In this document: positions 1 to 64,000 of the stretch, piece by piece
How positions within the stretch are numbered: the first letter of the stretch is position 1
How the letters are laid out: each line of letters begins with the position of its first letter
Origin: Campylobacterales bacterium
Lineage (GTDB): Bacteria > Campylobacterota > Campylobacteria > Campylobacterales > QNZT01
DNA length: 64,000 nt
Assembly: GCA_024278835.1 (NCBI GenBank)
Contig: JAJRSK010000068.1
Span: forward strand, 1-64,000
Direction: 5' to 3'
Notes under the pieces: model-generated
Database searches by the model: none
What the model saw: only the letters and a program-made list of their open reading frames with translations
Told to the model about the DNA's origin: nothing
Position numbers and translations under genes: made by a program

Positions 1-142
1 ACAAAAGTCCCTTGTTGTGCTTGATATTTTTATAGTTGTTTTGGTGAAGAATTATAACATTTATAGGGTGTTTGGGGACTTTTTGAAAACTTAATTTAGC
101 TTATATTGTGAGTTTCTTTAGAATTTGCAAGTGGCTCTATAT

Positions 143-1315
143 TTAGTCATTGTATTTTCCTTCTAGGTAGAATAGTTCTATTTTTTGTTGATTTATCTCT
201 TTTTCTAGTGTGATGAGTTTCTCTTGACTTTGCAACCAAGATTTTTTGGCATTTAAAAGTTCTAGTAGAGAGCCTTTGGATATCTTGTACCCCTCTTGAA
301 AGAGTGTAACGAGCTTTTTTTGTCTTTTTTCTAATGTTTTGTACTCTTGATGCTGTGTGATGAGTTCATTGATACTTGTGAGAAGTCTTTGTGCCTTTAT
401 AGATTCAGAGAAGAGAATTTGTTCATTTTCTAATCTTGCTTGGACTGTTTTTAGTTTTGCCAATTCTTGGTTTTTGCTACTACGATTAAAGAGTGGTAGC
501 GGTAGAGAAACTCCTACTCTTGCGATATCTTGTTCGGGCTCTTTTTCAAATTCACCATGCAGAGCAAAACTTTCGATACGGTTTGTACTGATGGCTAACT
601 CTGAAGAGAGCATTTTCTCTTGTGCTTTTATCATCATTTTAGTGGGGCTATTGAGCAGATATTTGCTAAGTGGAGTGAGAGGATAAATATATACTTTTTC
701 AAGGTTTATCTCTCTTTGTATGCCAGAGAGAGCATGTAATTTTTCCAAAACGCTTTTTGCTTGTAGTTTGGCAGAGGAGATGCGTGTCTTGGCGATGAGG
801 GCATCATTTTTTGCCTGTAAATAGTGTGTTTTACTCTTAGTACCGTATTTGTATTGTTGGTATGCCATAGTACTTATCTTTTGGGCTATTGTATAGGCGA
901 GTTGGCGTTGTTCATATTGCTTGTATGCATAGACATATTCTGTGTAGAGTTCTTCGATATTTTTGATAAAAGTGGCTTTAAAATAGAGTTTGTTGGCTTT
1001 GGCACTTGCTCCTGAGGCAGAGGCTTTTTGTTTGAGTGCATCATAGTAAGCGCTGGTACGGATGGATTGTGAAAATCCAGCTGAAAAACCGTTTTCATCA
1101 TCTCCCTTTTGAGGATTGTACCTGCCTAAGGAGAAATCTAGAGAGGGGTCTTGACTGAGTAAAAGTAGTTCATTTTTATTTTTGGCAAGGCTTTCTTGCA
1201 TGGCATTGCTTTGTAAGATTTTTGAACTTGCTAAAAGTTCCTTTTTGAAACTCTGAAAATCCATAGCAGAGAGTGCTAGGGAGGAGAGTAACATAAATGA
1301 GGCAATTTTGTGCAT
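143..1315 (-). CDS. TolC-family outer membrane efflux channel
   Basis: A 390-residue protein of the TolC/CusC outer membrane factor family, which forms the trimeric exit duct of tripartite efflux pumps. An N-terminal signal peptide (MHKIASFMLLSSLALSA) is followed by long Ala/Lys/Gln-rich helices typical of the periplasmic coiled-coil barrel, and PLPLFNRSSKNQELAKLK near residue 280 resembles the conserved repeat of the family. It is somewhat shorter than E. coli TolC/CusC. Its neighbours are copper genes, so metal export is the likely role, but no RND pump or membrane-fusion partner is in the window; these could lie downstream, past position 1. Family assignment is firm, substrate is inferred. 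Confidence 0.87.
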   Translation of the reverse strand: MHKIASFMLLSSLALSAMDFQSFKKELLASSKILQSNAMQESLAKNKNELLLLSQDPSLDFSLGRYNPQKGDDENGFSAGFSQSIRTSAYYDALKQKASASGASAKANKLYFKATFIKNIEELYTEYVYAYKQYEQRQLAYTIAQKISTMAYQQYKYGTKSKTHYLQAKNDALIAKTRISSAKLQAKSVLEKLHALSGIQREINLEKVYIYPLTPLSKYLLNSPTKMMIKAQEKMLSSELAISTNRIESFALHGEFEKEPEQDIARVGVSLPLPLFNRSSKNQELAKLKTVQARLENEQILFSESIKAQRLLTSINELITQHQEYKTLEKRQKKLVTLFQEGYKISKGSLLELLNAKKSWLQSQEKLITLEKEINQQKIELFYLEGKYND

Positions 1316-1440
1316 TTTTGGACTCCTAATGTGTTTTTTAATTGTTTAGGCTGACTCTTTGGCAAAGCCAAGAGTTAAAAGCTGATGTAAATATGACAGG
1401 GGTATCTATCTGAGCGTATCATGATAGAGAAAAGTGAGGG

Positions 1441-1740
1441 TTATACTATAGGAGGTTTGTGTGCGTTTTCGTAAAAAAGTGGATGAAATCCAAGGTGTTT
1501 GCTATCAGGTTGTAAAGTAGCAAGATTAAGTAGTACAAAGGCAGAAAATGCTGTGATGATAGCACTAAGATGAAAGAGATGATGCATATCACAAGATTCA
1601 CCACATATATTGCTATTACTCTGTTTTTCTACATCTACTATGTGTGATTCATGGCTACATGCTTCTGTCATGATAGAAGCATGTAAGATATTAAAAGTCA
1701 TGGCACAAAGTAAAAGTATCTGTACAAATTTTGATTTCAT
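1441..1740 (-). CDS. Small secreted or membrane Cys/His-containing protein, unknown
   Basis: The track ORF starts at 1776, but the better start is MKSKFVQILLLCAM at 1740, which begins a signal peptide or first membrane segment and gives 99 residues. After it come EACSHESH and CGESCDMHHLFH, clusters of Cys and His that could bind a metal, then a hydrophobic stretch (LSAIITAFSAFVLLNLATL) likely to be a membrane helix. I do not recognise the family. It sits 23 bp downstream of the DUF302 gene in the copper block, so a role in metal handling at the envelope is plausible but inferred only from context and residue content. Confidence 0.6.
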   Translation of the reverse strand: MKSKFVQILLLCAMTFNILHASIMTEACSHESHIVDVEKQSNSNICGESCDMHHLFHLSAIITAFSAFVLLNLATLQPDSKHLGFHPLFYENAHKPPIV

Positions 1741-1763
1741 AATATGTATATTATCATAAAATC

Positions 1764-2150
1764 TTATTTTTCCCAACTGCCCATGACAGTTTTTAATCTT
1801 TCAAATAGTACTGACATGTAAGATTTAAAGTTTTCATCTACTTCTACAGTTGCCAATATGTCTTCAAAGCCTATTGTTGAAAGCGTGCTAAGACCATCTT
1901 CTTTATAAAGTGATATGCGACAGGGCAAGTAAACGGAGATAGCAGCCATCTGTGAAAGTGCCTCTTGCGCCCCCGCGGGATTACAGAGTTCATAGACGGT
2001 GATATCCCTCTCTATAGGAAATCCTTTTGTCTCTAAAATCTTTTTAAAGTCGTAACTGTTTAAGATACCAAAACCTGCCTCTTTGGCTTTGGTTTCTATT
2101 TCTGCTTTGATTTGTGCTATGTCTTCTTTACTTGTGACTGTATATATCAT
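1764..2150 (-). CDS. DUF302 family protein
   Basis: A 128-residue soluble protein with the DUF302 pattern: an N-terminal segment of alternating charge (SKEDIAQIKAEIETKAKEAGFGIL), a central ITVYELCNPAGAQEAL segment and the conserved LPCRISLYKEDG strand. The ATG at 2150 has an AAAGGA ribosome binding site six bases upstream. It lies 10 bp downstream of the multicopper oxidase and is probably cotranscribed with it. DUF302 proteins have no established biochemical role but occur beside metal and redox genes; a copper-related function here is inference. Confidence 0.8.
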   Translation of the reverse strand: MIYTVTSKEDIAQIKAEIETKAKEAGFGILNSYDFKKILETKGFPIERDITVYELCNPAGAQEALSQMAAISVYLPCRISLYKEDGLSTLSTIGFEDILATVEVDENFKSYMSVLFERLKTVMGSWEK

Positions 2151-2160
2151 GGTTTTTCCT

Positions 2161-3627
2161 TTAATTTGTGACTAAAAACTGACCCATCATTCCTGCATCT
2201 TCATGCTCTAAAAAGTGACAATGATACATATATGGCACGCTGTTATCTGCATAATCTTTCATCTGCACAATCACTTTGACAGAGCCATTGGCAGGGATAT
2301 AGATGACATCTTTATAGCCTTTTTCGTTGGCTGTGACGTTGGCAGAACTGCCATCTCTCTCTATGAGGAAAAAGTGGGTGGCATGGATATGAAAGTTATG
2401 ATCTACCATCATGTTGTTTCTCACTTCCCATACCTCTATATCTCCTAGTGGTACACGTTCATCGATACGATTGATATCCATAGATTTACTATTGATTTGA
2501 AAGTTACCCATGCTGCCATCTAGTACAAAATTTCTTGTTCTTACCGCATCAGATGGGTTTAGTTTCTCTAGTGTTGTGAGTGTAGAGGGTAGCGAAGTTG
2601 TGATAGTTGCTGTTTTATTAACATCAATTGTAAAAAAAGTTTTATTGTGTCTAAAATCTTTAAACGCTATCGTTTTACCCATCGCATCTGATAAATCTAC
2701 TACTATCTCTGCTCTTTCAGCTGGTGAAAGGGTGAGTCTGCTTAGCGAAACAGGTGCTTCTAAAAAGGCATTGTCTGTGGCAATCTGCTTGAAACTTCTT
2801 CCATCTTCAAAGCCGAGTTCATAGATAGATGAGTTAGAGCCATTGAGTATGCGAAATCGTATCTCTTTTGCTTCAACATCAAGTGTGGCATCAATGGCAC
2901 CATTTGCCATGAAGATATCTCCGACATAACCACGCATCACCTGCATCATGCTTGGGTTGTAGTTTAATTGACCATTGTTAAAAAACCTATCTTGAAGCAC
3001 AAGAGGTATATCATCTTCACCATAGCGTTTAGGTAGCTCAAGTGCGATACTCTCTGCATCTTCTATCATGATAAGACCTGCCAAGCCTTTGTAAACATGC
3101 TCTGCGGTTTTATCCATGGTGTGTGGATGATACCAGTTGGTACAAGCTTTTTGATTAACTGTGTAAGTCGCTGACCACGTTTCCCCATCATTGATAGGTT
3201 GATGAGCTGTACCATCCATCGAAGGAGGCAGATGCATCCCATGTCCGTGCATGGTAACGAGTTCGCCTAAATTGTTGGTATAGTTTACAGAGACACTATC
3301 TCCATTTTTCATCAAAAGAGTAGGGCCTAGATAGGTTGAATTTATACCAAAAGTATCCGTTTTTATACCATTAAAAAAATCATGCTGGGCTTTTTGTAAA
3401 GTCAAATCATAATGTTTCACGCCTCCTCTATCTGTAGGAGTTAAAAGCTCTGGGATAGGAAGTGATGAAGTTTTTATACCTCCAGTTGGAATGGTAGAAC
3501 TACCACCTCCACCCATCATGCCACCCATGCCCATACTATTTGAACCATTACTTTTCCCACCACCACATCCTGTCAGTATGCATAGTGCAGCTACACCACT
3601 AAGTGTTAAAAAATCTCTTCGTTTCAT
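2161..3627 (-). CDS. Multicopper oxidase, Tat-exported lipoprotein-like
   Basis: The protein begins most plausibly at MKRRDFLTLSGVAAL (3627), not the track start at 3708, because this gives a Tat-type signal (RRDFL) followed by a lipobox-like LTGC. A Gly/Met-rich linker (SMGMGGMMGGGG) follows. All four cupredoxin copper motifs are visible: MHGHGMH, NWYHPHTM, DHNFHIHATHF and a C-terminal YHCHFLEHEDAGMMG. That fits the CueO/CumA/laccase family, which oxidises Cu(I) or organic substrates in the periplasm. The Met-rich segment suggests Cu(I) handling. It faces the divergent copper ATPase gene across about 125 bp, and the block is likely copper-responsive, though I see no convincing CueR-type operator. 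Confidence 0.92.
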   Translation of the reverse strand: MKRRDFLTLSGVAALCILTGCGGGKSNGSNSMGMGGMMGGGGSSTIPTGGIKTSSLPIPELLTPTDRGGVKHYDLTLQKAQHDFFNGIKTDTFGINSTYLGPTLLMKNGDSVSVNYTNNLGELVTMHGHGMHLPPSMDGTAHQPINDGETWSATYTVNQKACTNWYHPHTMDKTAEHVYKGLAGLIMIEDAESIALELPKRYGEDDIPLVLQDRFFNNGQLNYNPSMMQVMRGYVGDIFMANGAIDATLDVEAKEIRFRILNGSNSSIYELGFEDGRSFKQIATDNAFLEAPVSLSRLTLSPAERAEIVVDLSDAMGKTIAFKDFRHNKTFFTIDVNKTATITTSLPSTLTTLEKLNPSDAVRTRNFVLDGSMGNFQINSKSMDINRIDERVPLGDIEVWEVRNNMMVDHNFHIHATHFFLIERDGSSANVTANEKGYKDVIYIPANGSVKVIVQMKDYADNSVPYMYHCHFLEHEDAGMMGQFLVTN

Positions 3628-3752
3628 TATCTTTCCTTGTTGTTTGATGCTGGAAGTATAAAACTTTTGTGTGGAGTATGTGTGGAGTGGATTACACAGA
3701 GACTCCATAGATAAGTTCTATCATGATAGGAGTAAATAAGAAAGGATTAAAG

Positions 3753-6101
3753 ATGAAAAAGCAATTAAAAGATGTAGTCTGTGGCATGGACGTTACGAGG
3801 GAATCACCATATAAAGAAGTTTATGAGGGTCAAGCATACTATTTTTGTTCGCAAAGTTGTGAAGATAAGTTTCATGCAGACCCAGTGCAGTATAGCGAGG
3901 TGAAAGAGGAGTGTAGTAGTTGTCAACCTCTCTTTACTGAGAAAGTACATCATCATGATACTCATACAACAAGCGATAATACAGAGGCGATGTATACTTG
4001 TCCTATGCATCCAGAGATACAACAGATAGGTCCTGGTTCTTGTCCCAAGTGTGGTATGGCACTAGAGCCTATGATAGCAACGGTATCTGATGGGGCAAAT
4101 GAAGAATTAATTGATATGACGCATCGTTTTAAGATAAGTGCGGTTTTGGCAGTGCCTGTGTTTGTTTTGGCGATGACTGCGGATTTGATGCCTTCACTTT
4201 TACCGGAGTGGTTGGCTATGAAAACAGTACAGTGGATTATGTTTTTTCTTGCCACACCAGTTGTCTTGTGGGGTGGGTGGCCATTTTTTGTGCGAGGGTA
4301 TCAGTCGGTAAAAACGTGGAACCTAAATATGTTCACCTTGATAGCTTTGGGTGTTGGGGCTGCGTGGTTATATAGTATGGTTGCACTCCTTTTTCCTCAC
4401 ATTTTTCCGCCTTCTATGCAGATGGAAGGTGGCGTAGTTGATGTCTATTTTGAAGCAGCGGCGGTCATCGTGGCATTGGTACTTTTGGGGCAAGTCTTGG
4501 AACTTCGCGCAAGAAGCCAAACCAATACTGCCATCCAGACACTTTTAGGACTTGCTCCAAATTCTGCGCGTATCGTGCGCGCGGATGGGAGTGAAGAGGA
4601 TATAGCACTAGAACATGTTCAAGTAGGGGATATCTTACGTATCCGTCCAGGAGATAAGATACCCGTGGATGGTGTGGTCAAAGAAGGCGAGAGTAATGTC
4701 GATGAATCGATGGTAACAGGAGAGCCTATCGCTATTTCTAAAAAAGCAGGGGATGCAGTGATAGGGGCGACGGTCAATACGACGGGTTCTATGCTGATAG
4801 AGGAGAAAAAGGTAGGTGCTGATACGCTCCTTTCTCAAATCGTTGAGATGGTCGCCTCTGCCCAACGCTCGCGTGCACCCATACAAAAGTTAGCGGATGT
4901 GGTCTCTGGGTATTTTGTGCCATTAGTGGTCTTGGTGGCTATATTGGCATTTGTGGGTTGGTATGTTTGGGGACCTGAACCTCGCTTGGCATATGCGGTG
5001 GTGAGTGCGGTGGCAGTGCTTATCATCGCTTGTCCTTGTGCCTTGGGTCTTGCAACGCCTGTCTCTATCATGGTAGGAACGGGTAAAGGTGCTAGCCATG
5101 GTGTGCTGATTAAAAATGCAGAAGCGTTGGAAGTCTTGGAAAAAGTAGATACCTTGGTGGTCGATAAGACAGGTACACTAACAGAGGGTGCGCCAAAACT
5201 CGTCACCGTCAAAGTAGAATCGGGTGTGGATGAAGAGAGATTTCTCTCTTTGGTGGCTTCATTGGAACTCTCTAGTGAGCATCCCTTGGCTGAGGCAATT
5301 GTGCAGGGAGCAAAAGAGAAGGGCTTAACACTTTACAAGACAGAGGCATTTTCTTCTATCACGGGGCAAGGTGTCAAGGGCAATGTCGATGGGGTTGAAG
5401 TGGCTATCGGTAATGTAAAGTTACTGGAGAGTTTAGGTATTAGACCTGAGGGAACACTCTTGGAAGCGGATAACTATAGAGAGGAGGGACAAACAGTGAT
5501 GTTAGTTGCTCTTGATGGTAAAGTAGGGGGCATCATCGGTGTGATGGATCCTATCAAAGAGAGTACCCATGAAGCGATAAAACAACTCCACAAAGAGGGC
5601 ATCAAAATCGTCATGCTCACCGGCGACAATAAAACCACCGCGCATGCCGTGGCAAGTCGACTGGGTATCGACCAAGTACAAGCAGAAGTCTCACCTGAAG
5701 AGAAATCTATCGTTGTGACAAAACTACAAGAGGAGGGTAAAGTGGTTGCGATGGCAGGAGATGGAGTCAATGACGCCCCAGCCCTTGCCAAAGCCCATGT
5801 CGGTATCGCGATGGGGACGGGAACAGCTGTAGCGATGGAGAGTGCAGGTGTGACTCTCATAAAAGGAGATTTAACGGGTATCGTTAGGGCGATAAAGCTT
5901 AGCCGTGGCACGATGAAAAATATCCGTCAAAATCTCTTTTTTGCCTTTATCTACAATGCTATAGGAGTGCCAATTGCTGCTGGTGTTTTATATCCAGTTT
6001 TTGGGATACTTCTATCTCCTGTAATTGCCGCTGCGGCGATGAGTTTCTCTTCGGTTTCGGTGATAGCAAACTCACTTCGATTACGGAATTTGAAAATTTA
6101 A
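3753..6101 (+). CDS. copA: Copper-translocating P-type ATPase with N-terminal YHS domain
   Basis: P1B-type ATPase exporting Cu(I) from the cytoplasm. Numbering from the track start (3723), a YHS domain (DVVCGMDV to [12 protein letters not shown]) covers about residues 15-60, a heavy-metal binding motif ([21 protein letters not shown]) about 88-115, then membrane helices, the CPC metal site ([13 protein letters not shown], Cys near 437 and 439), the phosphorylated DKTGT (Asp near 481) and the hinge GDGVNDAPA. There is no N-terminal HMA domain; YHS plus the Cys-His motif takes its place. I prefer the ATG at 3753, which has an AAAGGA site, over 3723, which lies inside a TATCATGATA copy. Family certain, copper specificity well supported by the neighbours. 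Confidence 0.92.
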
Positions 6102-6110
6102 ACGCTCTTT

Positions 6111-6380
6111 TTATTACTCCATCAACTAAATAGCTTCATAGTTAACGATTTGATTTTGCTTCATATCGAGGCAAAATCATGCAGGACTAACTGGTTAATT
6201 CAAATGATTTTAACGAAAATATGGAGCAAAAGCAAATCGCCCGAAGGGAAGCACTTAGAGGCACAAACTTCAGCACCAAAAAGTTTTGAATTAACCAGTT
6301 AGTCCTGCAACTTTTTGATACTAAATTTTATGCCTCTAAGTGCTTTTAACTATGAAGCTATTTAGTTGATGGAGTAATAA
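6111..6380. mobile_element. 270-bp MITE-like element with 35-bp perfect terminal inverted repeats
   Basis: The termini 6111-6145 and 6346-6380 are perfect 35-bp inverted repeats beginning TTATTACTCCATCAAC. Inside are two more perfect pairs: 6180-6204 with 6285-6309 (25 bp) and 6251-6263 with 6331-6343 (13 bp), which interleave so that both cannot form simple nested stems. A small hairpin (6151-6159 with 6171-6179) is also present. There is no ORF of note and no obvious target duplication. It fills most of the 457-bp gene-free stretch between copA and grpE. Motifs AGTCCTGCAA and CCGAAGGG recur in the element at 34774-35032, hinting at one family. Confidence 0.7.
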
Positions 6381-6408
6381 GCCAATAGATGAAGGTCTAT
6401 TGGCTTAT
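6377..6408. terminator. Hairpin downstream of the copA element
   Basis: A 13-bp perfect stem (6377-6389 with 6396-6408, core AAGCCAATAGA) with a six-base loop lies just past the MITE-like element and runs into a TATCATGATA copy at 6406. It could end copA transcription, but no clear U-tract follows on the plus strand, so the call is tentative. Confidence 0.4.
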
Positions 6409-6450
6409 CATGATAGCGACGACACCCATAATTATGACTCTGTAAATATA

Positions 6451-6471
6451 CTTTAGTATAGTCGACTAAAC
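6451..6471. promoter_or_regulatory. HAIR-like inverted repeat, candidate HspR operator 1
   Basis: CTTTAGT-N7-ACTAAAC: inverted arms around a 7-base spacer (the inner six bases of each arm are perfectly complementary), the same architecture as the HspR operator HAIR (CTTGAGT-N7-ACTCAAG) known from Streptomyces, Helicobacter and Campylobacter. The match to the arm sequence is partial. Confidence 0.4.
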
Positions 6472-6499
6472 TTATGTTATGTTTATACACTAAATAACA

Positions 6500-6530
6500 C
6501 TTGACAAGTATAGACTAAATGTTGTATAAT
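6500..6530 (+). promoter_or_regulatory. grpE-dnaK promoter overlapped by a second HAIR-like site
   Basis: TTGACA at 6501-6506 and TATAAT at 6525-6530, separated by 18 bp, form a near-consensus sigma70 promoter 28 bp before the grpE ATG. CTTGACA-N7-ACTAAAT (6500-6520) covers the -35 box and repeats the right arm of the site at 6451, so a repressor bound here would block RNA polymerase. The promoter is well supported; the operator is inferred. Confidence 0.75.
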
Positions 6531-6558
6531 ACGCTCGAACTTCTAAAAAGGAGATGCT

Positions 6559-7113
6559 ATGAGCGAAAAAGAAGAGCAACAATCAGCGCCTGAACAAGAG
6601 CCTGAGTTACATGAAGAAAATGAACTAGAAGAGGGTGAAACCGTCGAGGAACTCTCAGAAGTAGAAGTATTAGAAAAAAAACTCTCAGAGTGTGAAGATA
6701 AATATCTTCGCGAATATGCTGAGTTTGACAATATCAAAAAACGGATGGAAAAAGAGAAGTTTCAAGCTATTGGGTATGCACATGAACAGTTTGCAAGGGA
6801 TTTGCTTTCGGTGATTGATGCGCTTGACAATGCGTCGGCTTCTGTTGCAGATAGGGATGAGGTGACACCTGAGATGTTCACACAGCTAAAAGAGGGGATA
6901 GAACTAACTATCTCACAGTTTGGCAAAGTGTTTGAGAAGCATGGTGTTGAGTTGGTCACGATGGAAAATGGATTTGATCCAAACTTTCATGAGGCGGTGA
7001 TGAAGGTCGATAGCCCTGAGCATAAAGAGGGTGAAGTCGTACAAGTACTTCAAAAAGGGTACAAAATAAAAGATAGACTATTGCGTTCAGCGATGGTGAG
7101 TATTGCAAAATAG
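6559..7113 (+). CDS. grpE: Nucleotide exchange factor GrpE
   Basis: A 184-residue GrpE: acidic N-terminal tail, long dimerising helix (LSECEDKYLREYAEFDNIKKRME), then the C-terminal beta-wing with NGFDPNFHEAVMKVDSPEHKEGEV and GYKIKDRLLRSAMVSIAK. It drives ADP release from DnaK. GGAG lies seven bases before the ATG. It is first in a two-gene unit with dnaK, 75 bp apart. In many Campylobacterota hrcA precedes grpE; here the upstream DNA holds only the repeat element and operator-like sites. Confidence 0.95.
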   Translation: MSEKEEQQSAPEQEPELHEENELEEGETVEELSEVEVLEKKLSECEDKYLREYAEFDNIKKRMEKEKFQAIGYAHEQFARDLLSVIDALDNASASVADRDEVTPEMFTQLKEGIELTISQFGKVFEKHGVELVTMENGFDPNFHEAVMKVDSPEHKEGEVVQVLQKGYKIKDRLLRSAMVSIAK

Positions 7114-7188
7114 TACAAATGCTACTAAAGTGGCAGAAAATAGTTTTAGATAAGTGTAAAATACCACAAAAAATAAAAGGAAATATGA

Positions 7189-9069
7189 ATGAGCAAAGTA
7201 ATAGGAATAGATTTAGGAACAACAAACTCATGTGTCGCAACATATGAGAGAGGCGAGAGTAAAGTTATCGCGAACAAAGAGGGTAAAAATACAACCCCTT
7301 CTATCGTGGCATTTTCAGATAAGGGTGAAGTGCTTATCGGTGATCCGGCTAAAAGACAAGCGGTGACAAACCCTGAAAAGACGATTTACTCTATCAAGAG
7401 AATCATGGGTCTTATGTGTAATGAAGATAACGCTAAACAAGCCAAAGAGCGTTTGCCTTACCATGTAGTAGATAGAAATGGTGCCTGTGCTATCGAAGTC
7501 GATGGCAAGACTTATACACCTCAGGAGATTTCAGCCAAAGTCTTGATGAAACTCAAAGAAGATGCGGAAGCATTTTTAGGTGAGAGCGTGACGGATGCGG
7601 TCATTACCGTACCAGCATACTTCAATGATAGTCAGAGAAAAGCAACACAAGAAGCAGGAACGATTGCAGGATTGAATGTCCTTAGAATCATCAATGAGCC
7701 TACATCAGCGGCACTCTCATACGGTCTTGATAAAAAAGAGGCAGAGCAGATAGTTGTTTATGATCTTGGTGGTGGTACATTTGATGTGACAGTACTTGAA
7801 ACGGGTGACAATGTGGTTGAAGTATTATCAACAGGTGGTGATGCCTTCCTTGGTGGTGATGACTTTGATAATAGACTTATCGATTGGTTAGCCAATGAGT
7901 TCAAGTCAGATAGCGGTATCGACCTCAAAGGTGATGTGATGGCGATGCAAAGACTCAAAGAGGCAGCAGAAGGGGCTAAAAAAGAGCTTTCAGCAGCAAC
8001 AGAGACAGAAGTAAACTTACCATTTATCACAGCAGATGCGTCGGGGCCTAAGCACTTGGTAAAGAAATTGACAAGATCAAAGTTTGAGTCATTGATTGAG
8101 GATTTGGTAGAAAAAACAGTTAAGACTATTGAGTCGGTACTAAAAGATGCTGGTCTTTCAACAGGCGAAATCAAAGAAATCGTTATGGTTGGTGGTTCTA
8201 CAAGAGTGCCGATGGTACAAGAAAAAGTCAAAGCATTTTTTGGAAAAGAGTTGAACAAGTCAGTGAATCCTGATGAAGTCGTGGCTATTGGGGCAGCTAT
8301 CCAAGGTGCGGTTATCAAAGGTGATGTGAAAGATGTATTGCTTCTTGATGTGACGCCTTTATCTTTAGGTATCGAGACACTAGGTGGTGTGCAAACAACA
8401 GTGATTGAAAAAGGGACAACGATTCCTGTGAAAAAGCAACAAACATTCTCAACAGCAGAAGATAATCAAGCAGCTGTAACGATTCATGTTGTACAAGGTG
8501 AGCGTGAGTTTGCTAAAGATAATAAATCATTAGGTCAATTTAACCTAGAAGGCATTCCTCCAAGTCCAAGAGGTGTACCACAAATCGAGGTAACATTTGA
8601 TATCGATGCCAATGGTGTTTTAACTGTTTCAGCACAAGATAAAGCGAGTGGAAAACAACAAGAGATTAAAGTTTCTGGTTCGTCTGGACTTAGTGAAGAA
8701 GAGATTGAAAAAATGGTACAAGATGCAGAAGCAAATAAAGAAGCGGATGCCAAAAGAAAAGAGGGTGTAGAAGCGAGAAATCAAGCAGATGCACTCGTAC
8801 ACCAAACAGAAAAGTCTCTTGCAGACATGGGTGATAAAATCGACGCGGAAGATAAAAGTAACATCGAAGCAGCGGTAAATGACCTCAAAGAGACACTCAA
8901 AGATGAAAATGCCTCTAAAGAGCAAATCGATGAGAAAGTCAAAGCTTTAACGGAAGTGAGTCACAAACTAGCAGAGGCAATGTACGCCAAAGATGGAGAG
9001 GGTGCTCCAGCAGGTGAAGCAAAAAAGAAAAAAGATGACGACGATGTCATCGATGCAGAAGTAGAATAA
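7189..9069 (+). CDS. dnaK: Chaperone DnaK (Hsp70)
   Basis: Full-length 626-residue Hsp70. The ATPase domain opens with [11 protein letters not shown] and includes [15 protein letters not shown] and the [15 protein letters not shown] signature. The substrate-binding domain begins near [14 protein letters not shown], the helical lid follows, and the tail ends [11 protein letters not shown], close to the usual EEVK-type end. It refolds and protects cytosolic proteins with GrpE and DnaJ (no dnaJ here). AAAGGA lies eight bases before the ATG. A 13-bp hairpin follows 10 bp after the stop. No TATCATGATA copy occurs in this strongly conserved gene. Confidence 0.97.
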
Positions 9070-9079
9070 CTTCTCATAC

Positions 9080-9109
9080 TATCATGATAGGAGCTTTCCT
9101 ATCATGATA
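9080..9109. terminator. Hairpin built from two TATCATGATA copies after dnaK
   Basis: TATCATGATAGGA, a 4-base loop GCTT and TCCTATCATGATA form a perfect 13-bp stem directly after dnaK. Each arm is itself a copy of the window-wide palindrome extended by GGA/TCC. Downstream AT-rich DNA (AACTCTCTTTATTTAA) is only weakly T-rich. Likely a terminator or mRNA 3' end stabiliser. Confidence 0.65.
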
Positions 9110-9175
9110 ACTCTCTTTATTTAATATAAAGTCTTTTTGTAATATAATTAATTAAATATTATTTAAGGATTTTAA

Positions 9176-10021
9176 GTGTCAACTGAACAAACTACGAAAC
9201 CCAAAAAAAACAAAAAACAACGCCAAGGTAAAGTAAGAGTCTGGGTCAAAAAAGAGACGCTAGCCTATGAACATGAACTAAAACGCTTACAGGTAGAGTT
9301 ACTAAAGTTTCAAAACCATGTTAAAGAGCAAGGCTTACGGGTACTGATGGTCTTTGAGGGGCGTGACGCAGCAGGGAAGGGTGGTTCTATAAAGCGTATT
9401 ACCGAGCACCTCAACCCGCGTGGTGCAAAAGTCGTTGCCTTGGAAAAACCAACAGACAAAGAGCGCACACAATGGTATTTTCAGCGTTATGTACAACACC
9501 TACCAAGTGCGGGTGAAATGGTGCTTTTTGATAGATCATGGTATAACCGTGCGGGTGTGGAGCCTGTCATGGGATTTTGTACTAAAAAAGAGCATAAAGC
9601 ATTCTTACACGAAGTGCCAGAATTTGAAAACATGCTGGTTGAATCAGGCATCATACTCTTGAAGTTTTATATCTCCGTGAGTAAGCAAGAGCAAGCTAGA
9701 CGCTTTGAAAAAAGACGCACTGATCCTCTAAAACAGTATAAGATATCCCCTATCGATGAAAAAGCCCAAGAGATGTGGGATGGCTATACGGTCGCCAAAT
9801 ACTCAATGCTTTTAGCTTCTAACACCCCTCCTGCGCCATGGGTGGTCGTGCGAAGTGATAACAAGAAAAAAGCACGAATCAATGTTATTAAGCATATATT
9901 GACCCATGTGGATTATCCTGATAAGATAGATGATAGACATTTGAAAATTGACCCAGAAATTTTAATCCCTGCGAGTGAAGAGATTGACTTGATGGAGAAG
10001 AGTTTACAAGAGGCTTTGTAA
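9176..10021 (+). CDS. ppk2: Polyphosphate kinase 2 (PPK2)
   Basis: A 281-residue PPK2-family kinase that moves phosphate between polyphosphate and nucleoside phosphates. The P-loop FEGRDAAGKGG is at about 60-70 and the Walker B-type segment MVLFDRSWYNR at about 115-125; the lid contains RRTDPLKQYKISPIDEKAQE. A Lys/Gln-rich N-terminal tail precedes the fold. The start is GTG at 9176 with AAGGA upstream. A TATAAT at 9143-9148 could be its -10 box. It is a single-domain PPK2; whether it phosphorylates NDP or NMP cannot be told from the sequence alone. A SixA phosphatase lies close downstream. Confidence 0.92.
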   Translation: MSTEQTTKPKKNKKQRQGKVRVWVKKETLAYEHELKRLQVELLKFQNHVKEQGLRVLMVFEGRDAAGKGGSIKRITEHLNPRGAKVVALEKPTDKERTQWYFQRYVQHLPSAGEMVLFDRSWYNRAGVEPVMGFCTKKEHKAFLHEVPEFENMLVESGIILLKFYISVSKQEQARRFEKRRTDPLKQYKISPIDEKAQEMWDGYTVAKYSMLLASNTPPAPWVVVRSDNKKKARINVIKHILTHVDYPDKIDDRHLKIDPEILIPASEEIDLMEKSLQEAL

Positions 10022-10070
10022 GGGATTTGTGATAATATAACATATACTATATTGTCTACATAGGGAACAG

Positions 10071-10745
10071 ATGAAAAGAGTCATTGAAGATATACAAGAG
10101 GTTTTGGCAGGATTAGAAGGCTATCATGATAGGTATGTAGATGCGATTGTGCGTGGATTGAAAGATAAAAGTTGTCTTTATAAAAAGGCTTATCCTATTG
10201 CGGTGGTTCATGATGAAAGTAGGATTGATGATGCGTATATTGTGAAGCTTTTTAGGGATAAGGGTTTGCTCGATAGTGAAGGACTTACGCCCGAGATGTG
10301 GTCAAGAGAGAATTTAGAGTTTTTACAGCTTTGTTGTGAGGCGTATGTGCAAGAGTCTACTATCATGGCACTAGATAGTGCACCTACCTACCCGAGAGTT
10401 TTTACGAACAAGTATCCCAAAGACCGCTGGAAAAAGTTTCAAGATGCAGAGCATGTTATTGCAACTATCGAGACGGCTGCTTTTGGCGAAGAAGCTGATA
10501 AGTGTGCGGTGGAGTTTTATCTGCGTGAAGTGATGCGAAAACGAAAAGAAGTAAGCGTTTTAAAGGAGGTGGGATATCTCTATATCGCGCAAGTTCCTTT
10601 AAATGTGTCGGGTGTAGATAGCGTCTTTTTGCACTATTTTCATGAAGATGTTTGGAAGGTTACCTTTGGGGATGTTTGCTATTATCTAGGGTGGAATGCG
10701 AAGCTAAGAGATATCAATATGCGCTATTTTGTCTGCAATCCTTAG
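10071..10745 (+). CDS. Conserved-looking hypothetical protein, cytosolic
   Basis: A 224-residue protein without signal peptide or membrane helix. I do not recognise the family. It is rich in charged residues, has Cys at several places (KDKSCLYKKAY, FLQLCCEAYV, DKCAVEFY, GDVCYYLGW, YFVCNP), and aromatic residues cluster at the C terminus. It sits 49 bp after PPK2 and 45 bp before sixA on the same strand, so it may belong to a polyphosphate or phosphoprotein unit. A TATCATGATA copy at 10122 encodes YHD near residue 19. Function unknown. Confidence 0.65.
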   Translation: MKRVIEDIQEVLAGLEGYHDRYVDAIVRGLKDKSCLYKKAYPIAVVHDESRIDDAYIVKLFRDKGLLDSEGLTPEMWSRENLEFLQLCCEAYVQESTIMALDSAPTYPRVFTNKYPKDRWKKFQDAEHVIATIETAAFGEEADKCAVEFYLREVMRKRKEVSVLKEVGYLYIAQVPLNVSGVDSVFLHYFHEDVWKVTFGDVCYYLGWNAKLRDINMRYFVCNP

Positions 10746-10790
10746 TCTTTGAAAAAGTCGTTTCAAGATGCTTTATGTTACACTAAATTT

Positions 10791-11288
10791 ATGAAAACAC
10801 TAACACTCATGCGCCATGCCAAATCCTCTTGGGATGACTTTTCCCTTTCTGACTTTCAGCGCCCTCTCAATGCACGAGGCGAGTATGCCGCTCCTTTGAT
10901 GGGGGAGGTATTGAAACGTAGGGGATTTTTACCAAAGCGTCTCTTATCATCTCCTGCTAATCGTGCGAAAAGTACTGCTCTTATCGTGGCTGATATCATA
11001 GGATTTGCGACTGAAGATATAGCGTTTATTGATAGTATCTATGAGTCTAGTGAGTTTAATCTTTTGACACTCATTAAATCACTAGATGAAGATGATAGTG
11101 ATATCATGATAATCGGACACAACCCCGCATTGACTGCTATTATCAATAAATTAAGCCATTTTGCTCTGCCCAATCTTCCGACAGCGGGCGTGGTGAGTCT
11201 CTCTTTTAAAAGTGCTTGGGCAGATATCAAGCCTTATGAAGGTGAACTGCTCTTTTATGAATATCCTAAAAAATATGAAGGTCTCTGA
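10791..11288 (+). CDS. sixA: SixA-type phosphohistidine phosphatase
   Basis: Histidine phosphatase superfamily protein of the small SixA branch, which removes phosphate from phosphohistidine in relay proteins such as HPt domains or NPr. The RHG-type motif is LMRHAKSSWDD at the N terminus, LSSPANRAKSTA is the second conserved stretch, and IIGHNPALTAI carries the second catalytic His. The track start at 10749 is a TTG; the ATG at 10791 (MKTLTLMRHAK) places the catalytic His correctly and gives 165 residues. Its stop overlaps the next ATG (ATGA), so it is translationally coupled to the ABC-F gene. Confidence 0.87.
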   Translation: MKTLTLMRHAKSSWDDFSLSDFQRPLNARGEYAAPLMGEVLKRRGFLPKRLLSSPANRAKSTALIVADIIGFATEDIAFIDSIYESSEFNLLTLIKSLDEDDSDIMIIGHNPALTAIINKLSHFALPNLPTAGVVSLSFKSAWADIKPYEGELLFYEYPKKYEGL

Positions 11289-13246
11289 TGGCGCTGATTG
11301 ATTTGATAGGGGTGAGTAAAAGTTATGATTTAAAAAAGATACTTTGTGAGGTGGACTTCTCTATGCAAGAGGGGGAACGCATCGCCATCATCGGGAAAAA
11401 TGGCGGTGGAAAATCTACCTTTATGAAGATATGTCAAGGGGTCTTGGGTTTTGAGGATGGTAGGCGTATCGTACCGCAAAATGTGAAGGTCGAGATGCTT
11501 GACCAAGTACCAAAATTTGAGATGGGTGTGAGCGTCAAAGAAGCGGTGGAAAATCAGCTCGTAGAACTTAAGTCCGCAAAAATGGAGTATGATGAGATAA
11601 GTATCGCTCTTGAAAGTGACTTTGAAAACGAATCCTTGCTAAAGCGTCATGCTTTTCTTGGTACATTTTTGGATACACACAATGCTTGGTCACTAGAGGA
11701 TAAAGTGGAACGCGTTTTGCAAGAATTTCACCTCAAAGCGTATGAGAACCGTCCTGTGGATTTACTCTCTGGTGGAGAACAAAGACGGGTGGCTTTGGCT
11801 GGATTGCTTCTTAAAAAGCCTGATATTTTACTGCTTGATGAGCCGACCAATCACCTTGATGTTTATATGGTGGAGTTTTTAGAACAGATGTTACTGCGTG
11901 AAAAATTTACCCTTCTTTTTATCTCTCATGATAGATACTTTTTAGACAATATCGCTACACGTTCTATCGAGATTGATGATTGTAAATTGCGCTCTTTTAA
12001 GGGTGGATATAGCGACTATATCGTTGCCAAAGAAGCACTCATGAAATCGTTACAAAAGAGCCATGAGACGCTTTTAAAGGTCTTAAAAGGTGAAGAAGAA
12101 TGGCTTCATCGTGGGGTAAGAGCGAGGCTGAAGCGAAATGAGGGGCGCAAAGAGCGTGTTATGCAGATGCGAGAAGAGGCAAAGAAAAACCCATCGCTTA
12201 TTCGCAAGATGCAAGTAGAACTTGAAAAAGAGCAGAAAAACTTCAACCAAGCAGAGAGCAGCAACAAAAAGAAGATGCTTTTTGAGGTAGAGAATATCTC
12301 AAAATCATTGGGTGAAAAAATGCTCATAAAAGACTTTTCTATCCGGATTTTACAAAAAGATTGTATCGCAATTGTAGGAAAAAATGGTGCAGGAAAATCG
12401 ACACTCTTAAAACTGCTTCTAGGAAAGATGCAAGTGGATTCTGGCAAAATTAAAAAGGGTGAATTTAAGATAGGATACTTTGACCAACAGCGTGAGATGT
12501 TGGATGATGAGAAAGACTTGTTAGAGACATTTTGTCCACTTGGTGGAGACCGTGTGGATGTGAAGGGTTCTAGTATTCATGTCTATGGTTATCTTAAAAG
12601 CTTTCTTTTTCCTAAAGAGGATTTAAATAAAAAGGTCGGTTTGCTAAGTGGTGGAGAGAAAAACCGTGTGGCACTTGCACTCTTGTTTTCTAAAAAGTAT
12701 GACTGCCTTATTCTTGATGAACCGACCAATGATTTGGACATCAACACCATCAATATCTTAGAAGAGTACCTGCAAACATTTCAAGGTGCGGTGGTACTGG
12801 TGAGTCATGATCGGTTTTTCTTGGATAAAATCGCTAAGAAACTGCTTATCTTTAAAGGTGAGGGTGTCGTAGAAGAGAGTTATCTTTCGTATAGTGAGTA
12901 CTTGGATATCGAAAAAGAGCTCAAGGATATAGCGCATTTTGCTAAAGAGAGCCAAGTTGTTGAAAAAGTCGAAGAGAAACGTCATACAAATCGCGCCTTA
13001 AAACTCTCCTATAAAGAGAAAGAAGCCTATGAAAAACTCCCTATCATGATAGAGGAGGAAGAGCTAAAGATAGAAGAGATAAATACTTGTCTCTATGATC
13101 CTAGCTGTTATGAAGAAAAAGGGCTTGTAGCATTGAGTGAGGAGCTTAAGCAGCGTGAAGAGAGACTTGAAGAGATGGTGGAAGAGTATCTTCTTTTAGA
13201 AGAGAAGGTTGAGGAGATAGAGAGAGGGGCTCAAACTCCCTCTTAA
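11288..13246 (+). CDS. ABC-F family ATPase (Uup-like)
   Basis: A 652-residue soluble protein with two ABC domains and no membrane segment, as in ABC-F translation factors and Uup. The first P-loop is IGKNGGGKST with LSGGEQRRVAL and LLLDEPTNHLD; the second is VGKNGAGKST with LSGGEKNRVAL and LILDEPTNDLD. A charged linker lies between them, and a C-terminal Glu-rich coiled coil (EELKQREERLEEMVEEYLLLEEKVEEIE) resembles the DNA-binding tail of Uup. Probable role in ribosome rescue or in limiting transposon excision. It converges with the pelB gene, the two stop regions overlapping by four bases. Confidence 0.88.
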   Translation: MALIDLIGVSKSYDLKKILCEVDFSMQEGERIAIIGKNGGGKSTFMKICQGVLGFEDGRRIVPQNVKVEMLDQVPKFEMGVSVKEAVENQLVELKSAKMEYDEISIALESDFENESLLKRHAFLGTFLDTHNAWSLEDKVERVLQEFHLKAYENRPVDLLSGGEQRRVALAGLLLKKPDILLLDEPTNHLDVYMVEFLEQMLLREKFTLLFISHDRYFLDNIATRSIEIDDCKLRSFKGGYSDYIVAKEALMKSLQKSHETLLKVLKGEEEWLHRGVRARLKRNEGRKERVMQMREEAKKNPSLIRKMQVELEKEQKNFNQAESSNKKKMLFEVENISKSLGEKMLIKDFSIRILQKDCIAIVGKNGAGKSTLLKLLLGKMQVDSGKIKKGEFKIGYFDQQREMLDDEKDLLETFCPLGGDRVDVKGSSIHVYGYLKSFLFPKEDLNKKVGLLSGGEKNRVALALLFSKKYDCLILDEPTNDLDINTINILEEYLQTFQGAVVLVSHDRFFLDKIAKKLLIFKGEGVVEESYLSYSEYLDIEKELKDIAHFAKESQVVEKVEEKRHTNRALKLSYKEKEAYEKLPIMIEEEELKIEEINTCLYDPSCYEEKGLVALSEELKQREERLEEMVEEYLLLEEKVEEIERGAQTPS

Positions 13247-16008
13247 TAATACTTTTTAAAGTGTAGTTGTGCGCCAAACTCTTCATTGCTGAGTCCATTG
13301 ATGCTGTTTTGATATCGTGTGCTAAGTTTATAACCAGTATCTTCTGAATGATTGCCACTAAGACCTGCTTCAAGCATCGTATAGATACGTTTTTCTTTAC
13401 CACTATAAACTGCAGCAATATCAAAAAATGGATGGATAGCATGGTCAAAGGTGTAGGAGTCAGCACCATAATGAAGCCCGATTCCAGCATCAGAGTAGTC
13501 GTTTTGAAGGAGCTTAGAACCTAAGTTTTCCCTGCTAAGTAATTGGCTTATCTTGCCTTTTCTTCCTGTCTCACTAAAGTTTCCATACTCGTAAAAGAAT
13601 CTGATACTGCTCAAGGGATAGTGAGAGAAAAGGTAGGTATAGTCTATATGGGTACGTATGCCATCACCTATCTTAAGATGCGTATTGTCAAAATAGTTAT
13701 TAAGATCCCCTGCAAGGGTAAATTGATGGTTTGGGGTGAGAGAAAAAACGACTTGTGAAGCGACGGTATCTCTGTTTCCAGCAAGGCGCATATAAATACT
13801 TTGGTCTGTGACTCTTGCCCCTGTTTGGATAGAGGCATGTGCTGCGATTTTTTCTGAGAGATTAGTGTGTGCTTTGATTTTCATGCCATATCTACTATCT
13901 CTTTTATCATGATAATAAGCGATATTAGCTTCGATAGCACTATCTTCATATTGTTTACGTAGACCAATAGAGATGTCATATTCATCTTGGTTTTTGATAG
14001 CCAAGCGTGCTTTGTCACTACTGGAATGATTGGCATAATGAAGTGAAGAGAGGATTCCGTATCCTTTTGCTACATAGTAGAAATTTTCAAGTTCCACATT
14101 ATTGCTTGTGAGCGCACCTCTCTTGTAATAACCCGCTTTCGTTGTCATATGATGGGTATAAGCATCATGTAAGTAGGCTAATTGTGCTTTTAGCGCAGGA
14201 TTGTATTGGTTGTTTTGGATGGCACTTTTTGTCTCTTGGATGGCTTCTTGAATCTTATCATCTTCAATCATCGAAGCTAATTTGATATGTTGAGGAACAC
14301 CGAGTGCGTAGTGTTCTATCAGTTGTTTGACCTTTTTTTTGTCTTTTAAAAGATATGCCATTTCCATCTCAAACTGAGGGCTACTTCGTCCACTATCATG
14401 ATAGAGTGTTTGTGCTTTTTTATAGTTTTTCACTTTGAGGGTACTCAGTATCTGTAATTCACGTAAATCCTTTTTACTGAGGTAAGGCTTGGTTTTTTCA
14501 AGTGCTAGCATAAACTTTTTGGGACTTGTAAACTCCATATAGGCTTGCAGATAAGATCTTAAAAATTGTTTATCTTTTAAAAGTTTAGGATTCTGTTTGC
14601 TCTGTGTATCAAGTGTGTTTAAAATATCTCTTAACAATGATTTTTTCTCAGCATCTCTGCCTTGTGCTGCTAAAATTTCAACTCTTAAAAATTGTAAATC
14701 TATCGTTTCAGGTTCGGTTTTTAGGGTCTTATCTAAGTACATCATGGCGATATCTGGCTTTTGTAGTGTGAGGTAAGCTGCTGCAAGTGGATGGTAGAGT
14801 GCTGCTGGAATAGTTTTTCTTTTCTCTATTTTGGAGACCATGTTGTTGAGTGTTTGATATTGGAAATTGTCAATGAGTGACCAGAGGATGATAGTGTTTA
14901 ATTCTATGGAATCTGGGGTGAGTGTGAGTGCTTTCTTGAGTGCTTCTTGCATATTTGCATCTTCTTTAAAGTGTTTGTGTACGCTTGCTTTGATGAGCCA
15001 ATACTTTGGATTTTGTTCCAAAATTTTAGTACTATTTTCATCAAGTTGTTCTCTATTGAAAAAAGTTTGCAAGCTGTCATACTGTTTTGTATCTAGTGAT
15101 TTTTGCAGATATTGCATCATGAAGGTGTCACTCTTAAAGAGTTGGAGTGCTTTTTGTGATAGGGATTTGACAAAATTAAGATCTTTGTCCAGATAGACGA
15201 GTTGCAATCTTTTATAGTCAATTTCTCTGGCTTTGTTTGCCTTATAAAGCATCCTAGAAGCATAAGCGGCAGTTTCTTTGTCATTGAGATACCATGCCAA
15301 GTCACTTAGTTGTCCAAAATATTTACTATTTTTTAAGCCAGATTTTGACTTTACTTCTCGTAGGACTTGATAAGATTTTTCTAAATCTTTTTGTAAAAAG
15401 TAGTATTTAGAAAGGGCTAAGGCACTTGTGACGTCTTTGTTTTTATATTTTTCAAGTGCAGGGACTATCTCTTTTGCCTCATCTATCATCCCTGTATCGA
15501 GTTGAAGGGCTAAGATAGTAGCTAAAATCCAAGAAGATGGCTCTTTTATATAACGTTTTTTTAGTAGTTGAATGGCTTCTTCTGGCTTGCCAATCTTATC
15601 ATAGATATTGATGACATCTTTGTTGTGTGTATGTTTGGCATGGTACTCTTTTTTGATAATAGGGAGGGCTTTTTTGTATTGATACGTTGCTAGAAGTTGT
15701 TGGATGAGTTTGTCAGCTAAATGTTTATCTTGTGTCTGGTTATAGAGATAAGTGATGTGATTCATGGCTTCGTTACTTTTGTTACTCCATAGGGCAACTT
15801 CACCCATTTTTTCATGCCAGAAAAGTGATTTTGGATAAACTTTTAGTGCCTTTTTGGCAATTTTATAGGCATGTGGTAAATCCTTGGAAAAGATAAAGGC
15901 CTTATACATGAGCCGCATCTCTTCATCATCTAACTTCTTTTGTGTTGCATTGGCTGTTGTGACGAGTAGAAAAAGTGCTAAAAGAAAAGGTAAAAGTATG
16001 ATTTTCAT
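13243..16008 (-). CDS. pelB: PelB-like outer membrane porin with TPR scaffold (C-terminal part of split PelB)
   Basis: A 921-residue exported protein: signal peptide (MKIILLPFLLALFLLVTTANA), then about 600 residues of TPR-like helical pairs (for example SLFWHEKMGEVALWSNKSNEAM), then about 280 residues of alternating amphipathic strands (SIGLRKQYEDSAIEANIAYYH, RYGMKIKAHTNLSEKIAAHA) ending in a beta-barrel-like terminus FGAQLHFKKYY. This is the architecture of PelB, which guides Pel polysaccharide through the periplasm and across the outer membrane. In Pseudomonas PelB is one protein of about 1190 residues with an N-terminal membrane anchor; here the anchor and first TPRs are in the preceding gene, overlapping by four bases. 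Last gene of the pel operon. Confidence 0.82.
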   Translation of the reverse strand: MKIILLPFLLALFLLVTTANATQKKLDDEEMRLMYKAFIFSKDLPHAYKIAKKALKVYPKSLFWHEKMGEVALWSNKSNEAMNHITYLYNQTQDKHLADKLIQQLLATYQYKKALPIIKKEYHAKHTHNKDVINIYDKIGKPEEAIQLLKKRYIKEPSSWILATILALQLDTGMIDEAKEIVPALEKYKNKDVTSALALSKYYFLQKDLEKSYQVLREVKSKSGLKNSKYFGQLSDLAWYLNDKETAAYASRMLYKANKAREIDYKRLQLVYLDKDLNFVKSLSQKALQLFKSDTFMMQYLQKSLDTKQYDSLQTFFNREQLDENSTKILEQNPKYWLIKASVHKHFKEDANMQEALKKALTLTPDSIELNTIILWSLIDNFQYQTLNNMVSKIEKRKTIPAALYHPLAAAYLTLQKPDIAMMYLDKTLKTEPETIDLQFLRVEILAAQGRDAEKKSLLRDILNTLDTQSKQNPKLLKDKQFLRSYLQAYMEFTSPKKFMLALEKTKPYLSKKDLRELQILSTLKVKNYKKAQTLYHDSGRSSPQFEMEMAYLLKDKKKVKQLIEHYALGVPQHIKLASMIEDDKIQEAIQETKSAIQNNQYNPALKAQLAYLHDAYTHHMTTKAGYYKRGALTSNNVELENFYYVAKGYGILSSLHYANHSSSDKARLAIKNQDEYDISIGLRKQYEDSAIEANIAYYHDKRDSRYGMKIKAHTNLSEKIAAHASIQTGARVTDQSIYMRLAGNRDTVASQVVFSLTPNHQFTLAGDLNNYFDNTHLKIGDGIRTHIDYTYLFSHYPLSSIRFFYEYGNFSETGRKGKISQLLSRENLGSKLLQNDYSDAGIGLHYGADSYTFDHAIHPFFDIAAVYSGKEKRIYTMLEAGLSGNHSEDTGYKLSTRYQNSINGLSNEEFGAQLHFKKYY

Positions 16009-17039
16009 TTGATATCCTTTTTTTGCATGAGTTTAAGAGAGAGCCTTTTGGCGAGATCAGCACGTCCTGCTTCCAGATAAAGTTTGAGTAGTATCTTGAT
16101 AGTGTCACTCTCTTGGAGGTAGTCATCTTCATACGCTTGTACGATAGTGGCAGCTTCTTTGGCTTTGTTCGATGCACGAAGTTGCTTGATAATTTTGAGT
16201 AGATAAGCTCTTTTTTCAACATGGTTTTTTGCTTCTTTATAGAGGGATAGATAGAGTGGTATCGCTTTATCTGCCTGTTTTGTCAGTAGATAAAAATAGG
16301 CAAGATTATCACCTTTAAGTCCCAATTCCTTTGCATTCAAAATGACTTTTTTATCCATAGATAAGAGAGCATCTAGCCAGAGGATACTCTCATGCGTGTC
16401 TTGTTTTACCAATTCTAGCAACGCCTCTTTATCGATAGTTGTTTGATTGAGATCATGTGCTAAATAGTGCAAATTTTTAAGCCATTTTAACTGTTCGTTT
16501 CTTGGGCATTGTGAGAGGATATTGAGATTAAATTTAAGTGCTGTCTGTTTCTCTTTGAGGGCAAGTGCGGTATAGTAGAGGGTTTTGCTCTTATTGATAT
16601 CATGATATTCAACATCGGCGATATGGGATAATAGTGTGGCATTTTCTTGTAAGAGTAGTGCTTTTTTATGGATATTTTTCTCTTTTTCTAAGCGTACGTT
16701 GTTGATTTGAAGAGAGAGCAGAGAAACTTCTTGTTGGATTTTAGGTGTTTTGTCTTCTCTGAGGGCTAAGAGTAAATTCTTAGCCAAATGAAACTTTTTT
16801 TGTTGATAAAGTATCTTTGCCATTTCCAAGACTAAGTCAGCATTTTCGGGCTCTAGTCGTATCAAGTTGTGTAGGTAGATAGAAGTTAAGTCATAATTAC
16901 TTTTTTCTTCTAGTATCTGTTCTTTTAATCCTTGCCTAGGAAATAGTAAAACTAAAACGGCTAAAAAGAGTAGTGCTAGTGTGAGAAGTTCACCCTTTGA
17001 TATGATTTTTTGATGATTAATGGCATCTTTGTGTAACAT
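16005..17039 (-). CDS. Membrane-anchored TPR protein, N-terminal part of split PelB
   Basis: About 344 residues: a short cytoplasmic stretch, one transmembrane helix (LLTLALLFLAVLVLLFP), then TPR-like repeats (NADLVLEMAKILYQQKKFHLAKNLLLAL and LLKLYLEAGRADLAKRLSLKL). This matches the inner-membrane anchored start of PelB. The track start is 17054; the ATG at 17039 is preceded by AAAAGGA at proper spacing and is my choice. It overlaps pelA upstream and the barrel-bearing pelB gene downstream (ATGA). Placement between pelA and the barrel gene, and a combined length near that of PelB, support a split gene working as two subunits. An alternative is a dedicated periplasmic scaffold replacing PelC. 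Confidence 0.72.
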   Translation of the reverse strand: MLHKDAINHQKIISKGELLTLALLFLAVLVLLFPRQGLKEQILEEKSNYDLTSIYLHNLIRLEPENADLVLEMAKILYQQKKFHLAKNLLLALREDKTPKIQQEVSLLSLQINNVRLEKEKNIHKKALLLQENATLLSHIADVEYHDINKSKTLYYTALALKEKQTALKFNLNILSQCPRNEQLKWLKNLHYLAHDLNQTTIDKEALLELVKQDTHESILWLDALLSMDKKVILNAKELGLKGDNLAYFYLLTKQADKAIPLYLSLYKEAKNHVEKRAYLLKIIKQLRASNKAKEAATIVQAYEDDYLQESDTIKILLKLYLEAGRADLAKRLSLKLMQKKDIK

Positions 17040-19764
17040 AAACATCCTTTTCATCTTTAAACTTTATAATAGTCTCAGAACCTACTTTTTGCTGATGACT
17101 TTTAGGGGACGTACTGAGATAACATCCCTTTTTAATGTGATAACGTAGAGTGATCGGCATATGACCTTGAAAATGGATAGTATCACCTTGATGTGAGAGA
17201 ACTCTTGCATTGGCTGAGATGAGTCTTGTCTCTTGTGATGGTGTATGGGTAAGGAAAAGAAATTTGGTTTCTCTGTCATCTAAGTGTACATAAGCATATC
17301 CCTTCTCCTTTTTGTAGCCTAAAACACCAAGGCTTTGTTTGATACTTGGTACGCCTAAATTATCATTGACGCGCACGGTTCTCAAGTCCTTAAAACCTTT
17401 TAAGAGCCATTGGTTAGCGTCTTGTGCAAGTGAACAATCATAAAAATTTAAGACTTTAGGTGGATATTGGCTCGTAAAGATATGCATCACATCTTGTGCC
17501 AAAACCCAATCATAGACTTCTGTTAGTGCTTCATGAGAAGCATTTTTCGACCCAGAATAAAAATGATAATAGATATCTATGGGTTTTAAACGTCTTGGCT
17601 TATTGGTGAGTTTAAAGGTTTGAATTACTTTTTTAAAACCCCAAAATGGTCCTTGCCAATTATTAGTATAGACATTTTCATTTTGTTGTCCCGTGTAGAC
17701 TTGGTAGTAGTCACCTACCTTGAGAGCCAAAGGGAGGATGAGATTTAGCCATGGTCTATCATTGGTGATGATAGTATCTCCACCATTGATATTGATGATA
17801 TCATGCTTATAGGTATAGGCAAGTGTTTTTTCAGTTGGCAGACAGTCTCCCGTCCAAAATACAGTATGTGCTTTTGTTTTATTTTTTGGCATCAAATTGT
17901 TGATATAGTCTAGTGAATCACTAATTTCTCTTTTGGGTGTAAAGGAGTAGTCAATATCCCAGTGTGTGCGATAGGCTTCATTACTAGGATCTGCTTCGAG
18001 CTTTTTCCAAAAATAGGGATGGGTAAAGGTGTGTGTTGCCCCTTCGACGTAAGGTAGTTTATAAATTTCTTTGGCTGCCTTTTCTAGTCTGGCAGAGAGT
18101 TTTGGATATTTCCCATGCGGGGAAGTTTCAGATTCTACTAGTGATATGGATTGTGGGAAATGATACTTTTTGATGAAATCTTCTAAAATGATTTCAATAG
18201 AGAAACGTTTTGGATTTTCTTCTACACGGTTCATGCTCCCATCACCATCGATATGTACAAAGGAGAGACGTTTTCCATTTTCTGTACTGCTGTCAGGTAT
18301 GGGTAATGGTTTTAATCTCAAAGTCTCTTTAAAAAGTGCAAAAGGGTTGATTACCCACAAGGTGTCTTCATTGATATAATTACTCATCAAAGCATTATCT
18401 TGTACAAATCCTCCCCATGCTGTTTTTGCAGCGATAACCGAAGTTTGTTCCTGACTATTTTGGTAGCTAAGAAAAGGTTCCGCCTTAACTGCAAGATGAA
18501 TTAAGTCTTGATAATAACCAATGACAGGTTTTATCTCAAATCCCATAATATCAGACTGTTGAATTATCTTATTTTTATCGGCTTTTGGAGCACGGTTTTT
18601 AACAGTTTGTATGCCTAATTCTTTTACAATAGGGTGTTCTAGTGGTAGTCCCTCTTCCCCTGCGAAAAGTACTTTTACGCCTTTGCTAATAGCTGCTTGA
18701 ACCCACTTTAAGAGTCTGTCATTATCAGGTGAAGGTTTTTCTAGCCAAAGCACTATACCGGCATAACGCTCTTCTACATGGCGTGGTAGGGGTGCATTGA
18801 CATCTTTTAAAACAGGGACATAACCCAAATACTCTAAGGGTGTTGAAGCGTAGATATGGGCATTGGTAGAGATGATACTATCTTCATCTAAGTTCTCACC
18901 GTTATAGATGATGAGTACTTCTCTCTTAAAAGCATTTTTACTAGAGATACCATAACGCATCAAACTTTTTTCAGCGATATAGGGGATGAAGCCTTTTTCC
19001 TCTAAGGCTTTTACTGCATTTTTTCTCTCTTGATGTGTGTGACTTGGGAGATAATCAAGGGCGATGATAGGAATGTGTTTGGCTTTTACTTTTTCTAATT
19101 GTGCATCTAACCACACTCTATCTGCATCAGAAACCTCTTTATACTTGTCTGAAGTAGCGTTAAATCCGTAATAATAAGATTCAAAAAGCATCGCTTCTAA
19201 GTAGGGAGCGATATAATCAATCATCTCAAAACCACGGTTGGTGATGAGTTTCGCTTTAGGAAACTTTTGTTTAAAGCGTTGAATAAATTGGATAACACCA
19301 TTTCTAAGATAAGTTTTTTCTTCCTTGGTTACTTTTGCCAATTGATAAGAGTCTAAGGTGTCAAAAAAGAAGTTTTTAAATCCTTTTTTATAGAGCTTTC
19401 CTATCACCTGCTCTAGTAAAAAATCTTGATAAGCTTTGTCGGTGATATTTAGTAGCATACTACCCCATGCAGGGTTGTCACCTATCACCCAATTGGGATC
19501 AATATCTTTGGCAAAAGAGCGACTTTTTTGCATCTCATTGATACTGACATAGGCGTAGATATGCTCTTTGTATGTTTTAAAGCCTGAAGTATAGGGGTTG
19601 GTATGGTCTGGGTCTATGATGATAAAATCATGTATACCTACTGAAGGATAAGAAATGTCATCGCCATAATAGACCATAGCACTTTTTGAGAGCAAAGAGG
19701 CAAAAAGCATGCCTTGCAGGAGTCCTAAAAGTGTAAAAATCCTAACGAAGTAAAAAAGTTTCAT
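17017..19764 (-). CDS. pelA: PelA: Pel polysaccharide hydrolase/deacetylase
   Basis: A 915-residue periplasmic protein. After the signal peptide (to about MLFA) comes a TIM-barrel glycoside hydrolase (GH166-like: MVYYGDDISYPSVGIHDFIIIDPD, FFFDTLDSYQLA), then a Rossmann-like segment (LKDVNAPLPRHVEERYAGIVLWLE), then a polysaccharide deacetylase domain with the metal motif VHIDGDGSM and the histidine motif ATHTFTHPYFW. PelA partially deacetylates and trims Pel, a polymer rich in N-acetylgalactosamine and galactosamine. Length is close to Pseudomonas PelA. It overlaps pelG by 23 bp. Confidence 0.9.
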   Translation of the reverse strand: MKLFYFVRIFTLLGLLQGMLFASLLSKSAMVYYGDDISYPSVGIHDFIIIDPDHTNPYTSGFKTYKEHIYAYVSINEMQKSRSFAKDIDPNWVIGDNPAWGSMLLNITDKAYQDFLLEQVIGKLYKKGFKNFFFDTLDSYQLAKVTKEEKTYLRNGVIQFIQRFKQKFPKAKLITNRGFEMIDYIAPYLEAMLFESYYYGFNATSDKYKEVSDADRVWLDAQLEKVKAKHIPIIALDYLPSHTHQERKNAVKALEEKGFIPYIAEKSLMRYGISSKNAFKREVLIIYNGENLDEDSIISTNAHIYASTPLEYLGYVPVLKDVNAPLPRHVEERYAGIVLWLEKPSPDNDRLLKWVQAAISKGVKVLFAGEEGLPLEHPIVKELGIQTVKNRAPKADKNKIIQQSDIMGFEIKPVIGYYQDLIHLAVKAEPFLSYQNSQEQTSVIAAKTAWGGFVQDNALMSNYINEDTLWVINPFALFKETLRLKPLPIPDSSTENGKRLSFVHIDGDGSMNRVEENPKRFSIEIILEDFIKKYHFPQSISLVESETSPHGKYPKLSARLEKAAKEIYKLPYVEGATHTFTHPYFWKKLEADPSNEAYRTHWDIDYSFTPKREISDSLDYINNLMPKNKTKAHTVFWTGDCLPTEKTLAYTYKHDIININGGDTIITNDRPWLNLILPLALKVGDYYQVYTGQQNENVYTNNWQGPFWGFKKVIQTFKLTNKPRRLKPIDIYYHFYSGSKNASHEALTEVYDWVLAQDVMHIFTSQYPPKVLNFYDCSLAQDANQWLLKGFKDLRTVRVNDNLGVPSIKQSLGVLGYKKEKGYAYVHLDDRETKFLFLTHTPSQETRLISANARVLSHQGDTIHFQGHMPITLRYHIKKGCYLSTSPKSHQQKVGSETIIKFKDEKDVYVTQRCH

Positions 19765-21109
19765 ATTCTATATCCTCTAGTGTGTTGTTGATGACCCATA
19801 GGCTTATGATAAAGACAATGAGTAAAGATGTGGCATAACCATAGCCAAAATAGTAAGGTCCAAGATAGATGGAGAGTAGTGTTAATAGACCATTTAAGAG
19901 TAAAAATAGCAGCGATAACCACATCGTTGCCCGTCTCTTATCTAGATAAAAAAGTAGTGCTAAAACAGACATAAACCCTAGTTGTAACTGTGCCCCTATC
20001 ATATCAATATGGAAAAGATTACTATATAAAAGTGGTATATGGAAAAATGAGAATATCTCAGAGGTGTAGATATATATCATGATAGAGATGATAGTTTGTA
20101 TCCCCAGTACATCACGGATAGTATCTCGGATAGTGTTTCTCATCTCATTTTTGTAGCCATGGATAACTTCGAGTCGTCCTCCCTCTTTGACTGCGTCAAA
20201 AAAGTGTTCATAGCTTTGAGAGAAATAAGCCTCTAGTCTAAAAAAGAAGAGAGCCATGCCTGGTATGATAGTCAGATATGCCATGAAAATAGGGATATCA
20301 TAGACGACAGAGCCATGTAGTTTTCCCAGTATAGCACTCCCCGTGTCAGGATGGTACCAAAAGATAAATTTATCAATCCAAACAGCCAGAGAGTAAAAAA
20401 GTCCTGAGAATCCTAAAAACCAGTAAAAGTTTTTGCGTTTAAAAAAGTCAAAAGAGAGAAGTTTATCACTAGGATAACTTATCATGATGAGGGCAGTAAG
20501 TATGATAAAAAGTAAAATATTTCCTAATAAAAATATAAGCATTATGTTTTCTACGCTTGAGCCATATATATAAGCAAAAAAGACAATACCAATATAGACA
20601 AAAAAGTAAGCAACAAAGATAGCTTTATAGAATTTGAGGCTTGAGGCTAAGATATTGGCAAGCCAAATGGCTGTCATCATGATAAAAATATAGACAACGA
20701 GAAGGATAAAAGATATAGGTTGTTCTGGAAATACATATAATGCCAAAGGTAGTAATAGTAGTAACCCTACAAATGTCGTGACAAGCAGTGTGCCAAAGAA
20801 GGAAGGCAGGATTAAATCCTCTCTCTGTTCATAAATCTTATCAGCGATGTAACGGGTAAAAGGAAGTTGGATAAAGCCTGTTGTCATGATAGAAGAGGCA
20901 AAGGCAAAAGCATAGGTGATGATGAGTTGGTATGCAATAGGTTTTCCACTCTCATCCGAGAGATTAAAAAATCCAATAATCAATATCGCGATAATAGAGC
21001 TTACCCATGCACCTGAAGAGAGCATCGCAGCATAACCATAGGACTTCGTCAGCGCGCTTAAACTCTCTTTTTGTACCATTTTTCTTAAAGAAAATCCAAT
21101 CCCTGCCAT
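19742..21109 (-). CDS. pelG: PelG: inner-membrane Pel exporter
   Basis: A polytopic membrane protein of about 455 residues with some twelve hydrophobic segments, a Wzx/MOP-type transporter. The N terminus MAGIGFSLRKMVQKES is the characteristic PelG start. It is thought to carry the Pel chain over the inner membrane together with PelD, PelE and PelF. I place the start at the ATG at 21109, which touches the pelF stop (TGATG); the track begins one codon earlier at a GTG. The 3' end overlaps pelA. Confidence 0.88.
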   Translation of the reverse strand: MAGIGFSLRKMVQKESLSALTKSYGYAAMLSSGAWVSSIIAILIIGFFNLSDESGKPIAYQLIITYAFAFASSIMTTGFIQLPFTRYIADKIYEQREDLILPSFFGTLLVTTFVGLLLLLPLALYVFPEQPISFILLVVYIFIMMTAIWLANILASSLKFYKAIFVAYFFVYIGIVFFAYIYGSSVENIMLIFLLGNILLFIILTALIMISYPSDKLLSFDFFKRKNFYWFLGFSGLFYSLAVWIDKFIFWYHPDTGSAILGKLHGSVVYDIPIFMAYLTIIPGMALFFFRLEAYFSQSYEHFFDAVKEGGRLEVIHGYKNEMRNTIRDTIRDVLGIQTIISIMIYIYTSEIFSFFHIPLLYSNLFHIDMIGAQLQLGFMSVLALLFYLDKRRATMWLSLLFLLLNGLLTLLSIYLGPYYFGYGYATSLLIVFIISLWVINNTLEDIEYETFLLR

Positions 21110-22608
21110 CACATCACCTCTCTATAAAGTGCATCATATCTTGCCAAAAATTGGTGTTCTTGGTAGTAAGTTTCTACACGTTTAAGGGCATTTTGTTGTG
21201 CTTTTTTCCAGAGCACTTCATCTTCTAAAAATCGTATATAGTTTTCTGCTAAAGCAAGAGGATTGGCGATGGGGGTGGTGGCACCTGCTTTGCCTATAGC
21301 AATATCTGCCTCATCTAGTGCCCCATAGATGAGATCTTGACAACTACCCACATTGGTACTAACACATGGCAGACCAGCGGCAAATCCTTCTAGTATCACA
21401 AGTGGCATACCTTCACTAATCGATGTAAGTGTGAGTAGCCCACTTTTTGGCAGGATATCATCAATCTTTTGAAATCCTAAAAAGGAGACATTTTCTTTTA
21501 AGTCAAAACTATTTACCATCTCTTCACACTCTTTTGCATAAAGAGGTTCTTCATCCATGGCACCTACAATCCACCCTTCAACATCGGGTATATGTTTTTT
21601 GGTGATGGCAATAGCGCGGATAAAAGTTTTGATATCTTTGATAGAGACCACCCTCCCGATGAGTGTGATGACTTTTGGTATCCTCGTAACTCTTTTTTTG
21701 ACAAGGGCATTGAGACGTGGCATATCCACACCATTTGGGATAACCATGGTTTTTTCTCTTGGAGCACTATAAGCTATTTGTATCTCTCTTGCCCCAGGGT
21801 AGAGGGAGATGATATGGTTTGCTCTATTGTAGGTAAGTGCACCTATCTTTTCAAAAAACTTCACCCACATTTGTTTAATATAGTTCATCTCTATAGGCGC
21901 ATCCTCTAAAAGGGTAGGTGTGTGATAACTCACCCATTTGGCAGAGAGCATGTCTATCTTCCTTTCTCTTGTGTAAATACCATGTTCTGTGAGGATAAAA
22001 GGTATCTCTTTATCATTGGCAGAAAGTAAGGATAAGAAACCAGCATATCCTGTAGAAGGGGCATGTATGACTTTTGCTTTTCGCATATTTTTGACGATAT
22101 GGGCTATTTTCCAGATAGGAGCATGAATATTTCTAAGGGTCCAAAAATAGTCAATAAAAGGGATGTCAGGAGCATTTTTCTCATAAATGCGTTTCATGAA
22201 ATTCCATGACTCTTTGGAATAGAGAAAATCCTCTTTGGTGAGTTTACTGATGAAAAAATCGATATTTTTTAATTCATTTGGCATCTTCACACTATCTGAA
22301 TTTATCTCTTGGTAAAAAGAGGAGAGTGCCTTAAAGGCTTTTTCATTGCCTTTTCTTTTTTTTGGTAAAAACTTTTTCTCTTCATAGAGATAGTGTACTT
22401 CAAGATGTCTTAGGTTCTTGGGTAAGGTATAGAGGATATCTGAATAATCCTCAGGACGTGAACCAATAAAGATGATACCAAAGCTAAAGTGAGGCAAACC
22501 TAAGATGAGTTGATGAATCCATGAAGAGACACCACCTCTGATGTAGGGGTAAGTACCTTCACACACAAGCATAATATCAACGGTGGTGCTTTTAGGTATA
22601 TTACTCAT
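21109..22608 (-). CDS. pelF: PelF: GT4 glycosyltransferase for Pel synthesis
   Basis: A cytosolic GT-B glycosyltransferase of about 499 residues. The donor-side glycine loop is EGTYPYIRGGVSSWIHQLI near the N terminus, GRVVSIKDIKTFIRAI lies at the second domain and the E-x7-E type segment is SISEGMPLVILEGFAAGLPCVSTNVG. PelF polymerises Pel from UDP-sugar. The start at 22608 (MSNIPKS) makes an ATGA overlap with pelE and is better than the track start at 22623. Confidence 0.9.
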   Translation of the reverse strand: MSNIPKSTTVDIMLVCEGTYPYIRGGVSSWIHQLILGLPHFSFGIIFIGSRPEDYSDILYTLPKNLRHLEVHYLYEEKKFLPKKRKGNEKAFKALSSFYQEINSDSVKMPNELKNIDFFISKLTKEDFLYSKESWNFMKRIYEKNAPDIPFIDYFWTLRNIHAPIWKIAHIVKNMRKAKVIHAPSTGYAGFLSLLSANDKEIPFILTEHGIYTRERKIDMLSAKWVSYHTPTLLEDAPIEMNYIKQMWVKFFEKIGALTYNRANHIISLYPGAREIQIAYSAPREKTMVIPNGVDMPRLNALVKKRVTRIPKVITLIGRVVSIKDIKTFIRAIAITKKHIPDVEGWIVGAMDEEPLYAKECEEMVNSFDLKENVSFLGFQKIDDILPKSGLLTLTSISEGMPLVILEGFAAGLPCVSTNVGSCQDLIYGALDEADIAIGKAGATTPIANPLALAENYIRFLEDEVLWKKAQQNALKRVETYYQEHQFLARYDALYREVM

Positions 22609-23543
22609 GAGGCTTTGACCCATTGTCTGTAAAGAGGCGCAGTCATACTTGTAAGTTCTAATGGACTGATTTGGGAGAGTTGCTGCTTGACTTCATAATA
22701 GTCGCCTTGTTTATAAGCAACTTCAGCAAGATAGGGTGCGACCACAGTATGAGACGCTCCCATTGTAAGTGCTTTTTTAAACAGTTTTTCTGCTTTTTTG
22801 TAATTGTTTTTAGAAAATGCTACCTTTGCTAGTATAGTATAGGTAGTAAACTCTTTTTTGACCGCTAGGGCAAGCTTTGCATAGGTTTCTACTTTGGAAA
22901 GTATAAATTTTGTGCTCTCTGCGTCACTTAGACCATAGTGGATAAACTCCCAGTAAAGAGAGGCTAACTCTGTGGCAAGTATGGCTTTTTGCTCTGGATT
23001 ATTTTCTTTTTCATATCTTGAAAGTGTTTTAGTTATTTTATCGTTGAGTTCAGTTTCTAGCGTATTTAAGAGGGAAAAGCTATAGAGTCTGATTTCATTA
23101 TCAGGGTCTGATAATAGTCCTTTGATGAGTGAAAAGTTCTTTTTAGAAGGATTTTCTGCCATAAAGACCAAGCCCTTCATCTTGTTTGGGGAATGGTTCA
23201 TCTGATTGCTAGCCAAATCGACGATGGCACCCTCCCCAAAGATACGCTTTACTTGTGGATAGGGGTTATTATAAAACTCTTTTTTGTTGAAGTGCTTTAC
23301 CTGTGTGAGAAAAGATTTTTTTTTAACAAAGGCGTAGAGTATAGAAAAAGTGAGTACCACAATACAACCAAGGATGGGTAAGAGTAGGGTGAATCCCAGC
23401 AGGAATATAAAGAGTGTTTTGATACTTCCCTTGTAGCGAATTTTAAAAAGCTGTGTAGCAAGCAATGCACTAAGTAAAGAGACTATGAGGTGAAGTATTA
23501 ACAGTTCTTGAGAAGATAAGTTTTCCAACATAGAAAGTATCAT
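22605..23543 (-). CDS. pelE: PelE-like membrane TPR protein
   Basis: A 312-residue protein with two N-terminal membrane helices (LLILHLIVSLLSALLATQLF and TLFIFLLGFTLLLPILGCIVVLTF) followed by helical repeats including a clear TPR (YTILAKVAFSKNNYKKAEKLFKKALTMGA). This matches PelE, which bridges PelD and the glycosyltransferase. The identification rests mainly on architecture and on position between pelD and pelF; sequence in this family drifts strongly. It begins one base past the pelD stop region. Confidence 0.8.
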   Translation of the reverse strand: MILSMLENLSSQELLILHLIVSLLSALLATQLFKIRYKGSIKTLFIFLLGFTLLLPILGCIVVLTFSILYAFVKKKSFLTQVKHFNKKEFYNNPYPQVKRIFGEGAIVDLASNQMNHSPNKMKGLVFMAENPSKKNFSLIKGLLSDPDNEIRLYSFSLLNTLETELNDKITKTLSRYEKENNPEQKAILATELASLYWEFIHYGLSDAESTKFILSKVETYAKLALAVKKEFTTYTILAKVAFSKNNYKKAEKLFKKALTMGASHTVVAPYLAEVAYKQGDYYEVKQQLSQISPLELTSMTAPLYRQWVKAS

Positions 23544-23544
23544 G

Positions 23545-24765
23545 TTACTTCTCCTTGAGGTATTGGGTTAGTAATGCTTCTTGCGTGATATCAAATCCCA
23601 TGTGGGGAATTTCACCATCCTTGATATGTGCGCTAGAGAGAATTTTATTGCTAATAGTTTCCATGGCTACGGTATTGGTAAAGGGTAAAAGTATCATGAT
23701 AGCGTCAGTAGAAAACTCTGTAATATGTTTATAACGGTCTAGACCACGTAAGGTTTTATCTAAACTTGCTATGAGCTTTTTAGACATTAACGCATCTTGT
23801 GGTTTAAAAATCAACACACTACAGGCTGTCTTATGCTGCTTGGATAGTGTGCGCATACTGTTATAATGATAGGCAAAGAGTGCCTCTTTTGTGATATGCG
23901 TATGCCCCTTATCTTGTAGATAACTCCAAAGCTTCACTTGGTCAAGGAAGTAGGCAAAAAGTATAGAGATAGAGATGAGATTATTTTGGTTAAATGCCAT
24001 AAACGGCATCTTATCGATAGCTAAAATTGCATCTGTTTTGTCTTCTTTATTTTGTAAAGGTATAACGGCAAGATAACGACTCGTACCTTCTTGTGCTTCC
24101 CCATGTATATAACTCATTTCTTGTGTCTGCAATGCTTTTTGTACCAAGGGATCCTCAAGATAGAGTTTTTTCCCTTCCTCTATGGAACTGACGGTGTGAA
24201 AATGATTAGCACTTGTGAAGGCCAAGAGGGAACCTTGCACATGAAAAGCCTTTGCTATGAGGTGTAAAAAATTTTCATTGTGAGAGCCTTCTTTGAAAAA
24301 CAATTCTTGGAGTTGGTTGATAGAATAGCGCAGACTGTGTGGTTGTAATGCGTATGATTTTTCTAAGGTGTCATGAGAAATCTTTAGTGTGTAAAAAGCG
24401 TTACTTAACTCTTGTACTTTCTCTTTTAAAAATGTCGATTCTGCTTTAGCCTTGTCATAACGTTTAAACCAGAAATGGTAAAACTGTCCTGCGATGAGGG
24501 TGATAAGAAGGTGGCTTAAAAAGGGAATGACAAAGTTATCATGATAATAAAAATAAAATACTATACCCAACAATGCTAAAGCCAATAGACCCTTTCTTAA
24601 ACCATAAAAAAGTGATATCACTAAAAGAAGGATGATAGAAAAAGGGATAGCGGTATCCAATAGTAAAGGGTCTTGTGGATAGAAATAAAGCCCCAAAGCA
24701 ATAAAGAGAAGGGTGATAAGAAGTGTTTCAAAGTAGGGATATAAAAGTTTGATAGAAAATGGCAT
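23545..24765 (-). CDS. pelD: PelD: c-di-GMP receptor of the Pel synthase
   Basis: A 406-residue protein: four hydrophobic segments in the first 95 residues, a coiled-coil linker (KAESTFLKEKVQELSNAFYTLK), a GAF domain and a degenerate GGDEF domain. The GGDEF active-site motif is gone, but the inhibitory-site motif RxxD is kept as TLRGLDRYKH (Arg near 340), the c-di-GMP contact in Pseudomonas PelD. So Pel production is very likely switched on by c-di-GMP after translation. First gene of the operon; 227 bp of non-coding DNA separates it from the divergent GH114 gene. Confidence 0.87.
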   Translation of the reverse strand: MPFSIKLLYPYFETLLITLLFIALGLYFYPQDPLLLDTAIPFSIILLLVISLFYGLRKGLLALALLGIVFYFYYHDNFVIPFLSHLLITLIAGQFYHFWFKRYDKAKAESTFLKEKVQELSNAFYTLKISHDTLEKSYALQPHSLRYSINQLQELFFKEGSHNENFLHLIAKAFHVQGSLLAFTSANHFHTVSSIEEGKKLYLEDPLVQKALQTQEMSYIHGEAQEGTSRYLAVIPLQNKEDKTDAILAIDKMPFMAFNQNNLISISILFAYFLDQVKLWSYLQDKGHTHITKEALFAYHYNSMRTLSKQHKTACSVLIFKPQDALMSKKLIASLDKTLRGLDRYKHITEFSTDAIMILLPFTNTVAMETISNKILSSAHIKDGEIPHMGFDITQEALLTQYLKEK

Positions 24766-24941
24766 TACTTCTTCCTTTTCATGATGTTTTCTATAATAAC
24801 TAAAATAAATCTAAGCAAGAGCTAATGTTTTGCTTATTTTCTATGTTAAAGAGTGCGTATATCGTATAATGTTAAAAATATAATGAACTATTCGAAATTT
24901 TGGACAACTTTAATAATTTACCTCTTTTTTGTTATAGTTTA

Positions 24942-24947
24942 TATAAT
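24942..24947 (+). promoter_or_regulatory. Candidate -10 box for the GH114 gene
   Basis: TATAAT 45 bp before the ATG of the glycosidase gene, in AT-rich DNA with a run of T (CTCTTTTTTG) in the -35 area, as is common in Campylobacterota where -35 boxes are poor. The rest of the 227-bp pelD/GH114 intergenic stretch shows no clear operator. Confidence 0.4.
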
Positions 24948-24992
24948 CTGTAACAATAGGTTACAAAGTTTAAATTCGATTGGAAAATAAAG

Positions 24993-25766
24993 ATGATAAA
25001 GTTGTGCTGGCTTCTTTTTATTGGGCATGTGGCTTTGGCAGAGGTAGATAGCAAGAGTTTAGCGTGGTATCAGCCTAAAAAGGAGACAACGCTACATTTG
25101 CAACTCAATGGAAAGCTTAATCTCTATAGAGATGTTGATCTCTATATTGTTGATCTTTTTGATACAAAAGTCTCTGATATAAAAGCATTACAGGAGAGAG
25201 GTAAAAAGGTGATAGCCTATTTTTCAGCAGGCTCTTTTGAAGCGTGGAGAGAAGATGCCAAAAAGTTTAAAAGCACTGACGTTGGTAAAAAGATGGATGG
25301 CTGGGATGAGAAGTGGCTGGATATCCGTTCAGCATCGGTGAGGGCTATCATGATAGCCCGTTTGGATGAGGCAAAACGTAAGGGTTTTGATGGGGTGGAT
25401 GCTGATAATGTAAATGGCTATACAAATCATACTGGTTTTAATCTGTCAGCACAAGAGCAGTTAGATTTTAATATCTTTTTAGCCAATGAGTCGCATAAAA
25501 GGGCTCTGACGATTTCACTTAAAAATGATATTGATCAAAGTACTGTCTTGGTACCTTATTTTGATTTTCTACTCAATGAAGAGTGTGCCACTTATGATGA
25601 ATGTGAAAAGTGTATGCCATTTATCAAGGCTGGCAAACCTGTCTTTCATATCGAATATGATGTGAGTAAAAAAGATAAATTTTGTGCTGAGGGAAAGAAC
25701 AGAGGATTTCAGGCGCTTATTTTACCACTTGAATTGGATGATAGTTTTCGTTATGGATGTCAGTAG
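24993..25766 (+). CDS. Secreted GH114-type endo-alpha-1,4-polygalactosaminidase
   Basis: A 257-residue exported protein with signal peptide MIKLCWLLFIGHVALA and a TIM-barrel of the GH114 type: SLAWYQPKKE, LYIVDLFDT, GKKVIAYFSAGSFEAW, RLDEAKRKGFDGVDADNVNGY, ALTISLKND and FLLNEECATYDECEKC. Enzymes of this family cleave galactosamine-rich polymers and are related to the hydrolase domain of PelA. Being divergent from a pel operon, its natural substrate is plausibly the cell's own deacetylated Pel. Six Cys in the mature part suggest disulphides in the periplasm or outside. A TATCATGATA copy encodes IMI in RAIMIARL. Confidence 0.83.
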   Translation: MIKLCWLLFIGHVALAEVDSKSLAWYQPKKETTLHLQLNGKLNLYRDVDLYIVDLFDTKVSDIKALQERGKKVIAYFSAGSFEAWREDAKKFKSTDVGKKMDGWDEKWLDIRSASVRAIMIARLDEAKRKGFDGVDADNVNGYTNHTGFNLSAQEQLDFNIFLANESHKRALTISLKNDIDQSTVLVPYFDFLLNEECATYDECEKCMPFIKAGKPVFHIEYDVSKKDKFCAEGKNRGFQALILPLELDDSFRYGCQ

Positions 25767-25871
25767 AACCCTTTAAAAATTCCTCATCCGAACAACCTCT
25801 GCAACGAAAGGGTCAAAATTTTGGGGTACCCACCGTAAAGCCGTTTGAGGTGAGGAATTTTTAAAGGGTTC
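25766..25871. repeat. 106-bp inverted-repeat element between GH114 gene and hldD
   Basis: Perfect 21-bp inverted repeats (25766-25786 and 25851-25871, GAACCCTTTAAAAATTCCTCA) enclose 64 bp with further partial pairing (CAACCTC with GAGGT). It starts on the last base of the GH114 stop codon. The run of A/T on both strands would let it terminate transcription either way, but length and internal structure are more like a small non-autonomous element. Confidence 0.65.
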
Positions 25872-25905
25872 AATAGCCTAATGATTATTTCGATAAAATC
25901 TTTTT

Positions 25906-26910
25906 ATGAGATACATAGATAAGAACTTAAACAATAAAAAGATTTTGATTACTGGTGGGGCAGGCTTCATCGGGAGTAATCTAGCCTTTTACTTTCAAGA
26001 AAATCACCCAGATGCAAAGGTGACGATAGTAGATATTTTTCGCAGTGAAGTGCGTTTTTCTAACGGCAACTTGAAGAGCTTTGGACACTTTAAAAATCTC
26101 CTAGGATTTCAAGGAGAAGTGAGACAAGGGGATATCAATGATCCTAAAGTGATAGAAAAGATAAAAGAAGAAGGATATGACTATATCTTTCATGAAGCGG
26201 CGATTTCTGACACGACAGTCCTTGATCAAGCTATCATGATAGAGACCAATGTCAATGCCTTTAAAGCTCTCTTGGATGTGGCGATGGAGAGTGGGGCTAC
26301 GATGATATATGCCTCCTCAGCTGCGACATATGGCAACGCCCCTTCTCCACAAACAGTAGGCAGGGAAGCGCCTGAAAATGTTTATGGTTTTTCTAAGCTT
26401 ATGATGGACAATATCGCGTATGATTATATGAAACAGTATCCTGATGACACTATCGTGGGACTTCGTTATTTTAATGTTTATGGTCCACGAGAGTATTTTA
26501 AAAACAGCACAGCATCGATGGTCTTACAGTTTGGACATCAAATCCTCTCAGGCAAATCGCCTAAGCTTTTTGAAGGCTCCGATAAGATACTGCGTGATTT
26601 TATCTACATAGAAGATGTTATCCAAGCCAATGTCAAAGCGATGGTGGCAGGAAAATCTGCTGTTTTTAATGTCGGTACAGGCAAGGCACGCGCATTTGAA
26701 GATATCCCAAATATCCTCCAAAAGCTTTATGCTACAAATCTAGCAAATGCTTATATCAAAAACCCCTACACGGCGTATCAAACTTTCACACAAGCTGATA
26801 TCGCTTCAACAAGAGAATCTTTGGGGTATGAACCACGCTTCTCTTTAGAAGAGGGTATCGCTGCTTATAAAGATGAGATTAAACGCATCTATGAGAGTGA
26901 GCTATCATGA
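25906..26910 (+). CDS. hldD: ADP-L-glycero-D-manno-heptose 6-epimerase
   Basis: A 334-residue short-chain dehydrogenase of the extended epimerase type. The NADP loop is ITGGAGFIGSN at about 15-25; the catalytic region shows YASSAATYG and YGFSKLMMD (Tyr-x3-Lys), and RYFNVYGPREYFK is the conserved third block. It makes the L-glycero heptose donor for the LOS inner core. Its last codons and stop (CTA TCA TGA) sit within a TATCATGATA copy that also holds the hldE start. Confidence 0.94.
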   Translation: MRYIDKNLNNKKILITGGAGFIGSNLAFYFQENHPDAKVTIVDIFRSEVRFSNGNLKSFGHFKNLLGFQGEVRQGDINDPKVIEKIKEEGYDYIFHEAAISDTTVLDQAIMIETNVNAFKALLDVAMESGATMIYASSAATYGNAPSPQTVGREAPENVYGFSKLMMDNIAYDYMKQYPDDTIVGLRYFNVYGPREYFKNSTASMVLQFGHQILSGKSPKLFEGSDKILRDFIYIEDVIQANVKAMVAGKSAVFNVGTGKARAFEDIPNILQKLYATNLANAYIKNPYTAYQTFTQADIASTRESLGYEPRFSLEEGIAAYKDEIKRIYESELS

Positions 26911-28328
26911 TAGAGCAATTTAGTAAAAAAACACCACGCATCTTGGTGGTGGGTGATTTGATGATTGACCACTATCTGTGGGGAAAATGTGAGCGTATCT
27001 CTCCTGAAGCACCTGTGCAAGTTTTGGATGTTGCGCGAGAAGAGAATTTACTAGGTGGGGCGGGGAATGTCCTCAATAATCTCTTAAGCCTAGGTGCCAC
27101 AGTGGGGGTATGTTCTGTCATTGGTGATGATGAGGGGGCTTTGTGGATAGATAAGCGCTTGGATGAGAGAGGGGTTATCAAAGAAGCCTTGCTTAAAGAT
27201 AAGGGGCGAAAAACGACTAAAAAGAGTCGTATCATTGCTCTTCATCAACAGATTATACGGGTGGATAAAGAGAATAGAGAGGATATCTCTGCTTCCTCAC
27301 AAGAAGCGATAGTAAAAAGCGTAAAAGCGATTTTAGGAGAGTATGATTTGCTACTTTTGTCTGATTATAAAAAGGGTGTTTTGACAGATACTTTGACAAA
27401 AGAGCTTATCATGATAGCCTCTACTAAAGATATACCGGTCTTTGCTGATCCCAAAGGAGATGATTATAGCAAATACAAAGGGGCGACACTCATCACGCCC
27501 AACAAAAAAGAGGCCTCTATCGCGACACATATTGAAATCAATAGTGAAAATGATTTAATTATGGCGGGAGAGAAGTTACACAATGATTTGGATTTAACTT
27601 ATGCCTTTATCACGCTTTCAGAAGAGGGGATGGCTATCTTCTCTAAAGAGGGCATGACCAAGATACCAACGGTGGCAAGGGAAGTCTTTGATGTCACAGG
27701 GGCAGGGGATACCGTCATCGCCTCTTTGGCCTTTGCCTATGTGCAAGAGAGTGACATCAAAGCGGCTGCACACTTTGCCAATGCGGCCGCAGCTGTTGCG
27801 GTGGGTAAAGTAGGCTCTGCGACGGTAACAGTTGAAGAGATAAGTGCCTATCATGATAGTCTATCTTCCAAGAAAGCACACAAAAAGATTCTTTCATGGC
27901 AAGAGCTAGAAGAGGCGCTCTCAAAGTTGGATAAAAAGATAGTCTTTACCAATGGCTGTTTTGATATCTTGCATGCGGGGCATGTGAAGTATTTAGAAGA
28001 GGCAAAAAGCTTTGGGGATCTGTTGGTGTTGGGATTAAACTCTGATGCTTCAGTTAAGAGGCTTAAGGGAGAGAGCAGACCGATAAATAGTCAAGACGAT
28101 AGGGCTGTGGTACTAGCGGGCTTAGAATCCGTAGATTTTGTCGTCGTGTTTGATGAAGATACCCCTTATGCACTTATCAAGCTTGTTAAGCCTGATGTGT
28201 TGGTTAAAGGGGGAGATTATGAAGGCAAAGAGGTGGTTGGATCAGATATCGCTAAAGAGACGCGACTGGTGCAGTTTGTAGAGGGAAAGAGTACCACAAA
28301 GATAATAGAGAGGGCACGGCTATCATGA
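26907..28328 (+). CDS. hldE: Bifunctional heptose-7-phosphate kinase / heptose-1-phosphate adenylyltransferase
   Basis: A 473-residue fusion. The N-terminal ribokinase-like domain (about 1-320) shows [18 protein letters not shown] and the anion-hole motif [11 protein letters not shown]; the C-terminal nucleotidyltransferase domain shows [16 protein letters not shown] and [14 protein letters not shown]. It performs steps two and four of ADP-heptose synthesis. Start overlaps hldD (ATGA inside TATCATGATA) and the stop overlaps gmhA in the near-copy TATCATGATG. Copies at 27407 and 27849 encode LIMIAS and AYHDS. Confidence 0.95.
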
Positions 28329-28891
28329 TGGAGATGATTGAAAATGAGATGAGGGCACACCAAGAGGTTATTGCACGCTGTATGGAAGAGATACAAAACT
28401 ATATCTATACGGGCTGTATCCTCTCGATGGAGACGATGAAGGCGGGGAAAAAGATACTGATATTTGGCAATGGCGGTTCGGCCGCAGATGCACAACATAT
28501 CGCGGCGGAGTTGGTAGGGCGCTATAAAACAGAGCGTCGTGGATTACCTGCTATTGCGCTGACGACGGATACATCGGCATTGACGGCGATTGCCAATGAC
28601 TTTGGGTATAAGAGGGTTTTTGAGAGGCAAGTAGAGGCCTTAGCCAATGAGGGGGATTTGCTCATCGGACTCTCAACAAGTGGCAACTCTGCCAATGTCA
28701 ATCGTGCTTTAAAGCTTGGACGCGAGATGGGATGCAAGACGATAGGGCTCTCTGGTAAAGATGGTGGAAAGATGAATGGCTTTTGTGATTTAAATATCAT
28801 CGTACCCTCAGATGATACGCCACGGATTCAGGAGATGCATATCATGATAGGGCATATCTTGTGTCAGGCTGTGGATAGTACGATTGTGTGA
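28325..28891 (+). CDS. gmhA: Sedoheptulose-7-phosphate isomerase
   Basis: A 188-residue SIS-domain protein catalysing the first step to ADP-heptose. Signature [20 protein letters not shown] and the [13 protein letters not shown] segment are intact, with the C-terminal [10 protein letters not shown] helix, where the IMI is a TATCATGATA copy at 28840. Coupled to hldE by an ATGA overlap. Confidence 0.95.
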
Positions 28892-28898
28892 ATTGTAG

Positions 28899-29939
28899 AT
28901 GCGACGATATCTGTTTTTTATATCGCAGGATTATAGTTTTGCTGTTTTGAGACCATTACAGCGTGCTATTATAGAGAGAGGAGATGAAGTACGATGGTTT
29001 TTATATGGAAAAGAGGTTTCATACGATACGTTATCTCCTCATGAATCTCTCTTTTCCACTATAGAAGAAGTTATTGCGTATAACCCTGATGCCGTCTTTG
29101 TTCCTGGTAATGTTGTCCCCTCTTTTATTCCTGGTTTAAAAGTGGAAGTTTTTCATGGCTTGCCGAGTAGAAAAGCCAAAAAGAGTGGGCAATTGTATCA
29201 TTATATCATTCGTGGGATGTTTGATTTATATTGTACCCAAGGACCAGAATCAACAGCCAAGTTTCAAGAGTTAGCCGCACAATATCAATATTTTGTTGTG
29301 CAAGAGACAGGGTGGTCTAAATTGGATCCTCTATTTAAAAATCTGCATAGCAAGCAACAACAGAAGAGAAAAACCATCTTTTTTGCATCTACATTTAGTC
29401 CTCGTTTTTCAAAAGCTGAGACTCTATACCCACTGCTTGTGCATATGATGAAAAAATATGATTTTAACTGGTATATCACCTTGCATCCCAAAATGCGACA
29501 TGATATCGTTGCGCGCTATCGTGCAATTTCATTGCCTAATGTGAAGTTTGTTGAATCCACCAATTTAACAGAAGCTTTTATAGAGTCGGATATGATGCTT
29601 TGTGACACCTCCTCAATTATTTATGAGTTTATGACACAATTAAAACCAGTTGTGACTTTTCAAACACAACAAGAAGAGGCTTCCATTATCAATGTGACTG
29701 AGTTGGGAGTTTTAGAGCAGACTATCATAGATACTTTGCAAAACCCAGAGAGAAAATTAGTAGAGATAAAAGAGCATGTAGCGCGATTTCACCCCTATCA
29801 TGATGGACATTCCTCACAGCGTGTATTAGATGCAGTAGAAGCGATGCTTCTAGGTAAAATAAAAGCTAAAAAGTCTAAACCATTCAATTTTTTAAGAAAT
29901 TTAAAATTACGAAAAGAGCTTGGGTATTGGAAGTTTTAA
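28899..29939 (+). CDS. CDP-glycerol glycerophosphotransferase-like protein (TagF/TagB fold)
   Basis: A 346-residue GT-B type protein resembling teichoic acid glycerophosphotransferases: VEVFHGLPSRKAKKSG near 95, ETGWSKLDPLF, YITLHPKMR and the ESDMMLCDTSSIIYEFMTQLKPVV block with the conserved D-T/S-S motif. In Gram-negatives such proteins may decorate LOS or capsule with polyol phosphate. It follows gmhA by 7 bp, so it belongs to the heptose operon and probably modifies the LOS core; the exact donor is unknown. Converges with the next gene with a 4-bp overlap. Confidence 0.75.
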   Translation: MRRYLFFISQDYSFAVLRPLQRAIIERGDEVRWFLYGKEVSYDTLSPHESLFSTIEEVIAYNPDAVFVPGNVVPSFIPGLKVEVFHGLPSRKAKKSGQLYHYIIRGMFDLYCTQGPESTAKFQELAAQYQYFVVQETGWSKLDPLFKNLHSKQQQKRKTIFFASTFSPRFSKAETLYPLLVHMMKKYDFNWYITLHPKMRHDIVARYRAISLPNVKFVESTNLTEAFIESDMMLCDTSSIIYEFMTQLKPVVTFQTQQEEASIINVTELGVLEQTIIDTLQNPERKLVEIKEHVARFHPYHDGHSSQRVLDAVEAMLLGKIKAKKSKPFNFLRNLKLRKELGYWKF

Positions 29940-30685
29940 GTGCGTGAGTTTTGGCAATTGATAAATTGTTTAAGATACTTATAAAATCTTCGGTTTGCAT
30001 TTGAGATAGAGAGGGTAAATCCTACCCAGCCATTTAAAAAGTAGAATCTGAGAAAATAACTTTGGATAAAGGCAAAAAAAGCCTTTGCAATTACAATAGT
30101 AAAAAAACATGTCTTTTTATTATCTGCCCCTAAATCAGTATATTTAATCATTTTAGTGAGTGTCTGATTGATATTGGTGATATTTAAGTGTTTAAACTCC
30201 CCTGCTATTTTTATCTGAGGATATCCTTTGTGGGGTATAATTTTTTCATGTACGAGGTTGTCGTTAAATTGACTTACTTTTTTATTATAAAGTCGGACAA
30301 TATAATCTTGACTGACAGTTTTTTTGCCTAAAAAGTAATTTCTCCTTTTTAAAATAAATTGGGTGTAAGGCGAACTATAATCTTGAGATGCTATTTCATC
30401 GATAAGGTGTGGGTTTAAAACCTCATCGCTATCCAATGAGAGAATCCAATCATTTTTAGCATAAGAGGCAGCGATATTTTTTGTTTTTCCAAAACCCTGA
30501 AATGTTCCTTTGATGATAGTTGTATTAGAAAATTGTGAAGCAATCGCTTCGGTTTGATCACTAGAGTCATTTAAATATACAACAACATCTTCAAATCTAT
30601 CAAGTGCATTGAGACATTCTCTAAGCGTTTCTTGTGCATTTTTTGCCACGATGACAACTGATATGTTCTTAATCAACAACTTCAA
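29936..30685 (-). CDS. Family 2 glycosyltransferase, WaaE/KdtX-like
   Basis: A 249-residue GT-A transferase: ISVVIVAKNAQETLRECLNAL at the N terminus, GFGKTKNIAASYA, and the DxD-type motif WILSLDSDEVLNP. It matches the WaaE branch, which adds glucose to heptose I of the LPS core. One hydrophobic C-terminal segment (FFTIVIAKAFFAFIQSYFL) may bind the membrane. Last gene of the minus-strand LOS operon; its start overlaps the kinase gene. Confidence 0.82.
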   Translation of the reverse strand: MKLLIKNISVVIVAKNAQETLRECLNALDRFEDVVVYLNDSSDQTEAIASQFSNTTIIKGTFQGFGKTKNIAASYAKNDWILSLDSDEVLNPHLIDEIASQDYSSPYTQFILKRRNYFLGKKTVSQDYIVRLYNKKVSQFNDNLVHEKIIPHKGYPQIKIAGEFKHLNITNINQTLTKMIKYTDLGADNKKTCFFTIVIAKAFFAFIQSYFLRFYFLNGWVGFTLSISNANRRFYKYLKQFINCQNSRT

Positions 30686-31397
30686 TTCCTTTTAATCTTT
30701 TTTTGAAATTTTTTTTGTTTTTATGGTGTTGAGACGCTTTTTGTGCAATGGTGTAAGCCTTTTGAAACTCTAAATTAGCATATTTTGCATAAGCTAGGAT
30801 AATGATTTTTAAATCTTCATCTTTCGCCCATAATTTAGCAAAATTTTCTAATCTCTCTTTTGTACTTAATTTTTTAAATTGCATTCTATTGACATCGACA
30901 ATTTTAAAAAGATAATGGTTCGCTTTTTTTTGTATTAAAATATTTCCAGGTGAATAATCAAGGTGTTTAATGCCCTTTTCATGTAAGGTGTAGCTAAAGT
31001 GTGCAAACGCTTTAAAAATAGATTCTTTATCTTTAAAGTGTGAGGTAGTTAAAACTTCCCGAATTGTAAAATCATAAATAAAATGCTCACTTATATAGAA
31101 GCTATGACTTATAAGTCCATACCTTCTGTACTCGATATATCCCACGGGGCTAGGTGTAAAAGTGGCAAGCTTTAGACTATTATGAAAAGATTTTTTTGCT
31201 TTGGATGCACGGAAAAAGGTATAAGCTATTTTGTTGATAAAATGGGGCACTTTAAAGGATTTTACCACAAAGTTATCGATGATTTTTATCTCGTTTCGTG
31301 CTTTATGGATACTCTGGTCTGCTTGGTTAAAGTGAGATTTTATCTTTAGCAGAAACTCTTTTTTATCATGATAGTGAGGGGCTATCTCATATCTCAT
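30669..31397 (-). CDS. LPS core kinase-like protein (WaaP/KdkA family)
   Basis: A 242-residue protein with a small protein-kinase-like fold. The catalytic loop is KHLDYSPGNILIQKK and the metal-binding segment FKIVDVNRMQF, as in WaaP/KdkA/InaA proteins that phosphorylate heptose or Kdo. The N-terminal lobe (NFVVKSFKVP) carries the candidate ATP lysine. An HYHD tetrapeptide near residue 9 comes from a TATCATGATA copy. Position between the ligase and a core glycosyltransferase supports a core phosphorylation role; the sugar acceptor is not determined. Confidence 0.77.
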   Translation of the reverse strand: MRYEIAPHYHDKKEFLLKIKSHFNQADQSIHKARNEIKIIDNFVVKSFKVPHFINKIAYTFFRASKAKKSFHNSLKLATFTPSPVGYIEYRRYGLISHSFYISEHFIYDFTIREVLTTSHFKDKESIFKAFAHFSYTLHEKGIKHLDYSPGNILIQKKANHYLFKIVDVNRMQFKKLSTKERLENFAKLWAKDEDLKIIILAYAKYANLEFQKAYTIAQKASQHHKNKKNFKKRLKGIEVVD

Positions 31398-32037
31398 CTT
31401 TTTTCTCCTCTAAAAGTATTACACTTGAGATTAGGGCAAAGAGTGCTAAGGTAAACATCTTTCTAAAAGGAACATCTAAAAAAGATGCAAGCAAGAAGAC
31501 TAAGATAAAAAGCATTTTGCTGTGTGCTATGGCAGGATTTTTATTGTTCGTCTTTGCCAAGGCATAAAAGATGTTGAGAAATAGTAAAAGTCCTACGATA
31601 CCCAACTGTGCTGTTATTTCAATATATTGGGCGTGGTAGTAGCCTATGAGATCTTTGATGCTACAGTTAGAAAATGTTTTATGTGCATTCATGCGCTCTT
31701 GTAGATAGATGAGATGGTCTTGAGTTCCCATGCCTAAAATTGGTTCTTTTTCAAAGACTTCAGCGGCAATTTTCCATGTGATAATACGCCCACCAAGTGA
31801 GGTACAATAATTTTTGTGGGTCAAATTTTGGATATCACTTTGTGCAATATCCAAACGCTTATGAAATCTTGGATTATGCTGATAGAGAGTGACAAGCAAG
31901 AGTGCGATGAGGGCAATAAGCGCCAAAATATAACGGTATTTAAGCTTGCTATAGAGTATCATGATAGCAAGTAAACCGACAAGATAGATACTTTGTCCCG
32001 TGCGACTAATGCCTAAAAAGAGAACAAGGGCTATCAT
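31387..32037 (-). CDS. O-antigen ligase-like protein, C-terminal half (split WaaL)
   Basis: A 216-residue membrane protein holding the second half of a WaaL/Wzy-type protein: the SRTGQ segment that opens the C-terminal part of the family, several helices, the large periplasmic loop with GMGTQDHLIYLQERM and YYHAQYIEITAQLGIVGLL (the conserved H-x-x-Y/L region), and final helices. It begins at an ATG inside TATCATGATA, overlapping the stop of the N-terminal half. The two halves join in family order, with the reading frame shifted by -1 at the junction. It may be a recent frameshift or a stable two-chain ligase made by coupled translation. Confidence 0.75.
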   Translation of the reverse strand: MIALVLFLGISRTGQSIYLVGLLAIMILYSKLKYRYILALIALIALLLVTLYQHNPRFHKRLDIAQSDIQNLTHKNYCTSLGGRIITWKIAAEVFEKEPILGMGTQDHLIYLQERMNAHKTFSNCSIKDLIGYYHAQYIEITAQLGIVGLLLFLNIFYALAKTNNKNPAIAHSKMLFILVFLLASFLDVPFRKMFTLALFALISSVILLEEKKDEI

Positions 32038-32594
32038 GATAGAGTATACAATAAAAGTGATTTCAAGCTCAGTCGTTTCTCTTGCTTGGCAAGTACTATC
32101 GTCATCAAACCGGAAAATGCCAAAAAGATACTATAAATTGTATGCCACATATGGACAGAGAGGCTTTTGGTATTGACTTCATGAAAGTCATACAGTTGAA
32201 AATAGACCGCAAGAGATTGTAAGAGAGATATGCCTAAACCTGCTAAAAATGCGTAGAGTAAATCTCTATATCTATCACTTTCAAAAGAGGTATAGAGGAT
32301 AGGAATGATAAGAAAATAGATATATTTAAAGTCATAAACAATGGCTTCTTGGTAGTTTTTAGGCTCTATCCAGAGGTAGCTTATCGTCATATAAGTACAA
32401 AAAAGCAGTAAAGAGAGAAGGAACTTTTGTCTGATTATTTGCTGATATTTAGCTTTAAAATCTCCCTCTAAAAGCCACAATATAAGAAGCATAAAACCAG
32501 AGATATTGATACCTGCACGAGAGAGCGTCGTGCTAAAGGCAAAGCATATTGCAAAAAAATAGAGTGCTTTTTTGAGATAAGGTTTTGCTATCAT
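32034..32594 (-). CDS. O-antigen ligase-like protein, N-terminal half (split WaaL)
   Basis: A 186-residue protein of five or six membrane helices (ALYFFAICFAFSTTLSRAGIN, FLLSLLLFCTYMTISYLW, YLIIPILYT and so on) that corresponds to the first half of WaaL-type ligases, and ends YTLS where a full protein would run on into the next helix. Stop and next start share a TATCATGATA copy at 32032; its own start shares the copy at 32589 with the waaF stop. Alone it lacks the catalytic periplasmic loop. Confidence 0.72.
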   Translation of the reverse strand: MIAKPYLKKALYFFAICFAFSTTLSRAGINISGFMLLILWLLEGDFKAKYQQIIRQKFLLSLLLFCTYMTISYLWIEPKNYQEAIVYDFKYIYFLIIPILYTSFESDRYRDLLYAFLAGLGISLLQSLAVYFQLYDFHEVNTKSLSVHMWHTIYSIFLAFSGLMTIVLAKQEKRLSLKSLLLYTLS

Positions 32595-33538
32595 GATAGT
32601 CTATTTTGAATTTCATTTAAAATCATCTCTTCCCCAATAGCGGCAATTTGTGCACTATCTTTGATAAGAGACTCCCCTGCATAGAGATAAGAACCAAAAT
32701 CGACTTTTGGCTTGACGATACTAAAAGGGCTCGTTCCTTGTCCTAGCAGGGTAATAAAGGGTGTCTGCGTAGCAGCAGCTATATGTATGGCAGAGGTATC
32801 TATACTTACCAATAAATCAACACTTGCAATGACATCGATAAATTGGGCAATGGTGGTTTTTGATGTTAAATCTATTGCATCTGGCATATATTTGGCAAAT
32901 TGCGCATTACTCGCTTTGTCATGCTTGTCCCCGAGCAAGAGGATTTGATAGGGAAGTTGCTGGAGTTGTTTGCAGAGTGATATGGCTTTGTCATGCGGGT
33001 AGCCTCTATCTCCTTTATCACTACCTAATACAAGGGCAATAGTCGGGGTAGATGTTTTGGTATAGAGGGTCTGTGCTTGAACAAATAGCTTGGTAGGAGG
33101 GAGTATTTCATAGATATCTCCTAGGTAGGCATTGACTAAATGTGCATAGTGGTTGCTATAGTGTCGTGCTCGATTTATCTTGGGTGCAAAATCTAGAAAT
33201 ATTTCTCGTCCGCCATTTTTATAGCCAATGAGAGTATCTATCTTGGCAGATTTAAAGAGTAGAGCAGCAGAGAGAGCATTATGGAAGAGTATGCCCAAAT
33301 CATAATGGTTTTTGCGTAGTTTTTTCACTAAAGTCCATGATTTTTGAACGCGATTTTTACCTCTTGTATCATCTATGAATATCTCTTTTATAGGATATCC
33401 TCGAAAAAGATCTTTGCAGTGGGCAGGCGTAACAACGCTAAACTCTGCCTCTTTATAGTGCTTTTGTAACAACAGCAGGGTAGGCATCATCATGACAGTG
33501 TCACCAATAAAGTTAGGAGTCTTGATGATGATTTTCAT
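32591..33538 (-). CDS. waaF: ADP-heptose:LOS heptosyltransferase II-like (GT9)
   Basis: A 315-residue GT9 enzyme. KTPNFIGDTVMMMPTL is the N-terminal acceptor motif of WaaF, VLGSDKGDRGYP and SVDLLVSIDTSAIHIAAA the donor-side blocks, and ITLLGQGTSPF the conserved tail. It adds the second heptose to the inner core. The DTVMMMP form favours WaaF over WaaC, and a clear WaaC is encoded at the other end of the same operon. Confidence 0.85.
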   Translation of the reverse strand: MKIIIKTPNFIGDTVMMMPTLLLLQKHYKEAEFSVVTPAHCKDLFRGYPIKEIFIDDTRGKNRVQKSWTLVKKLRKNHYDLGILFHNALSAALLFKSAKIDTLIGYKNGGREIFLDFAPKINRARHYSNHYAHLVNAYLGDIYEILPPTKLFVQAQTLYTKTSTPTIALVLGSDKGDRGYPHDKAISLCKQLQQLPYQILLLGDKHDKASNAQFAKYMPDAIDLTSKTTIAQFIDVIASVDLLVSIDTSAIHIAAATQTPFITLLGQGTSPFSIVKPKVDFGSYLYAGESLIKDSAQIAAIGEEMILNEIQNRLS

Positions 33539-33611
33539 AAGCTTACTATAGCATTTTGAAGGTTAAAAGTAGACTTCTGAGGTGGAGGTTTTTGTAGAGG
33601 GTTTTATAGTG

Positions 33612-34787
33612 CTACTTTAAAAATTGACTATTTTGGGTTAATATCTCTGTCAAGATGGTATTTATTGGTTTTTTTGATTTCTCTTTTAATAGATGATAAG
33701 TCTCCGTATCTCTCACTTCATGATTAAAAATTTCATTGGGTAAGTTTGAGTAGATATAGGTCCCTTGCTTGGTCACAATAGCATTTTTATTCCATTTGGC
33801 GACATAACAGTACGCTCTTTGGTAGTTTTTATCTAGTAAGTTGTTGCCGCAGGAGTAGTCTGAAGGGGGATTTTCCAGACCCAACAGTGTTAGTATCGTG
33901 GCAGGAAAGTCAAGATGCGAGGTCATTTTGTGGATAATTTTATGTGGGGTATCTGGAAGCTTGAGGATAAAGGGTGAATTGATTTGTGCTTTTGAAAAGG
34001 CTGAGTTGTGTCCAAAAAAACCATACTCAAAAAACTCTTCCCCATGGTCTGAACTAAAGAGTATAATGGCATCTTTGTAAAGTCCCTTTTTCTTGATAGC
34101 ATCAAGCATATCTCCAAAGAGTTTATCATCATAATAGATGGCATTTTTATAACTGTTTTTAAATTTTTCACTATTTTTTCTCTTAATTGTCAGATAATTT
34201 AATCCTCCGTTTCCTGCATTGGGTTTGAATTTGTCATATGATTTTGGATAAGAGTATCCATGAGGTGCATCTAAAAAAACAAAGCTAAAGAGAGGTTTGC
34301 TGCTATCGGCTTTTGCTATCCACTCTATAAATTGCGCACTGCTTTGTGCATCTTTTTGGTAGGGTTCACCCTCAAAATTATCCACAATGGAGTCATTGAC
34401 GCCAGAATAGACGGTCTGTTTAAACTCTGGCCATTGGGTGTTGGTGCTAGAGATGATTTTTATGTGATACTGTTTCTCTTTTAAGACTTGAAAAAAAACA
34501 GGCTCTTTTGCTGCGTGTAAAAAGTTAAACCAGTAGGTAGCATTGAGTCCATAAAAGAAAGAAAATATACCAAAGCGGGTGGCATCCCCTCCTGAGATAT
34601 GGTTTTGAAAATTGAGGGCATCTTTAGAAAAGTGCGTAATATTAGGTGCTGTCTCTTTATTTAAAATAGAGTTTCGTGCTGCATCAAACATAAAGATAAA
34701 GATATGCGGCGAGGGGCTATCTGCTTTAATCTTGATGGGAGATAGGGGGTAGTGGACTTTAGAATTTTTTGAGGCACCAACTAACAT
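33612..34787 (-). CDS. Truncated YejM/PbgA-like sulfatase-fold protein, probably a pseudogene
   Basis: The remaining part is the alkaline-phosphatase-like domain: PHIFIFMFDAARNSI, GGDATRFGIFSFFYGLNATY (very like the YejM block), and LFSSDHGEEFFEYGFFGHNSAF. Family members start with about five membrane helices and a linker; here the reading frame runs instead into the 259-bp inverted-repeat element, and the track start at 34862 is a TTG within it. The only ATG (34787) lies in the terminal repeat. So the membrane domain has been lost, apparently with the element's arrival. A soluble fragment could still be made from 34787. YejM proteins govern LPS or cardiolipin levels, which fits this LOS locus. 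Confidence 0.7.
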   Translation of the reverse strand: MLVGASKNSKVHYPLSPIKIKADSPSPHIFIFMFDAARNSILNKETAPNITHFSKDALNFQNHISGGDATRFGIFSFFYGLNATYWFNFLHAAKEPVFFQVLKEKQYHIKIISSTNTQWPEFKQTVYSGVNDSIVDNFEGEPYQKDAQSSAQFIEWIAKADSSKPLFSFVFLDAPHGYSYPKSYDKFKPNAGNGGLNYLTIKRKNSEKFKNSYKNAIYYDDKLFGDMLDAIKKKGLYKDAIILFSSDHGEEFFEYGFFGHNSAFSKAQINSPFILKLPDTPHKIIHKMTSHLDFPATILTLLGLENPPSDYSCGNNLLDKNYQRAYCYVAKWNKNAIVTKQGTYIYSNLPNEIFNHEVRDTETYHLLKEKSKKPINTILTEILTQNSQFLK

Positions 34788-35032
34788 AGTCCAACTTTGA
34801 GAGAACGAGAAGGAGTGAGATGTGAGTAGAGAAATGTGAAGGACTCCCCGTAGGGAATGCAAACATTTATCTGCACACAGATCGCTTCTTCTCGTTCTCC
34901 CCGAAGGGTGCGTCGATTTCGCCCATAGGACTGCGTTGGATTTTATTGAATTCGCTATGGCGAGTCCTGCAAAAATCCGCCTTGCCTATGAACGAAATCG
35001 ACGCATCAAAGATGAACTATGTTAGTTGGTGC
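34774..35032. mobile_element. 259-bp MITE-like element between the sulfatase and glycosidase-like genes
   Basis: Terminal inverted repeats of 27 bp with two mismatches (34774-34800 and 35006-35032, beginning GCACCAACTAACATAGT). Inner pairs: GAGAACGAGAAG at 34801-34812 with 34888-34899, and GCGTCGATTTCG at 34910-34921 with 34993-35004, followed by CATAGG with CCTATG. No ORF. No certain target duplication. The last four residues of the upstream gene (HQLT) and the surviving 5' end of the sulfatase gene lie in the element, so both neighbours were altered by the insertion. It shares AGTCCTGCAA and CCGAAGGG with the element at 6111-6380. Confidence 0.75.
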
Positions 35033-36249
35033 GGTAATAGTATATGATAACAAAACTTACCCTCAGTAAATGCCTTGCCATAGAGAGAGAGCCCCCCTTT
35101 GATATCCAAGAGCGTATCTGACCAGTATATCATGATAGTTTCACTCTTTTTAGAAAAACGCATCATCTTTACCTCTCCTGTGAGATTTGACTCCTCTAAA
35201 TGCGCTCCTTTGAGGAGTTTTAGCATCGTTTGAAAGGCTACAAAGGCGGGGTATTTCTTGATGCCATCGCGGTTATCGACCAATCCATACCCCGGGGCGA
35301 TGAGTTGATGCCAATAGACTCTATCGACTTCTCTTGTACTGAGTGCGATGAGATAGTACTGTAACATATAGAGGGCGTAATCTTCAGGGTTTACACACTC
35401 TTTTTCGCTCGTAGGTGCGTAGGGGACGGTGTTGGAGAGTGGCCAGTTTGTTTCGGTGATGTAGAGTTTGTTACTGCTTTTGGGGGAGAGTATCATGATA
35501 GAATGAAGAAGATTTATTTTCTTTTTCAAGTCAAAGCCCATCTGTTTTCCCTCAGGAGCACCTCGTCTATCCACATAGAGTAAGGCAGTGAATATATCGT
35601 ACTTTAAAGAGAAAAAGTTAAAGAGAGAGCGAATGGTATAGTGATACTCAAAATCAATCACAGAGGAGCCTAAAAGCACTTTATCATGATAGCGTTTATC
35701 GCGTACTCTTTGGGCGACTTGATAAAGCTTGAGGTACTCTTTGATGGTATAAAAAGCCCATTTTTTACGGTTGATGGCATTGCCTATTTGAAATTTTTTG
35801 ATATGGGGAAAGGCTTTAAAAATCTTTTCTATATTCTCTTCAAAGAGGGAGAGGTTTTCGATGTTGTTTCTATCTTGGAGGATGTTTATCAAGATATCTT
35901 TGCCTTTAAATTTCTCGACAAAGGCAACATAAGCATCTAACTTCTCTATCTCCCAAAGTGGCAAGCGTATAAGCAAAGTATCTACGCCTAACTCTTCTAT
36001 CAGGGTAAGTGTCTCTTCTGGATTTTTATCAAGATTTACACCCATTGCAAAAAAGTTTTGGGTATCAATAACTCTTTTTTGTTGTAAAAAAAGATAGGAG
36101 AGGAGGATAAAAGGGGAGAGTATCACTGTGCTAAAGAGGGTGATAAGTTGGTCAAATATCGCTTTTTTATAGATACGCTTTTTAAACTTTTTATCTTTGA
36201 TGATGTGGGGCTGGTCTGAGAAGTTATCCCACTCAAATTTATCATGCAT
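35017..36249 (-). CDS. Membrane-anchored glycoside hydrolase-fold protein (clan A-like)
   Basis: About 410 residues from the ATG at 36249 (MHDKFEWDNF); this overlaps the lpxL stop and is better than the track start at 36303. One membrane helix (LITLFSTVILSPFILLSYLFL) is followed by a TIM-barrel-like region: FFAMGVNLDKNPEETL, LLIRLPLWE, KKFQIGNAINRKKW, and KLYITETNWPLS, where TETNW could hold a catalytic Glu. It resembles GH39-like putative hydrolases found in surface polysaccharide loci. The C terminus ends inside the MITE-like element and may be shortened. Substrate unknown; a role in trimming or sensing LOS or Pel is conjecture. Confidence 0.68.
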   Translation of the reverse strand: MHDKFEWDNFSDQPHIIKDKKFKKRIYKKAIFDQLITLFSTVILSPFILLSYLFLQQKRVIDTQNFFAMGVNLDKNPEETLTLIEELGVDTLLIRLPLWEIEKLDAYVAFVEKFKGKDILINILQDRNNIENLSLFEENIEKIFKAFPHIKKFQIGNAINRKKWAFYTIKEYLKLYQVAQRVRDKRYHDKVLLGSSVIDFEYHYTIRSLFNFFSLKYDIFTALLYVDRRGAPEGKQMGFDLKKKINLLHSIMILSPKSSNKLYITETNWPLSNTVPYAPTSEKECVNPEDYALYMLQYYLIALSTREVDRVYWHQLIAPGYGLVDNRDGIKKYPAFVAFQTMLKLLKGAHLEESNLTGEVKMMRFSKKSETIMIYWSDTLLDIKGGLSLYGKAFTEGKFCYHILLPHQLT

Positions 36250-37138
36250 TATAGATTTCCTTGTCATAGACTTTAAAACGCTTGTGAGACCAAAACCACT
36301 CATCTGGTCGCTCTTTTATGACCTTTTCTAAGATGTCTGCTTGGGCTTGATTGAGGCGTTTGATATCCTCTTCTTTGCTTAGACTTTCATCTATCATGAT
36401 AGGGGGATAGCAGGTAATGGTATGGTTTTTGAAGTCATGACTTGTGATATAGATAGGAATGATTTTTGCCTTAAATTTGCGTGCAAGGATAGAGACAGAG
36501 GGTGTCTGTGTCACTTTTTTACCAAACAATGTAACAGCTACGCTGAGATTTTTAGGGATACTTTGATCTACCAAAAGTCCAAGGATGCGTCCCTCTCCCA
36601 TCGCTTTTATCATCCCCTTTAATGCACCGCGTTTATTGATGAGTTCTACGCCTACTTGTTCGCGTCCTTTTTTGAGGTACGTTTGCATCAGCTTAGAGTC
36701 GAGTTCTCTTCCAACAGTAGAAAGTGGGATATCAAATCCTAGTGCAATGGCAGAGGGTAAAATCTCCCAAACACCAAAATGTGCTGTGATAAGGATGACT
36801 TTTTCTCCATTTCTAAGTAAGTTATCCAAAATCTCTCGGTTTTCAAAGTGGATGTTTTGGAGTATCTCTTCTTTGCTTTGTCTCTCTCTTTTGATAAAGC
36901 CAGCGATGCCGTGTAGGAGGTTTTGATAAGAGTGGATACCGATAGCTTTTTTCTCTTTTTCCTTCATCTTTGGAAAACAGACTTTTAAGTTGGCATGGAT
37001 GACATTTCTTCGTTTGGCAGAAGCAAAGTAGGCAAATCTAGCAAGAGCACGGATAATTTTATCAAGCCAAGATGCTGGTAGGGTGCGAATAAAAAAGGCA
37101 AAGAGCTTGTAGCTAAAGAGATAAAAGTACTCTATCAT
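36242..37138 (-). CDS. lpxL: Lipid A acyltransferase, LpxL/HtrB family
   Basis: A 298-residue member of the lysophospholipid acyltransferase-like family that adds a secondary acyl chain to Kdo-lipid IVA. The catalytic motif H-x4-E is ITAHFGVWE; GRILGLLVDQSIPK and RPDEWFWSHKRFKV are further signatures. An N-terminal hydrophobic helix anchors it. The start ATG and the waaC stop share a TATCATGATA copy at 37133. Confidence 0.88.
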   Translation of the reverse strand: MIEYFYLFSYKLFAFFIRTLPASWLDKIIRALARFAYFASAKRRNVIHANLKVCFPKMKEKEKKAIGIHSYQNLLHGIAGFIKRERQSKEEILQNIHFENREILDNLLRNGEKVILITAHFGVWEILPSAIALGFDIPLSTVGRELDSKLMQTYLKKGREQVGVELINKRGALKGMIKAMGEGRILGLLVDQSIPKNLSVAVTLFGKKVTQTPSVSILARKFKAKIIPIYITSHDFKNHTITCYPPIMIDESLSKEEDIKRLNQAQADILEKVIKERPDEWFWSHKRFKVYDKEIYNA

Positions 37139-38133
37139 GATAGAAGCTCTTGTGCCTTGCTTATAATCTCTTGTGGGGAAATCTCTTTGATAGAGTAGTC
37201 CTCTTTATTGAGTTTATAGTGGTTGATAGAAGAAGAGGATTTGAGTGTGTGCGATATCTCACTCTCATAGATACGGCTTGGGGGTGTGGGACCAAATAGG
37301 ATAATTGAGGGGATATTGTTTGCCCAAGCGATATAGCTAGGTCCCGTGTCATTGCCAATGAGCAAGTTGGCGTGAGAGATGAGGGCTTTGAGTGCGTTTA
37401 AGTTCATTTTAGGAAGTAGGGTGATGTTGGCGCTTCGTTTTTCCAGCCACTTTCCCATCTCTTTTTCACTCTCTGAGGCGTAGGGGATGAGGATATTGGC
37501 ATCTAGGTTTTGAGCCACTTGGAGTAGTTGCTCTTTTGGGTAGATGCGACTCTTCCAGTTGGCACCGATGATAAAGATAACAGTGGGCATGTTCTCTTTA
37601 AAATAGGGTTTGGAGATCTCAAACTCTTCGTCAAGGTAGTGCATATATGGTTTTTTATGGGTGACTTCTTCTTTTGTAAGTGGCATATCGAGTGCTTTAG
37701 AGACTAAGAGTCTATATCTATCTATGGTGTTTTCATCATAGGCGATGGCATAGCTATCATGATAGAGAGAGGCAGCTAGGCTTTCTCGCGTGGATTTTTT
37801 ATCAAATCCTGCTATCTTTTTGCCTAGTAGTTTGGCGGTGATGGCAGATTTTAAGAGGCCTTGTAGGTCGATGACGATGTCATACTCTTCTTTGGCATAG
37901 GCTTTTATCTTTTTGATTTCAGCAAAAAGATTGGACTTTTTCTTTTTGAGGGATTTTAAGTTGAGTGTTTTGATGGTATGGATGTCGGGATTATGCTCTA
38001 GTATTTGGGCAAATCCTTCTTCAACTATCCAGTCGATTTGTGCCTTTGGGATTTTGGCTTTGATAAATTGTAAGATAAAAGCACTATGAATGATATCGCC
38101 CAAGGCGGAGAGTTTGATGATTGCTATTTTCAT
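37135..38133 (-). CDS. waaC: LOS heptosyltransferase I
   Basis: A 332-residue GT9 enzyme. MKIAIIKLSALGDIIHSAFIL is the WaaC start, IDWIVEEGFAQILEHNP the acceptor-binding region, and LLIGNDTGPSYIAWA with ILFGPTPPSRIYE the donor site. It adds the first heptose to Kdo. First gene of the minus-strand LOS operon, divergent from rplI across 56 bp. YHD in LYHDSYAIA is a TATCATGATA copy at 37755. Confidence 0.92.
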   Translation of the reverse strand: MKIAIIKLSALGDIIHSAFILQFIKAKIPKAQIDWIVEEGFAQILEHNPDIHTIKTLNLKSLKKKKSNLFAEIKKIKAYAKEEYDIVIDLQGLLKSAITAKLLGKKIAGFDKKSTRESLAASLYHDSYAIAYDENTIDRYRLLVSKALDMPLTKEEVTHKKPYMHYLDEEFEISKPYFKENMPTVIFIIGANWKSRIYPKEQLLQVAQNLDANILIPYASESEKEMGKWLEKRSANITLLPKMNLNALKALISHANLLIGNDTGPSYIAWANNIPSIILFGPTPPSRIYESEISHTLKSSSSINHYKLNKEDYSIKEISPQEIISKAQELLS

Positions 38134-38157
38134 AAATGTATCTTAGCAAATTTATAC

Positions 38158-38163
38158 TATAAT
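38158..38163 (+). promoter_or_regulatory. -10 box for rplI-hslV-hslU-era
   Basis: TATAAT within TATACTATAATTTC, 26 bp upstream of the rplI GTG. The 56-bp divergent region must also carry the waaC promoter; the minus strand reads TTATAGTATAAAT there. Confidence 0.55.
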
Positions 38164-38189
38164 TTCTAAAAATCTAGTAAGGAAATGAT

Positions 38190-38639
38190 GTGAAAGTATT
38201 ATTGATAAAAGATGTAAAGTCTTTAGGAAAAACAGGTGAGATAAAAGAGGTCAAAGAGGGGTATGGTCAAAACTTTCTTATTGGAAAAGGTTTTGCAAAA
38301 AAAGCAACAGATGAAGTGATTGCGCAGTGGAAAAAAGATCAAGCGGATGCAAAGAAGGCAGAAGAAGAGGAGATTGCAAGGCTTCAAAAGATTGAGAAGC
38401 AGTTAGGAGAGTTAACACTCACACTTAAAAAGAAACTAGGTGCCAACGGTTCCCTGTATGGCGCGGTGACTAAAGATGAGATTGCGCACGCCTTAGAAGA
38501 GCAATATGACATCTCTATCGATAAGAAAACAGTTGAATTAGAGAAAAATGCCGTCAAGGGTACGGGTAACTATGATATCACTATCAAGCTAGGACATGGG
38601 ATTCATGCGAAACTTACTTTAGCCGTGGTAGGAGAGTAG
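38190..38639 (+). CDS. rplI: Ribosomal protein bL9
   Basis: A 149-residue L9: N-terminal rRNA-binding domain MKVLLIKDVKSLGKTGEIKEVKEGYGQNFLI, connecting helix rich in Lys/Glu, and a C-terminal domain with LGANGSLYGAVTKDEIAHAL. The start is GTG at 38190 with AAGGA upstream. hslV begins at the base after its stop. The order rplI-hslV-hslU-era is shared with Campylobacter. Confidence 0.96.
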   Translation: MKVLLIKDVKSLGKTGEIKEVKEGYGQNFLIGKGFAKKATDEVIAQWKKDQADAKKAEEEEIARLQKIEKQLGELTLTLKKKLGANGSLYGAVTKDEIAHALEEQYDISIDKKTVELEKNAVKGTGNYDITIKLGHGIHAKLTLAVVGE

Positions 38640-39176
38640 ATGTTTCACGCAACAACGATACTTGCGGTCAAGGGTGAGAGTAAAGCGGTGATTGGGGGAG
38701 ATGGGCAGGTGACATTTGGGGATGCTATCCTTAAAAGCAATGCCACCAAGATTCGTAAACTCTATAACGGCAAAGTCTTAGCAGGGTTTGCAGGGAGTAC
38801 AGCGGATGCGTTTAATCTCTTTGATATGTTTGAAGATATATTAGAAGATAAAAAGGGAGATTTGCTGAAATCTGTTATCGCTTTTTCAAAGGCATGGCGA
38901 AAAGACAAGTACATGAGACAACTTGAAGCGATGATGATTGTGGTCAATACAGAGCATATCTTTATCCTCTCTGGTAATGGTGATGTGGTGGAGCCTGAAG
39001 ATGGGAAAATCGCGGCGATTGGCTCAGGTGGGAACTACGCTATCTCAGCAGCTAGAGCGTTAAATCGTCATGCGGACTTAGATGAAGAGAAAATTGTGTA
39101 TGAATCTTTGCTTATTGCTAGTGAACTTTGTATCTATACAAGTGACAAAATAAAACATTTTACATTGGAGAAATAA
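38640..39176 (+). CDS. hslV: ATP-dependent protease peptidase subunit HslV
   Basis: A 178-residue proteasome-like threonine peptidase. The first Thr of [11 protein letters not shown] is the nucleophile after removal of the leader; [10 protein letters not shown] and [14 protein letters not shown] are conserved. It forms the HslVU complex with the next gene. Confidence 0.96.
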
Positions 39177-40499
39177 ATGGCGTTGACACCAAAGGAAACG
39201 GTAGCCTATTTAGATGAGTATATCATCGGGCAAAAAGATGCTAAAAAAGCCATTGCTGTGGCGCTAAGAAATCGTCATCGGCGTATGCAACTTGATGAAG
39301 CGATGCAAGAAGAGATTATGCCCAAAAACATTATCATGATAGGAACCACGGGCGTGGGGAAAACAGAGATAGCTAGACGACTAGCAAAGATGATGAATCT
39401 ACCTTTTGTTAAAGTCGAGGCGAGTAAATATACAGAAGTGGGCTTTGTGGGACGTGATGTCGAGTCTATGGTGCGTGACTTGGTATTAGCGTCCATCAAC
39501 CTTGTTAAAGCAGAACAGCAAGAGAAAAATAAAATGCTGATAGATGAGTATATCGAAAAGAAAATCATTGAAAAGCTTCTGCCACCTCTGCCAAATGGGG
39601 CTAGTGAGCAAAAACAAGCTGATTATGAAAAATCGTATGCCCGTATGCGCGAGAAGCTTCGAAATGGTGAAGTGGATCATCTAGTCATCGAGATAGAGAT
39701 TGCGCAAGGTTTTGGTGAATTGGGTGGAGATATGCCTCCTGAGATGATAAAGGTACAGGAGTCTTTTATCAAGATTCTGGGTAATAAGGCCGAAAGTGTC
39801 AAAAAAGAGGTCTCTGTTGAGGATGCCAGAAAAGCACTTCGAGGAGAGGCTAGTGAAAAGCTTTTAGATATGGAAGCGGTGAAGAGTGAAGCTCTAAAGC
39901 GGGCTGAAAATTCGGGAATTATCTTTATCGATGAGATTGATAAGATAGCGGTCTCAGCCAAAAGTCAGAGTCGTCAAGACCCGAGTAAAGAGGGTGTACA
40001 AAGGGATTTACTCCCTATTGTTGAGGGGTCTGATGTGAGTACGAAGTGGGGTGTAGTGAAAACGAACCATATCCTTTTTATCGCAGCTGGGGCATTTGCA
40101 ATGGCAAAACCTAGTGACTTGATACCTGAGTTGCAAGGGCGATTTCCACTAAGGGTGGAGTTAAGTTCTTTGGATGAAGAGACACTTTATCTTATCATGA
40201 CACAGCCGAAAAACTCTCTTTTAAAGCAGTATGAAGCCTTACTTAGTACGGAAGGGGTGACACTGGTATTTGAAGATGATGCCATTCGTGCGATTGCCAA
40301 AATTTCACAACTTGCCAATGATAAAACAGAAGATATCGGTGCACGTCGTTTGCATACAGTGATAGAACGTGTGTTAGAAGAGATAAGCTTCTGCGCGGAT
40401 GAACATGAGGGAGAGACTATCATGATAGACAAGGCGCTTGTACATGAAAAGCTAGATGAAGTAGTAGGGGATGAAGATCTTTCAAGGTATATATTATGA
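39177..40499 (+). CDS. hslU: HslU unfoldase ATPase
   Basis: A 440-residue AAA+ protein. Walker A is GTTGVGKTEIARR, the pore loop area VEASKYTEVGFVGRDVES, Walker B FIDEIDKIA and sensor-type GARRLHTVIERVLEEI; an intermediate domain lies between about 110 and 230. It starts on the base after the hslV stop and overlaps era by four bases. IMI next to the P-loop (NIIMIGTTGVGKT) and near the end (ETIMIDKAL) are TATCATGATA copies. Confidence 0.96.
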   Translation: MALTPKETVAYLDEYIIGQKDAKKAIAVALRNRHRRMQLDEAMQEEIMPKNIIMIGTTGVGKTEIARRLAKMMNLPFVKVEASKYTEVGFVGRDVESMVRDLVLASINLVKAEQQEKNKMLIDEYIEKKIIEKLLPPLPNGASEQKQADYEKSYARMREKLRNGEVDHLVIEIEIAQGFGELGGDMPPEMIKVQESFIKILGNKAESVKKEVSVEDARKALRGEASEKLLDMEAVKSEALKRAENSGIIFIDEIDKIAVSAKSQSRQDPSKEGVQRDLLPIVEGSDVSTKWGVVKTNHILFIAAGAFAMAKPSDLIPELQGRFPLRVELSSLDEETLYLIMTQPKNSLLKQYEALLSTEGVTLVFEDDAIRAIAKISQLANDKTEDIGARRLHTVIERVLEEISFCADEHEGETIMIDKALVHEKLDEVVGDEDLSRYIL

Positions 40500-41398
40500 G
40501 TGAGAAGAAAAGTAAATCAGGATTTATCGCTGTTATCGGTCGCCCCAATGCAGGGAAGTCTGCCTTTTTAAATTGGATAATTGGTGAGAAAATCACGATG
40601 GTATCGCACAAAGCCAATGCCACGCGAAAACGCTCCAATGTGATTGCTATGTATGAAGATGACAAAGAGAGTACACAACTTGTTTTTATAGATACACCAG
40701 GATTGCATGAAAAAGAGCGCCTTTTAAATATCTTTATGATGGAAGAGGCACTCAAAGCGATGAGTGATGCGGAGTTGATACTTTTTTTGGCGCCCGTACA
40801 TGATAAAACGGATGAGTATGAAAAGTTTTTAGAACTTAATGTTAAAAATATTCCCCATATCTTGCTCTTGACAAAAGCAGATGAAGTGAGTAAAGATAAA
40901 TTATTTGAAAAAATAACACAATATGTAAAGTACCAAGATAAATATCTTGAATTAATCCCCACTTCTATCAAAAAGGGTTCTGACCAGAATACTATTTTAA
41001 GGACACTTTCAAAGCATTTACCTCTCTCTCCACACTACTTTGATTCAGAGATTTTAACGACCCAGAAAATGAAAGATATTTACAAAGAATTCATAAGAGA
41101 GTCATTATTTGACAATTTGTCTAAAGAAATTCCGTACTTTTCCGATGTAGTAATTGAGAAGGTTGAAGAGCTTTCAGACTTAGAAAAAGTTTTTGCACAA
41201 ATTGTCGTTGAGACAAAAAGTCAAAAAGGCATTGTCATCGGTCATGATGGGAAGACCCTAAGACGGATTGGACAAGATGCCAGACTTTTGATAGAAGGAT
41301 TGACTGGTAAAAAGGTCTTTTTGAAACTCTTCGTTGTTGTCAAAGCGGGTTGGAGTAAAGATAAAAAATCTTTAGGAGAATTGGGCTACGACATCTAA
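40496..41398 (+). CDS. era: GTPase Era
   Basis: A 300-residue GTPase for 16S rRNA maturation. G1 is GRPNAGKSAFLN, G3 DTPGLHE, G4 LLTKADE, and the C-terminal KH domain shows IVIGHDGKTLRRIGQDARLLIEGL. The ATG overlaps the hslU stop. It is followed 32 bp later by the pilus-type operon, which has no clear promoter of its own and may be read through. Confidence 0.95.
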   Translation: MSEKKSKSGFIAVIGRPNAGKSAFLNWIIGEKITMVSHKANATRKRSNVIAMYEDDKESTQLVFIDTPGLHEKERLLNIFMMEEALKAMSDAELILFLAPVHDKTDEYEKFLELNVKNIPHILLLTKADEVSKDKLFEKITQYVKYQDKYLELIPTSIKKGSDQNTILRTLSKHLPLSPHYFDSEILTTQKMKDIYKEFIRESLFDNLSKEIPYFSDVVIEKVEELSDLEKVFAQIVVETKSQKGIVIGHDGKTLRRIGQDARLLIEGLTGKKVFLKLFVVVKAGWSKDKKSLGELGYDI

Positions 41399-41430
41399 AA
41401 CCTTAAATTTAATTATTTAGGAATGTAGCC

Positions 41431-42969
41431 ATGTTTAAAAAGAAGGGTATTTTAAGTACGATTGCTGAGAAACCAATTGTTACCATTGATCCTTATTCTC
41501 TTAAATCTTACATATATAAAAAGTCACTATTTGAAAAGGCAACGCCTAAAGAGCTTGCTAAAAATAACTTTTTTATCTCTTATGTACAGACAAAAGATAT
41601 CATCTCTTCTACGGTGGATATTGCAAGAAGTATCGCGGGGGAAGATTTAAGAGATGCGATTGAGATTAAAGCTTATGATGAACTAGGACTTGATTCTGGA
41701 GCTGAGTACTCTATCTTTTATTTTGAATCTCAAAAGCAAGATGGTGATGAGAGAATCTTTAATGTCATTGCCGTTGATAAAGCAAGTTTATATGATATCT
41801 TTGATGATGTCAAAGATATTAAGTATGTTGATTACATCACGACTGCACCATTTCTTTTTAAATCCCTTTATAGTAAAAGTATCCTTGAGCCTTCAGGGAC
41901 TGACTGTTTTGTTTACTTTCATAAAGACGATGCCCATGTGACCATCTATCAAGATGGCGAATATATCTTTTCAAAATCCATTCGTTATTCGCTCAAAGTA
42001 ATTTCTGATACTTTTTCAAAAGAGTTGGGAAAACATGTTGATGAGTCAGAATTCTTTGATATGCTTTCTAAAACAGGGTTACAAAACAAGAATAATACGT
42101 ATCAACAGCAGTTGATGAAACTTTTTGGAGAAGTTTTTGTTTACGTGAATGATGTTATTCTTTATGCCAAACGGGCTTATAATTTAGAAAAAGTCGACCA
42201 AATTTACTTAGGAACAGAGTTAGGTTATGTAGCGGGACTTGAAGAATTTTGTCACAACTATGTAAATATACCTACCAAAAAGTTAGATTTAAAGATTGCA
42301 AAAAATTCTTCTGATTTTTCAGTGGATCCTATGCACGCACTTTTGAGTTTAAGTGCACAAGATTTTATGGATGGTTCTGTAGATGAAGATATGAATATCT
42401 CAATTTTTAAAAGACCACCTCCTTTTAAAAATCGTCCAAGTGGTAAACTTGTCCAAATTGCGGCAGCGACCTTGCTCCTTTCTATGGCATATCCTACCTA
42501 TCAGTTTGTCTATGACACGATGTTTTTACAAAAAGATTTACAAGCTTTCAATGAAGAACACAAACAAAAATCTACAGAATCTAATGCAAGAAAATTAGCA
42601 TTTTCCTCTGTAGAAAAAGAGAATAAGGCCATCGATATAAAGTTGGATGGTAAAAATAAAGAGTTAGATTTTAGAACAAAACTTTTACATGAGATATATG
42701 CAAAAAAAGTCTCTTATCCTATGAAAGCAGAAGTTTTAACAGATCTCTTCTCCAAAGTAACTAAGCATAAATCAAAAGTGACCAAGGTTGAAAATATAGA
42801 CCATAATATGATAGTGACGATACAGAGTAAAAAAGATAAGGATGTGACAGAATTATTGGCGGAACTTGCGGAATATAAAAAATATGATGTGAGTACGGAA
42901 ATGATTAAAAAAGATACCAATAGTTCTTATTATGAAAGTGCGATAAAGGTGGGATTACATGTTAACTAA
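41431..42969 (+). CDS. PilM/PilN-like assembly protein of the competence/MSHA-type operon
   Basis: A 512-residue protein with a cytoplasmic domain (about 1-335) resembling the actin-like PilM/MshI fold (VTIDPYSLKSYI, IFNVIAVDKASLYDIFDDV, DCFVYFHKDDAHVTIYQDGEY), one membrane helix at about 340-362 (IAAATLLLSMAYPTYQFVY), a coiled coil, and a small periplasmic domain (VTKVENIDHNMIVTIQSK) like PilN. It looks like a PilM-PilN fusion, the inner-membrane platform of type IV pilus or type II secretion-like machines. AGGA precedes the ATG. First gene of a run of seven closely packed genes. Confidence 0.7.
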   Translation: MFKKKGILSTIAEKPIVTIDPYSLKSYIYKKSLFEKATPKELAKNNFFISYVQTKDIISSTVDIARSIAGEDLRDAIEIKAYDELGLDSGAEYSIFYFESQKQDGDERIFNVIAVDKASLYDIFDDVKDIKYVDYITTAPFLFKSLYSKSILEPSGTDCFVYFHKDDAHVTIYQDGEYIFSKSIRYSLKVISDTFSKELGKHVDESEFFDMLSKTGLQNKNNTYQQQLMKLFGEVFVYVNDVILYAKRAYNLEKVDQIYLGTELGYVAGLEEFCHNYVNIPTKKLDLKIAKNSSDFSVDPMHALLSLSAQDFMDGSVDEDMNISIFKRPPPFKNRPSGKLVQIAAATLLLSMAYPTYQFVYDTMFLQKDLQAFNEEHKQKSTESNARKLAFSSVEKENKAIDIKLDGKNKELDFRTKLLHEIYAKKVSYPMKAEVLTDLFSKVTKHKSKVTKVENIDHNMIVTIQSKKDKDVTELLAELAEYKKYDVSTEMIKKDTNSSYYESAIKVGLHVN

Positions 42970-43609
42970 AAATAACGATAAAAAAGGTCTTTTTGACCAA
43001 ATAGATGATTTTTTTAATAGCAAAAAACCCTCAGAAGCTTCTATGTTTCTTGGTGTGATTGCCCTTGGTATTGCTTATGGTGTGTATCAATTTGTCTTTC
43101 TTGAAACGGATAAAAGTTTACAAAACAGACAAAATCAAATCATGAGTGTTAAGCAAAAAATCAATATAGAGAGAAACTATCTCAATACACATAGTATGGC
43201 ATCATTGTCAAAGTTAAAATCAGATTTGAAACAAAAAAAGATTGCTTTTGATGATACTATTTATAAAATGTCTTATGTGGACAATACCTTGACAGAACTT
43301 TCATACCTGCTCTTTGATGATCATGCTTGGGCTACCTTTGTAGATAATATCTCTTATCTTGCTAAAAAATATCATGTCAATATAGAAGAGATTGGCAATA
43401 AGTTTTATACGCCAACTTTTCAAGAAATTACCCATGTGGTTGAAGTAGATGTCAAGTCGAATGCTAAGCTTAAAAATATGGTCAAGTTCCTTAATGCGAT
43501 AGAAGAGAGTCAACTAGTGGTTGATGTAGGTAGTATTTTGATAGAAAAACCAAAAGAAAATGTAGAAGCAACTTTTAAAATAGCCGTATGGGGGATGAAA
43601 TACCAATGA
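42959..43609 (+). CDS. PilO/MshJ-like inner-membrane alignment protein
   Basis: A 216-residue bitopic protein: membrane helix about 27-47 (SMFLGVIALGIAYGVYQFVF), coiled coil (RQNQIMSVKQKINIERNYL), then an alpha-beta periplasmic domain (YHVNIEEIGNKFYTPTFQEITHVVEVDVKSNAKL), the PilO/MshJ plan. Overlaps its neighbours on both sides (11 bp with the PilM/N-like gene, ATGA with the MshK-like gene). Confidence 0.72.
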   Translation: MLTKNNDKKGLFDQIDDFFNSKKPSEASMFLGVIALGIAYGVYQFVFLETDKSLQNRQNQIMSVKQKINIERNYLNTHSMASLSKLKSDLKQKKIAFDDTIYKMSYVDNTLTELSYLLFDDHAWATFVDNISYLAKKYHVNIEEIGNKFYTPTFQEITHVVEVDVKSNAKLKNMVKFLNAIEESQLVVDVGSILIEKPKENVEATFKIAVWGMKYQ

Positions 43610-44015
43610 AAAAATATTTAATATTGTCGATAGTGACAACAGCCATTTTTGCTAATGCAACATCGCATCATGATAATTTAGTAGCTGAATATAAAAATAT
43701 GTTTGAAAAAATAGGTGAAAAAAGAATAGGTGTTGATGAAAGTGATATTGATGCTTTAAAAGCACCGTTTGTTACTGTAGAAAAGAAAAAATAGCAAGTG
43801 AAGGATCTAAAGAAGCAAAAATAGAGCAGGGGTTTGTCTTGCAAGCTATTTTAAATAAGAGTGCCAAAATTTCTGGAAAATGGTATAAACTTCATGGTGA
43901 AGTACATGGCATGAAAATTATATCGGTAAGAGATAATTATGTGTGGTTAAAAAATGATGAATTTAGAAAAAAATTAATATTGGGAAGCAAAAATGAAAAA
44001 ATTAGTATTAAATAG
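43606..44015 (+). pseudogene. MshK-like periplasmic protein interrupted by a frameshift at an A-run
   Basis: The first part, from the ATG at 43606 (MKKYLILSIVTTAIFANA, a signal peptide), reads to VEKKK and stops at TAG 43791-43793. In the -1 frame directly after, an open stretch continues IASEGSKEAKIEQGFVLQAI and on through SGKWYKLHGEVHG to ISIK, stopping at 44013-44015 inside the secretin gene. The second part has the FVLQAIL, WYKLHGEVHGMKI and VWLKN pattern of MshK/PilP-type proteins. One extra A in the A6 run of GAAAAGAAAAAATAG would join both frames into one protein of about 136 residues. It could be a mutation, a phase-variable tract, or restored by transcript slippage. Too short for the ORF track in its second part. 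Confidence 0.75.
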
Positions 44016-45504
44016 CGTGAAAAAAAGTGTTTTGGCATTAAGTGTTGTAACGCTCATCGCAGGTTCTTTGACGCAAGTAGAGGCAAAAAGCTGCGATATG
44101 AGAACGTTTAACATCAAAATTGCAGAGAAAGTTTCGACCAATGAAATTTTAAATCAACTTTCATCAGAATGTGGTTTCTCTGTCATTACTAGTGACTCAT
44201 ATGCTAAAGAAAAATTGGACGAAAAACTCTACGGCATAAATATCAAAAATATGGCACTTAGTGAAATCTTTGATGTCTTAGTGGCGAGTAAAGGTTTGGG
44301 GTTTGATTACAATAAAAATGTGCTCAAAGTCACTGGGTTAACCACTAAAACATTTAAAGTTGACTATGTTACCACCTCAAGAGAAGGTAAAAGTAATACT
44401 GATATCTCGTTAACAGGTGATGGTGGTGGTGAAGGAGGGGGTGGAAGTGCTAGTTCTCTCTCCACTGGTGCGACTATCACATCAAGTGACAAGTTCTCTT
44501 TTTGGGAAACAATGGAAAAAGAGTTAAGCTCAATATTGAATGCTTCAGCTGATGGACATAAGTCAGAAACACCTATCATCAATAAAGAGGCAGGTTTGGT
44601 AACGGTGTCTGGTACTGAAGCACAACTTCAACGGATAGGCACGTATATCGATACCTTGATGAATAGACTACATAAACAAGTGATGATTGATGTTAAAATT
44701 CTCTCCGTCAATCTTGATAACTCTAAACAGACAGGTGTCAACTGGAGTGAACTTTATAAACTGCAAAATGTGAAAGTAGGATATGAATCAGTCAATACAA
44801 GCAATGTTGATAAATATGCAGAAAACTCTATTACGGATATCGTACAAAATGGTATTTACCATGCCAATTTATTACGACTTGCTGGATCAACTTCGGTGAC
44901 TGATGTAGTAAAGTTTTTAAGAACACAAGGTGATGTAACCTCTATTTCAAATCCAAAAGTGGTCACACTAAGTAATCAGCCGGCGGTTTTTTCATCGGGT
45001 GATCAACTCTATTATAAATTATCAAGTTCTTCGAGACAGACTGGGGCGTCTGCTGCCACGGAGACTTTTAATAATGAAGTGGTAAAGTCGGTATTTGCTG
45101 GGATATTACTTGATATTACGCCACAAATCACTGATGATGGAGAAGTGATTTTAAAAATAAATCCTTCTATCTCTTCTGTAAAATCAGAAGCAACAGCGAG
45201 TGATGGTGTGAGAAGATTACCACCAGATCTTATGAAAAAACAGATTTCTTCTGTGGTGAAATTAAAAGATGGTGAAAAAATTGTTCTTGGCGGACTTATC
45301 TCTTCTCGTAAGGGGAAAGGATCTTATAAGGTACCAATTTTAGGCAATATACCAATACTTGGATATGCGTTTAGGCAAGATACAGTCACCGAAATAAGAG
45401 AAGAGTTGGTAATCATTATTACGCCACATATCTTATCACCTAGTAATAAGACAAAAAATAGACAGCTCTCTTTGAGTGATTTGGGATACCAGGGTATTAA
45501 GTAG
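43993..45504 (+). CDS. Secretin (MshL/PilQ/GspD family)
   Basis: A 503-residue outer-membrane secretin: N-terminal signal (KSVLALSVVTLIAGSLTQVEA), STN-like domain (FNIKIAEKVSTNEILNQLSSECGFSVI), Gly/Ser-rich linker (GDGGGEGGGGSASS), an N1-type ring domain (VTVSGTEAQLQRIGTYIDTLM), and the C-terminal secretin core with ISNPKVVTLSNQPAVF, LDITPQITDDGEVILKINPS and VPILGNIPILGYAFR. In Campylobacter the matching CtsD is needed for DNA uptake. Its start lies within the second-frame part of the MshK-like gene. Confidence 0.9.
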   Translation: MKKLVLNSVKKSVLALSVVTLIAGSLTQVEAKSCDMRTFNIKIAEKVSTNEILNQLSSECGFSVITSDSYAKEKLDEKLYGINIKNMALSEIFDVLVASKGLGFDYNKNVLKVTGLTTKTFKVDYVTTSREGKSNTDISLTGDGGGEGGGGSASSLSTGATITSSDKFSFWETMEKELSSILNASADGHKSETPIINKEAGLVTVSGTEAQLQRIGTYIDTLMNRLHKQVMIDVKILSVNLDNSKQTGVNWSELYKLQNVKVGYESVNTSNVDKYAENSITDIVQNGIYHANLLRLAGSTSVTDVVKFLRTQGDVTSISNPKVVTLSNQPAVFSSGDQLYYKLSSSSRQTGASAATETFNNEVVKSVFAGILLDITPQITDDGEVILKINPSISSVKSEATASDGVRRLPPDLMKKQISSVVKLKDGEKIVLGGLISSRKGKGSYKVPILGNIPILGYAFRQDTVTEIREELVIIITPHILSPSNKTKNRQLSLSDLGYQGIK

Positions 45505-45522
45505 TAAAGAAAGGAAAAAAAG

Positions 45523-46230
45523 ATGGAAAGTATTAGTTCTCATGTTGCTATGAGTAGAGATGAACATATCTTAGATGATAGAGATTTTATGGTGAAGTTT
45601 CTATTTTTGATGTTGATGATTGCCTTGTTGGCATCTTATGTTGTATTTCAGGGGTTTGTTACAGTTGATAAGCTCTCATTGCCTTTTAATAGTAGTAGCT
45701 TTTCTTCTTTAAAGTTAGAGAATATTGAAAAAAACCTCAATGGAAATAGTGTTAATTTAACGGTAGAAGAGTCAGACTTTGAAGGTTTGGCAGAGCTTGA
45801 TTTAAGTGATATTGAGATTTTAGATACAAAAAGTAGTTCACAAGTTGAGCGTGCCCCTATTGAAAGATCTGTTGTGGTAAAAAACAGTGTTTCTAAAGTA
45901 GCACCTAAGAAAAGGGTATTTATCTCTTCGCAAAATGTAGGCTCACTCTCTTTTATTAAAAAGAAATTTTATGCGACTAATAATATCGCATTTTCACTAC
46001 TTCTCTCTCAAAAGTTTTTGGAGAAAAAAGCGTATAAAAAAGCACTAAAATGGGCTCTTATTTCTAATGAAATCGATGAGACTAGTGAACAGAGTTGGAT
46101 TTTGTTTGCTAAAGCAAAAATGAAGTTAGGAAAAAAACAAGATGCTTTGAATGCCTTAAATGTTTATTTAAAAAATAGTAATTCTACTCAGGTAAAAAAG
46201 GTTTTGGACGATATAAAGAAAATAGGTTGA
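45523..46230 (+). CDS. Bitopic TPR protein of the secretin operon (MshN-like)
   Basis: A 235-residue protein with one membrane helix (FLFLMLMIALLASYVVFQGF, about 25-45), a low-complexity Ser/Val-rich periplasmic linker, and a C-terminal pair of TPR-like helices (KKAYKKALKWALISNEIDETSEQSWILFAKAKMKLGKK). MshN-type proteins of similar plan support pilus or secretin assembly. Identity rests on architecture and position between secretin and ATPase. Confidence 0.65.
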   Translation: MESISSHVAMSRDEHILDDRDFMVKFLFLMLMIALLASYVVFQGFVTVDKLSLPFNSSSFSSLKLENIEKNLNGNSVNLTVEESDFEGLAELDLSDIEILDTKSSSQVERAPIERSVVVKNSVSKVAPKKRVFISSQNVGSLSFIKKKFYATNNIAFSLLLSQKFLEKKAYKKALKWALISNEIDETSEQSWILFAKAKMKLGKKQDALNALNVYLKNSNSTQVKKVLDDIKKIG

Positions 46231-46244
46231 GAGAAGAGTAAAAT

Positions 46245-47990
46245 ATGATAAACAAAAAATCACTTAGTTTAATAGATTTTTTACATAGTAATAAAATCAT
46301 TACACAAGAGGTAGCACAGTCGATCGAAGAAGAGTTTGTAGATACAGGCGATGATTTAGGGTCACTGCTGCTTAAAAATAAAATTGTTACGACAGATACA
46401 CTGACTCTTTTATTGATAGAGGCATTTAAAAATGGTGTGTTACTTTTAGAAGATATTTATAAAGAGTTTTCTATCGATGTTGATGACTTTATACAAAAGT
46501 TTGCCATCGCTACCAATACAGAGATGGTGGACCTTTATGGAGAAGCGGTTAACTACTCTCTGGGTGCAAAAACAGGTTATGATAAGTTAAATAAGCTTCA
46601 TATCCTTCCTTATAAAGAAGATGATTTAAATATCTATGTTGCGGTAAAAGATCCTTTTAATATCGCATTGCAAGATCAACTTCAACGTGTATTTAGAAAT
46701 AAATTGATTAAAGTACAAATCGCTAATCCAGACCAAATAGATAAACATTTACATAATATAGAGATTTCTGAATCGGTGAAAGATTTGATTGCGGAAATCA
46801 GACAAGAGTTTAAAACAACGGATGATGAAAATGAAGTTTCAGGTATCTTAAAATTAATTGAGCTTATCTTAAAAACAGCTATCATCGGTGGAGGGTCTGA
46901 TATCCATATTGAGCCTGCTGAAACTTCTTGTATCGTTAGATGTAGAATAGATGGTATGTTAAAAGAGATTTTTGTTTTTGATAAAGATATTTTTCCACCT
47001 CTAGGTTCACGTATTAAACTTTTAGCAAATCTTGATATCGCTGAGCGAAGAAAGCCACAAGATGGGCGTTTTTCAGCTGTTGTCATGGACAAACCTTATG
47101 ATTTTCGTATGTCAACGCTGCCTATCATGACAGGAGAATCAATCGTTATTCGTATCCTTGATAAATCAAAGGTTATGATTAAACTAGAAGACTTGGGAAT
47201 GCACCCTGAAAACTTTAGAAAATTTCGTGAAGCATGTGATGCCCCTTATGGTGTCATCTTTGTGACAGGACCGACAGGATCGGGTAAATCAACCACACTT
47301 TATGCAGGAATGAACGCTATAAAATCAGTAAAACGAAAGATGATTACGGTGGAAGATCCCGTAGAGTATCAAATGTCACTTCTGCAACAAGTACAGGTGA
47401 ATGTCAAAGCAAATCTCACTTTTGCCTCGGCACTAAAGTCGATACTAAGACAAGATCCAGACATCATCATGATAGGTGAGGTGCGAGATCAAGAAACACT
47501 AAAAATTGCCGTTGAAGCATCATTGACAGGTCACTTGGTACTTTCAACCCTGCATACCAATGATGCTGTTTCTGCGATAACTAGAATTTTAGATATGGGT
47601 ATTGAATCATATCTCATCTCAGGGGCATTGGTAGCAATTCAAGCGCAACGATTGATACGAAAAGTCTGCCCTCATTGCAAGGCAAAAGAGACTCCTTCTG
47701 AGCAAGTAATAGAAGATTTTGGGAAGTTTATTCCTGCTGAGTACCAATTTTATAAGGCAAAAGGCTGTGATAAATGTATGCATACAGGGTATGCAGGACG
47801 AGAAATGGTTTCTGAAGTATTGGTGATTGATGATGAATTGGCGAGTATGATTGCCAAAGGAGCGACCAAAGAGCTGATGCTTGAGTATGCACTTGAGCAT
47901 GGTTTTGTAACGATGTTTCAAGATGCTGCTATAAGAGCTGCTTCTGGAAAAACTACAATTGAAGAAGTCTATAGGGTGGCAAAAGTATGA
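46245..47990 (+). CDS. GspE/PilB-family assembly ATPase
   Basis: A 581-residue secretion ATPase. The N-terminal MshEN-like domain (LDFLHSNKIITQEVAQSIEEEF) is followed by the hexamer-forming core: Walker A GPTGSGKSTTLYAG at about 342, Asp box ITVEDPVEYQ, Walker B PDIIMIGEVRDQET, His box SLTGHLVLSTLHTND, and a four-Cys zinc site CPHCKAKE...CDKCMHTGYAGR. MshEN domains can bind c-di-GMP, which would be of interest given the PelD receptor, but I cannot verify the residues. Counterpart of Campylobacter CtsE. Overlaps gspF by ATGA. Confidence 0.9.
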   Translation: MINKKSLSLIDFLHSNKIITQEVAQSIEEEFVDTGDDLGSLLLKNKIVTTDTLTLLLIEAFKNGVLLLEDIYKEFSIDVDDFIQKFAIATNTEMVDLYGEAVNYSLGAKTGYDKLNKLHILPYKEDDLNIYVAVKDPFNIALQDQLQRVFRNKLIKVQIANPDQIDKHLHNIEISESVKDLIAEIRQEFKTTDDENEVSGILKLIELILKTAIIGGGSDIHIEPAETSCIVRCRIDGMLKEIFVFDKDIFPPLGSRIKLLANLDIAERRKPQDGRFSAVVMDKPYDFRMSTLPIMTGESIVIRILDKSKVMIKLEDLGMHPENFRKFREACDAPYGVIFVTGPTGSGKSTTLYAGMNAIKSVKRKMITVEDPVEYQMSLLQQVQVNVKANLTFASALKSILRQDPDIIMIGEVRDQETLKIAVEASLTGHLVLSTLHTNDAVSAITRILDMGIESYLISGALVAIQAQRLIRKVCPHCKAKETPSEQVIEDFGKFIPAEYQFYKAKGCDKCMHTGYAGREMVSEVLVIDDELASMIAKGATKELMLEYALEHGFVTMFQDAAIRAASGKTTIEEVYRVAKV

Positions 47991-49234
47991 TTAGTTATTT
48001 TGAAGTAAATTATATATATAAGGGCAAGCGGGATAAGCAGTTGATAAAGGCCAATACACGTCGTAGTGCAATTGCCATGGCACAGGCAAAAATACCTGGT
48101 GGAACTATCTTAAAAGCCTATGAAGTTTCTGCTCCTTTAGAGGATCAATTTGAGGATTTTAAAGAGAAGTTTTTGGGTACATTGTCCCAAAAGAAAATTA
48201 ATGTAGAGTTTCTTATCGCAGCTTTTAGGCAGCTAGCGGTGATGACCAATGCGGGTATCTCTATCCATGATAGTATCAAAGAGGTTGGGAATTCTACTAC
48301 AGATAAACAGTTAAAAGAGATTTTTGTCTTGATAGATGAAGATTTAAATGCAGGTAAAAGTTTAACTGAAGCCTTTATGAAGTACAGCAACCAATTTGGC
48401 GATGTTTCCATCGCTATGATTGAATTGGGAGAGAGCACGGGTAATATGTCTGATGCGCTTACTAAACTTTCAGAACTACTTGAAGAGATGATGGATAATC
48501 AGAAAAAGTTGAAATCAGCGATGCGTTATCCCAAAACGGTCTCTATTGCTATAGTCATTGCGTTTTCAATTTTGATGATGTATGTTGTACCAAAGTTTAA
48601 AGAGATTTTTGAAAATTTAGGCGCGGAGTTGCCTATGCCAACAAAAGTTTTACTTTTTTGTGAACATGCGCTCAATACCTATGGTGCTTATATATTAGGG
48701 GTGGTAATACTTATCTCTTTGTTTAATAAGTATAAATATAAAAATGATGAGGCATATAAAGCTTTTGTTGATAAGAAGATGTTAAAAGTATATCTCATAG
48801 GTGATATCACTTTTTATGCATCGATGAGTCGATTTATGTTAATATTTACCGAGTTGGTTCGTGCCGGTGTTCCAGTAGTAGAAGCACTAGATACCTCTGT
48901 TATGACTGTAGACAATGAAGAGATTAAATCGAAACTTTCGGGTGTTAAACAATCTGTTCAAAGGGGTAACAACTTGACTGAAGCATTTAAAGAGACAGAA
49001 CTTTTTGAGGGTATGTTGATTCAGATGATTAAAGCAGGGGAGCAAGGTGGTGCCTTGGATAAGATGCTTGAGAAAGTAACAGATTATTATCGTTCACGAT
49101 TTAATATGTTTATAGAGAACCTCTCAGCATATATCGAGCCTATCATGATAGGTGTGATTGCCGGTATGGTCTTGATGCTTGCTCTTGGTATCTTTATGCC
49201 GATGTGGAATATGGGACAAGCGGTGCAAGGCTAA
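47987..49234 (+). CDS. GspF/PilC-family inner-membrane platform protein
   Basis: A 415-residue protein with two repeated GspF domains: FLIAAFRQLAVMTNAGISIHDSIKEV and FMLIFTELVRAGVPVVEALDTS, each followed by the E-G-N/T segments (LGESTGNMSDAL and AGEQGGALDKML) and membrane helices. Counterpart of Campylobacter CtsF. The operon ends here; no pseudopilin or prepilin peptidase is in the window. A TATCATGATA copy encodes IMI in the last helix, the only one in this operon. Confidence 0.9.
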   Translation: MISYFEVNYIYKGKRDKQLIKANTRRSAIAMAQAKIPGGTILKAYEVSAPLEDQFEDFKEKFLGTLSQKKINVEFLIAAFRQLAVMTNAGISIHDSIKEVGNSTTDKQLKEIFVLIDEDLNAGKSLTEAFMKYSNQFGDVSIAMIELGESTGNMSDALTKLSELLEEMMDNQKKLKSAMRYPKTVSIAIVIAFSILMMYVVPKFKEIFENLGAELPMPTKVLLFCEHALNTYGAYILGVVILISLFNKYKYKNDEAYKAFVDKKMLKVYLIGDITFYASMSRFMLIFTELVRAGVPVVEALDTSVMTVDNEEIKSKLSGVKQSVQRGNNLTEAFKETELFEGMLIQMIKAGEQGGALDKMLEKVTDYYRSRFNMFIENLSAYIEPIMIGVIAGMVLMLALGIFMPMWNMGQAVQG

Positions 49235-51300
49235 TTCTTTAGCTCCTCCATCAGCGCATTAACCTTGCTTTGTACCATCCCTGCCTCTTCTAAAAAAGGG
49301 GAGGGAAGATAGTCAATCTTTTTGACTTTATCATAAGAAGCGTAAGAGAGATAAAGTATCTCTTTTGCTCTTGTTACCGCGACATAAAAAAGTCGTCTCT
49401 CTTCATTGATGCCATCTTCAACGCCATTTTTACTCATCAACTTTCTGTTAGGAAAACGTCCATCCATCAAGTCAATGATATAAACTTCTTTAAACTCCAA
49501 TCCCTTAGAGGCATGAATACTGAGAAGATTGACCCCTTCTCCTTCTGTGAGTTCATTACCTCCCAGAGTAAGCGCATTGATAAAGCGATACTTATCTTTA
49601 TAAGCACGAGAGAGATGTTGGAGAAGTTCGGCTTTTCGTTTGATATTGTTTAATGCTTCTTCTTTTATACCTTCATGGACAGATCCATCTTTTTGTGTGG
49701 CTCTTTTGGTGGCTAAGGTTTCAGCTATACGTTTAAAAAGTGCGGAGTTTGCAATATTTTTGATGATATGTTTTGGTGAATTGAGATGTTTATTATCATG
49801 GATATAGGTATAAAAATCAAAAAGATATGCCATCAAGTCATTATTGATTTTAGAATGTTTTAGGATAGGGTTTTTTAAAAATCTATCTGGGTAACCCTGT
49901 TTTTTATATTTTGCCATACTCTGTTCTTCATAAAAGTCGTCAAAAAGACCTAGTTGATGGTTGATAACATTGGTTTTATAAGGGTTTTTTTTATCTTTTG
50001 GTTTGAGTATCCCCTCGATAATTGAACCATCACCGACTTTATAGAGTGCGTCAAAGAGGTCTTTGGCAAAAACACCACCCACCCCTCTGGCATACTCAAA
50101 GATATGGATAAAACTCATCATATCTCTTGGGTTTATCATGATAGTAAACATATCGAGTATGGCTTTTACCTCTTTTGTCTCAAAAAAACTTGTACCACCT
50201 TTTCGTTTACAAGGGATACCTTGTTCTCTTAGATTTGCTTCTATGCCATCAGCGGAACCATTGTTTCTAAAGATAACAGCGATATCTTCATGTGGGGTAG
50301 AAGAGGTTTTTATCTTTTGTGAGATAGCTTCATATTGGGAAAATAATTCATCAAATACCATCAATTTTGGAGAAGGGAAATTTCCCTCTTTTGTAACAAT
50401 AAGTTCTTTTGGATAGATACGTTCATTTTTCGAGATAACACGATTTGCTAGAGATAAAATAGCTTCTGAAGAGCGATAATTTTTATTGAGTGTATAGACA
50501 GTGGCAGCAGGATGTTTATCTTTAAAAGAACCGATGATATTGATATCAGCACCATTAAATGCATAGATACTTTGATCATAATCTCCTACACAAAATAGTG
50601 AGGAGCTTTTAAAACCATCAATAAGTGAACCTTGAAGTCTATTCGTATCTTGGTACTCATCGACCAATATTTCTTTAAAATGGATATCATGTGTTTTGAG
50701 GTATTCTCTAAAATTGATAAGTAAGTCATTAAAATCGACATAGCCAAAACGTTCTTTCACTTCTTTAAACTCTTCAAATATATGCTCATAGATATCACCA
50801 TAAGGTTCATGGTCAGGATTTTGTTCTGCCAACCAGTCTGAAAAGTAGCCCTCTCCTGCTTTATTTTGAAATAGAGAGTACATATCATAAAGATGTGAAG
50901 CAGAATAGGGTGCTGCTGGGGCATCAATATAAGAGAAATTTCTCTTTTCATGGATACTTTTTAAGACTAGCTTTAACTCTTTTGGTTGTTTTAAAACGAT
51001 TTGTATGCCAGCACGCTTTAAGAGTCTATAAGAGACGGCATGAAAGGTGCCTGATTCTATCTTGTTGGTGATGGATGTGTCGTAGTAGCGTGACACGCGC
51101 TCAATCATCTCTGCAGCGGCTTTGTTAGTAAAGGTGAGAAGTAATAACTCTTCTGGTTTAACACCCGCATTAAGGTGGTGAGCAATACGTGCAACAATAG
51201 TAGAAGTTTTACCTGTTCCGGCACTCGCAATGATAAGATTTTCCCCATAGGGTGCTGTAGCAGCTTGATGCTGCTCAGTATTTAATTTTGATAATGGCAT
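49231..51300 (-). CDS. UvrD/PcrA/Rep-family superfamily 1 helicase
   Basis: A 689-residue 3'-5' DNA helicase. Motif I IASAGTGKTSTIVARIAHH, motif Ia LLTFTNKAAAEMIERV, motif II ILVDEYQDTNRLQ, motif III GDYDQSIYAFNGAD, motif IV TLNKNYRS, motif V LLSIHASKGLEFKEVYIIDL, motif VI NEERRLFYVAVTRAKEILYL. It is a housekeeping repair or replication-restart helicase; whether uvrD, pcrA or rep is not clear. Its end overlaps gspF tail to tail by four bases. Confidence 0.92.
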   Translation of the reverse strand: MPLSKLNTEQHQAATAPYGENLIIASAGTGKTSTIVARIAHHLNAGVKPEELLLLTFTNKAAAEMIERVSRYYDTSITNKIESGTFHAVSYRLLKRAGIQIVLKQPKELKLVLKSIHEKRNFSYIDAPAAPYSASHLYDMYSLFQNKAGEGYFSDWLAEQNPDHEPYGDIYEHIFEEFKEVKERFGYVDFNDLLINFREYLKTHDIHFKEILVDEYQDTNRLQGSLIDGFKSSSLFCVGDYDQSIYAFNGADINIIGSFKDKHPAATVYTLNKNYRSSEAILSLANRVISKNERIYPKELIVTKEGNFPSPKLMVFDELFSQYEAISQKIKTSSTPHEDIAVIFRNNGSADGIEANLREQGIPCKRKGGTSFFETKEVKAILDMFTIMINPRDMMSFIHIFEYARGVGGVFAKDLFDALYKVGDGSIIEGILKPKDKKNPYKTNVINHQLGLFDDFYEEQSMAKYKKQGYPDRFLKNPILKHSKINNDLMAYLFDFYTYIHDNKHLNSPKHIIKNIANSALFKRIAETLATKRATQKDGSVHEGIKEEALNNIKRKAELLQHLSRAYKDKYRFINALTLGGNELTEGEGVNLLSIHASKGLEFKEVYIIDLMDGRFPNRKLMSKNGVEDGINEERRLFYVAVTRAKEILYLSYASYDKVKKIDYLPSPFLEEAGMVQSKVNALMEELKN

Positions 51301-51307
51301 ATAGAAG

Positions 51308-52780
51308 TTATGCGTTGATAAATTTTAAGATTTCAGCTTCTATAGAGGCTTTATCAATAATCGTATCATGATAGACATCTTTTGTAAATAGTGCTTTAAT
51401 ACTTGGCGTAATAGGAATATCTAAAGTTTTTGAAATATACTCTAGTGCCTCTTTATCACTATATTGGCTATCATCTTTTTTAAGTGCGCTCATCAGGGTA
51501 GGGGCAAATTTTGTCCACTCAGCAGTAGAACAGAGCACATCTGGAAGGGAATTTTCCTCTAAAGTACCCACTGCTTTAAGACAAGTCGCGGTATGAGGAT
51601 CCATCACATAACCTTGGCTTGCATAGGATGCAATAGTCTCTTTTGTAAAGGTGTCATCACTATCGGTTGCAGCAAAATCCTCTTGTAGACGAGCTAGTTC
51701 TTGTGAAGAGAGTTGATAAAAACCTTTTTCATTTAAATCATCCATCCATGCCTTTGTTTTTTGGGCTCCAAACATATCATATAAGATACGTTCTACGTTG
51801 GAGGATTTTAAGATGTCCATCGCTGGAGAGAGAGTTAAGATGAGTTTTTTATCTCTGATATCATACCGTCCCGTTTGGATCAGTTCGACTAAGACATTGT
51901 TTGCATTGGATGTAATAAGGATTTTTTCTATAGGAAGCCCCATTTTTTTAGCATAATAAGCACCAAGGGCATTACCAAAGTTTCCACTTGGCACAGTGAT
52001 ATAAATCTTATCCCCTTTGTCTATCTCGTTTTGAGCCATGAGTGCTAGATAGGCATTTACATGGTAGATGATTTGAAAGATAATTCTTCCAAAGTTCACA
52101 GAATTTGCTGCGGAGAGTTTGATACCATTTTTCTCCAATTGAGTTTTAAATGTGTCAGAAGCGAGGAGTGTTTTGAGGGCATGTTGTGCATCATCAAAGT
52201 TACCTTTTATACCGATAACTTTAAGATTTTTTCCATCTTCTGTCACCATCTGAAGGCGTTGGACATCACTTGTTCCACCATCGGGATAGAGACAGGCAAT
52301 CTGTATATTTTCTTTGTTTTTGAAACTCTCTAAAGCGGCGGGACCTGTATCTCCTGAAGTAGCGGCAAGGATGAGATACTTTTGTCCCTCTTTTTTTGCT
52401 AAGTGGGAGAGGATATAGCCAAAAGGTTGAAGTGCCATATCTTTAAACGCACGGGTAGGGCCATGATAGAGTTCATTGACAAAGAGGTTCTCTTTTATTT
52501 TGATTAAAGGTGTGGGATTTGAGGGGCCATCAAACTTGTCATAGAGTGACAAAGCTTCATCAATGACTGTTTCTTCTATATCTATCTCAAAGTGTGTTAA
52601 AACTTTTTTTGCCAAGGCTTTATAACTTAAATTTTTATCAAAAAATGATGCGTCAAATGCTGGCAACGTTTGTGGTACGTAGAGGCCACCAAAACTTGCA
52701 CTTGGTGAAAGTAAAGCTTGTGAAAAAGTTACCTCTTTTGAAAACCCTTCTTGATTTCCTCTTGTTTCTATAAAATTCAT
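51308..52780 (-). CDS. thrC: Threonine synthase
   Basis: A 490-residue PLP enzyme converting O-phosphohomoserine to threonine, long form. The PLP lysine is in HGPTRAFKDMALQPFG; AATSGDTGPAALESF and TVPSGNFGNALGAYYAKKMGLP are phosphate and cofactor loops. It lies 7 bp downstream of the helicase start region on the same strand and 11 bp from argB. The nadE, lpxK and thrC neighbourhood is conserved in Campylobacterota. Confidence 0.95.
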   Translation of the reverse strand: MNFIETRGNQEGFSKEVTFSQALLSPSASFGGLYVPQTLPAFDASFFDKNLSYKALAKKVLTHFEIDIEETVIDEALSLYDKFDGPSNPTPLIKIKENLFVNELYHGPTRAFKDMALQPFGYILSHLAKKEGQKYLILAATSGDTGPAALESFKNKENIQIACLYPDGGTSDVQRLQMVTEDGKNLKVIGIKGNFDDAQHALKTLLASDTFKTQLEKNGIKLSAANSVNFGRIIFQIIYHVNAYLALMAQNEIDKGDKIYITVPSGNFGNALGAYYAKKMGLPIEKILITSNANNVLVELIQTGRYDIRDKKLILTLSPAMDILKSSNVERILYDMFGAQKTKAWMDDLNEKGFYQLSSQELARLQEDFAATDSDDTFTKETIASYASQGYVMDPHTATCLKAVGTLEENSLPDVLCSTAEWTKFAPTLMSALKKDDSQYSDKEALEYISKTLDIPITPSIKALFTKDVYHDTIIDKASIEAEILKFINA

Positions 52781-52791
52781 AGCATTATCCT

Positions 52792-53643
52792 TTACTTTTT
52801 TATCACTGTGCCGATACCTTCGCTCGTAAAAAGCTCTAGTAAAAGGGAGTGTTCTATGCGACCGTCAATGATATGTGCTTTTTCAACACCACCATCAATG
52901 GATTCTAAACAGGCTGATACTTTGGGAATCATGCCACCAGAAATCGTTTCATCATCTATAAGAGATTGTATTTGGGATTCTTTGAGTGTGCTTAAGAGTT
53001 GCATCTCTTTATCTAATACACCCGTTGTATCAGTTAAAAAGATGATTTTTTCTGCTTTTAAGGCGATGGCTATCTTACTCGCGGCTAAGTCAGCATTGAT
53101 ATTGTAACCAGGGTGTCCTATGTCATCTCCCGCTGCGATAGGGGCGATAACTGGGATAAACTTATCATCAATCAATTTTTGAATGACCAAGCTATCGATA
53201 GAAGTGATATTTCCAGTAAGACCATACTTCTCTTTATCTTTTGCTTGGGCTCTCATAAAAGAGGCATCCTTACCACTGATACCGATGGCTTTTGCTCCGT
53301 TATGATTGAGTAGGGCGCTTATCTCTTTGTTGACCGAACCAGAAAGCACCATCTCTACAACTTCCATATTTTCAGGGCTTGTGACTCTTTGTCCATCGAT
53401 AAACTCTGTTTCTATCTCTAATTTTTCCAACATAGTGTTGATTTTTTTTCCACCACCATGTACGATAACGACTTTGATACCTACTAAAAACATCAGTGCA
53501 ATATCTCTTGCAAACTTTTGTTTTAATACTGCTTGGGTTTGGGCCGCACCACCATACTTGATAACGACGGTTTTACCACTAAATTGCTGGATAAAGGGAA
53601 ACGCATCAATGAGCGTTTTGACGACTTGTATTTTCTCTTGCAT
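52792..53643 (-). CDS. argB: Acetylglutamate kinase
   Basis: A 283-residue amino-acid kinase for the second step of arginine synthesis. KTVVIKYGGAAQTQ at the N terminus, VIVHGGGKKINTMLEKL, NINADLAASKIAIAL and SGGMIPKVSACLESIDGGVEKAHIIDGR are the family blocks. The N-terminal helix (MQEKIQVVKTLIDAFPFI) is of the type that makes the enzyme hexameric and arginine-inhibited. Confidence 0.95.
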   Translation of the reverse strand: MQEKIQVVKTLIDAFPFIQQFSGKTVVIKYGGAAQTQAVLKQKFARDIALMFLVGIKVVIVHGGGKKINTMLEKLEIETEFIDGQRVTSPENMEVVEMVLSGSVNKEISALLNHNGAKAIGISGKDASFMRAQAKDKEKYGLTGNITSIDSLVIQKLIDDKFIPVIAPIAAGDDIGHPGYNINADLAASKIAIALKAEKIIFLTDTTGVLDKEMQLLSTLKESQIQSLIDDETISGGMIPKVSACLESIDGGVEKAHIIDGRIEHSLLLELFTSEGIGTVIKK

Positions 53644-53653
53644 AGGTACTCTT

Positions 53654-54586
53654 CTATTTTTGTGAGATTTTAGCGAAATTTTCTATAAAAGTATCTACAA
53701 TTTTGATGACTTTTTTATTAAGCGTGATATTTAGCGTTAAGATAGAGAGTGGGATGTTAAATGTTTGCATCTTTACAGCATCCTTGGTGGTGGTCAAAAT
53801 ACTATCAGCACAGTACTTACTTAAAATGGCGTCTAACTCTCTCCCTGTGAATGCGTGGTGGTCGGGGAAATAAACCCTTTCTATATGGGCTGGGATAAAA
53901 GGCTCTAAGCGTTCAGGTTTGGAGATAGCAGTCACTAGCACCATCCTAGCGGTACTATTTTCTATATGTACCGCTCTTTTAAAATCATGATTCTCTTCTA
54001 GTACAAGGGTATCATGATATAGTGATTTTGGCTCGCGGTAAGGCCCTGCGGGGAGACAAAAGTTGTTGATATTGGGAAGATCTGGTTTGATTAAGATGTC
54101 TAGTTTTTTGATATGGCTTTTAGAAAATCCATCATCTAAAAATATTACTTGTGCTCCTAACTCTTTTGCTTTTTTTATCGCGAGTACTCTATCTTCTGAG
54201 ACGATAACTGAGGCAGAGGGTAGGGAGGTAGCAAAGAGCATTGCCTCATCCCCCGAGATATGGACATCTGTTAAAATCTTACCCTTATCACTTATCATGA
54301 TGAGCCCCTTAGATGCTCTTTTATAGCCTCTCAAAATGATGAAAATATCTTTTTTATCCTTGGCCAAAGCAAGAGTGACGGGGGTTTTACCAGCACCTCC
54401 TACTATCAAGTTGCCTATGGAAATGATAGGTATATGAAAATCTTCTGCTGTGGAAAACTTTCTTTTGAAGATAACAATCAGACAATAAAGCGCGCTAAAG
54501 GGTAATAATGTAAGGGAGAGTAATTTTTGTATGTGCGTTGGGTTGAAAAGATATTTTTCAACCCAAAAGTAGAACTTTTGATTCAT
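53654..54586 (-). CDS. lpxK: Tetraacyldisaccharide 4'-kinase
   Basis: A 310-residue lipid A kinase. An N-terminal hydrophobic helix (KLLSLTLLPFSALYCLIVIF) anchors it; the P-loop is VGGAGKTPVTLALAK, and VIFLDDGFSKSHIKK corresponds to the DDGFQH motif, here with Ser-Lys-Ser in place of Gln-His, as the family allows in some lineages. It phosphorylates the lipid A precursor at the 4' position. Confidence 0.88.
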   Translation of the reverse strand: MNQKFYFWVEKYLFNPTHIQKLLSLTLLPFSALYCLIVIFKRKFSTAEDFHIPIISIGNLIVGGAGKTPVTLALAKDKKDIFIILRGYKRASKGLIMISDKGKILTDVHISGDEAMLFATSLPSASVIVSEDRVLAIKKAKELGAQVIFLDDGFSKSHIKKLDILIKPDLPNINNFCLPAGPYREPKSLYHDTLVLEENHDFKRAVHIENSTARMVLVTAISKPERLEPFIPAHIERVYFPDHHAFTGRELDAILSKYCADSILTTTKDAVKMQTFNIPLSILTLNITLNKKVIKIVDTFIENFAKISQK

Positions 54587-54596
54587 CTATTTTTAA

Positions 54597-55730
54597 CTAA
54601 ACCCTAGTTTTTGCTGTCTCTTTAATCATCTCACAGACATATTTAACATCTTCATTACTCATAGAAGGGTAATTAGGAATAGAGAGAATTTGTTGAAAAT
54701 TGGTCAGTGCTATAGGGAAATCATTGACACGAAGTGAATACTTTTGCTTATAATAAGATAAAAGGTGCAGTGGTACATAGTGAAGGGCAGTAAAAACACC
54801 TTTTTCTCGTAATTCTCTAGCAAAGTCATCTCTATTTTTATCGATTTTTACGATGTATTGACTATAGATGTGTGAACTTGAAGTAGCTGGAATAGTCACA
54901 TGTTTGACATCTGCTAACTCTTTATCATAGATGGCAGCTATCTCTTTTCTTCTTTTGATAAATTTATCGACTTTTTGCAATTGTGCGATAGAAAATGCTG
55001 CTTCTAGTTCAGAGGTATCATACTTGATACCAATATCAACGACATCATAGATATAGCCTAGATTTCCATACTTGTCCCAACCCTTTGCCTCGATGGCATG
55101 GTGGCGAATTAGCTTGGCTCTCTCGTAAATTTTTTCATCATTGGTGGCAATCATACCGGTGTTTCCGATGGCATGCATCATCTGTGAAGAGAATGAGAAA
55201 GTGGCGATATCGCTACCACTTGCCCCTATCTTTCTTCCATCATATTCAGTACCTAGAGCATTGGAGGCATCTTCAATCACTTTGATATTGTTCTCTTTGG
55301 CTATTTTGTAAATTTCACCAAGCTTTGCACTTTGTCCCGCGATATGTGAGACAATGACACCTTTAAGTTTTTTGTGTTTGTGTTTGACGAGGGCTTCTTT
55401 GAGTTTATCTGGTGACATATTGTATGAATCAGCATCGATATCTACAAAGATAGGTTCAGCGTCAAAATGCCGCACTACTTCAGCAACGGTAGGGAAAGCA
55501 TTGACAGAAACAAGTATCTTATCACCACGTTTAAGTTCCATAGCAAACATGCTCAAGTGCATAGCAGCAGACCAACTAGAAGTAGAAACAGCATATTTAC
55601 ACCCTATATATTCGGCAAAAAGATCTTCTAACTCTTCTATTTTTGAGGCACCTTTGAGGGCTAGTACTTCATCAATTATAGATTTCTCGCTACTGTCGAT
55701 AGATGGTATGTAAAATGGTATTTCTTTCAT
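54597..55730 (-). CDS. DegT/DnrJ/EryC1/StrS-fold protein lacking the PLP lysine
   Basis: A 377-residue protein of the sugar aminotransferase fold: IPFYIPSIDSSEKSIIDEVL, CKYAVSTSSWSAAMHLSM, SVNAFPTVAEVVRHFDAEPIFVDID, VIEDASNALGTEYDGRKIG. Where family members read SFHxxKxxTTGEGGM, this one reads FSFSSQMMHAIGNTGMI, so Met stands at the Schiff-base lysine; I checked this against the DNA (TCACAGATGATGCATGCC). It is therefore unlikely to be an ordinary transaminase; a dehydratase-like or binding role, or a lysine supplied by another position, is possible. It sits between nadE and lpxK in one operon. Confidence 0.82.
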   Translation of the reverse strand: MKEIPFYIPSIDSSEKSIIDEVLALKGASKIEELEDLFAEYIGCKYAVSTSSWSAAMHLSMFAMELKRGDKILVSVNAFPTVAEVVRHFDAEPIFVDIDADSYNMSPDKLKEALVKHKHKKLKGVIVSHIAGQSAKLGEIYKIAKENNIKVIEDASNALGTEYDGRKIGASGSDIATFSFSSQMMHAIGNTGMIATNDEKIYERAKLIRHHAIEAKGWDKYGNLGYIYDVVDIGIKYDTSELEAAFSIAQLQKVDKFIKRRKEIAAIYDKELADVKHVTIPATSSSHIYSQYIVKIDKNRDDFARELREKGVFTALHYVPLHLLSYYKQKYSLRVNDFPIALTNFQQILSIPNYPSMSNEDVKYVCEMIKETAKTRV

Positions 55731-55739
55731 TCTTTTCCT

Positions 55740-56546
55740 TTATAGTTTAATATCACGTGGGTATAAAAAATCGTGTCCAATCGTACGCGAAGTCAGTTTC
55801 GCGATGAGTGGTGGACGACGTTTAAATTGGTTCTGGTAAATCTTTTTGATGGCCATATCTACCATCTCTTTTTCAAATCCCTTTTGAATCAACTCTTCAC
55901 GAGAGAGTCTATTTTCAACATACTCTTTTAGTACAGTGTCGATTTGGGCGTAGGTGTACCCTAAATCATCTTCATCACTTTGCCCTTCCCATAAATCCGC
56001 AGAAGGGGGTTTGTCGATGATGCTCTTAGGCACGCCTAAGTAGCTTGCAAATTCAAAGATTTCACTCTTATACATATCTCCGATAGGATTGATAGCCGAA
56101 GCTAAATCTCCAAACAATGTTACATAGCCTAAAAGCAGTTCACTTTTGTTACTCGTACCAAGGACAAGAGAAGACTCCCTTGCGGAGATATCAAAGAGGA
56201 CAGACATACGCATTCTGGCTGAAAAGTTTCCAATTCTCAGGTTATTTGAGTCCTTGTTGTTTTTATAAGCTTCAAGTAAGGAAGTAATATCCTCTTTCTC
56301 AACACGTAAATTGAATTTATCACAAAGTTCGAGGGCGTCATCTATGCTACTTTGAGAGGAGTACTTCGAAGGCATCATGATACAAAGAAGCTTATCATGA
56401 TAGGCTTCTTTGGCAAGGACTGCTACAACAGCAGAATCGATACCACCACTAAGTCCCAAAACACCACCATTGAGACCTGTTTTGAAGGTCTCTTCTTTTA
56501 AAAAGTTGACAAGATAATGCTTTACTAATTCAAATCTTTTTGACAT
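55740..56546 (-). CDS. nadE: NAD+ synthetase (ammonia-dependent)
   Basis: A 268-residue NadE: PP-loop GLSGGIDSAVVAVLAKEAY, NFSARMRMSVLFDISARESSLVLGTSNKSEL, and PPSADLWEGQSDEDDLGYTYAQIDTVL. No glutaminase domain, so ammonia is the nitrogen donor. The AYHDK sequence after the PP-loop comes from a TATCATGATA copy at 56393. First gene of the nadE-DegT-lpxK-argB-thrC run; 126 bp of non-coding DNA precede it with no striking feature. Confidence 0.95.
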   Translation of the reverse strand: MSKRFELVKHYLVNFLKEETFKTGLNGGVLGLSGGIDSAVVAVLAKEAYHDKLLCIMMPSKYSSQSSIDDALELCDKFNLRVEKEDITSLLEAYKNNKDSNNLRIGNFSARMRMSVLFDISARESSLVLGTSNKSELLLGYVTLFGDLASAINPIGDMYKSEIFEFASYLGVPKSIIDKPPSADLWEGQSDEDDLGYTYAQIDTVLKEYVENRLSREELIQKGFEKEMVDMAIKKIYQNQFKRRPPLIAKLTSRTIGHDFLYPRDIKL

Positions 56547-56672
56547 ATAATCCTCTTTTAAGTGCGGGAATTATACTAAAGTTTACCTTAATGAACTCTT
56601 CTATAATTATCACATTTCTTTAAGTCATCTTTAAAAGATACAATGGAGTTTAAATATTCCTTAAAAATTAAA

Positions 56673-58028
56673 CTATTTAAATAGACCTGCAGCTATGGCA
56701 CTATTTCCGCCTGTTAAGAGCTCTGGATTTTCAATCCCATATATCTTGTATAAGGTTGCCGCGATACTTAATGGTTCAAAAGCGTATGAAGAATTCTTTG
56801 GTTTTAGGTAAAGTCTATTGAGTCGGTCTGGATTGTATAGCTCTGTCTCTCCTACAACCCCTACAGAATTGAAAAATCCTTTTCCCCCTAGTAAAAAGAA
56901 GTTTTGATTGTTACCATGATCCCATCCTAGGGCTGAGTTTAAGTTCACGTTTCTCCCAAAATCACCAAATACCATGATAGAGATATTATTCTCTTTGCTC
57001 TCCGCTTTGATATGTGCCATAGCCGCAGCAAGTGCAGAAAATAGTGTTTCCATCCGTGTTACATACTCTCTTGCATCATTGTGATCATCCCAACCACCTA
57101 AGCCGTCATTACCTAAAGAGATGATTTTTGTATCTGGATTGCTAGAGAGGATATTGATAGCGGTTTGGAGTTTTTCACCAAAAGCATTATTGTTTGGATA
57201 TGTGATGCCTTCTGGCAAAGTTTTTTCTTTGATTTGATTGATAAAGGATTCCAGTGCGCTACGCTTTTTAAAGGCTTCTTTGATTTGTCCTTCTTCATTT
57301 TGAGATTGGGCAAGGGTATCCATAGAGATATTCACAGTAGCAGTAGTGTTCTGTTCATAGTCAGCTATTTGTCGTTCTTGCTCAGTATAGTAAAACCAGC
57401 GATTATCACGTGAACGTTCATAGGGATTGTCTAAGTTTTGATTGACGCCTACTGGGCTAAGATAGCCAGAGAGTGGTTTATCTCCTTTAGCATAAAAGGC
57501 AGACTCTCCTTCCATGGTGATAAATGGTAAAACGGTATTTTCGTTGATGACAGCATTTTTTTCCAAGATTTGGGCTAGTGTGGTGAAGATACCTGAACCT
57601 TCTTCTCTAAAAGTACCTCTTTGATTTTGTGCAACACATTCACCATGGGATTTGTTATTTGTCTCTTCACGGTGTGCTGAGTAGCAGGTACGAAAAACAT
57701 TGAGGTCACCACTAGCTAGCAAGGTCTCCATAAATGTACCTCCAGCTTCTTGCCAAAAGTGATTGGCAGTAGGGGTAATACCTCTAAAATAGCTATCATA
57801 GTTGCTTTGTGATGCTTTTTTTATCTCTTCTATATTTGTGATATTGCCTGAGAGTTCACTAGGACCTCCATAGAGAAATATCATGATAGTCTGGGCAGCA
57901 TTCTTATGGTATGTGTTGGCATTAAATCGTACAGCTGAGATATCTACATCAGTAGCATTTGAAAAGCTTGGTGCGAGTAGGGCAGTTCCCGTGGCAAGGG
58001 ATAATTTTATAAAGTTTCTTCTTTTCAT
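56673..58028 (-). CDS. DUF1501 family protein, Tat-exported
   Basis: A 451-residue protein starting with a Tat-type signal MKRRNFIKLSLATGTALLAPSFSNA. The body carries the DUF1501 blocks: MIFLYGGPSELSG, AHREETNNKSHGECVAQNQ, SLGNDGLGGWDDHND and VFGDFGRNVNLNSALGWDHGN. These proteins have an alkaline-phosphatase-like fold and are usually paired with DUF1800 proteins, as here with a 4-bp overlap. No enzymatic role is established. Confidence 0.88.
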   Translation of the reverse strand: MKRRNFIKLSLATGTALLAPSFSNATDVDISAVRFNANTYHKNAAQTIMIFLYGGPSELSGNITNIEEIKKASQSNYDSYFRGITPTANHFWQEAGGTFMETLLASGDLNVFRTCYSAHREETNNKSHGECVAQNQRGTFREEGSGIFTTLAQILEKNAVINENTVLPFITMEGESAFYAKGDKPLSGYLSPVGVNQNLDNPYERSRDNRWFYYTEQERQIADYEQNTTATVNISMDTLAQSQNEEGQIKEAFKKRSALESFINQIKEKTLPEGITYPNNNAFGEKLQTAINILSSNPDTKIISLGNDGLGGWDDHNDAREYVTRMETLFSALAAAMAHIKAESKENNISIMVFGDFGRNVNLNSALGWDHGNNQNFFLLGGKGFFNSVGVVGETELYNPDRLNRLYLKPKNSSYAFEPLSIAATLYKIYGIENPELLTGGNSAIAAGLFK

Positions 58029-59632
58029 GATTGTACCTTTTTATATTGGTATAGTGCGTTTAATCTTGATATATAATCTAAAATCAATACGCTGGCGTTG
58101 GTTCTTTCTGAAGTTTTAAGCAGGTTAAATCCTGAAACATAATCTAGGTTGCCTTCTTCCATTACTAGCATATGTTTTTCAAAAAGTGCTAACTCTTGGC
58201 TCGTTGCTTTACGAGATATTGTGCTTTGAAATAGATAGTGAATAAGTGAGTCGAGTGTACTTTTTATATCATCTTGTGAGAGGTTAAAACGACTTTCAGA
58301 AATGAAACTCGGTTTCCATCCATGCGAATCATAATCTTTATAGTTATTAAGCTTTTTAGGGTTCACATAACGTAACATTAGGTTTTCACGGATATATTTG
58401 TGATAGTTGATAAATGAGAGTGTATCCAAAGGAACGCGTTTTAATTTTCCTAATTTATACTTCATGGATGCTTGGTGCATCTCTTCTAGGGCATTTGAAA
58501 AGTTAGAAAATGTACGATGATAGTGTTTGTAGTCCATCTTCTTGCTCAAAGAATAAAAGGTCTCTTCAGCACTTTTAGCCCTGTTGCTGTCATAAAGATA
58601 TGTTTTTGAAAAGATGAGTTGCAATAGCACATCTTGCCAGTTTTGAGGATTAGAGGCGACAATATCTCTGATGGCACGTTCTTTTACATTTTTGCTACTT
58701 GTGGTTAAAAAGAAATCGACTAGTCTTGTAGTGACACCTTTTTGAAACTCTTTGGATTTGGCAAGTTCTCTATAAAAATCATCACCATTTGTGATACTTG
58801 TGTTAAAGAGAGACAGGGGTGTTGTATTTTCATTTAAGCCGATGACTAGGGTATCATTATCACGGTCTAGTTTCCAGTTTTGTAGGGCTTTTCCTGCGAT
58901 GGGTACTTTAGTATCATCAAATATAAGGGCATAAATCTCCATCATCTCACGCCCATTATCCTCAGGAGAGCGAAATCGTCTCCAATTATCAGAACTTATC
59001 ATATGCAAGTAGGTACTATAAGCCATGGTGGCATCTTCTTGGAGATTTCTTACCATGGCGTTATAGACCCGTTCGGTATTGGGTTCATGTGAGCTTTCGA
59101 GCTCATAAGCTGGAGAGAACATAATGGTTTGTGTGAGGATATAAGATATCCAGTTATCAAGATAATAAGCATCTAAATCATCCATCGCGTAAAAGCGTGC
59201 AAGGATATTGTCCACTTCGTCATTGGTATAGTTGGCATGAAAAAAGAAGTCATTATTCCGGATATAGTTCTCTATCTCCTCTTTATCATTTATCTGCTCT
59301 TTTAACTGGGCTTGAAGGGTAGAGATAAATGTACCACTATCGATACGCTCTTTTAGCTCTGGTAGTGGATAGCCAAAAAATAGGGTAGAGAGGAGTTTAT
59401 TTGCTACAAGTAGTTTATTCTCTTGGGAGAGGGCATTAAAGGCTTTATCATCTACTTGGGTGAGTTTATATGATGAGGCTGGTAAATCATGGGCGTAAAA
59501 TCGTAGACCTTTGTAGGTGAGGGAATATTTTGTGCCATCATCTACGATAGTATTGCTACCATCGTTGGGTTCTGAACTGCCACAGCCTATGAAGAGTAGG
59601 GTAGAGAGTAGTATGGGAGTAAATTTTTTCAT
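58025..59632 (-). CDS. DUF1800-like lipoprotein
   Basis: About 535 residues from the ATG at 59632 (MKKFTPILLSTLLFIGCGSS), which gives a lipoprotein signal with LFIGC lipobox; the track start at 59677 adds 15 residues. The body is helical, with NWISYILTQTIMFSPAYELES and REMMEIYALIFDDTKVPIAGKALQNW, matching DUF1800 (usually NVARELLELHTLG). It is paired with DUF1501; such pairs are widespread in marine bacteria with unknown surface function. Confidence 0.75.
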   Translation of the reverse strand: MKKFTPILLSTLLFIGCGSSEPNDGSNTIVDDGTKYSLTYKGLRFYAHDLPASSYKLTQVDDKAFNALSQENKLLVANKLLSTLFFGYPLPELKERIDSGTFISTLQAQLKEQINDKEEIENYIRNNDFFFHANYTNDEVDNILARFYAMDDLDAYYLDNWISYILTQTIMFSPAYELESSHEPNTERVYNAMVRNLQEDATMAYSTYLHMISSDNWRRFRSPEDNGREMMEIYALIFDDTKVPIAGKALQNWKLDRDNDTLVIGLNENTTPLSLFNTSITNGDDFYRELAKSKEFQKGVTTRLVDFFLTTSSKNVKERAIRDIVASNPQNWQDVLLQLIFSKTYLYDSNRAKSAEETFYSLSKKMDYKHYHRTFSNFSNALEEMHQASMKYKLGKLKRVPLDTLSFINYHKYIRENLMLRYVNPKKLNNYKDYDSHGWKPSFISESRFNLSQDDIKSTLDSLIHYLFQSTISRKATSQELALFEKHMLVMEEGNLDYVSGFNLLKTSERTNASVLILDYISRLNALYQYKKVQS

Positions 59633-59694
59633 TGAAAGCTCCTTATCGCTTTTCTTGAAGGTAATATCGTCGTACATAGTAAACTAAAATTTAC

Positions 59695-59724
59695 TGCATG
59701 AAAAAAAGAGATTTTTTTCATGCA
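59695..59724. repeat. Perfect 13-bp hairpin in a divergent intergenic region
   Basis: TGCATGAAAAAAA (59695-59707), loop GAGA, then TTTTTTTCATGCA (59712-59724). It lies between two divergent genes, so it is not a terminator for either; an operator, or the terminator of a small unseen transcript, is possible. Confidence 0.55.
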
Positions 59725-59810
59725 TTAAGTGAGGCAAAGATTACTAAATGAAACAACTTATGTTAGAATAATAGTTAAATAATATCAACCAATATTAAAC
59801 AGGGAGTATC

Positions 59811-60404
59811 ATGATAGTTAAGAAGCAGCCAATGGGGGTTTATCAAACTAATTGTTATATCGCAAGTATAGATGGAAAAGATTTTATTATTGATCCTGGT
59901 GTGGGGGCATTGGACTGGGTAGTTAAAAATGTCAAAAATCCTATCGCTATCCTCAATACCCATGGGCATTTTGACCATGTTTGGTCAAACCAAGAGGTAA
60001 AAGAAGCATTAAAGATTCCAATTTATGTGCCTAAAGAAGATGCATTTATGTTGCAAAAAGATCCTTTTGGGCAAGGCACACCACCAAGTGAACCTGATGT
60101 GTTGGTCACGGGAGATGAGATATTGATGTTGGATGGTGTGAAGGTTGAGTACATACACCTACCTGGGCATACACCGGGTAACTCTGTTATCATGATAGAT
60201 GATGGAATGTTTTGTGGTGACTTTGTTTTTGAAAACTCCATTGGTCGGGTGGATTTTCCCTTTTCCTCTCCTGAAGATATGAAAAAGAGTATTAAAAAGT
60301 TTTTATCTCTACCCTATGATAAGACACTTTACCCTGGTCATGGTAACAATACCTCTATAAAAGTAGAGCAGAGTCGTATATGTAATTGGCTAAATTATAT
60401 TTAA
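59811..60404 (+). CDS. Metallo-beta-lactamase fold hydrolase (glyoxalase II-like)
   Basis: A 197-residue MBL-fold hydrolase. The metal motif is NTHGHFDHVWSN, with later ligands in YIHLPGHTPGNSV, MFCGDFVFENSIGR and LYPGHGNNTS. Short length and lack of the C-terminal helical domain of true glyoxalase II suggest a general thioester or persulfide-type hydrolase. The start ATG is within a TATCATGATA copy at 59807; a second copy at 60188 encodes IMI in VIMIDDG. Confidence 0.87.
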   Translation: MIVKKQPMGVYQTNCYIASIDGKDFIIDPGVGALDWVVKNVKNPIAILNTHGHFDHVWSNQEVKEALKIPIYVPKEDAFMLQKDPFGQGTPPSEPDVLVTGDEILMLDGVKVEYIHLPGHTPGNSVIMIDDGMFCGDFVFENSIGRVDFPFSSPEDMKKSIKKFLSLPYDKTLYPGHGNNTSIKVEQSRICNWLNYI

Positions 60405-60464
60405 ATTAGGACAAAATAAGGTTTATTTAAGAGTAAGAATGTTATATTTGTATTAAATAATAAT

Positions 60465-60482
60465 AATTCTCCAATGAGAATT
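60465..60482. promoter_or_regulatory. Inverted repeat before the Fur-family gene, candidate operator
   Basis: AATTCTC-CAAT-GAGAATT, perfect 7-bp arms, 17 bp before the regulator ATG and flanked by AATAATAAT. Fur/PerR proteins often repress their own genes through A/T-rich repeats; binding here is inference. Confidence 0.4.
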
Positions 60483-60499
60483 TACTATAGGTGGGGAAA

Positions 60500-60907
60500 A
60501 TGAAAAATTGTGAACTGTTACTTAGAGAGAATGGTATCAAGGTGACACCACAGAGACTGAGTATAGTAGAAGAGTTATATGGTCAAGTACATATGAGTGT
60601 CGATGAGCTTTATGAGGCGATAAAAAAGAAGTTTCCTTCTATTTCGCTAGCAACGGTTTATAAAAATATCAACGCTATGCTTGAAAAAAGTTTTATCTTA
60701 GAGGTAAAGATACCTAATCAAAAGTCAAAATATGAGTTGGCCAAAGCGTCACACTCGCATGTGATGTGTGAGAGTTGTGGAAAAGTAGAGGATATCACCT
60801 TAGATTTACATGGTATCACAGAAATGGCAGCCAATTTGACTGACTATAAAATTAATGATGATGCTTTGGTATTGTCAGGCATTTGCCCAAGCTGTAAAGC
60901 TTCATAA
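60500..60907 (+). CDS. Fur-family regulator, PerR-like
   Basis: A 135-residue Fur-family repressor. The winged helix is at the N terminus (GIKVTPQRLSIVEELY, PSISLATVYKNINAMLE), the dimerisation domain carries the metal-site segment ASHSHVMCESCGKVEDI and the structural zinc pair CESC with CPSC at the end. The track begins at a GTG (60491); the ATG at 60500 has AGGTGGGG upstream. VMCESCGKVEDI rather than the Fur-type HHDHxxC pattern favours PerR. It probably controls peroxide or metal genes elsewhere. Confidence 0.85.
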   Translation: MKNCELLLRENGIKVTPQRLSIVEELYGQVHMSVDELYEAIKKKFPSISLATVYKNINAMLEKSFILEVKIPNQKSKYELAKASHSHVMCESCGKVEDITLDLHGITEMAANLTDYKINDDALVLSGICPSCKAS

Positions 60908-60987
60908 TCGCGCTTTATCCGCGCGTGGGCACTCTGCCGAAGAGTCTTAGCGAAGCGTAGCCATAAGGAGGTTTTACTCCGCTGGTG

Positions 60988-61737
60988 TCATAGCGATGAT
61001 ATACCATCGATAAATTGTCTGATAATGGGATTGTCGCTGGTTTTGAAAAACTCTGGTTCTCTTGCCGCTAGTACCTTGCCATCATAAAGCATAATCATCT
61101 AATCAGCTATCTTGAAACTTTCTTTTATATCATGTGAGATAACCACGGAGGTTGTTCCTAGTTCACGCTGAAGCTTGACTATCAATCTTGATATTAAATC
61201 ACTTGCGATAGGGTCTAGTCCAGAAGTAGGTTCATCATAGAGAATGATATCTGGTTTAAGGATAACGGTTCTAGCAATGGCCACCCTTTTTTGCATACCG
61301 CCTGAGAGTTCATCGGGAAAGAGGTGATTTACTTCATGGGGGTTTAGTCCTACCAATTTAAGAGCGATATCAACTTCTTTGTCAATTTCTTCTTTTTTCA
61401 TATTGGTATGTTCTTTGAGAGGAAAAGCGATGTTCTCATAGATATTCATACTATCAAATAACGCGCCAAACTGAAATGAAAAACCGATCTTTTTGCGTAT
61501 CTCTAAAAGCTCTTTTGGACTTTTTACTCCTACGTCTACACCTTCTACAAAGATATGTCCTGAGGTGGGTTTTAATAGTCCTACCATGAGCTTGATAACA
61601 GTGGATTTTCCTGTACCAGAAGGTCCCATAACCACAGCAACACTTCCTTCTTTAATGGCAAAATTTAATCCTCTTAAAACCTTTTTTTCACCAAAATATT
61701 TATGAACGTCATCAAAGACTATGATATTATTTTCGAT
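60988..61737 (-). pseudogene. MlaF-like ABC ATPase with lost start codon and in-frame amber stop
   Basis: The track shows only 61099-61635, but the family reads through both ends. Upstream in frame is ENNIIVFDDVHKYFGEKKVL, which should be preceded by Met; the codon there (61735-61737) is ATC, six bases after a good AGGAG. Downstream, SFKIAD is followed by TAG (61099) and then MIMLYDGKVLAAREPEF to GISSL, the normal MlaF tail, ending at 60988. Core motifs GPSGTGKST, LSGGMQKRVAIART and ILYDEPTSGLDP are intact. MlaF drives lipid trafficking to or from the outer membrane with MlaE and MlaD, neither of which is here. Two lesions suggest a decaying orphan copy; ATC initiation with readthrough is less likely. 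Confidence 0.72.
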
Positions 61738-62557
61738 TGTTTTCTCCTATAGTCAGGGTAAATCCTCTATCAAATCCAGCCAAATCTTTATAAAAGTCTG
61801 CCTCGCCTAAGCCCTTTGTCTTAAAATACTTTGAAAGTGGCTCTTTTTGATCATACCCCATTTCACAACACAAATAGCAGTTGTCATGATAGGCGGCGAT
61901 ATCTATGATGTTTTTTAAGACTTCATCTCCCACCTGTCCACCAAAAAGGGCGATATCAGGTTCATAAGAGAGGTTGTTTTCCACCTTGGCATCATCAGCG
62001 ATATAGGGTGGATTTGAGACGATGATATCAAATTTTTCTTGGATATCTATGAGGTAGGGGGTATGGATAAAAGTGATTTTATCTTCAACGCCAAAACGCT
62101 TTGCATTGATTTTGGCAACGAGGATAGCTTCTTGGGAGATATCGGTAGCTGTGATGCTAACATCGTCTACAAGTAGGGCTATCAGACAAGATATAATACC
62201 GCTGCCAACCCCTATCTCAGCGATAGTGGGTTTATGCAGTGTCTGTGCAAGTTGTACTACTTTATCGACAAGTATTTCGGTTTCAGGACGGGGGATTAAA
62301 GCCCCTTTTTGGATAAAAAAATCTCGTGCATAGAAGCTAGCTGATTGGGTGATATACTCTATAGGTTCATCTGCTTGTGCACGTCGTATCAAGCCAAAGT
62401 AGTCATCAGGGTTTTTTAAGACTTCATTCTCTTTGAGTATGAGTTGTAGGGAATCAATGCCTAGATGATGGGAGAGGAGGATGCGTGCTTCTTTCCCATT
62501 TTGAAGTGCTTTGCCCCCTTGCTTTAATGCCTCTTTGATGGTCACGTGCTTGGACAA
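61727..62557 (-). CDS. prmC: Release factor glutamine methyltransferase
   Basis: A 276-residue PrmC/HemK enzyme that methylates the GGQ glutamine of release factors. N-terminal helical domain (ARILLSHHLGIDSLQLIL), SAM motif IAEIGVGSGIISCLIAL and catalytic FDIIVSNPPYIADDA. Its 3' end overlaps the broken MlaF-like gene, and its start overlaps the M48 peptidase gene. Confidence 0.94.
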   Translation of the reverse strand: MSKHVTIKEALKQGGKALQNGKEARILLSHHLGIDSLQLILKENEVLKNPDDYFGLIRRAQADEPIEYITQSASFYARDFFIQKGALIPRPETEILVDKVVQLAQTLHKPTIAEIGVGSGIISCLIALLVDDVSITATDISQEAILVAKINAKRFGVEDKITFIHTPYLIDIQEKFDIIVSNPPYIADDAKVENNLSYEPDIALFGGQVGDEVLKNIIDIAAYHDNCYLCCEMGYDQKEPLSKYFKTKGLGEADFYKDLAGFDRGFTLTIGENNRK

Positions 62558-63789
62558 CTTATCTGTAAATTTTTGTCTTCTTCACTCTCATCAATAGCCA
62601 TCCCTAATCTTTTGAGTCTCTCCACTAGTGGTGGGTGGGTGTGATAAAACATGATAAAGAGAGGATGGGACTTTGGAAAACTTTTGTTTTCGTTGGCAAG
62701 TTTTTGAAGAGCGTTGGCTAAGTCTACAGCGGACTCACACGCTGCACCAAACTCATCCGCATGGTACTCATTTTTACGACTAAAATAACCAAAAATAGGC
62801 ATATAGAAAAAAGAGATAATAGGCGAAAATATCATAAAAAATGCCAAGATCGCATAAGGTGTTTTTTCGATACCGATACTTGAAAAAAGTTCTTGTGGCA
62901 GGTTACCAAAGATAGCAAACATCACAAAGAGTAGCCCACCTGTTAAGGCGATATTTTTAATGATATCTTTATGTTTAAAGTGACCTAACTCGTGTCCTAA
63001 AACAGCTAAAAGTTCCTGTTTGGTGAGTTTTTCGATGAGTGTATCATAGAGTACCACCCGTTTTGACTTGCCCAGCCCTCCAAAATAAGCGTTGAGTCTG
63101 TTGTCACGTTTACTAGCATCGATGGTAAAAACACCATCAGTTTTGAGCCCCACAGAAGAGAGTAGTTTCTCGATAGACTCTTTTAACGCTTCATTTTCTA
63201 AAATGGTAAATTTATTAAACAGTGGCGCGATAACCGTAGGATAGATGATGTTGACAATCAACACAATGACAAAAATCAATGCAAATCCCCAAATCCACCA
63301 ATTTTCAAAGTTGATGATGATGAGAGAAATGAGCCAAGTGACAAGACCACCAATGAGTACAAACATAACAGCACCCTTGATGGCATCTGTGATAAAAAGC
63401 TTTGCATCCATATTTGAAAATCCAAACTTTTTATCCAAAACAAAGCTTTGGTAGATATCAAATGGCAAGGAGACGAGGTAGTTAATCGCGCCAAATGCCA
63501 AGATAAACGCAACAGACTTTAGCGCTATATCATCTATCATGATAAGCCCATCCAGCCACTTCAGTCCAAATCCAATCCAAAAGATAAAGAGCATATAATC
63601 GACCATTGTGCTTAGCATCCCCATGCGTTGCCCTGCGATTTTGTACTCTGCTGCTTTGATATAGTTTTTGAGTGTCAATATGACTGGTTTGTCATACTTT
63701 GCTTTTGAGACGTATCCCACTTCCATAACTGAGACATAAATCTTCATCAAGATATATGCAAAGTAAACAACCCCTATAGTAATTAACAT
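62542..63789 (-). CDS. M48-family membrane metalloprotease (Ste24-like)
   Basis: A 415-residue CAAX-protease-like enzyme: N-terminal membrane helices, SLPFDIYQSFVLDKKFGFSN (typical of Ste24), the zinc motif AVLGHELGHFKHKDI, a further pair of helices, and the third-ligand region YFSRKNEYHADEFG. It probably degrades misfolded or signal-type membrane peptides. It follows the DsbD-like gene directly. Confidence 0.9.
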   Translation of the reverse strand: MLITIGVVYFAYILMKIYVSVMEVGYVSKAKYDKPVILTLKNYIKAAEYKIAGQRMGMLSTMVDYMLFIFWIGFGLKWLDGLIMIDDIALKSVAFILAFGAINYLVSLPFDIYQSFVLDKKFGFSNMDAKLFITDAIKGAVMFVLIGGLVTWLISLIIINFENWWIWGFALIFVIVLIVNIIYPTVIAPLFNKFTILENEALKESIEKLLSSVGLKTDGVFTIDASKRDNRLNAYFGGLGKSKRVVLYDTLIEKLTKQELLAVLGHELGHFKHKDIIKNIALTGGLLFVMFAIFGNLPQELFSSIGIEKTPYAILAFFMIFSPIISFFYMPIFGYFSRKNEYHADEFGAACESAVDLANALQKLANENKSFPKSHPLFIMFYHTHPPLVERLKRLGMAIDESEEDKNLQISCPST

Positions 63790-64000
63790 CTATTCCCCTA
63801 ATACTTTTTTTAAGATAAGTATAAATTCACTTGGTGGTTTATAGCCTATCATTTTATCATTTTTTAACTCATTGTGCGCGGCATCATAAAAGATGATAGC
63901 GGGAGGTCCAACTACACCAAACGCTTTTTGTAAGGCTTTGTCGTCGTCGCTGTTTTCAGTCACATCAACTTTTAAGAGTGTAAATTTCGCCATCAAGGCT
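63790..64000 (-). CDS. C-terminal end of a DsbD-like thiol:disulfide interchange protein (partial)
   Basis: The reading frame runs off the window edge; the track M at 63996 is a TTG codon, not a start. The visible part (KFTLLKVDVTENSDDDKAL, FGVVGPPAIIFYDAAHNEL and GYKPPSEFILILKKVL) is the end of the thioredoxin-like gamma domain of DsbD, which passes electrons into the periplasm. Confidence 0.8.
   Translation of the reverse strand, partial: ALMAKFTLLKVDVTENSDDDKALQKAFGVVGPPAIIFYDAAHNELKNDKMIGYKPPSEFILILKKVLGE

Follow-up and report, generated by a model that had tools for sequence, protein, structure and literature searches.

The ligase locus and its two reading frames

In the window, which is the whole 64,000-nucleotide stretch of DNA that was analysed, an LPS region contains two consecutive open reading frames on the minus strand, flanked by genes encoding a WaaF-like heptosyltransferase and a Kdo-kinase-like protein (Table 1). 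The TGA of the first frame (N-part) and the ATG of the second frame (C-part) share the four bases ATGA, and these lie inside a copy of the palindrome TATCATGATA. The initial annotation had described the locus as an O-antigen ligase gene split exactly at such a copy, and the sequence and the open reading frames agree with that description.

Table 1. Coordinates of the split ligase gene, its neighbours and the nearby palindrome copies in the window
Feature	Position	Strand	Remarks
Ligase N-part	32034..32594	-	186 aa; ends LLLYTLS-stop
Ligase C-part	31387..32037	-	216 aa; starts MIALVLF; Wzy_C domain
TATCATGATA copy with the N-part stop and the C-part ATG	32032..32041		I-M-I if read in the C-frame
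Stretch with both frames open	32037..32130	-	One indel here would explain the split; likeliest part ~32070-32100
Second TATCATGATA copy, within the C-part	31957..31966		In-frame I-M-I in the hydrophobic segment LLAIMILYS
TATCATGATA copy at heptosyltransferase stop and ligase start	32589..32598		True gene junction (ATGA)
Heptosyltransferase (WaaF-like)	32591..33538	-	Upstream neighbour of the ligase
Kdo-kinase-like protein	30669..31397	-	Downstream neighbour of the ligase, as in genome G011

The C-part matches the Pfam family Wzy_C (PF04932) with an E-value of 1.1e-19 and a score of 71.2 bits (cut-off 31.7), and the N-part has no Pfam match. When the two parts were aligned to the intact ligase of genome G005 (about 412-413 aa), which is the nearest ligase and is likewise preceded by a heptosyltransferase gene, the N-part covered residues 2-178 with 40% identity and the C-part covered residues 192-403 with 46% identity. 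The N-part has the conserved Tyr (TIYS), and the C-part has the conserved Arg (ISRTG), Arg (GGR) and His (YYHAQY) as R12, R84 and H135 in near-invariant columns of the alignment. In E. coli WaaL these residues are R215, R288 and H338, and they matter in WaaL and its PglL relatives (PMC3643930). No second lesion was found in the C-part; since it shows no further decay, the break is either recent, an error, or tolerated.

The profile of the homologs also matched the solved WaaL structure (PDB 7TPG) with an E-value of 1.2e-26. An AlphaFold2 model of the intact G005 homolog (not of the split protein) had a pLDDT of 94.7, and 7TPG was its best and sole confident match in the PDB (E-value 3.4e-10, TM 0.71). 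The Wzy_C match, the end-to-end alignment with single-frame ligases and the profile match to 7TPG support the view, already put forward in the initial annotation, that both open reading frames belong to one WaaL-type O-antigen ligase with a broken frame. The locus shares with WaaL (Wzy_C PF04932; PDB 7TPG/7TPJ) the profile match, the conserved residues, the heptosyltransferase gene alongside and, as judged from the intact G005 homolog, the fold. It differs from WaaL in that it is not a single intact membrane protein: the ligase studied here is split into two open reading frames within a transmembrane helix.

In the alignment with relatives, the ligase is a single intact frame in 28 of the 28 full-length sequences used, and no stable two-gene or two-chain form was found among them. 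One of them is from genome G001, the only other genome of the genus compared, where the syntenic locus has an intact 406-aa ligase and the genes of the LPS core block are the same (hldD, hldE, gmhA, heptosyltransferase, ligase and glycosyltransferase). A scan of named relatives with the C-part found no relative. For the adjacent HldE, the best named relative is the uncultured Campylobacterales MAG SZUA-1433 with 83% identity; Sulfurospirillum and further uncultured Campylobacterales records come next, with 61-70% identity. The split gene is the only WaaL-like gene found in the genome studied here (G000). Two other Wzy_C proteins are encoded on contigs C57 and C55 beside exopolysaccharide-type or acyltransferase genes, and from the look of these clusters they are more likely polymerases. 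The LPS region of the window also encodes a 428-aa protein (35017-36303) with no Pfam or NCBIfam match.

Position of the frame switch

Upstream of the C-part ATG, the C-frame has no stop for 93 bases (31 codons), so that one indel anywhere in this stretch would make the N-frame terminate at the TGA within the 32032 copy. By codon usage, about 0.8-0.9 of the probability falls on a switch at codons 11-20 of these 31, and 1.7-2.9% is left for the copy itself. When frameshifts were simulated in membrane genes of the same genome, only about 2-3% of the true sites received so low a rating. When synonymous codon usage was combined with the homolog profile, at most 0.4% was left for the copy. The homolog profile alone was near-flat over the last 20 codons, and the copy kept 12% with all homologs or 0.7% with the two closest. 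Homology failed to pinpoint the indel: the closest relative is just 40-46% identical, a level at which the helix varies too much and no DNA alignment shows the lesion directly. Judged from codon usage and the homologs together, the frame probably switched upstream of the palindrome by 30-60 bases.

We consider it quite likely that a small indel upstream of the copy, whether a biological one or an artefact of sequencing or assembly, broke a single-frame ligase gene, and that the copy sets the stop and the restart without being the cause of the break. Like every relative examined, the ancestral ligase would have had one reading frame, and the indel would have shifted this frame, most likely within those 30-60 bases. 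Before the shift, the copy at 32032 would have been an ordinary in-frame copy, with its I-M-I lying in a transmembrane helix. The shift would then put the copy in the stop phase (YTA TCA TGA), at which ribosomes would terminate, and some ribosomes may restart in the original frame at the ATG that overlaps the TGA in the motif to produce the C-part. Since the copy reads I-M-I in the C-frame, as does the second copy in the gene, it appears to be an ordinary in-frame copy in which the shifted frame by chance meets its first stop. Among random simulated frameshifts in this direction, 1.6% genome-wide end at a TATCATGATA copy. Given this rate, the few split genes and a reader attentive to the motif, one such coincidence is unremarkable.

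The broken gene probably does not yield a working ligase. O-antigen attachment may be lost if the break is real, and the rough LOS phenotype suggested in the initial annotation is possible. As one frameshifted gene in one draft genome, the split gene carries little weight alone.

The indel may also be a sequencing or assembly error, in which case the frame would be intact in the living cell. This special case of the upstream indel is rather unlikely, but it deserves to be taken seriously: the assembly is a draft of 77 contigs, all relatives are intact, and the C-part is undecayed with its catalytic residues kept. On the other hand, only five split candidates were found among about 1235 gene calls compared with G001, which indicates that frame errors are not frequent in the assembly, and the 93-base stretch has no long homopolymer. 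We regard it as extremely improbable that programmed -1 frameshifting joins both frames. Both frames are open over the 93 bases and the homology is continuous across them, which speaks for such a mechanism, but the relatives need no shift. A slippery heptamer of the X-XXY-YYZ type was looked for and is absent from the overlap. The N-part has just one in frame, a minus-strand run of seven T (~32558) close to where this part starts; it is a possible slippage site but lies a long way upstream of the break.

Distribution and phases of the palindrome

The break itself is ordinary, and the palindrome is the unusual part of the locus. There are 42 copies of TATCATGATA in the window, while 0.13 are expected. 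In the whole genome (2.5 Mb) the number is 1549, or about 620 per Mb, versus 7 for the reversed control. G001 has 1009 copies (about 440 per Mb). None of the 248 other genomes of the order has more than 166, a number reached in the distant G056, and nearly all have fewer than 50. A literature search for TATCATGATA found only unrelated sequence matches.

The consensus of the copies extends to YTATCATGATAR. Genes contain about three quarters of the copies, and only two phases occur there: I-M-I, the commonest (377 copies), and Y-H-D (230 copies). The third phase of YTATCATGATAR, which reads LS-stop (TGA) with an overlapping ATG, is never used by in-gene copies. At orthologous sites, G000 and G001 share 93 identical copies. 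Of 105 copies with the same amino acids in both species, 97 are also identical in DNA, versus 17% for other codon triplets. The DNA identity at the copies thus goes beyond the conserved residues, which indicates that the motif is maintained as DNA.

The palindrome also occurs at true gene junctions. In the part of G000 examined, 16 of 95 ATGA junctions lie in a copy, which is about twice the share among all ATGA words (8.1%); for G001 the figure is 13 of 95. In the window, the copies at 26903, 32589 and 37133 are the ATGA stop/start junctions of consecutive LPS genes. These junctions bear on the proposal in the initial annotation that a former frameshift has become a coupled two-chain gene, in which termination-reinitiation at the ATGA in the copy would produce two fragments that reassemble in the membrane to form the ligase. 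At the DNA level this arrangement is possible, as other true junctions share the ATGA in a copy. Termination-reinitiation at overlapping stop and start codons is established (PMC6728339), and the conserved residues are kept in both parts. The split ligase has the same four-base stop/start overlap as the ATGA termination-reinitiation pairs (PMC6728339), but here the overlap joins the halves of one protein, not two genes, and lies in a highly repeated palindrome. However, the break interrupts a helix, which spans residues 176-195 in the G005 model, and the first conserved Arg comes shortly after the break. Because each separately made chain would have only part of this helix, a working two-chain enzyme is unlikely. 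In addition, the relatives examined lack this form, and no Shine-Dalgarno sequence is visible by eye before the second ATG. Taking these points together, we judge the coupled two-chain ligase to be improbable. In a more general form of the idea, the palindrome would be a portable stop-restart cassette, reading LS-stop and then M-I, that turns upstream frameshifts into coupled and possibly functional two-chain genes, and the ligase would be a case caught in the act; we give very little credence to this possibility.

The palindrome as a possible cause of the break and as a HIP-like element

To compare the ligase with other split genes, we searched roughly half of G000 (about 1.3 Mb) against roughly half of G001 (about 1.1 Mb), using simple longest-ORF calls and taking as a split pair adjacent open reading frames that share one longer homolog in the other genome. 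Five split pairs were found in G000 and one in G001, and only the ligase is split at a copy. The five pairs are an upper figure, as separate genes or true splits between domains may be among them. Two adjacent pairs of open reading frames in G000, at L156:4865-5968 and L095:4042-4905, match single longer G001 proteins with 72-95% identity. They are probably genes that have been frameshifted or split, and neither break has a palindrome.

The initial annotation had also suggested that the break could have arisen through spread or conversion of the palindrome; in that case, the birth or conversion of the copy would have added or removed bases. The stop does fall exactly within the copy, and flanking gaps between G000 and G001 are slightly commoner at copies (47 of 408) than at random sites (196 of 2520). 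Gaps at the sites themselves are about equally rare (26 of 408 copies versus 110 of 2520 random sites), and the differences between the species at copies are almost all gap-free substitutions. The likeliest position of the frame switch is upstream of the copy, and no other copy splits a gene in the portions of the two genomes searched. The results argue against an origin of the break in the palindrome, which we consider very improbable, and the upstream indel is preferred.

Methyltransferases were considered as an explanation of the copy number. An orphan D12-type adenine methyltransferase (L266:1495-2505, contig C77 of G000) is common to both genomes of the genus, with 78% identity. Its orthologs with at least 59% identity are also widespread in genomes with few copies, so that its presence by itself does not account for the copy number. 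An N6_N4_Mtase was rejected as an explanation, as it is not common to both genomes of the genus. No clear link between a methyltransferase and the palindrome was found.

The palindrome matters more than the split ligase gene with which it coincides: a genus-specific 10-base motif with hundreds of copies per Mb, kept at the DNA level, is a HIP-like system outside cyanobacteria. Like HIP1 (GCGATCGC) of cyanobacteria (PMC4390886), it is a short palindrome with hundreds of copies per Mb, far above expectation (1549 copies versus 7 for the reversed control). The cyanobacterial HIP elements are GC-rich and have 1000-2000 copies per Mb (PMC4390886). In contrast, the palindrome described here is an AT-rich 10-mer (extended form YTATCATGATAR) with a GC content of 20% and about 620 copies per Mb, and it belongs to one Campylobacterales genus.
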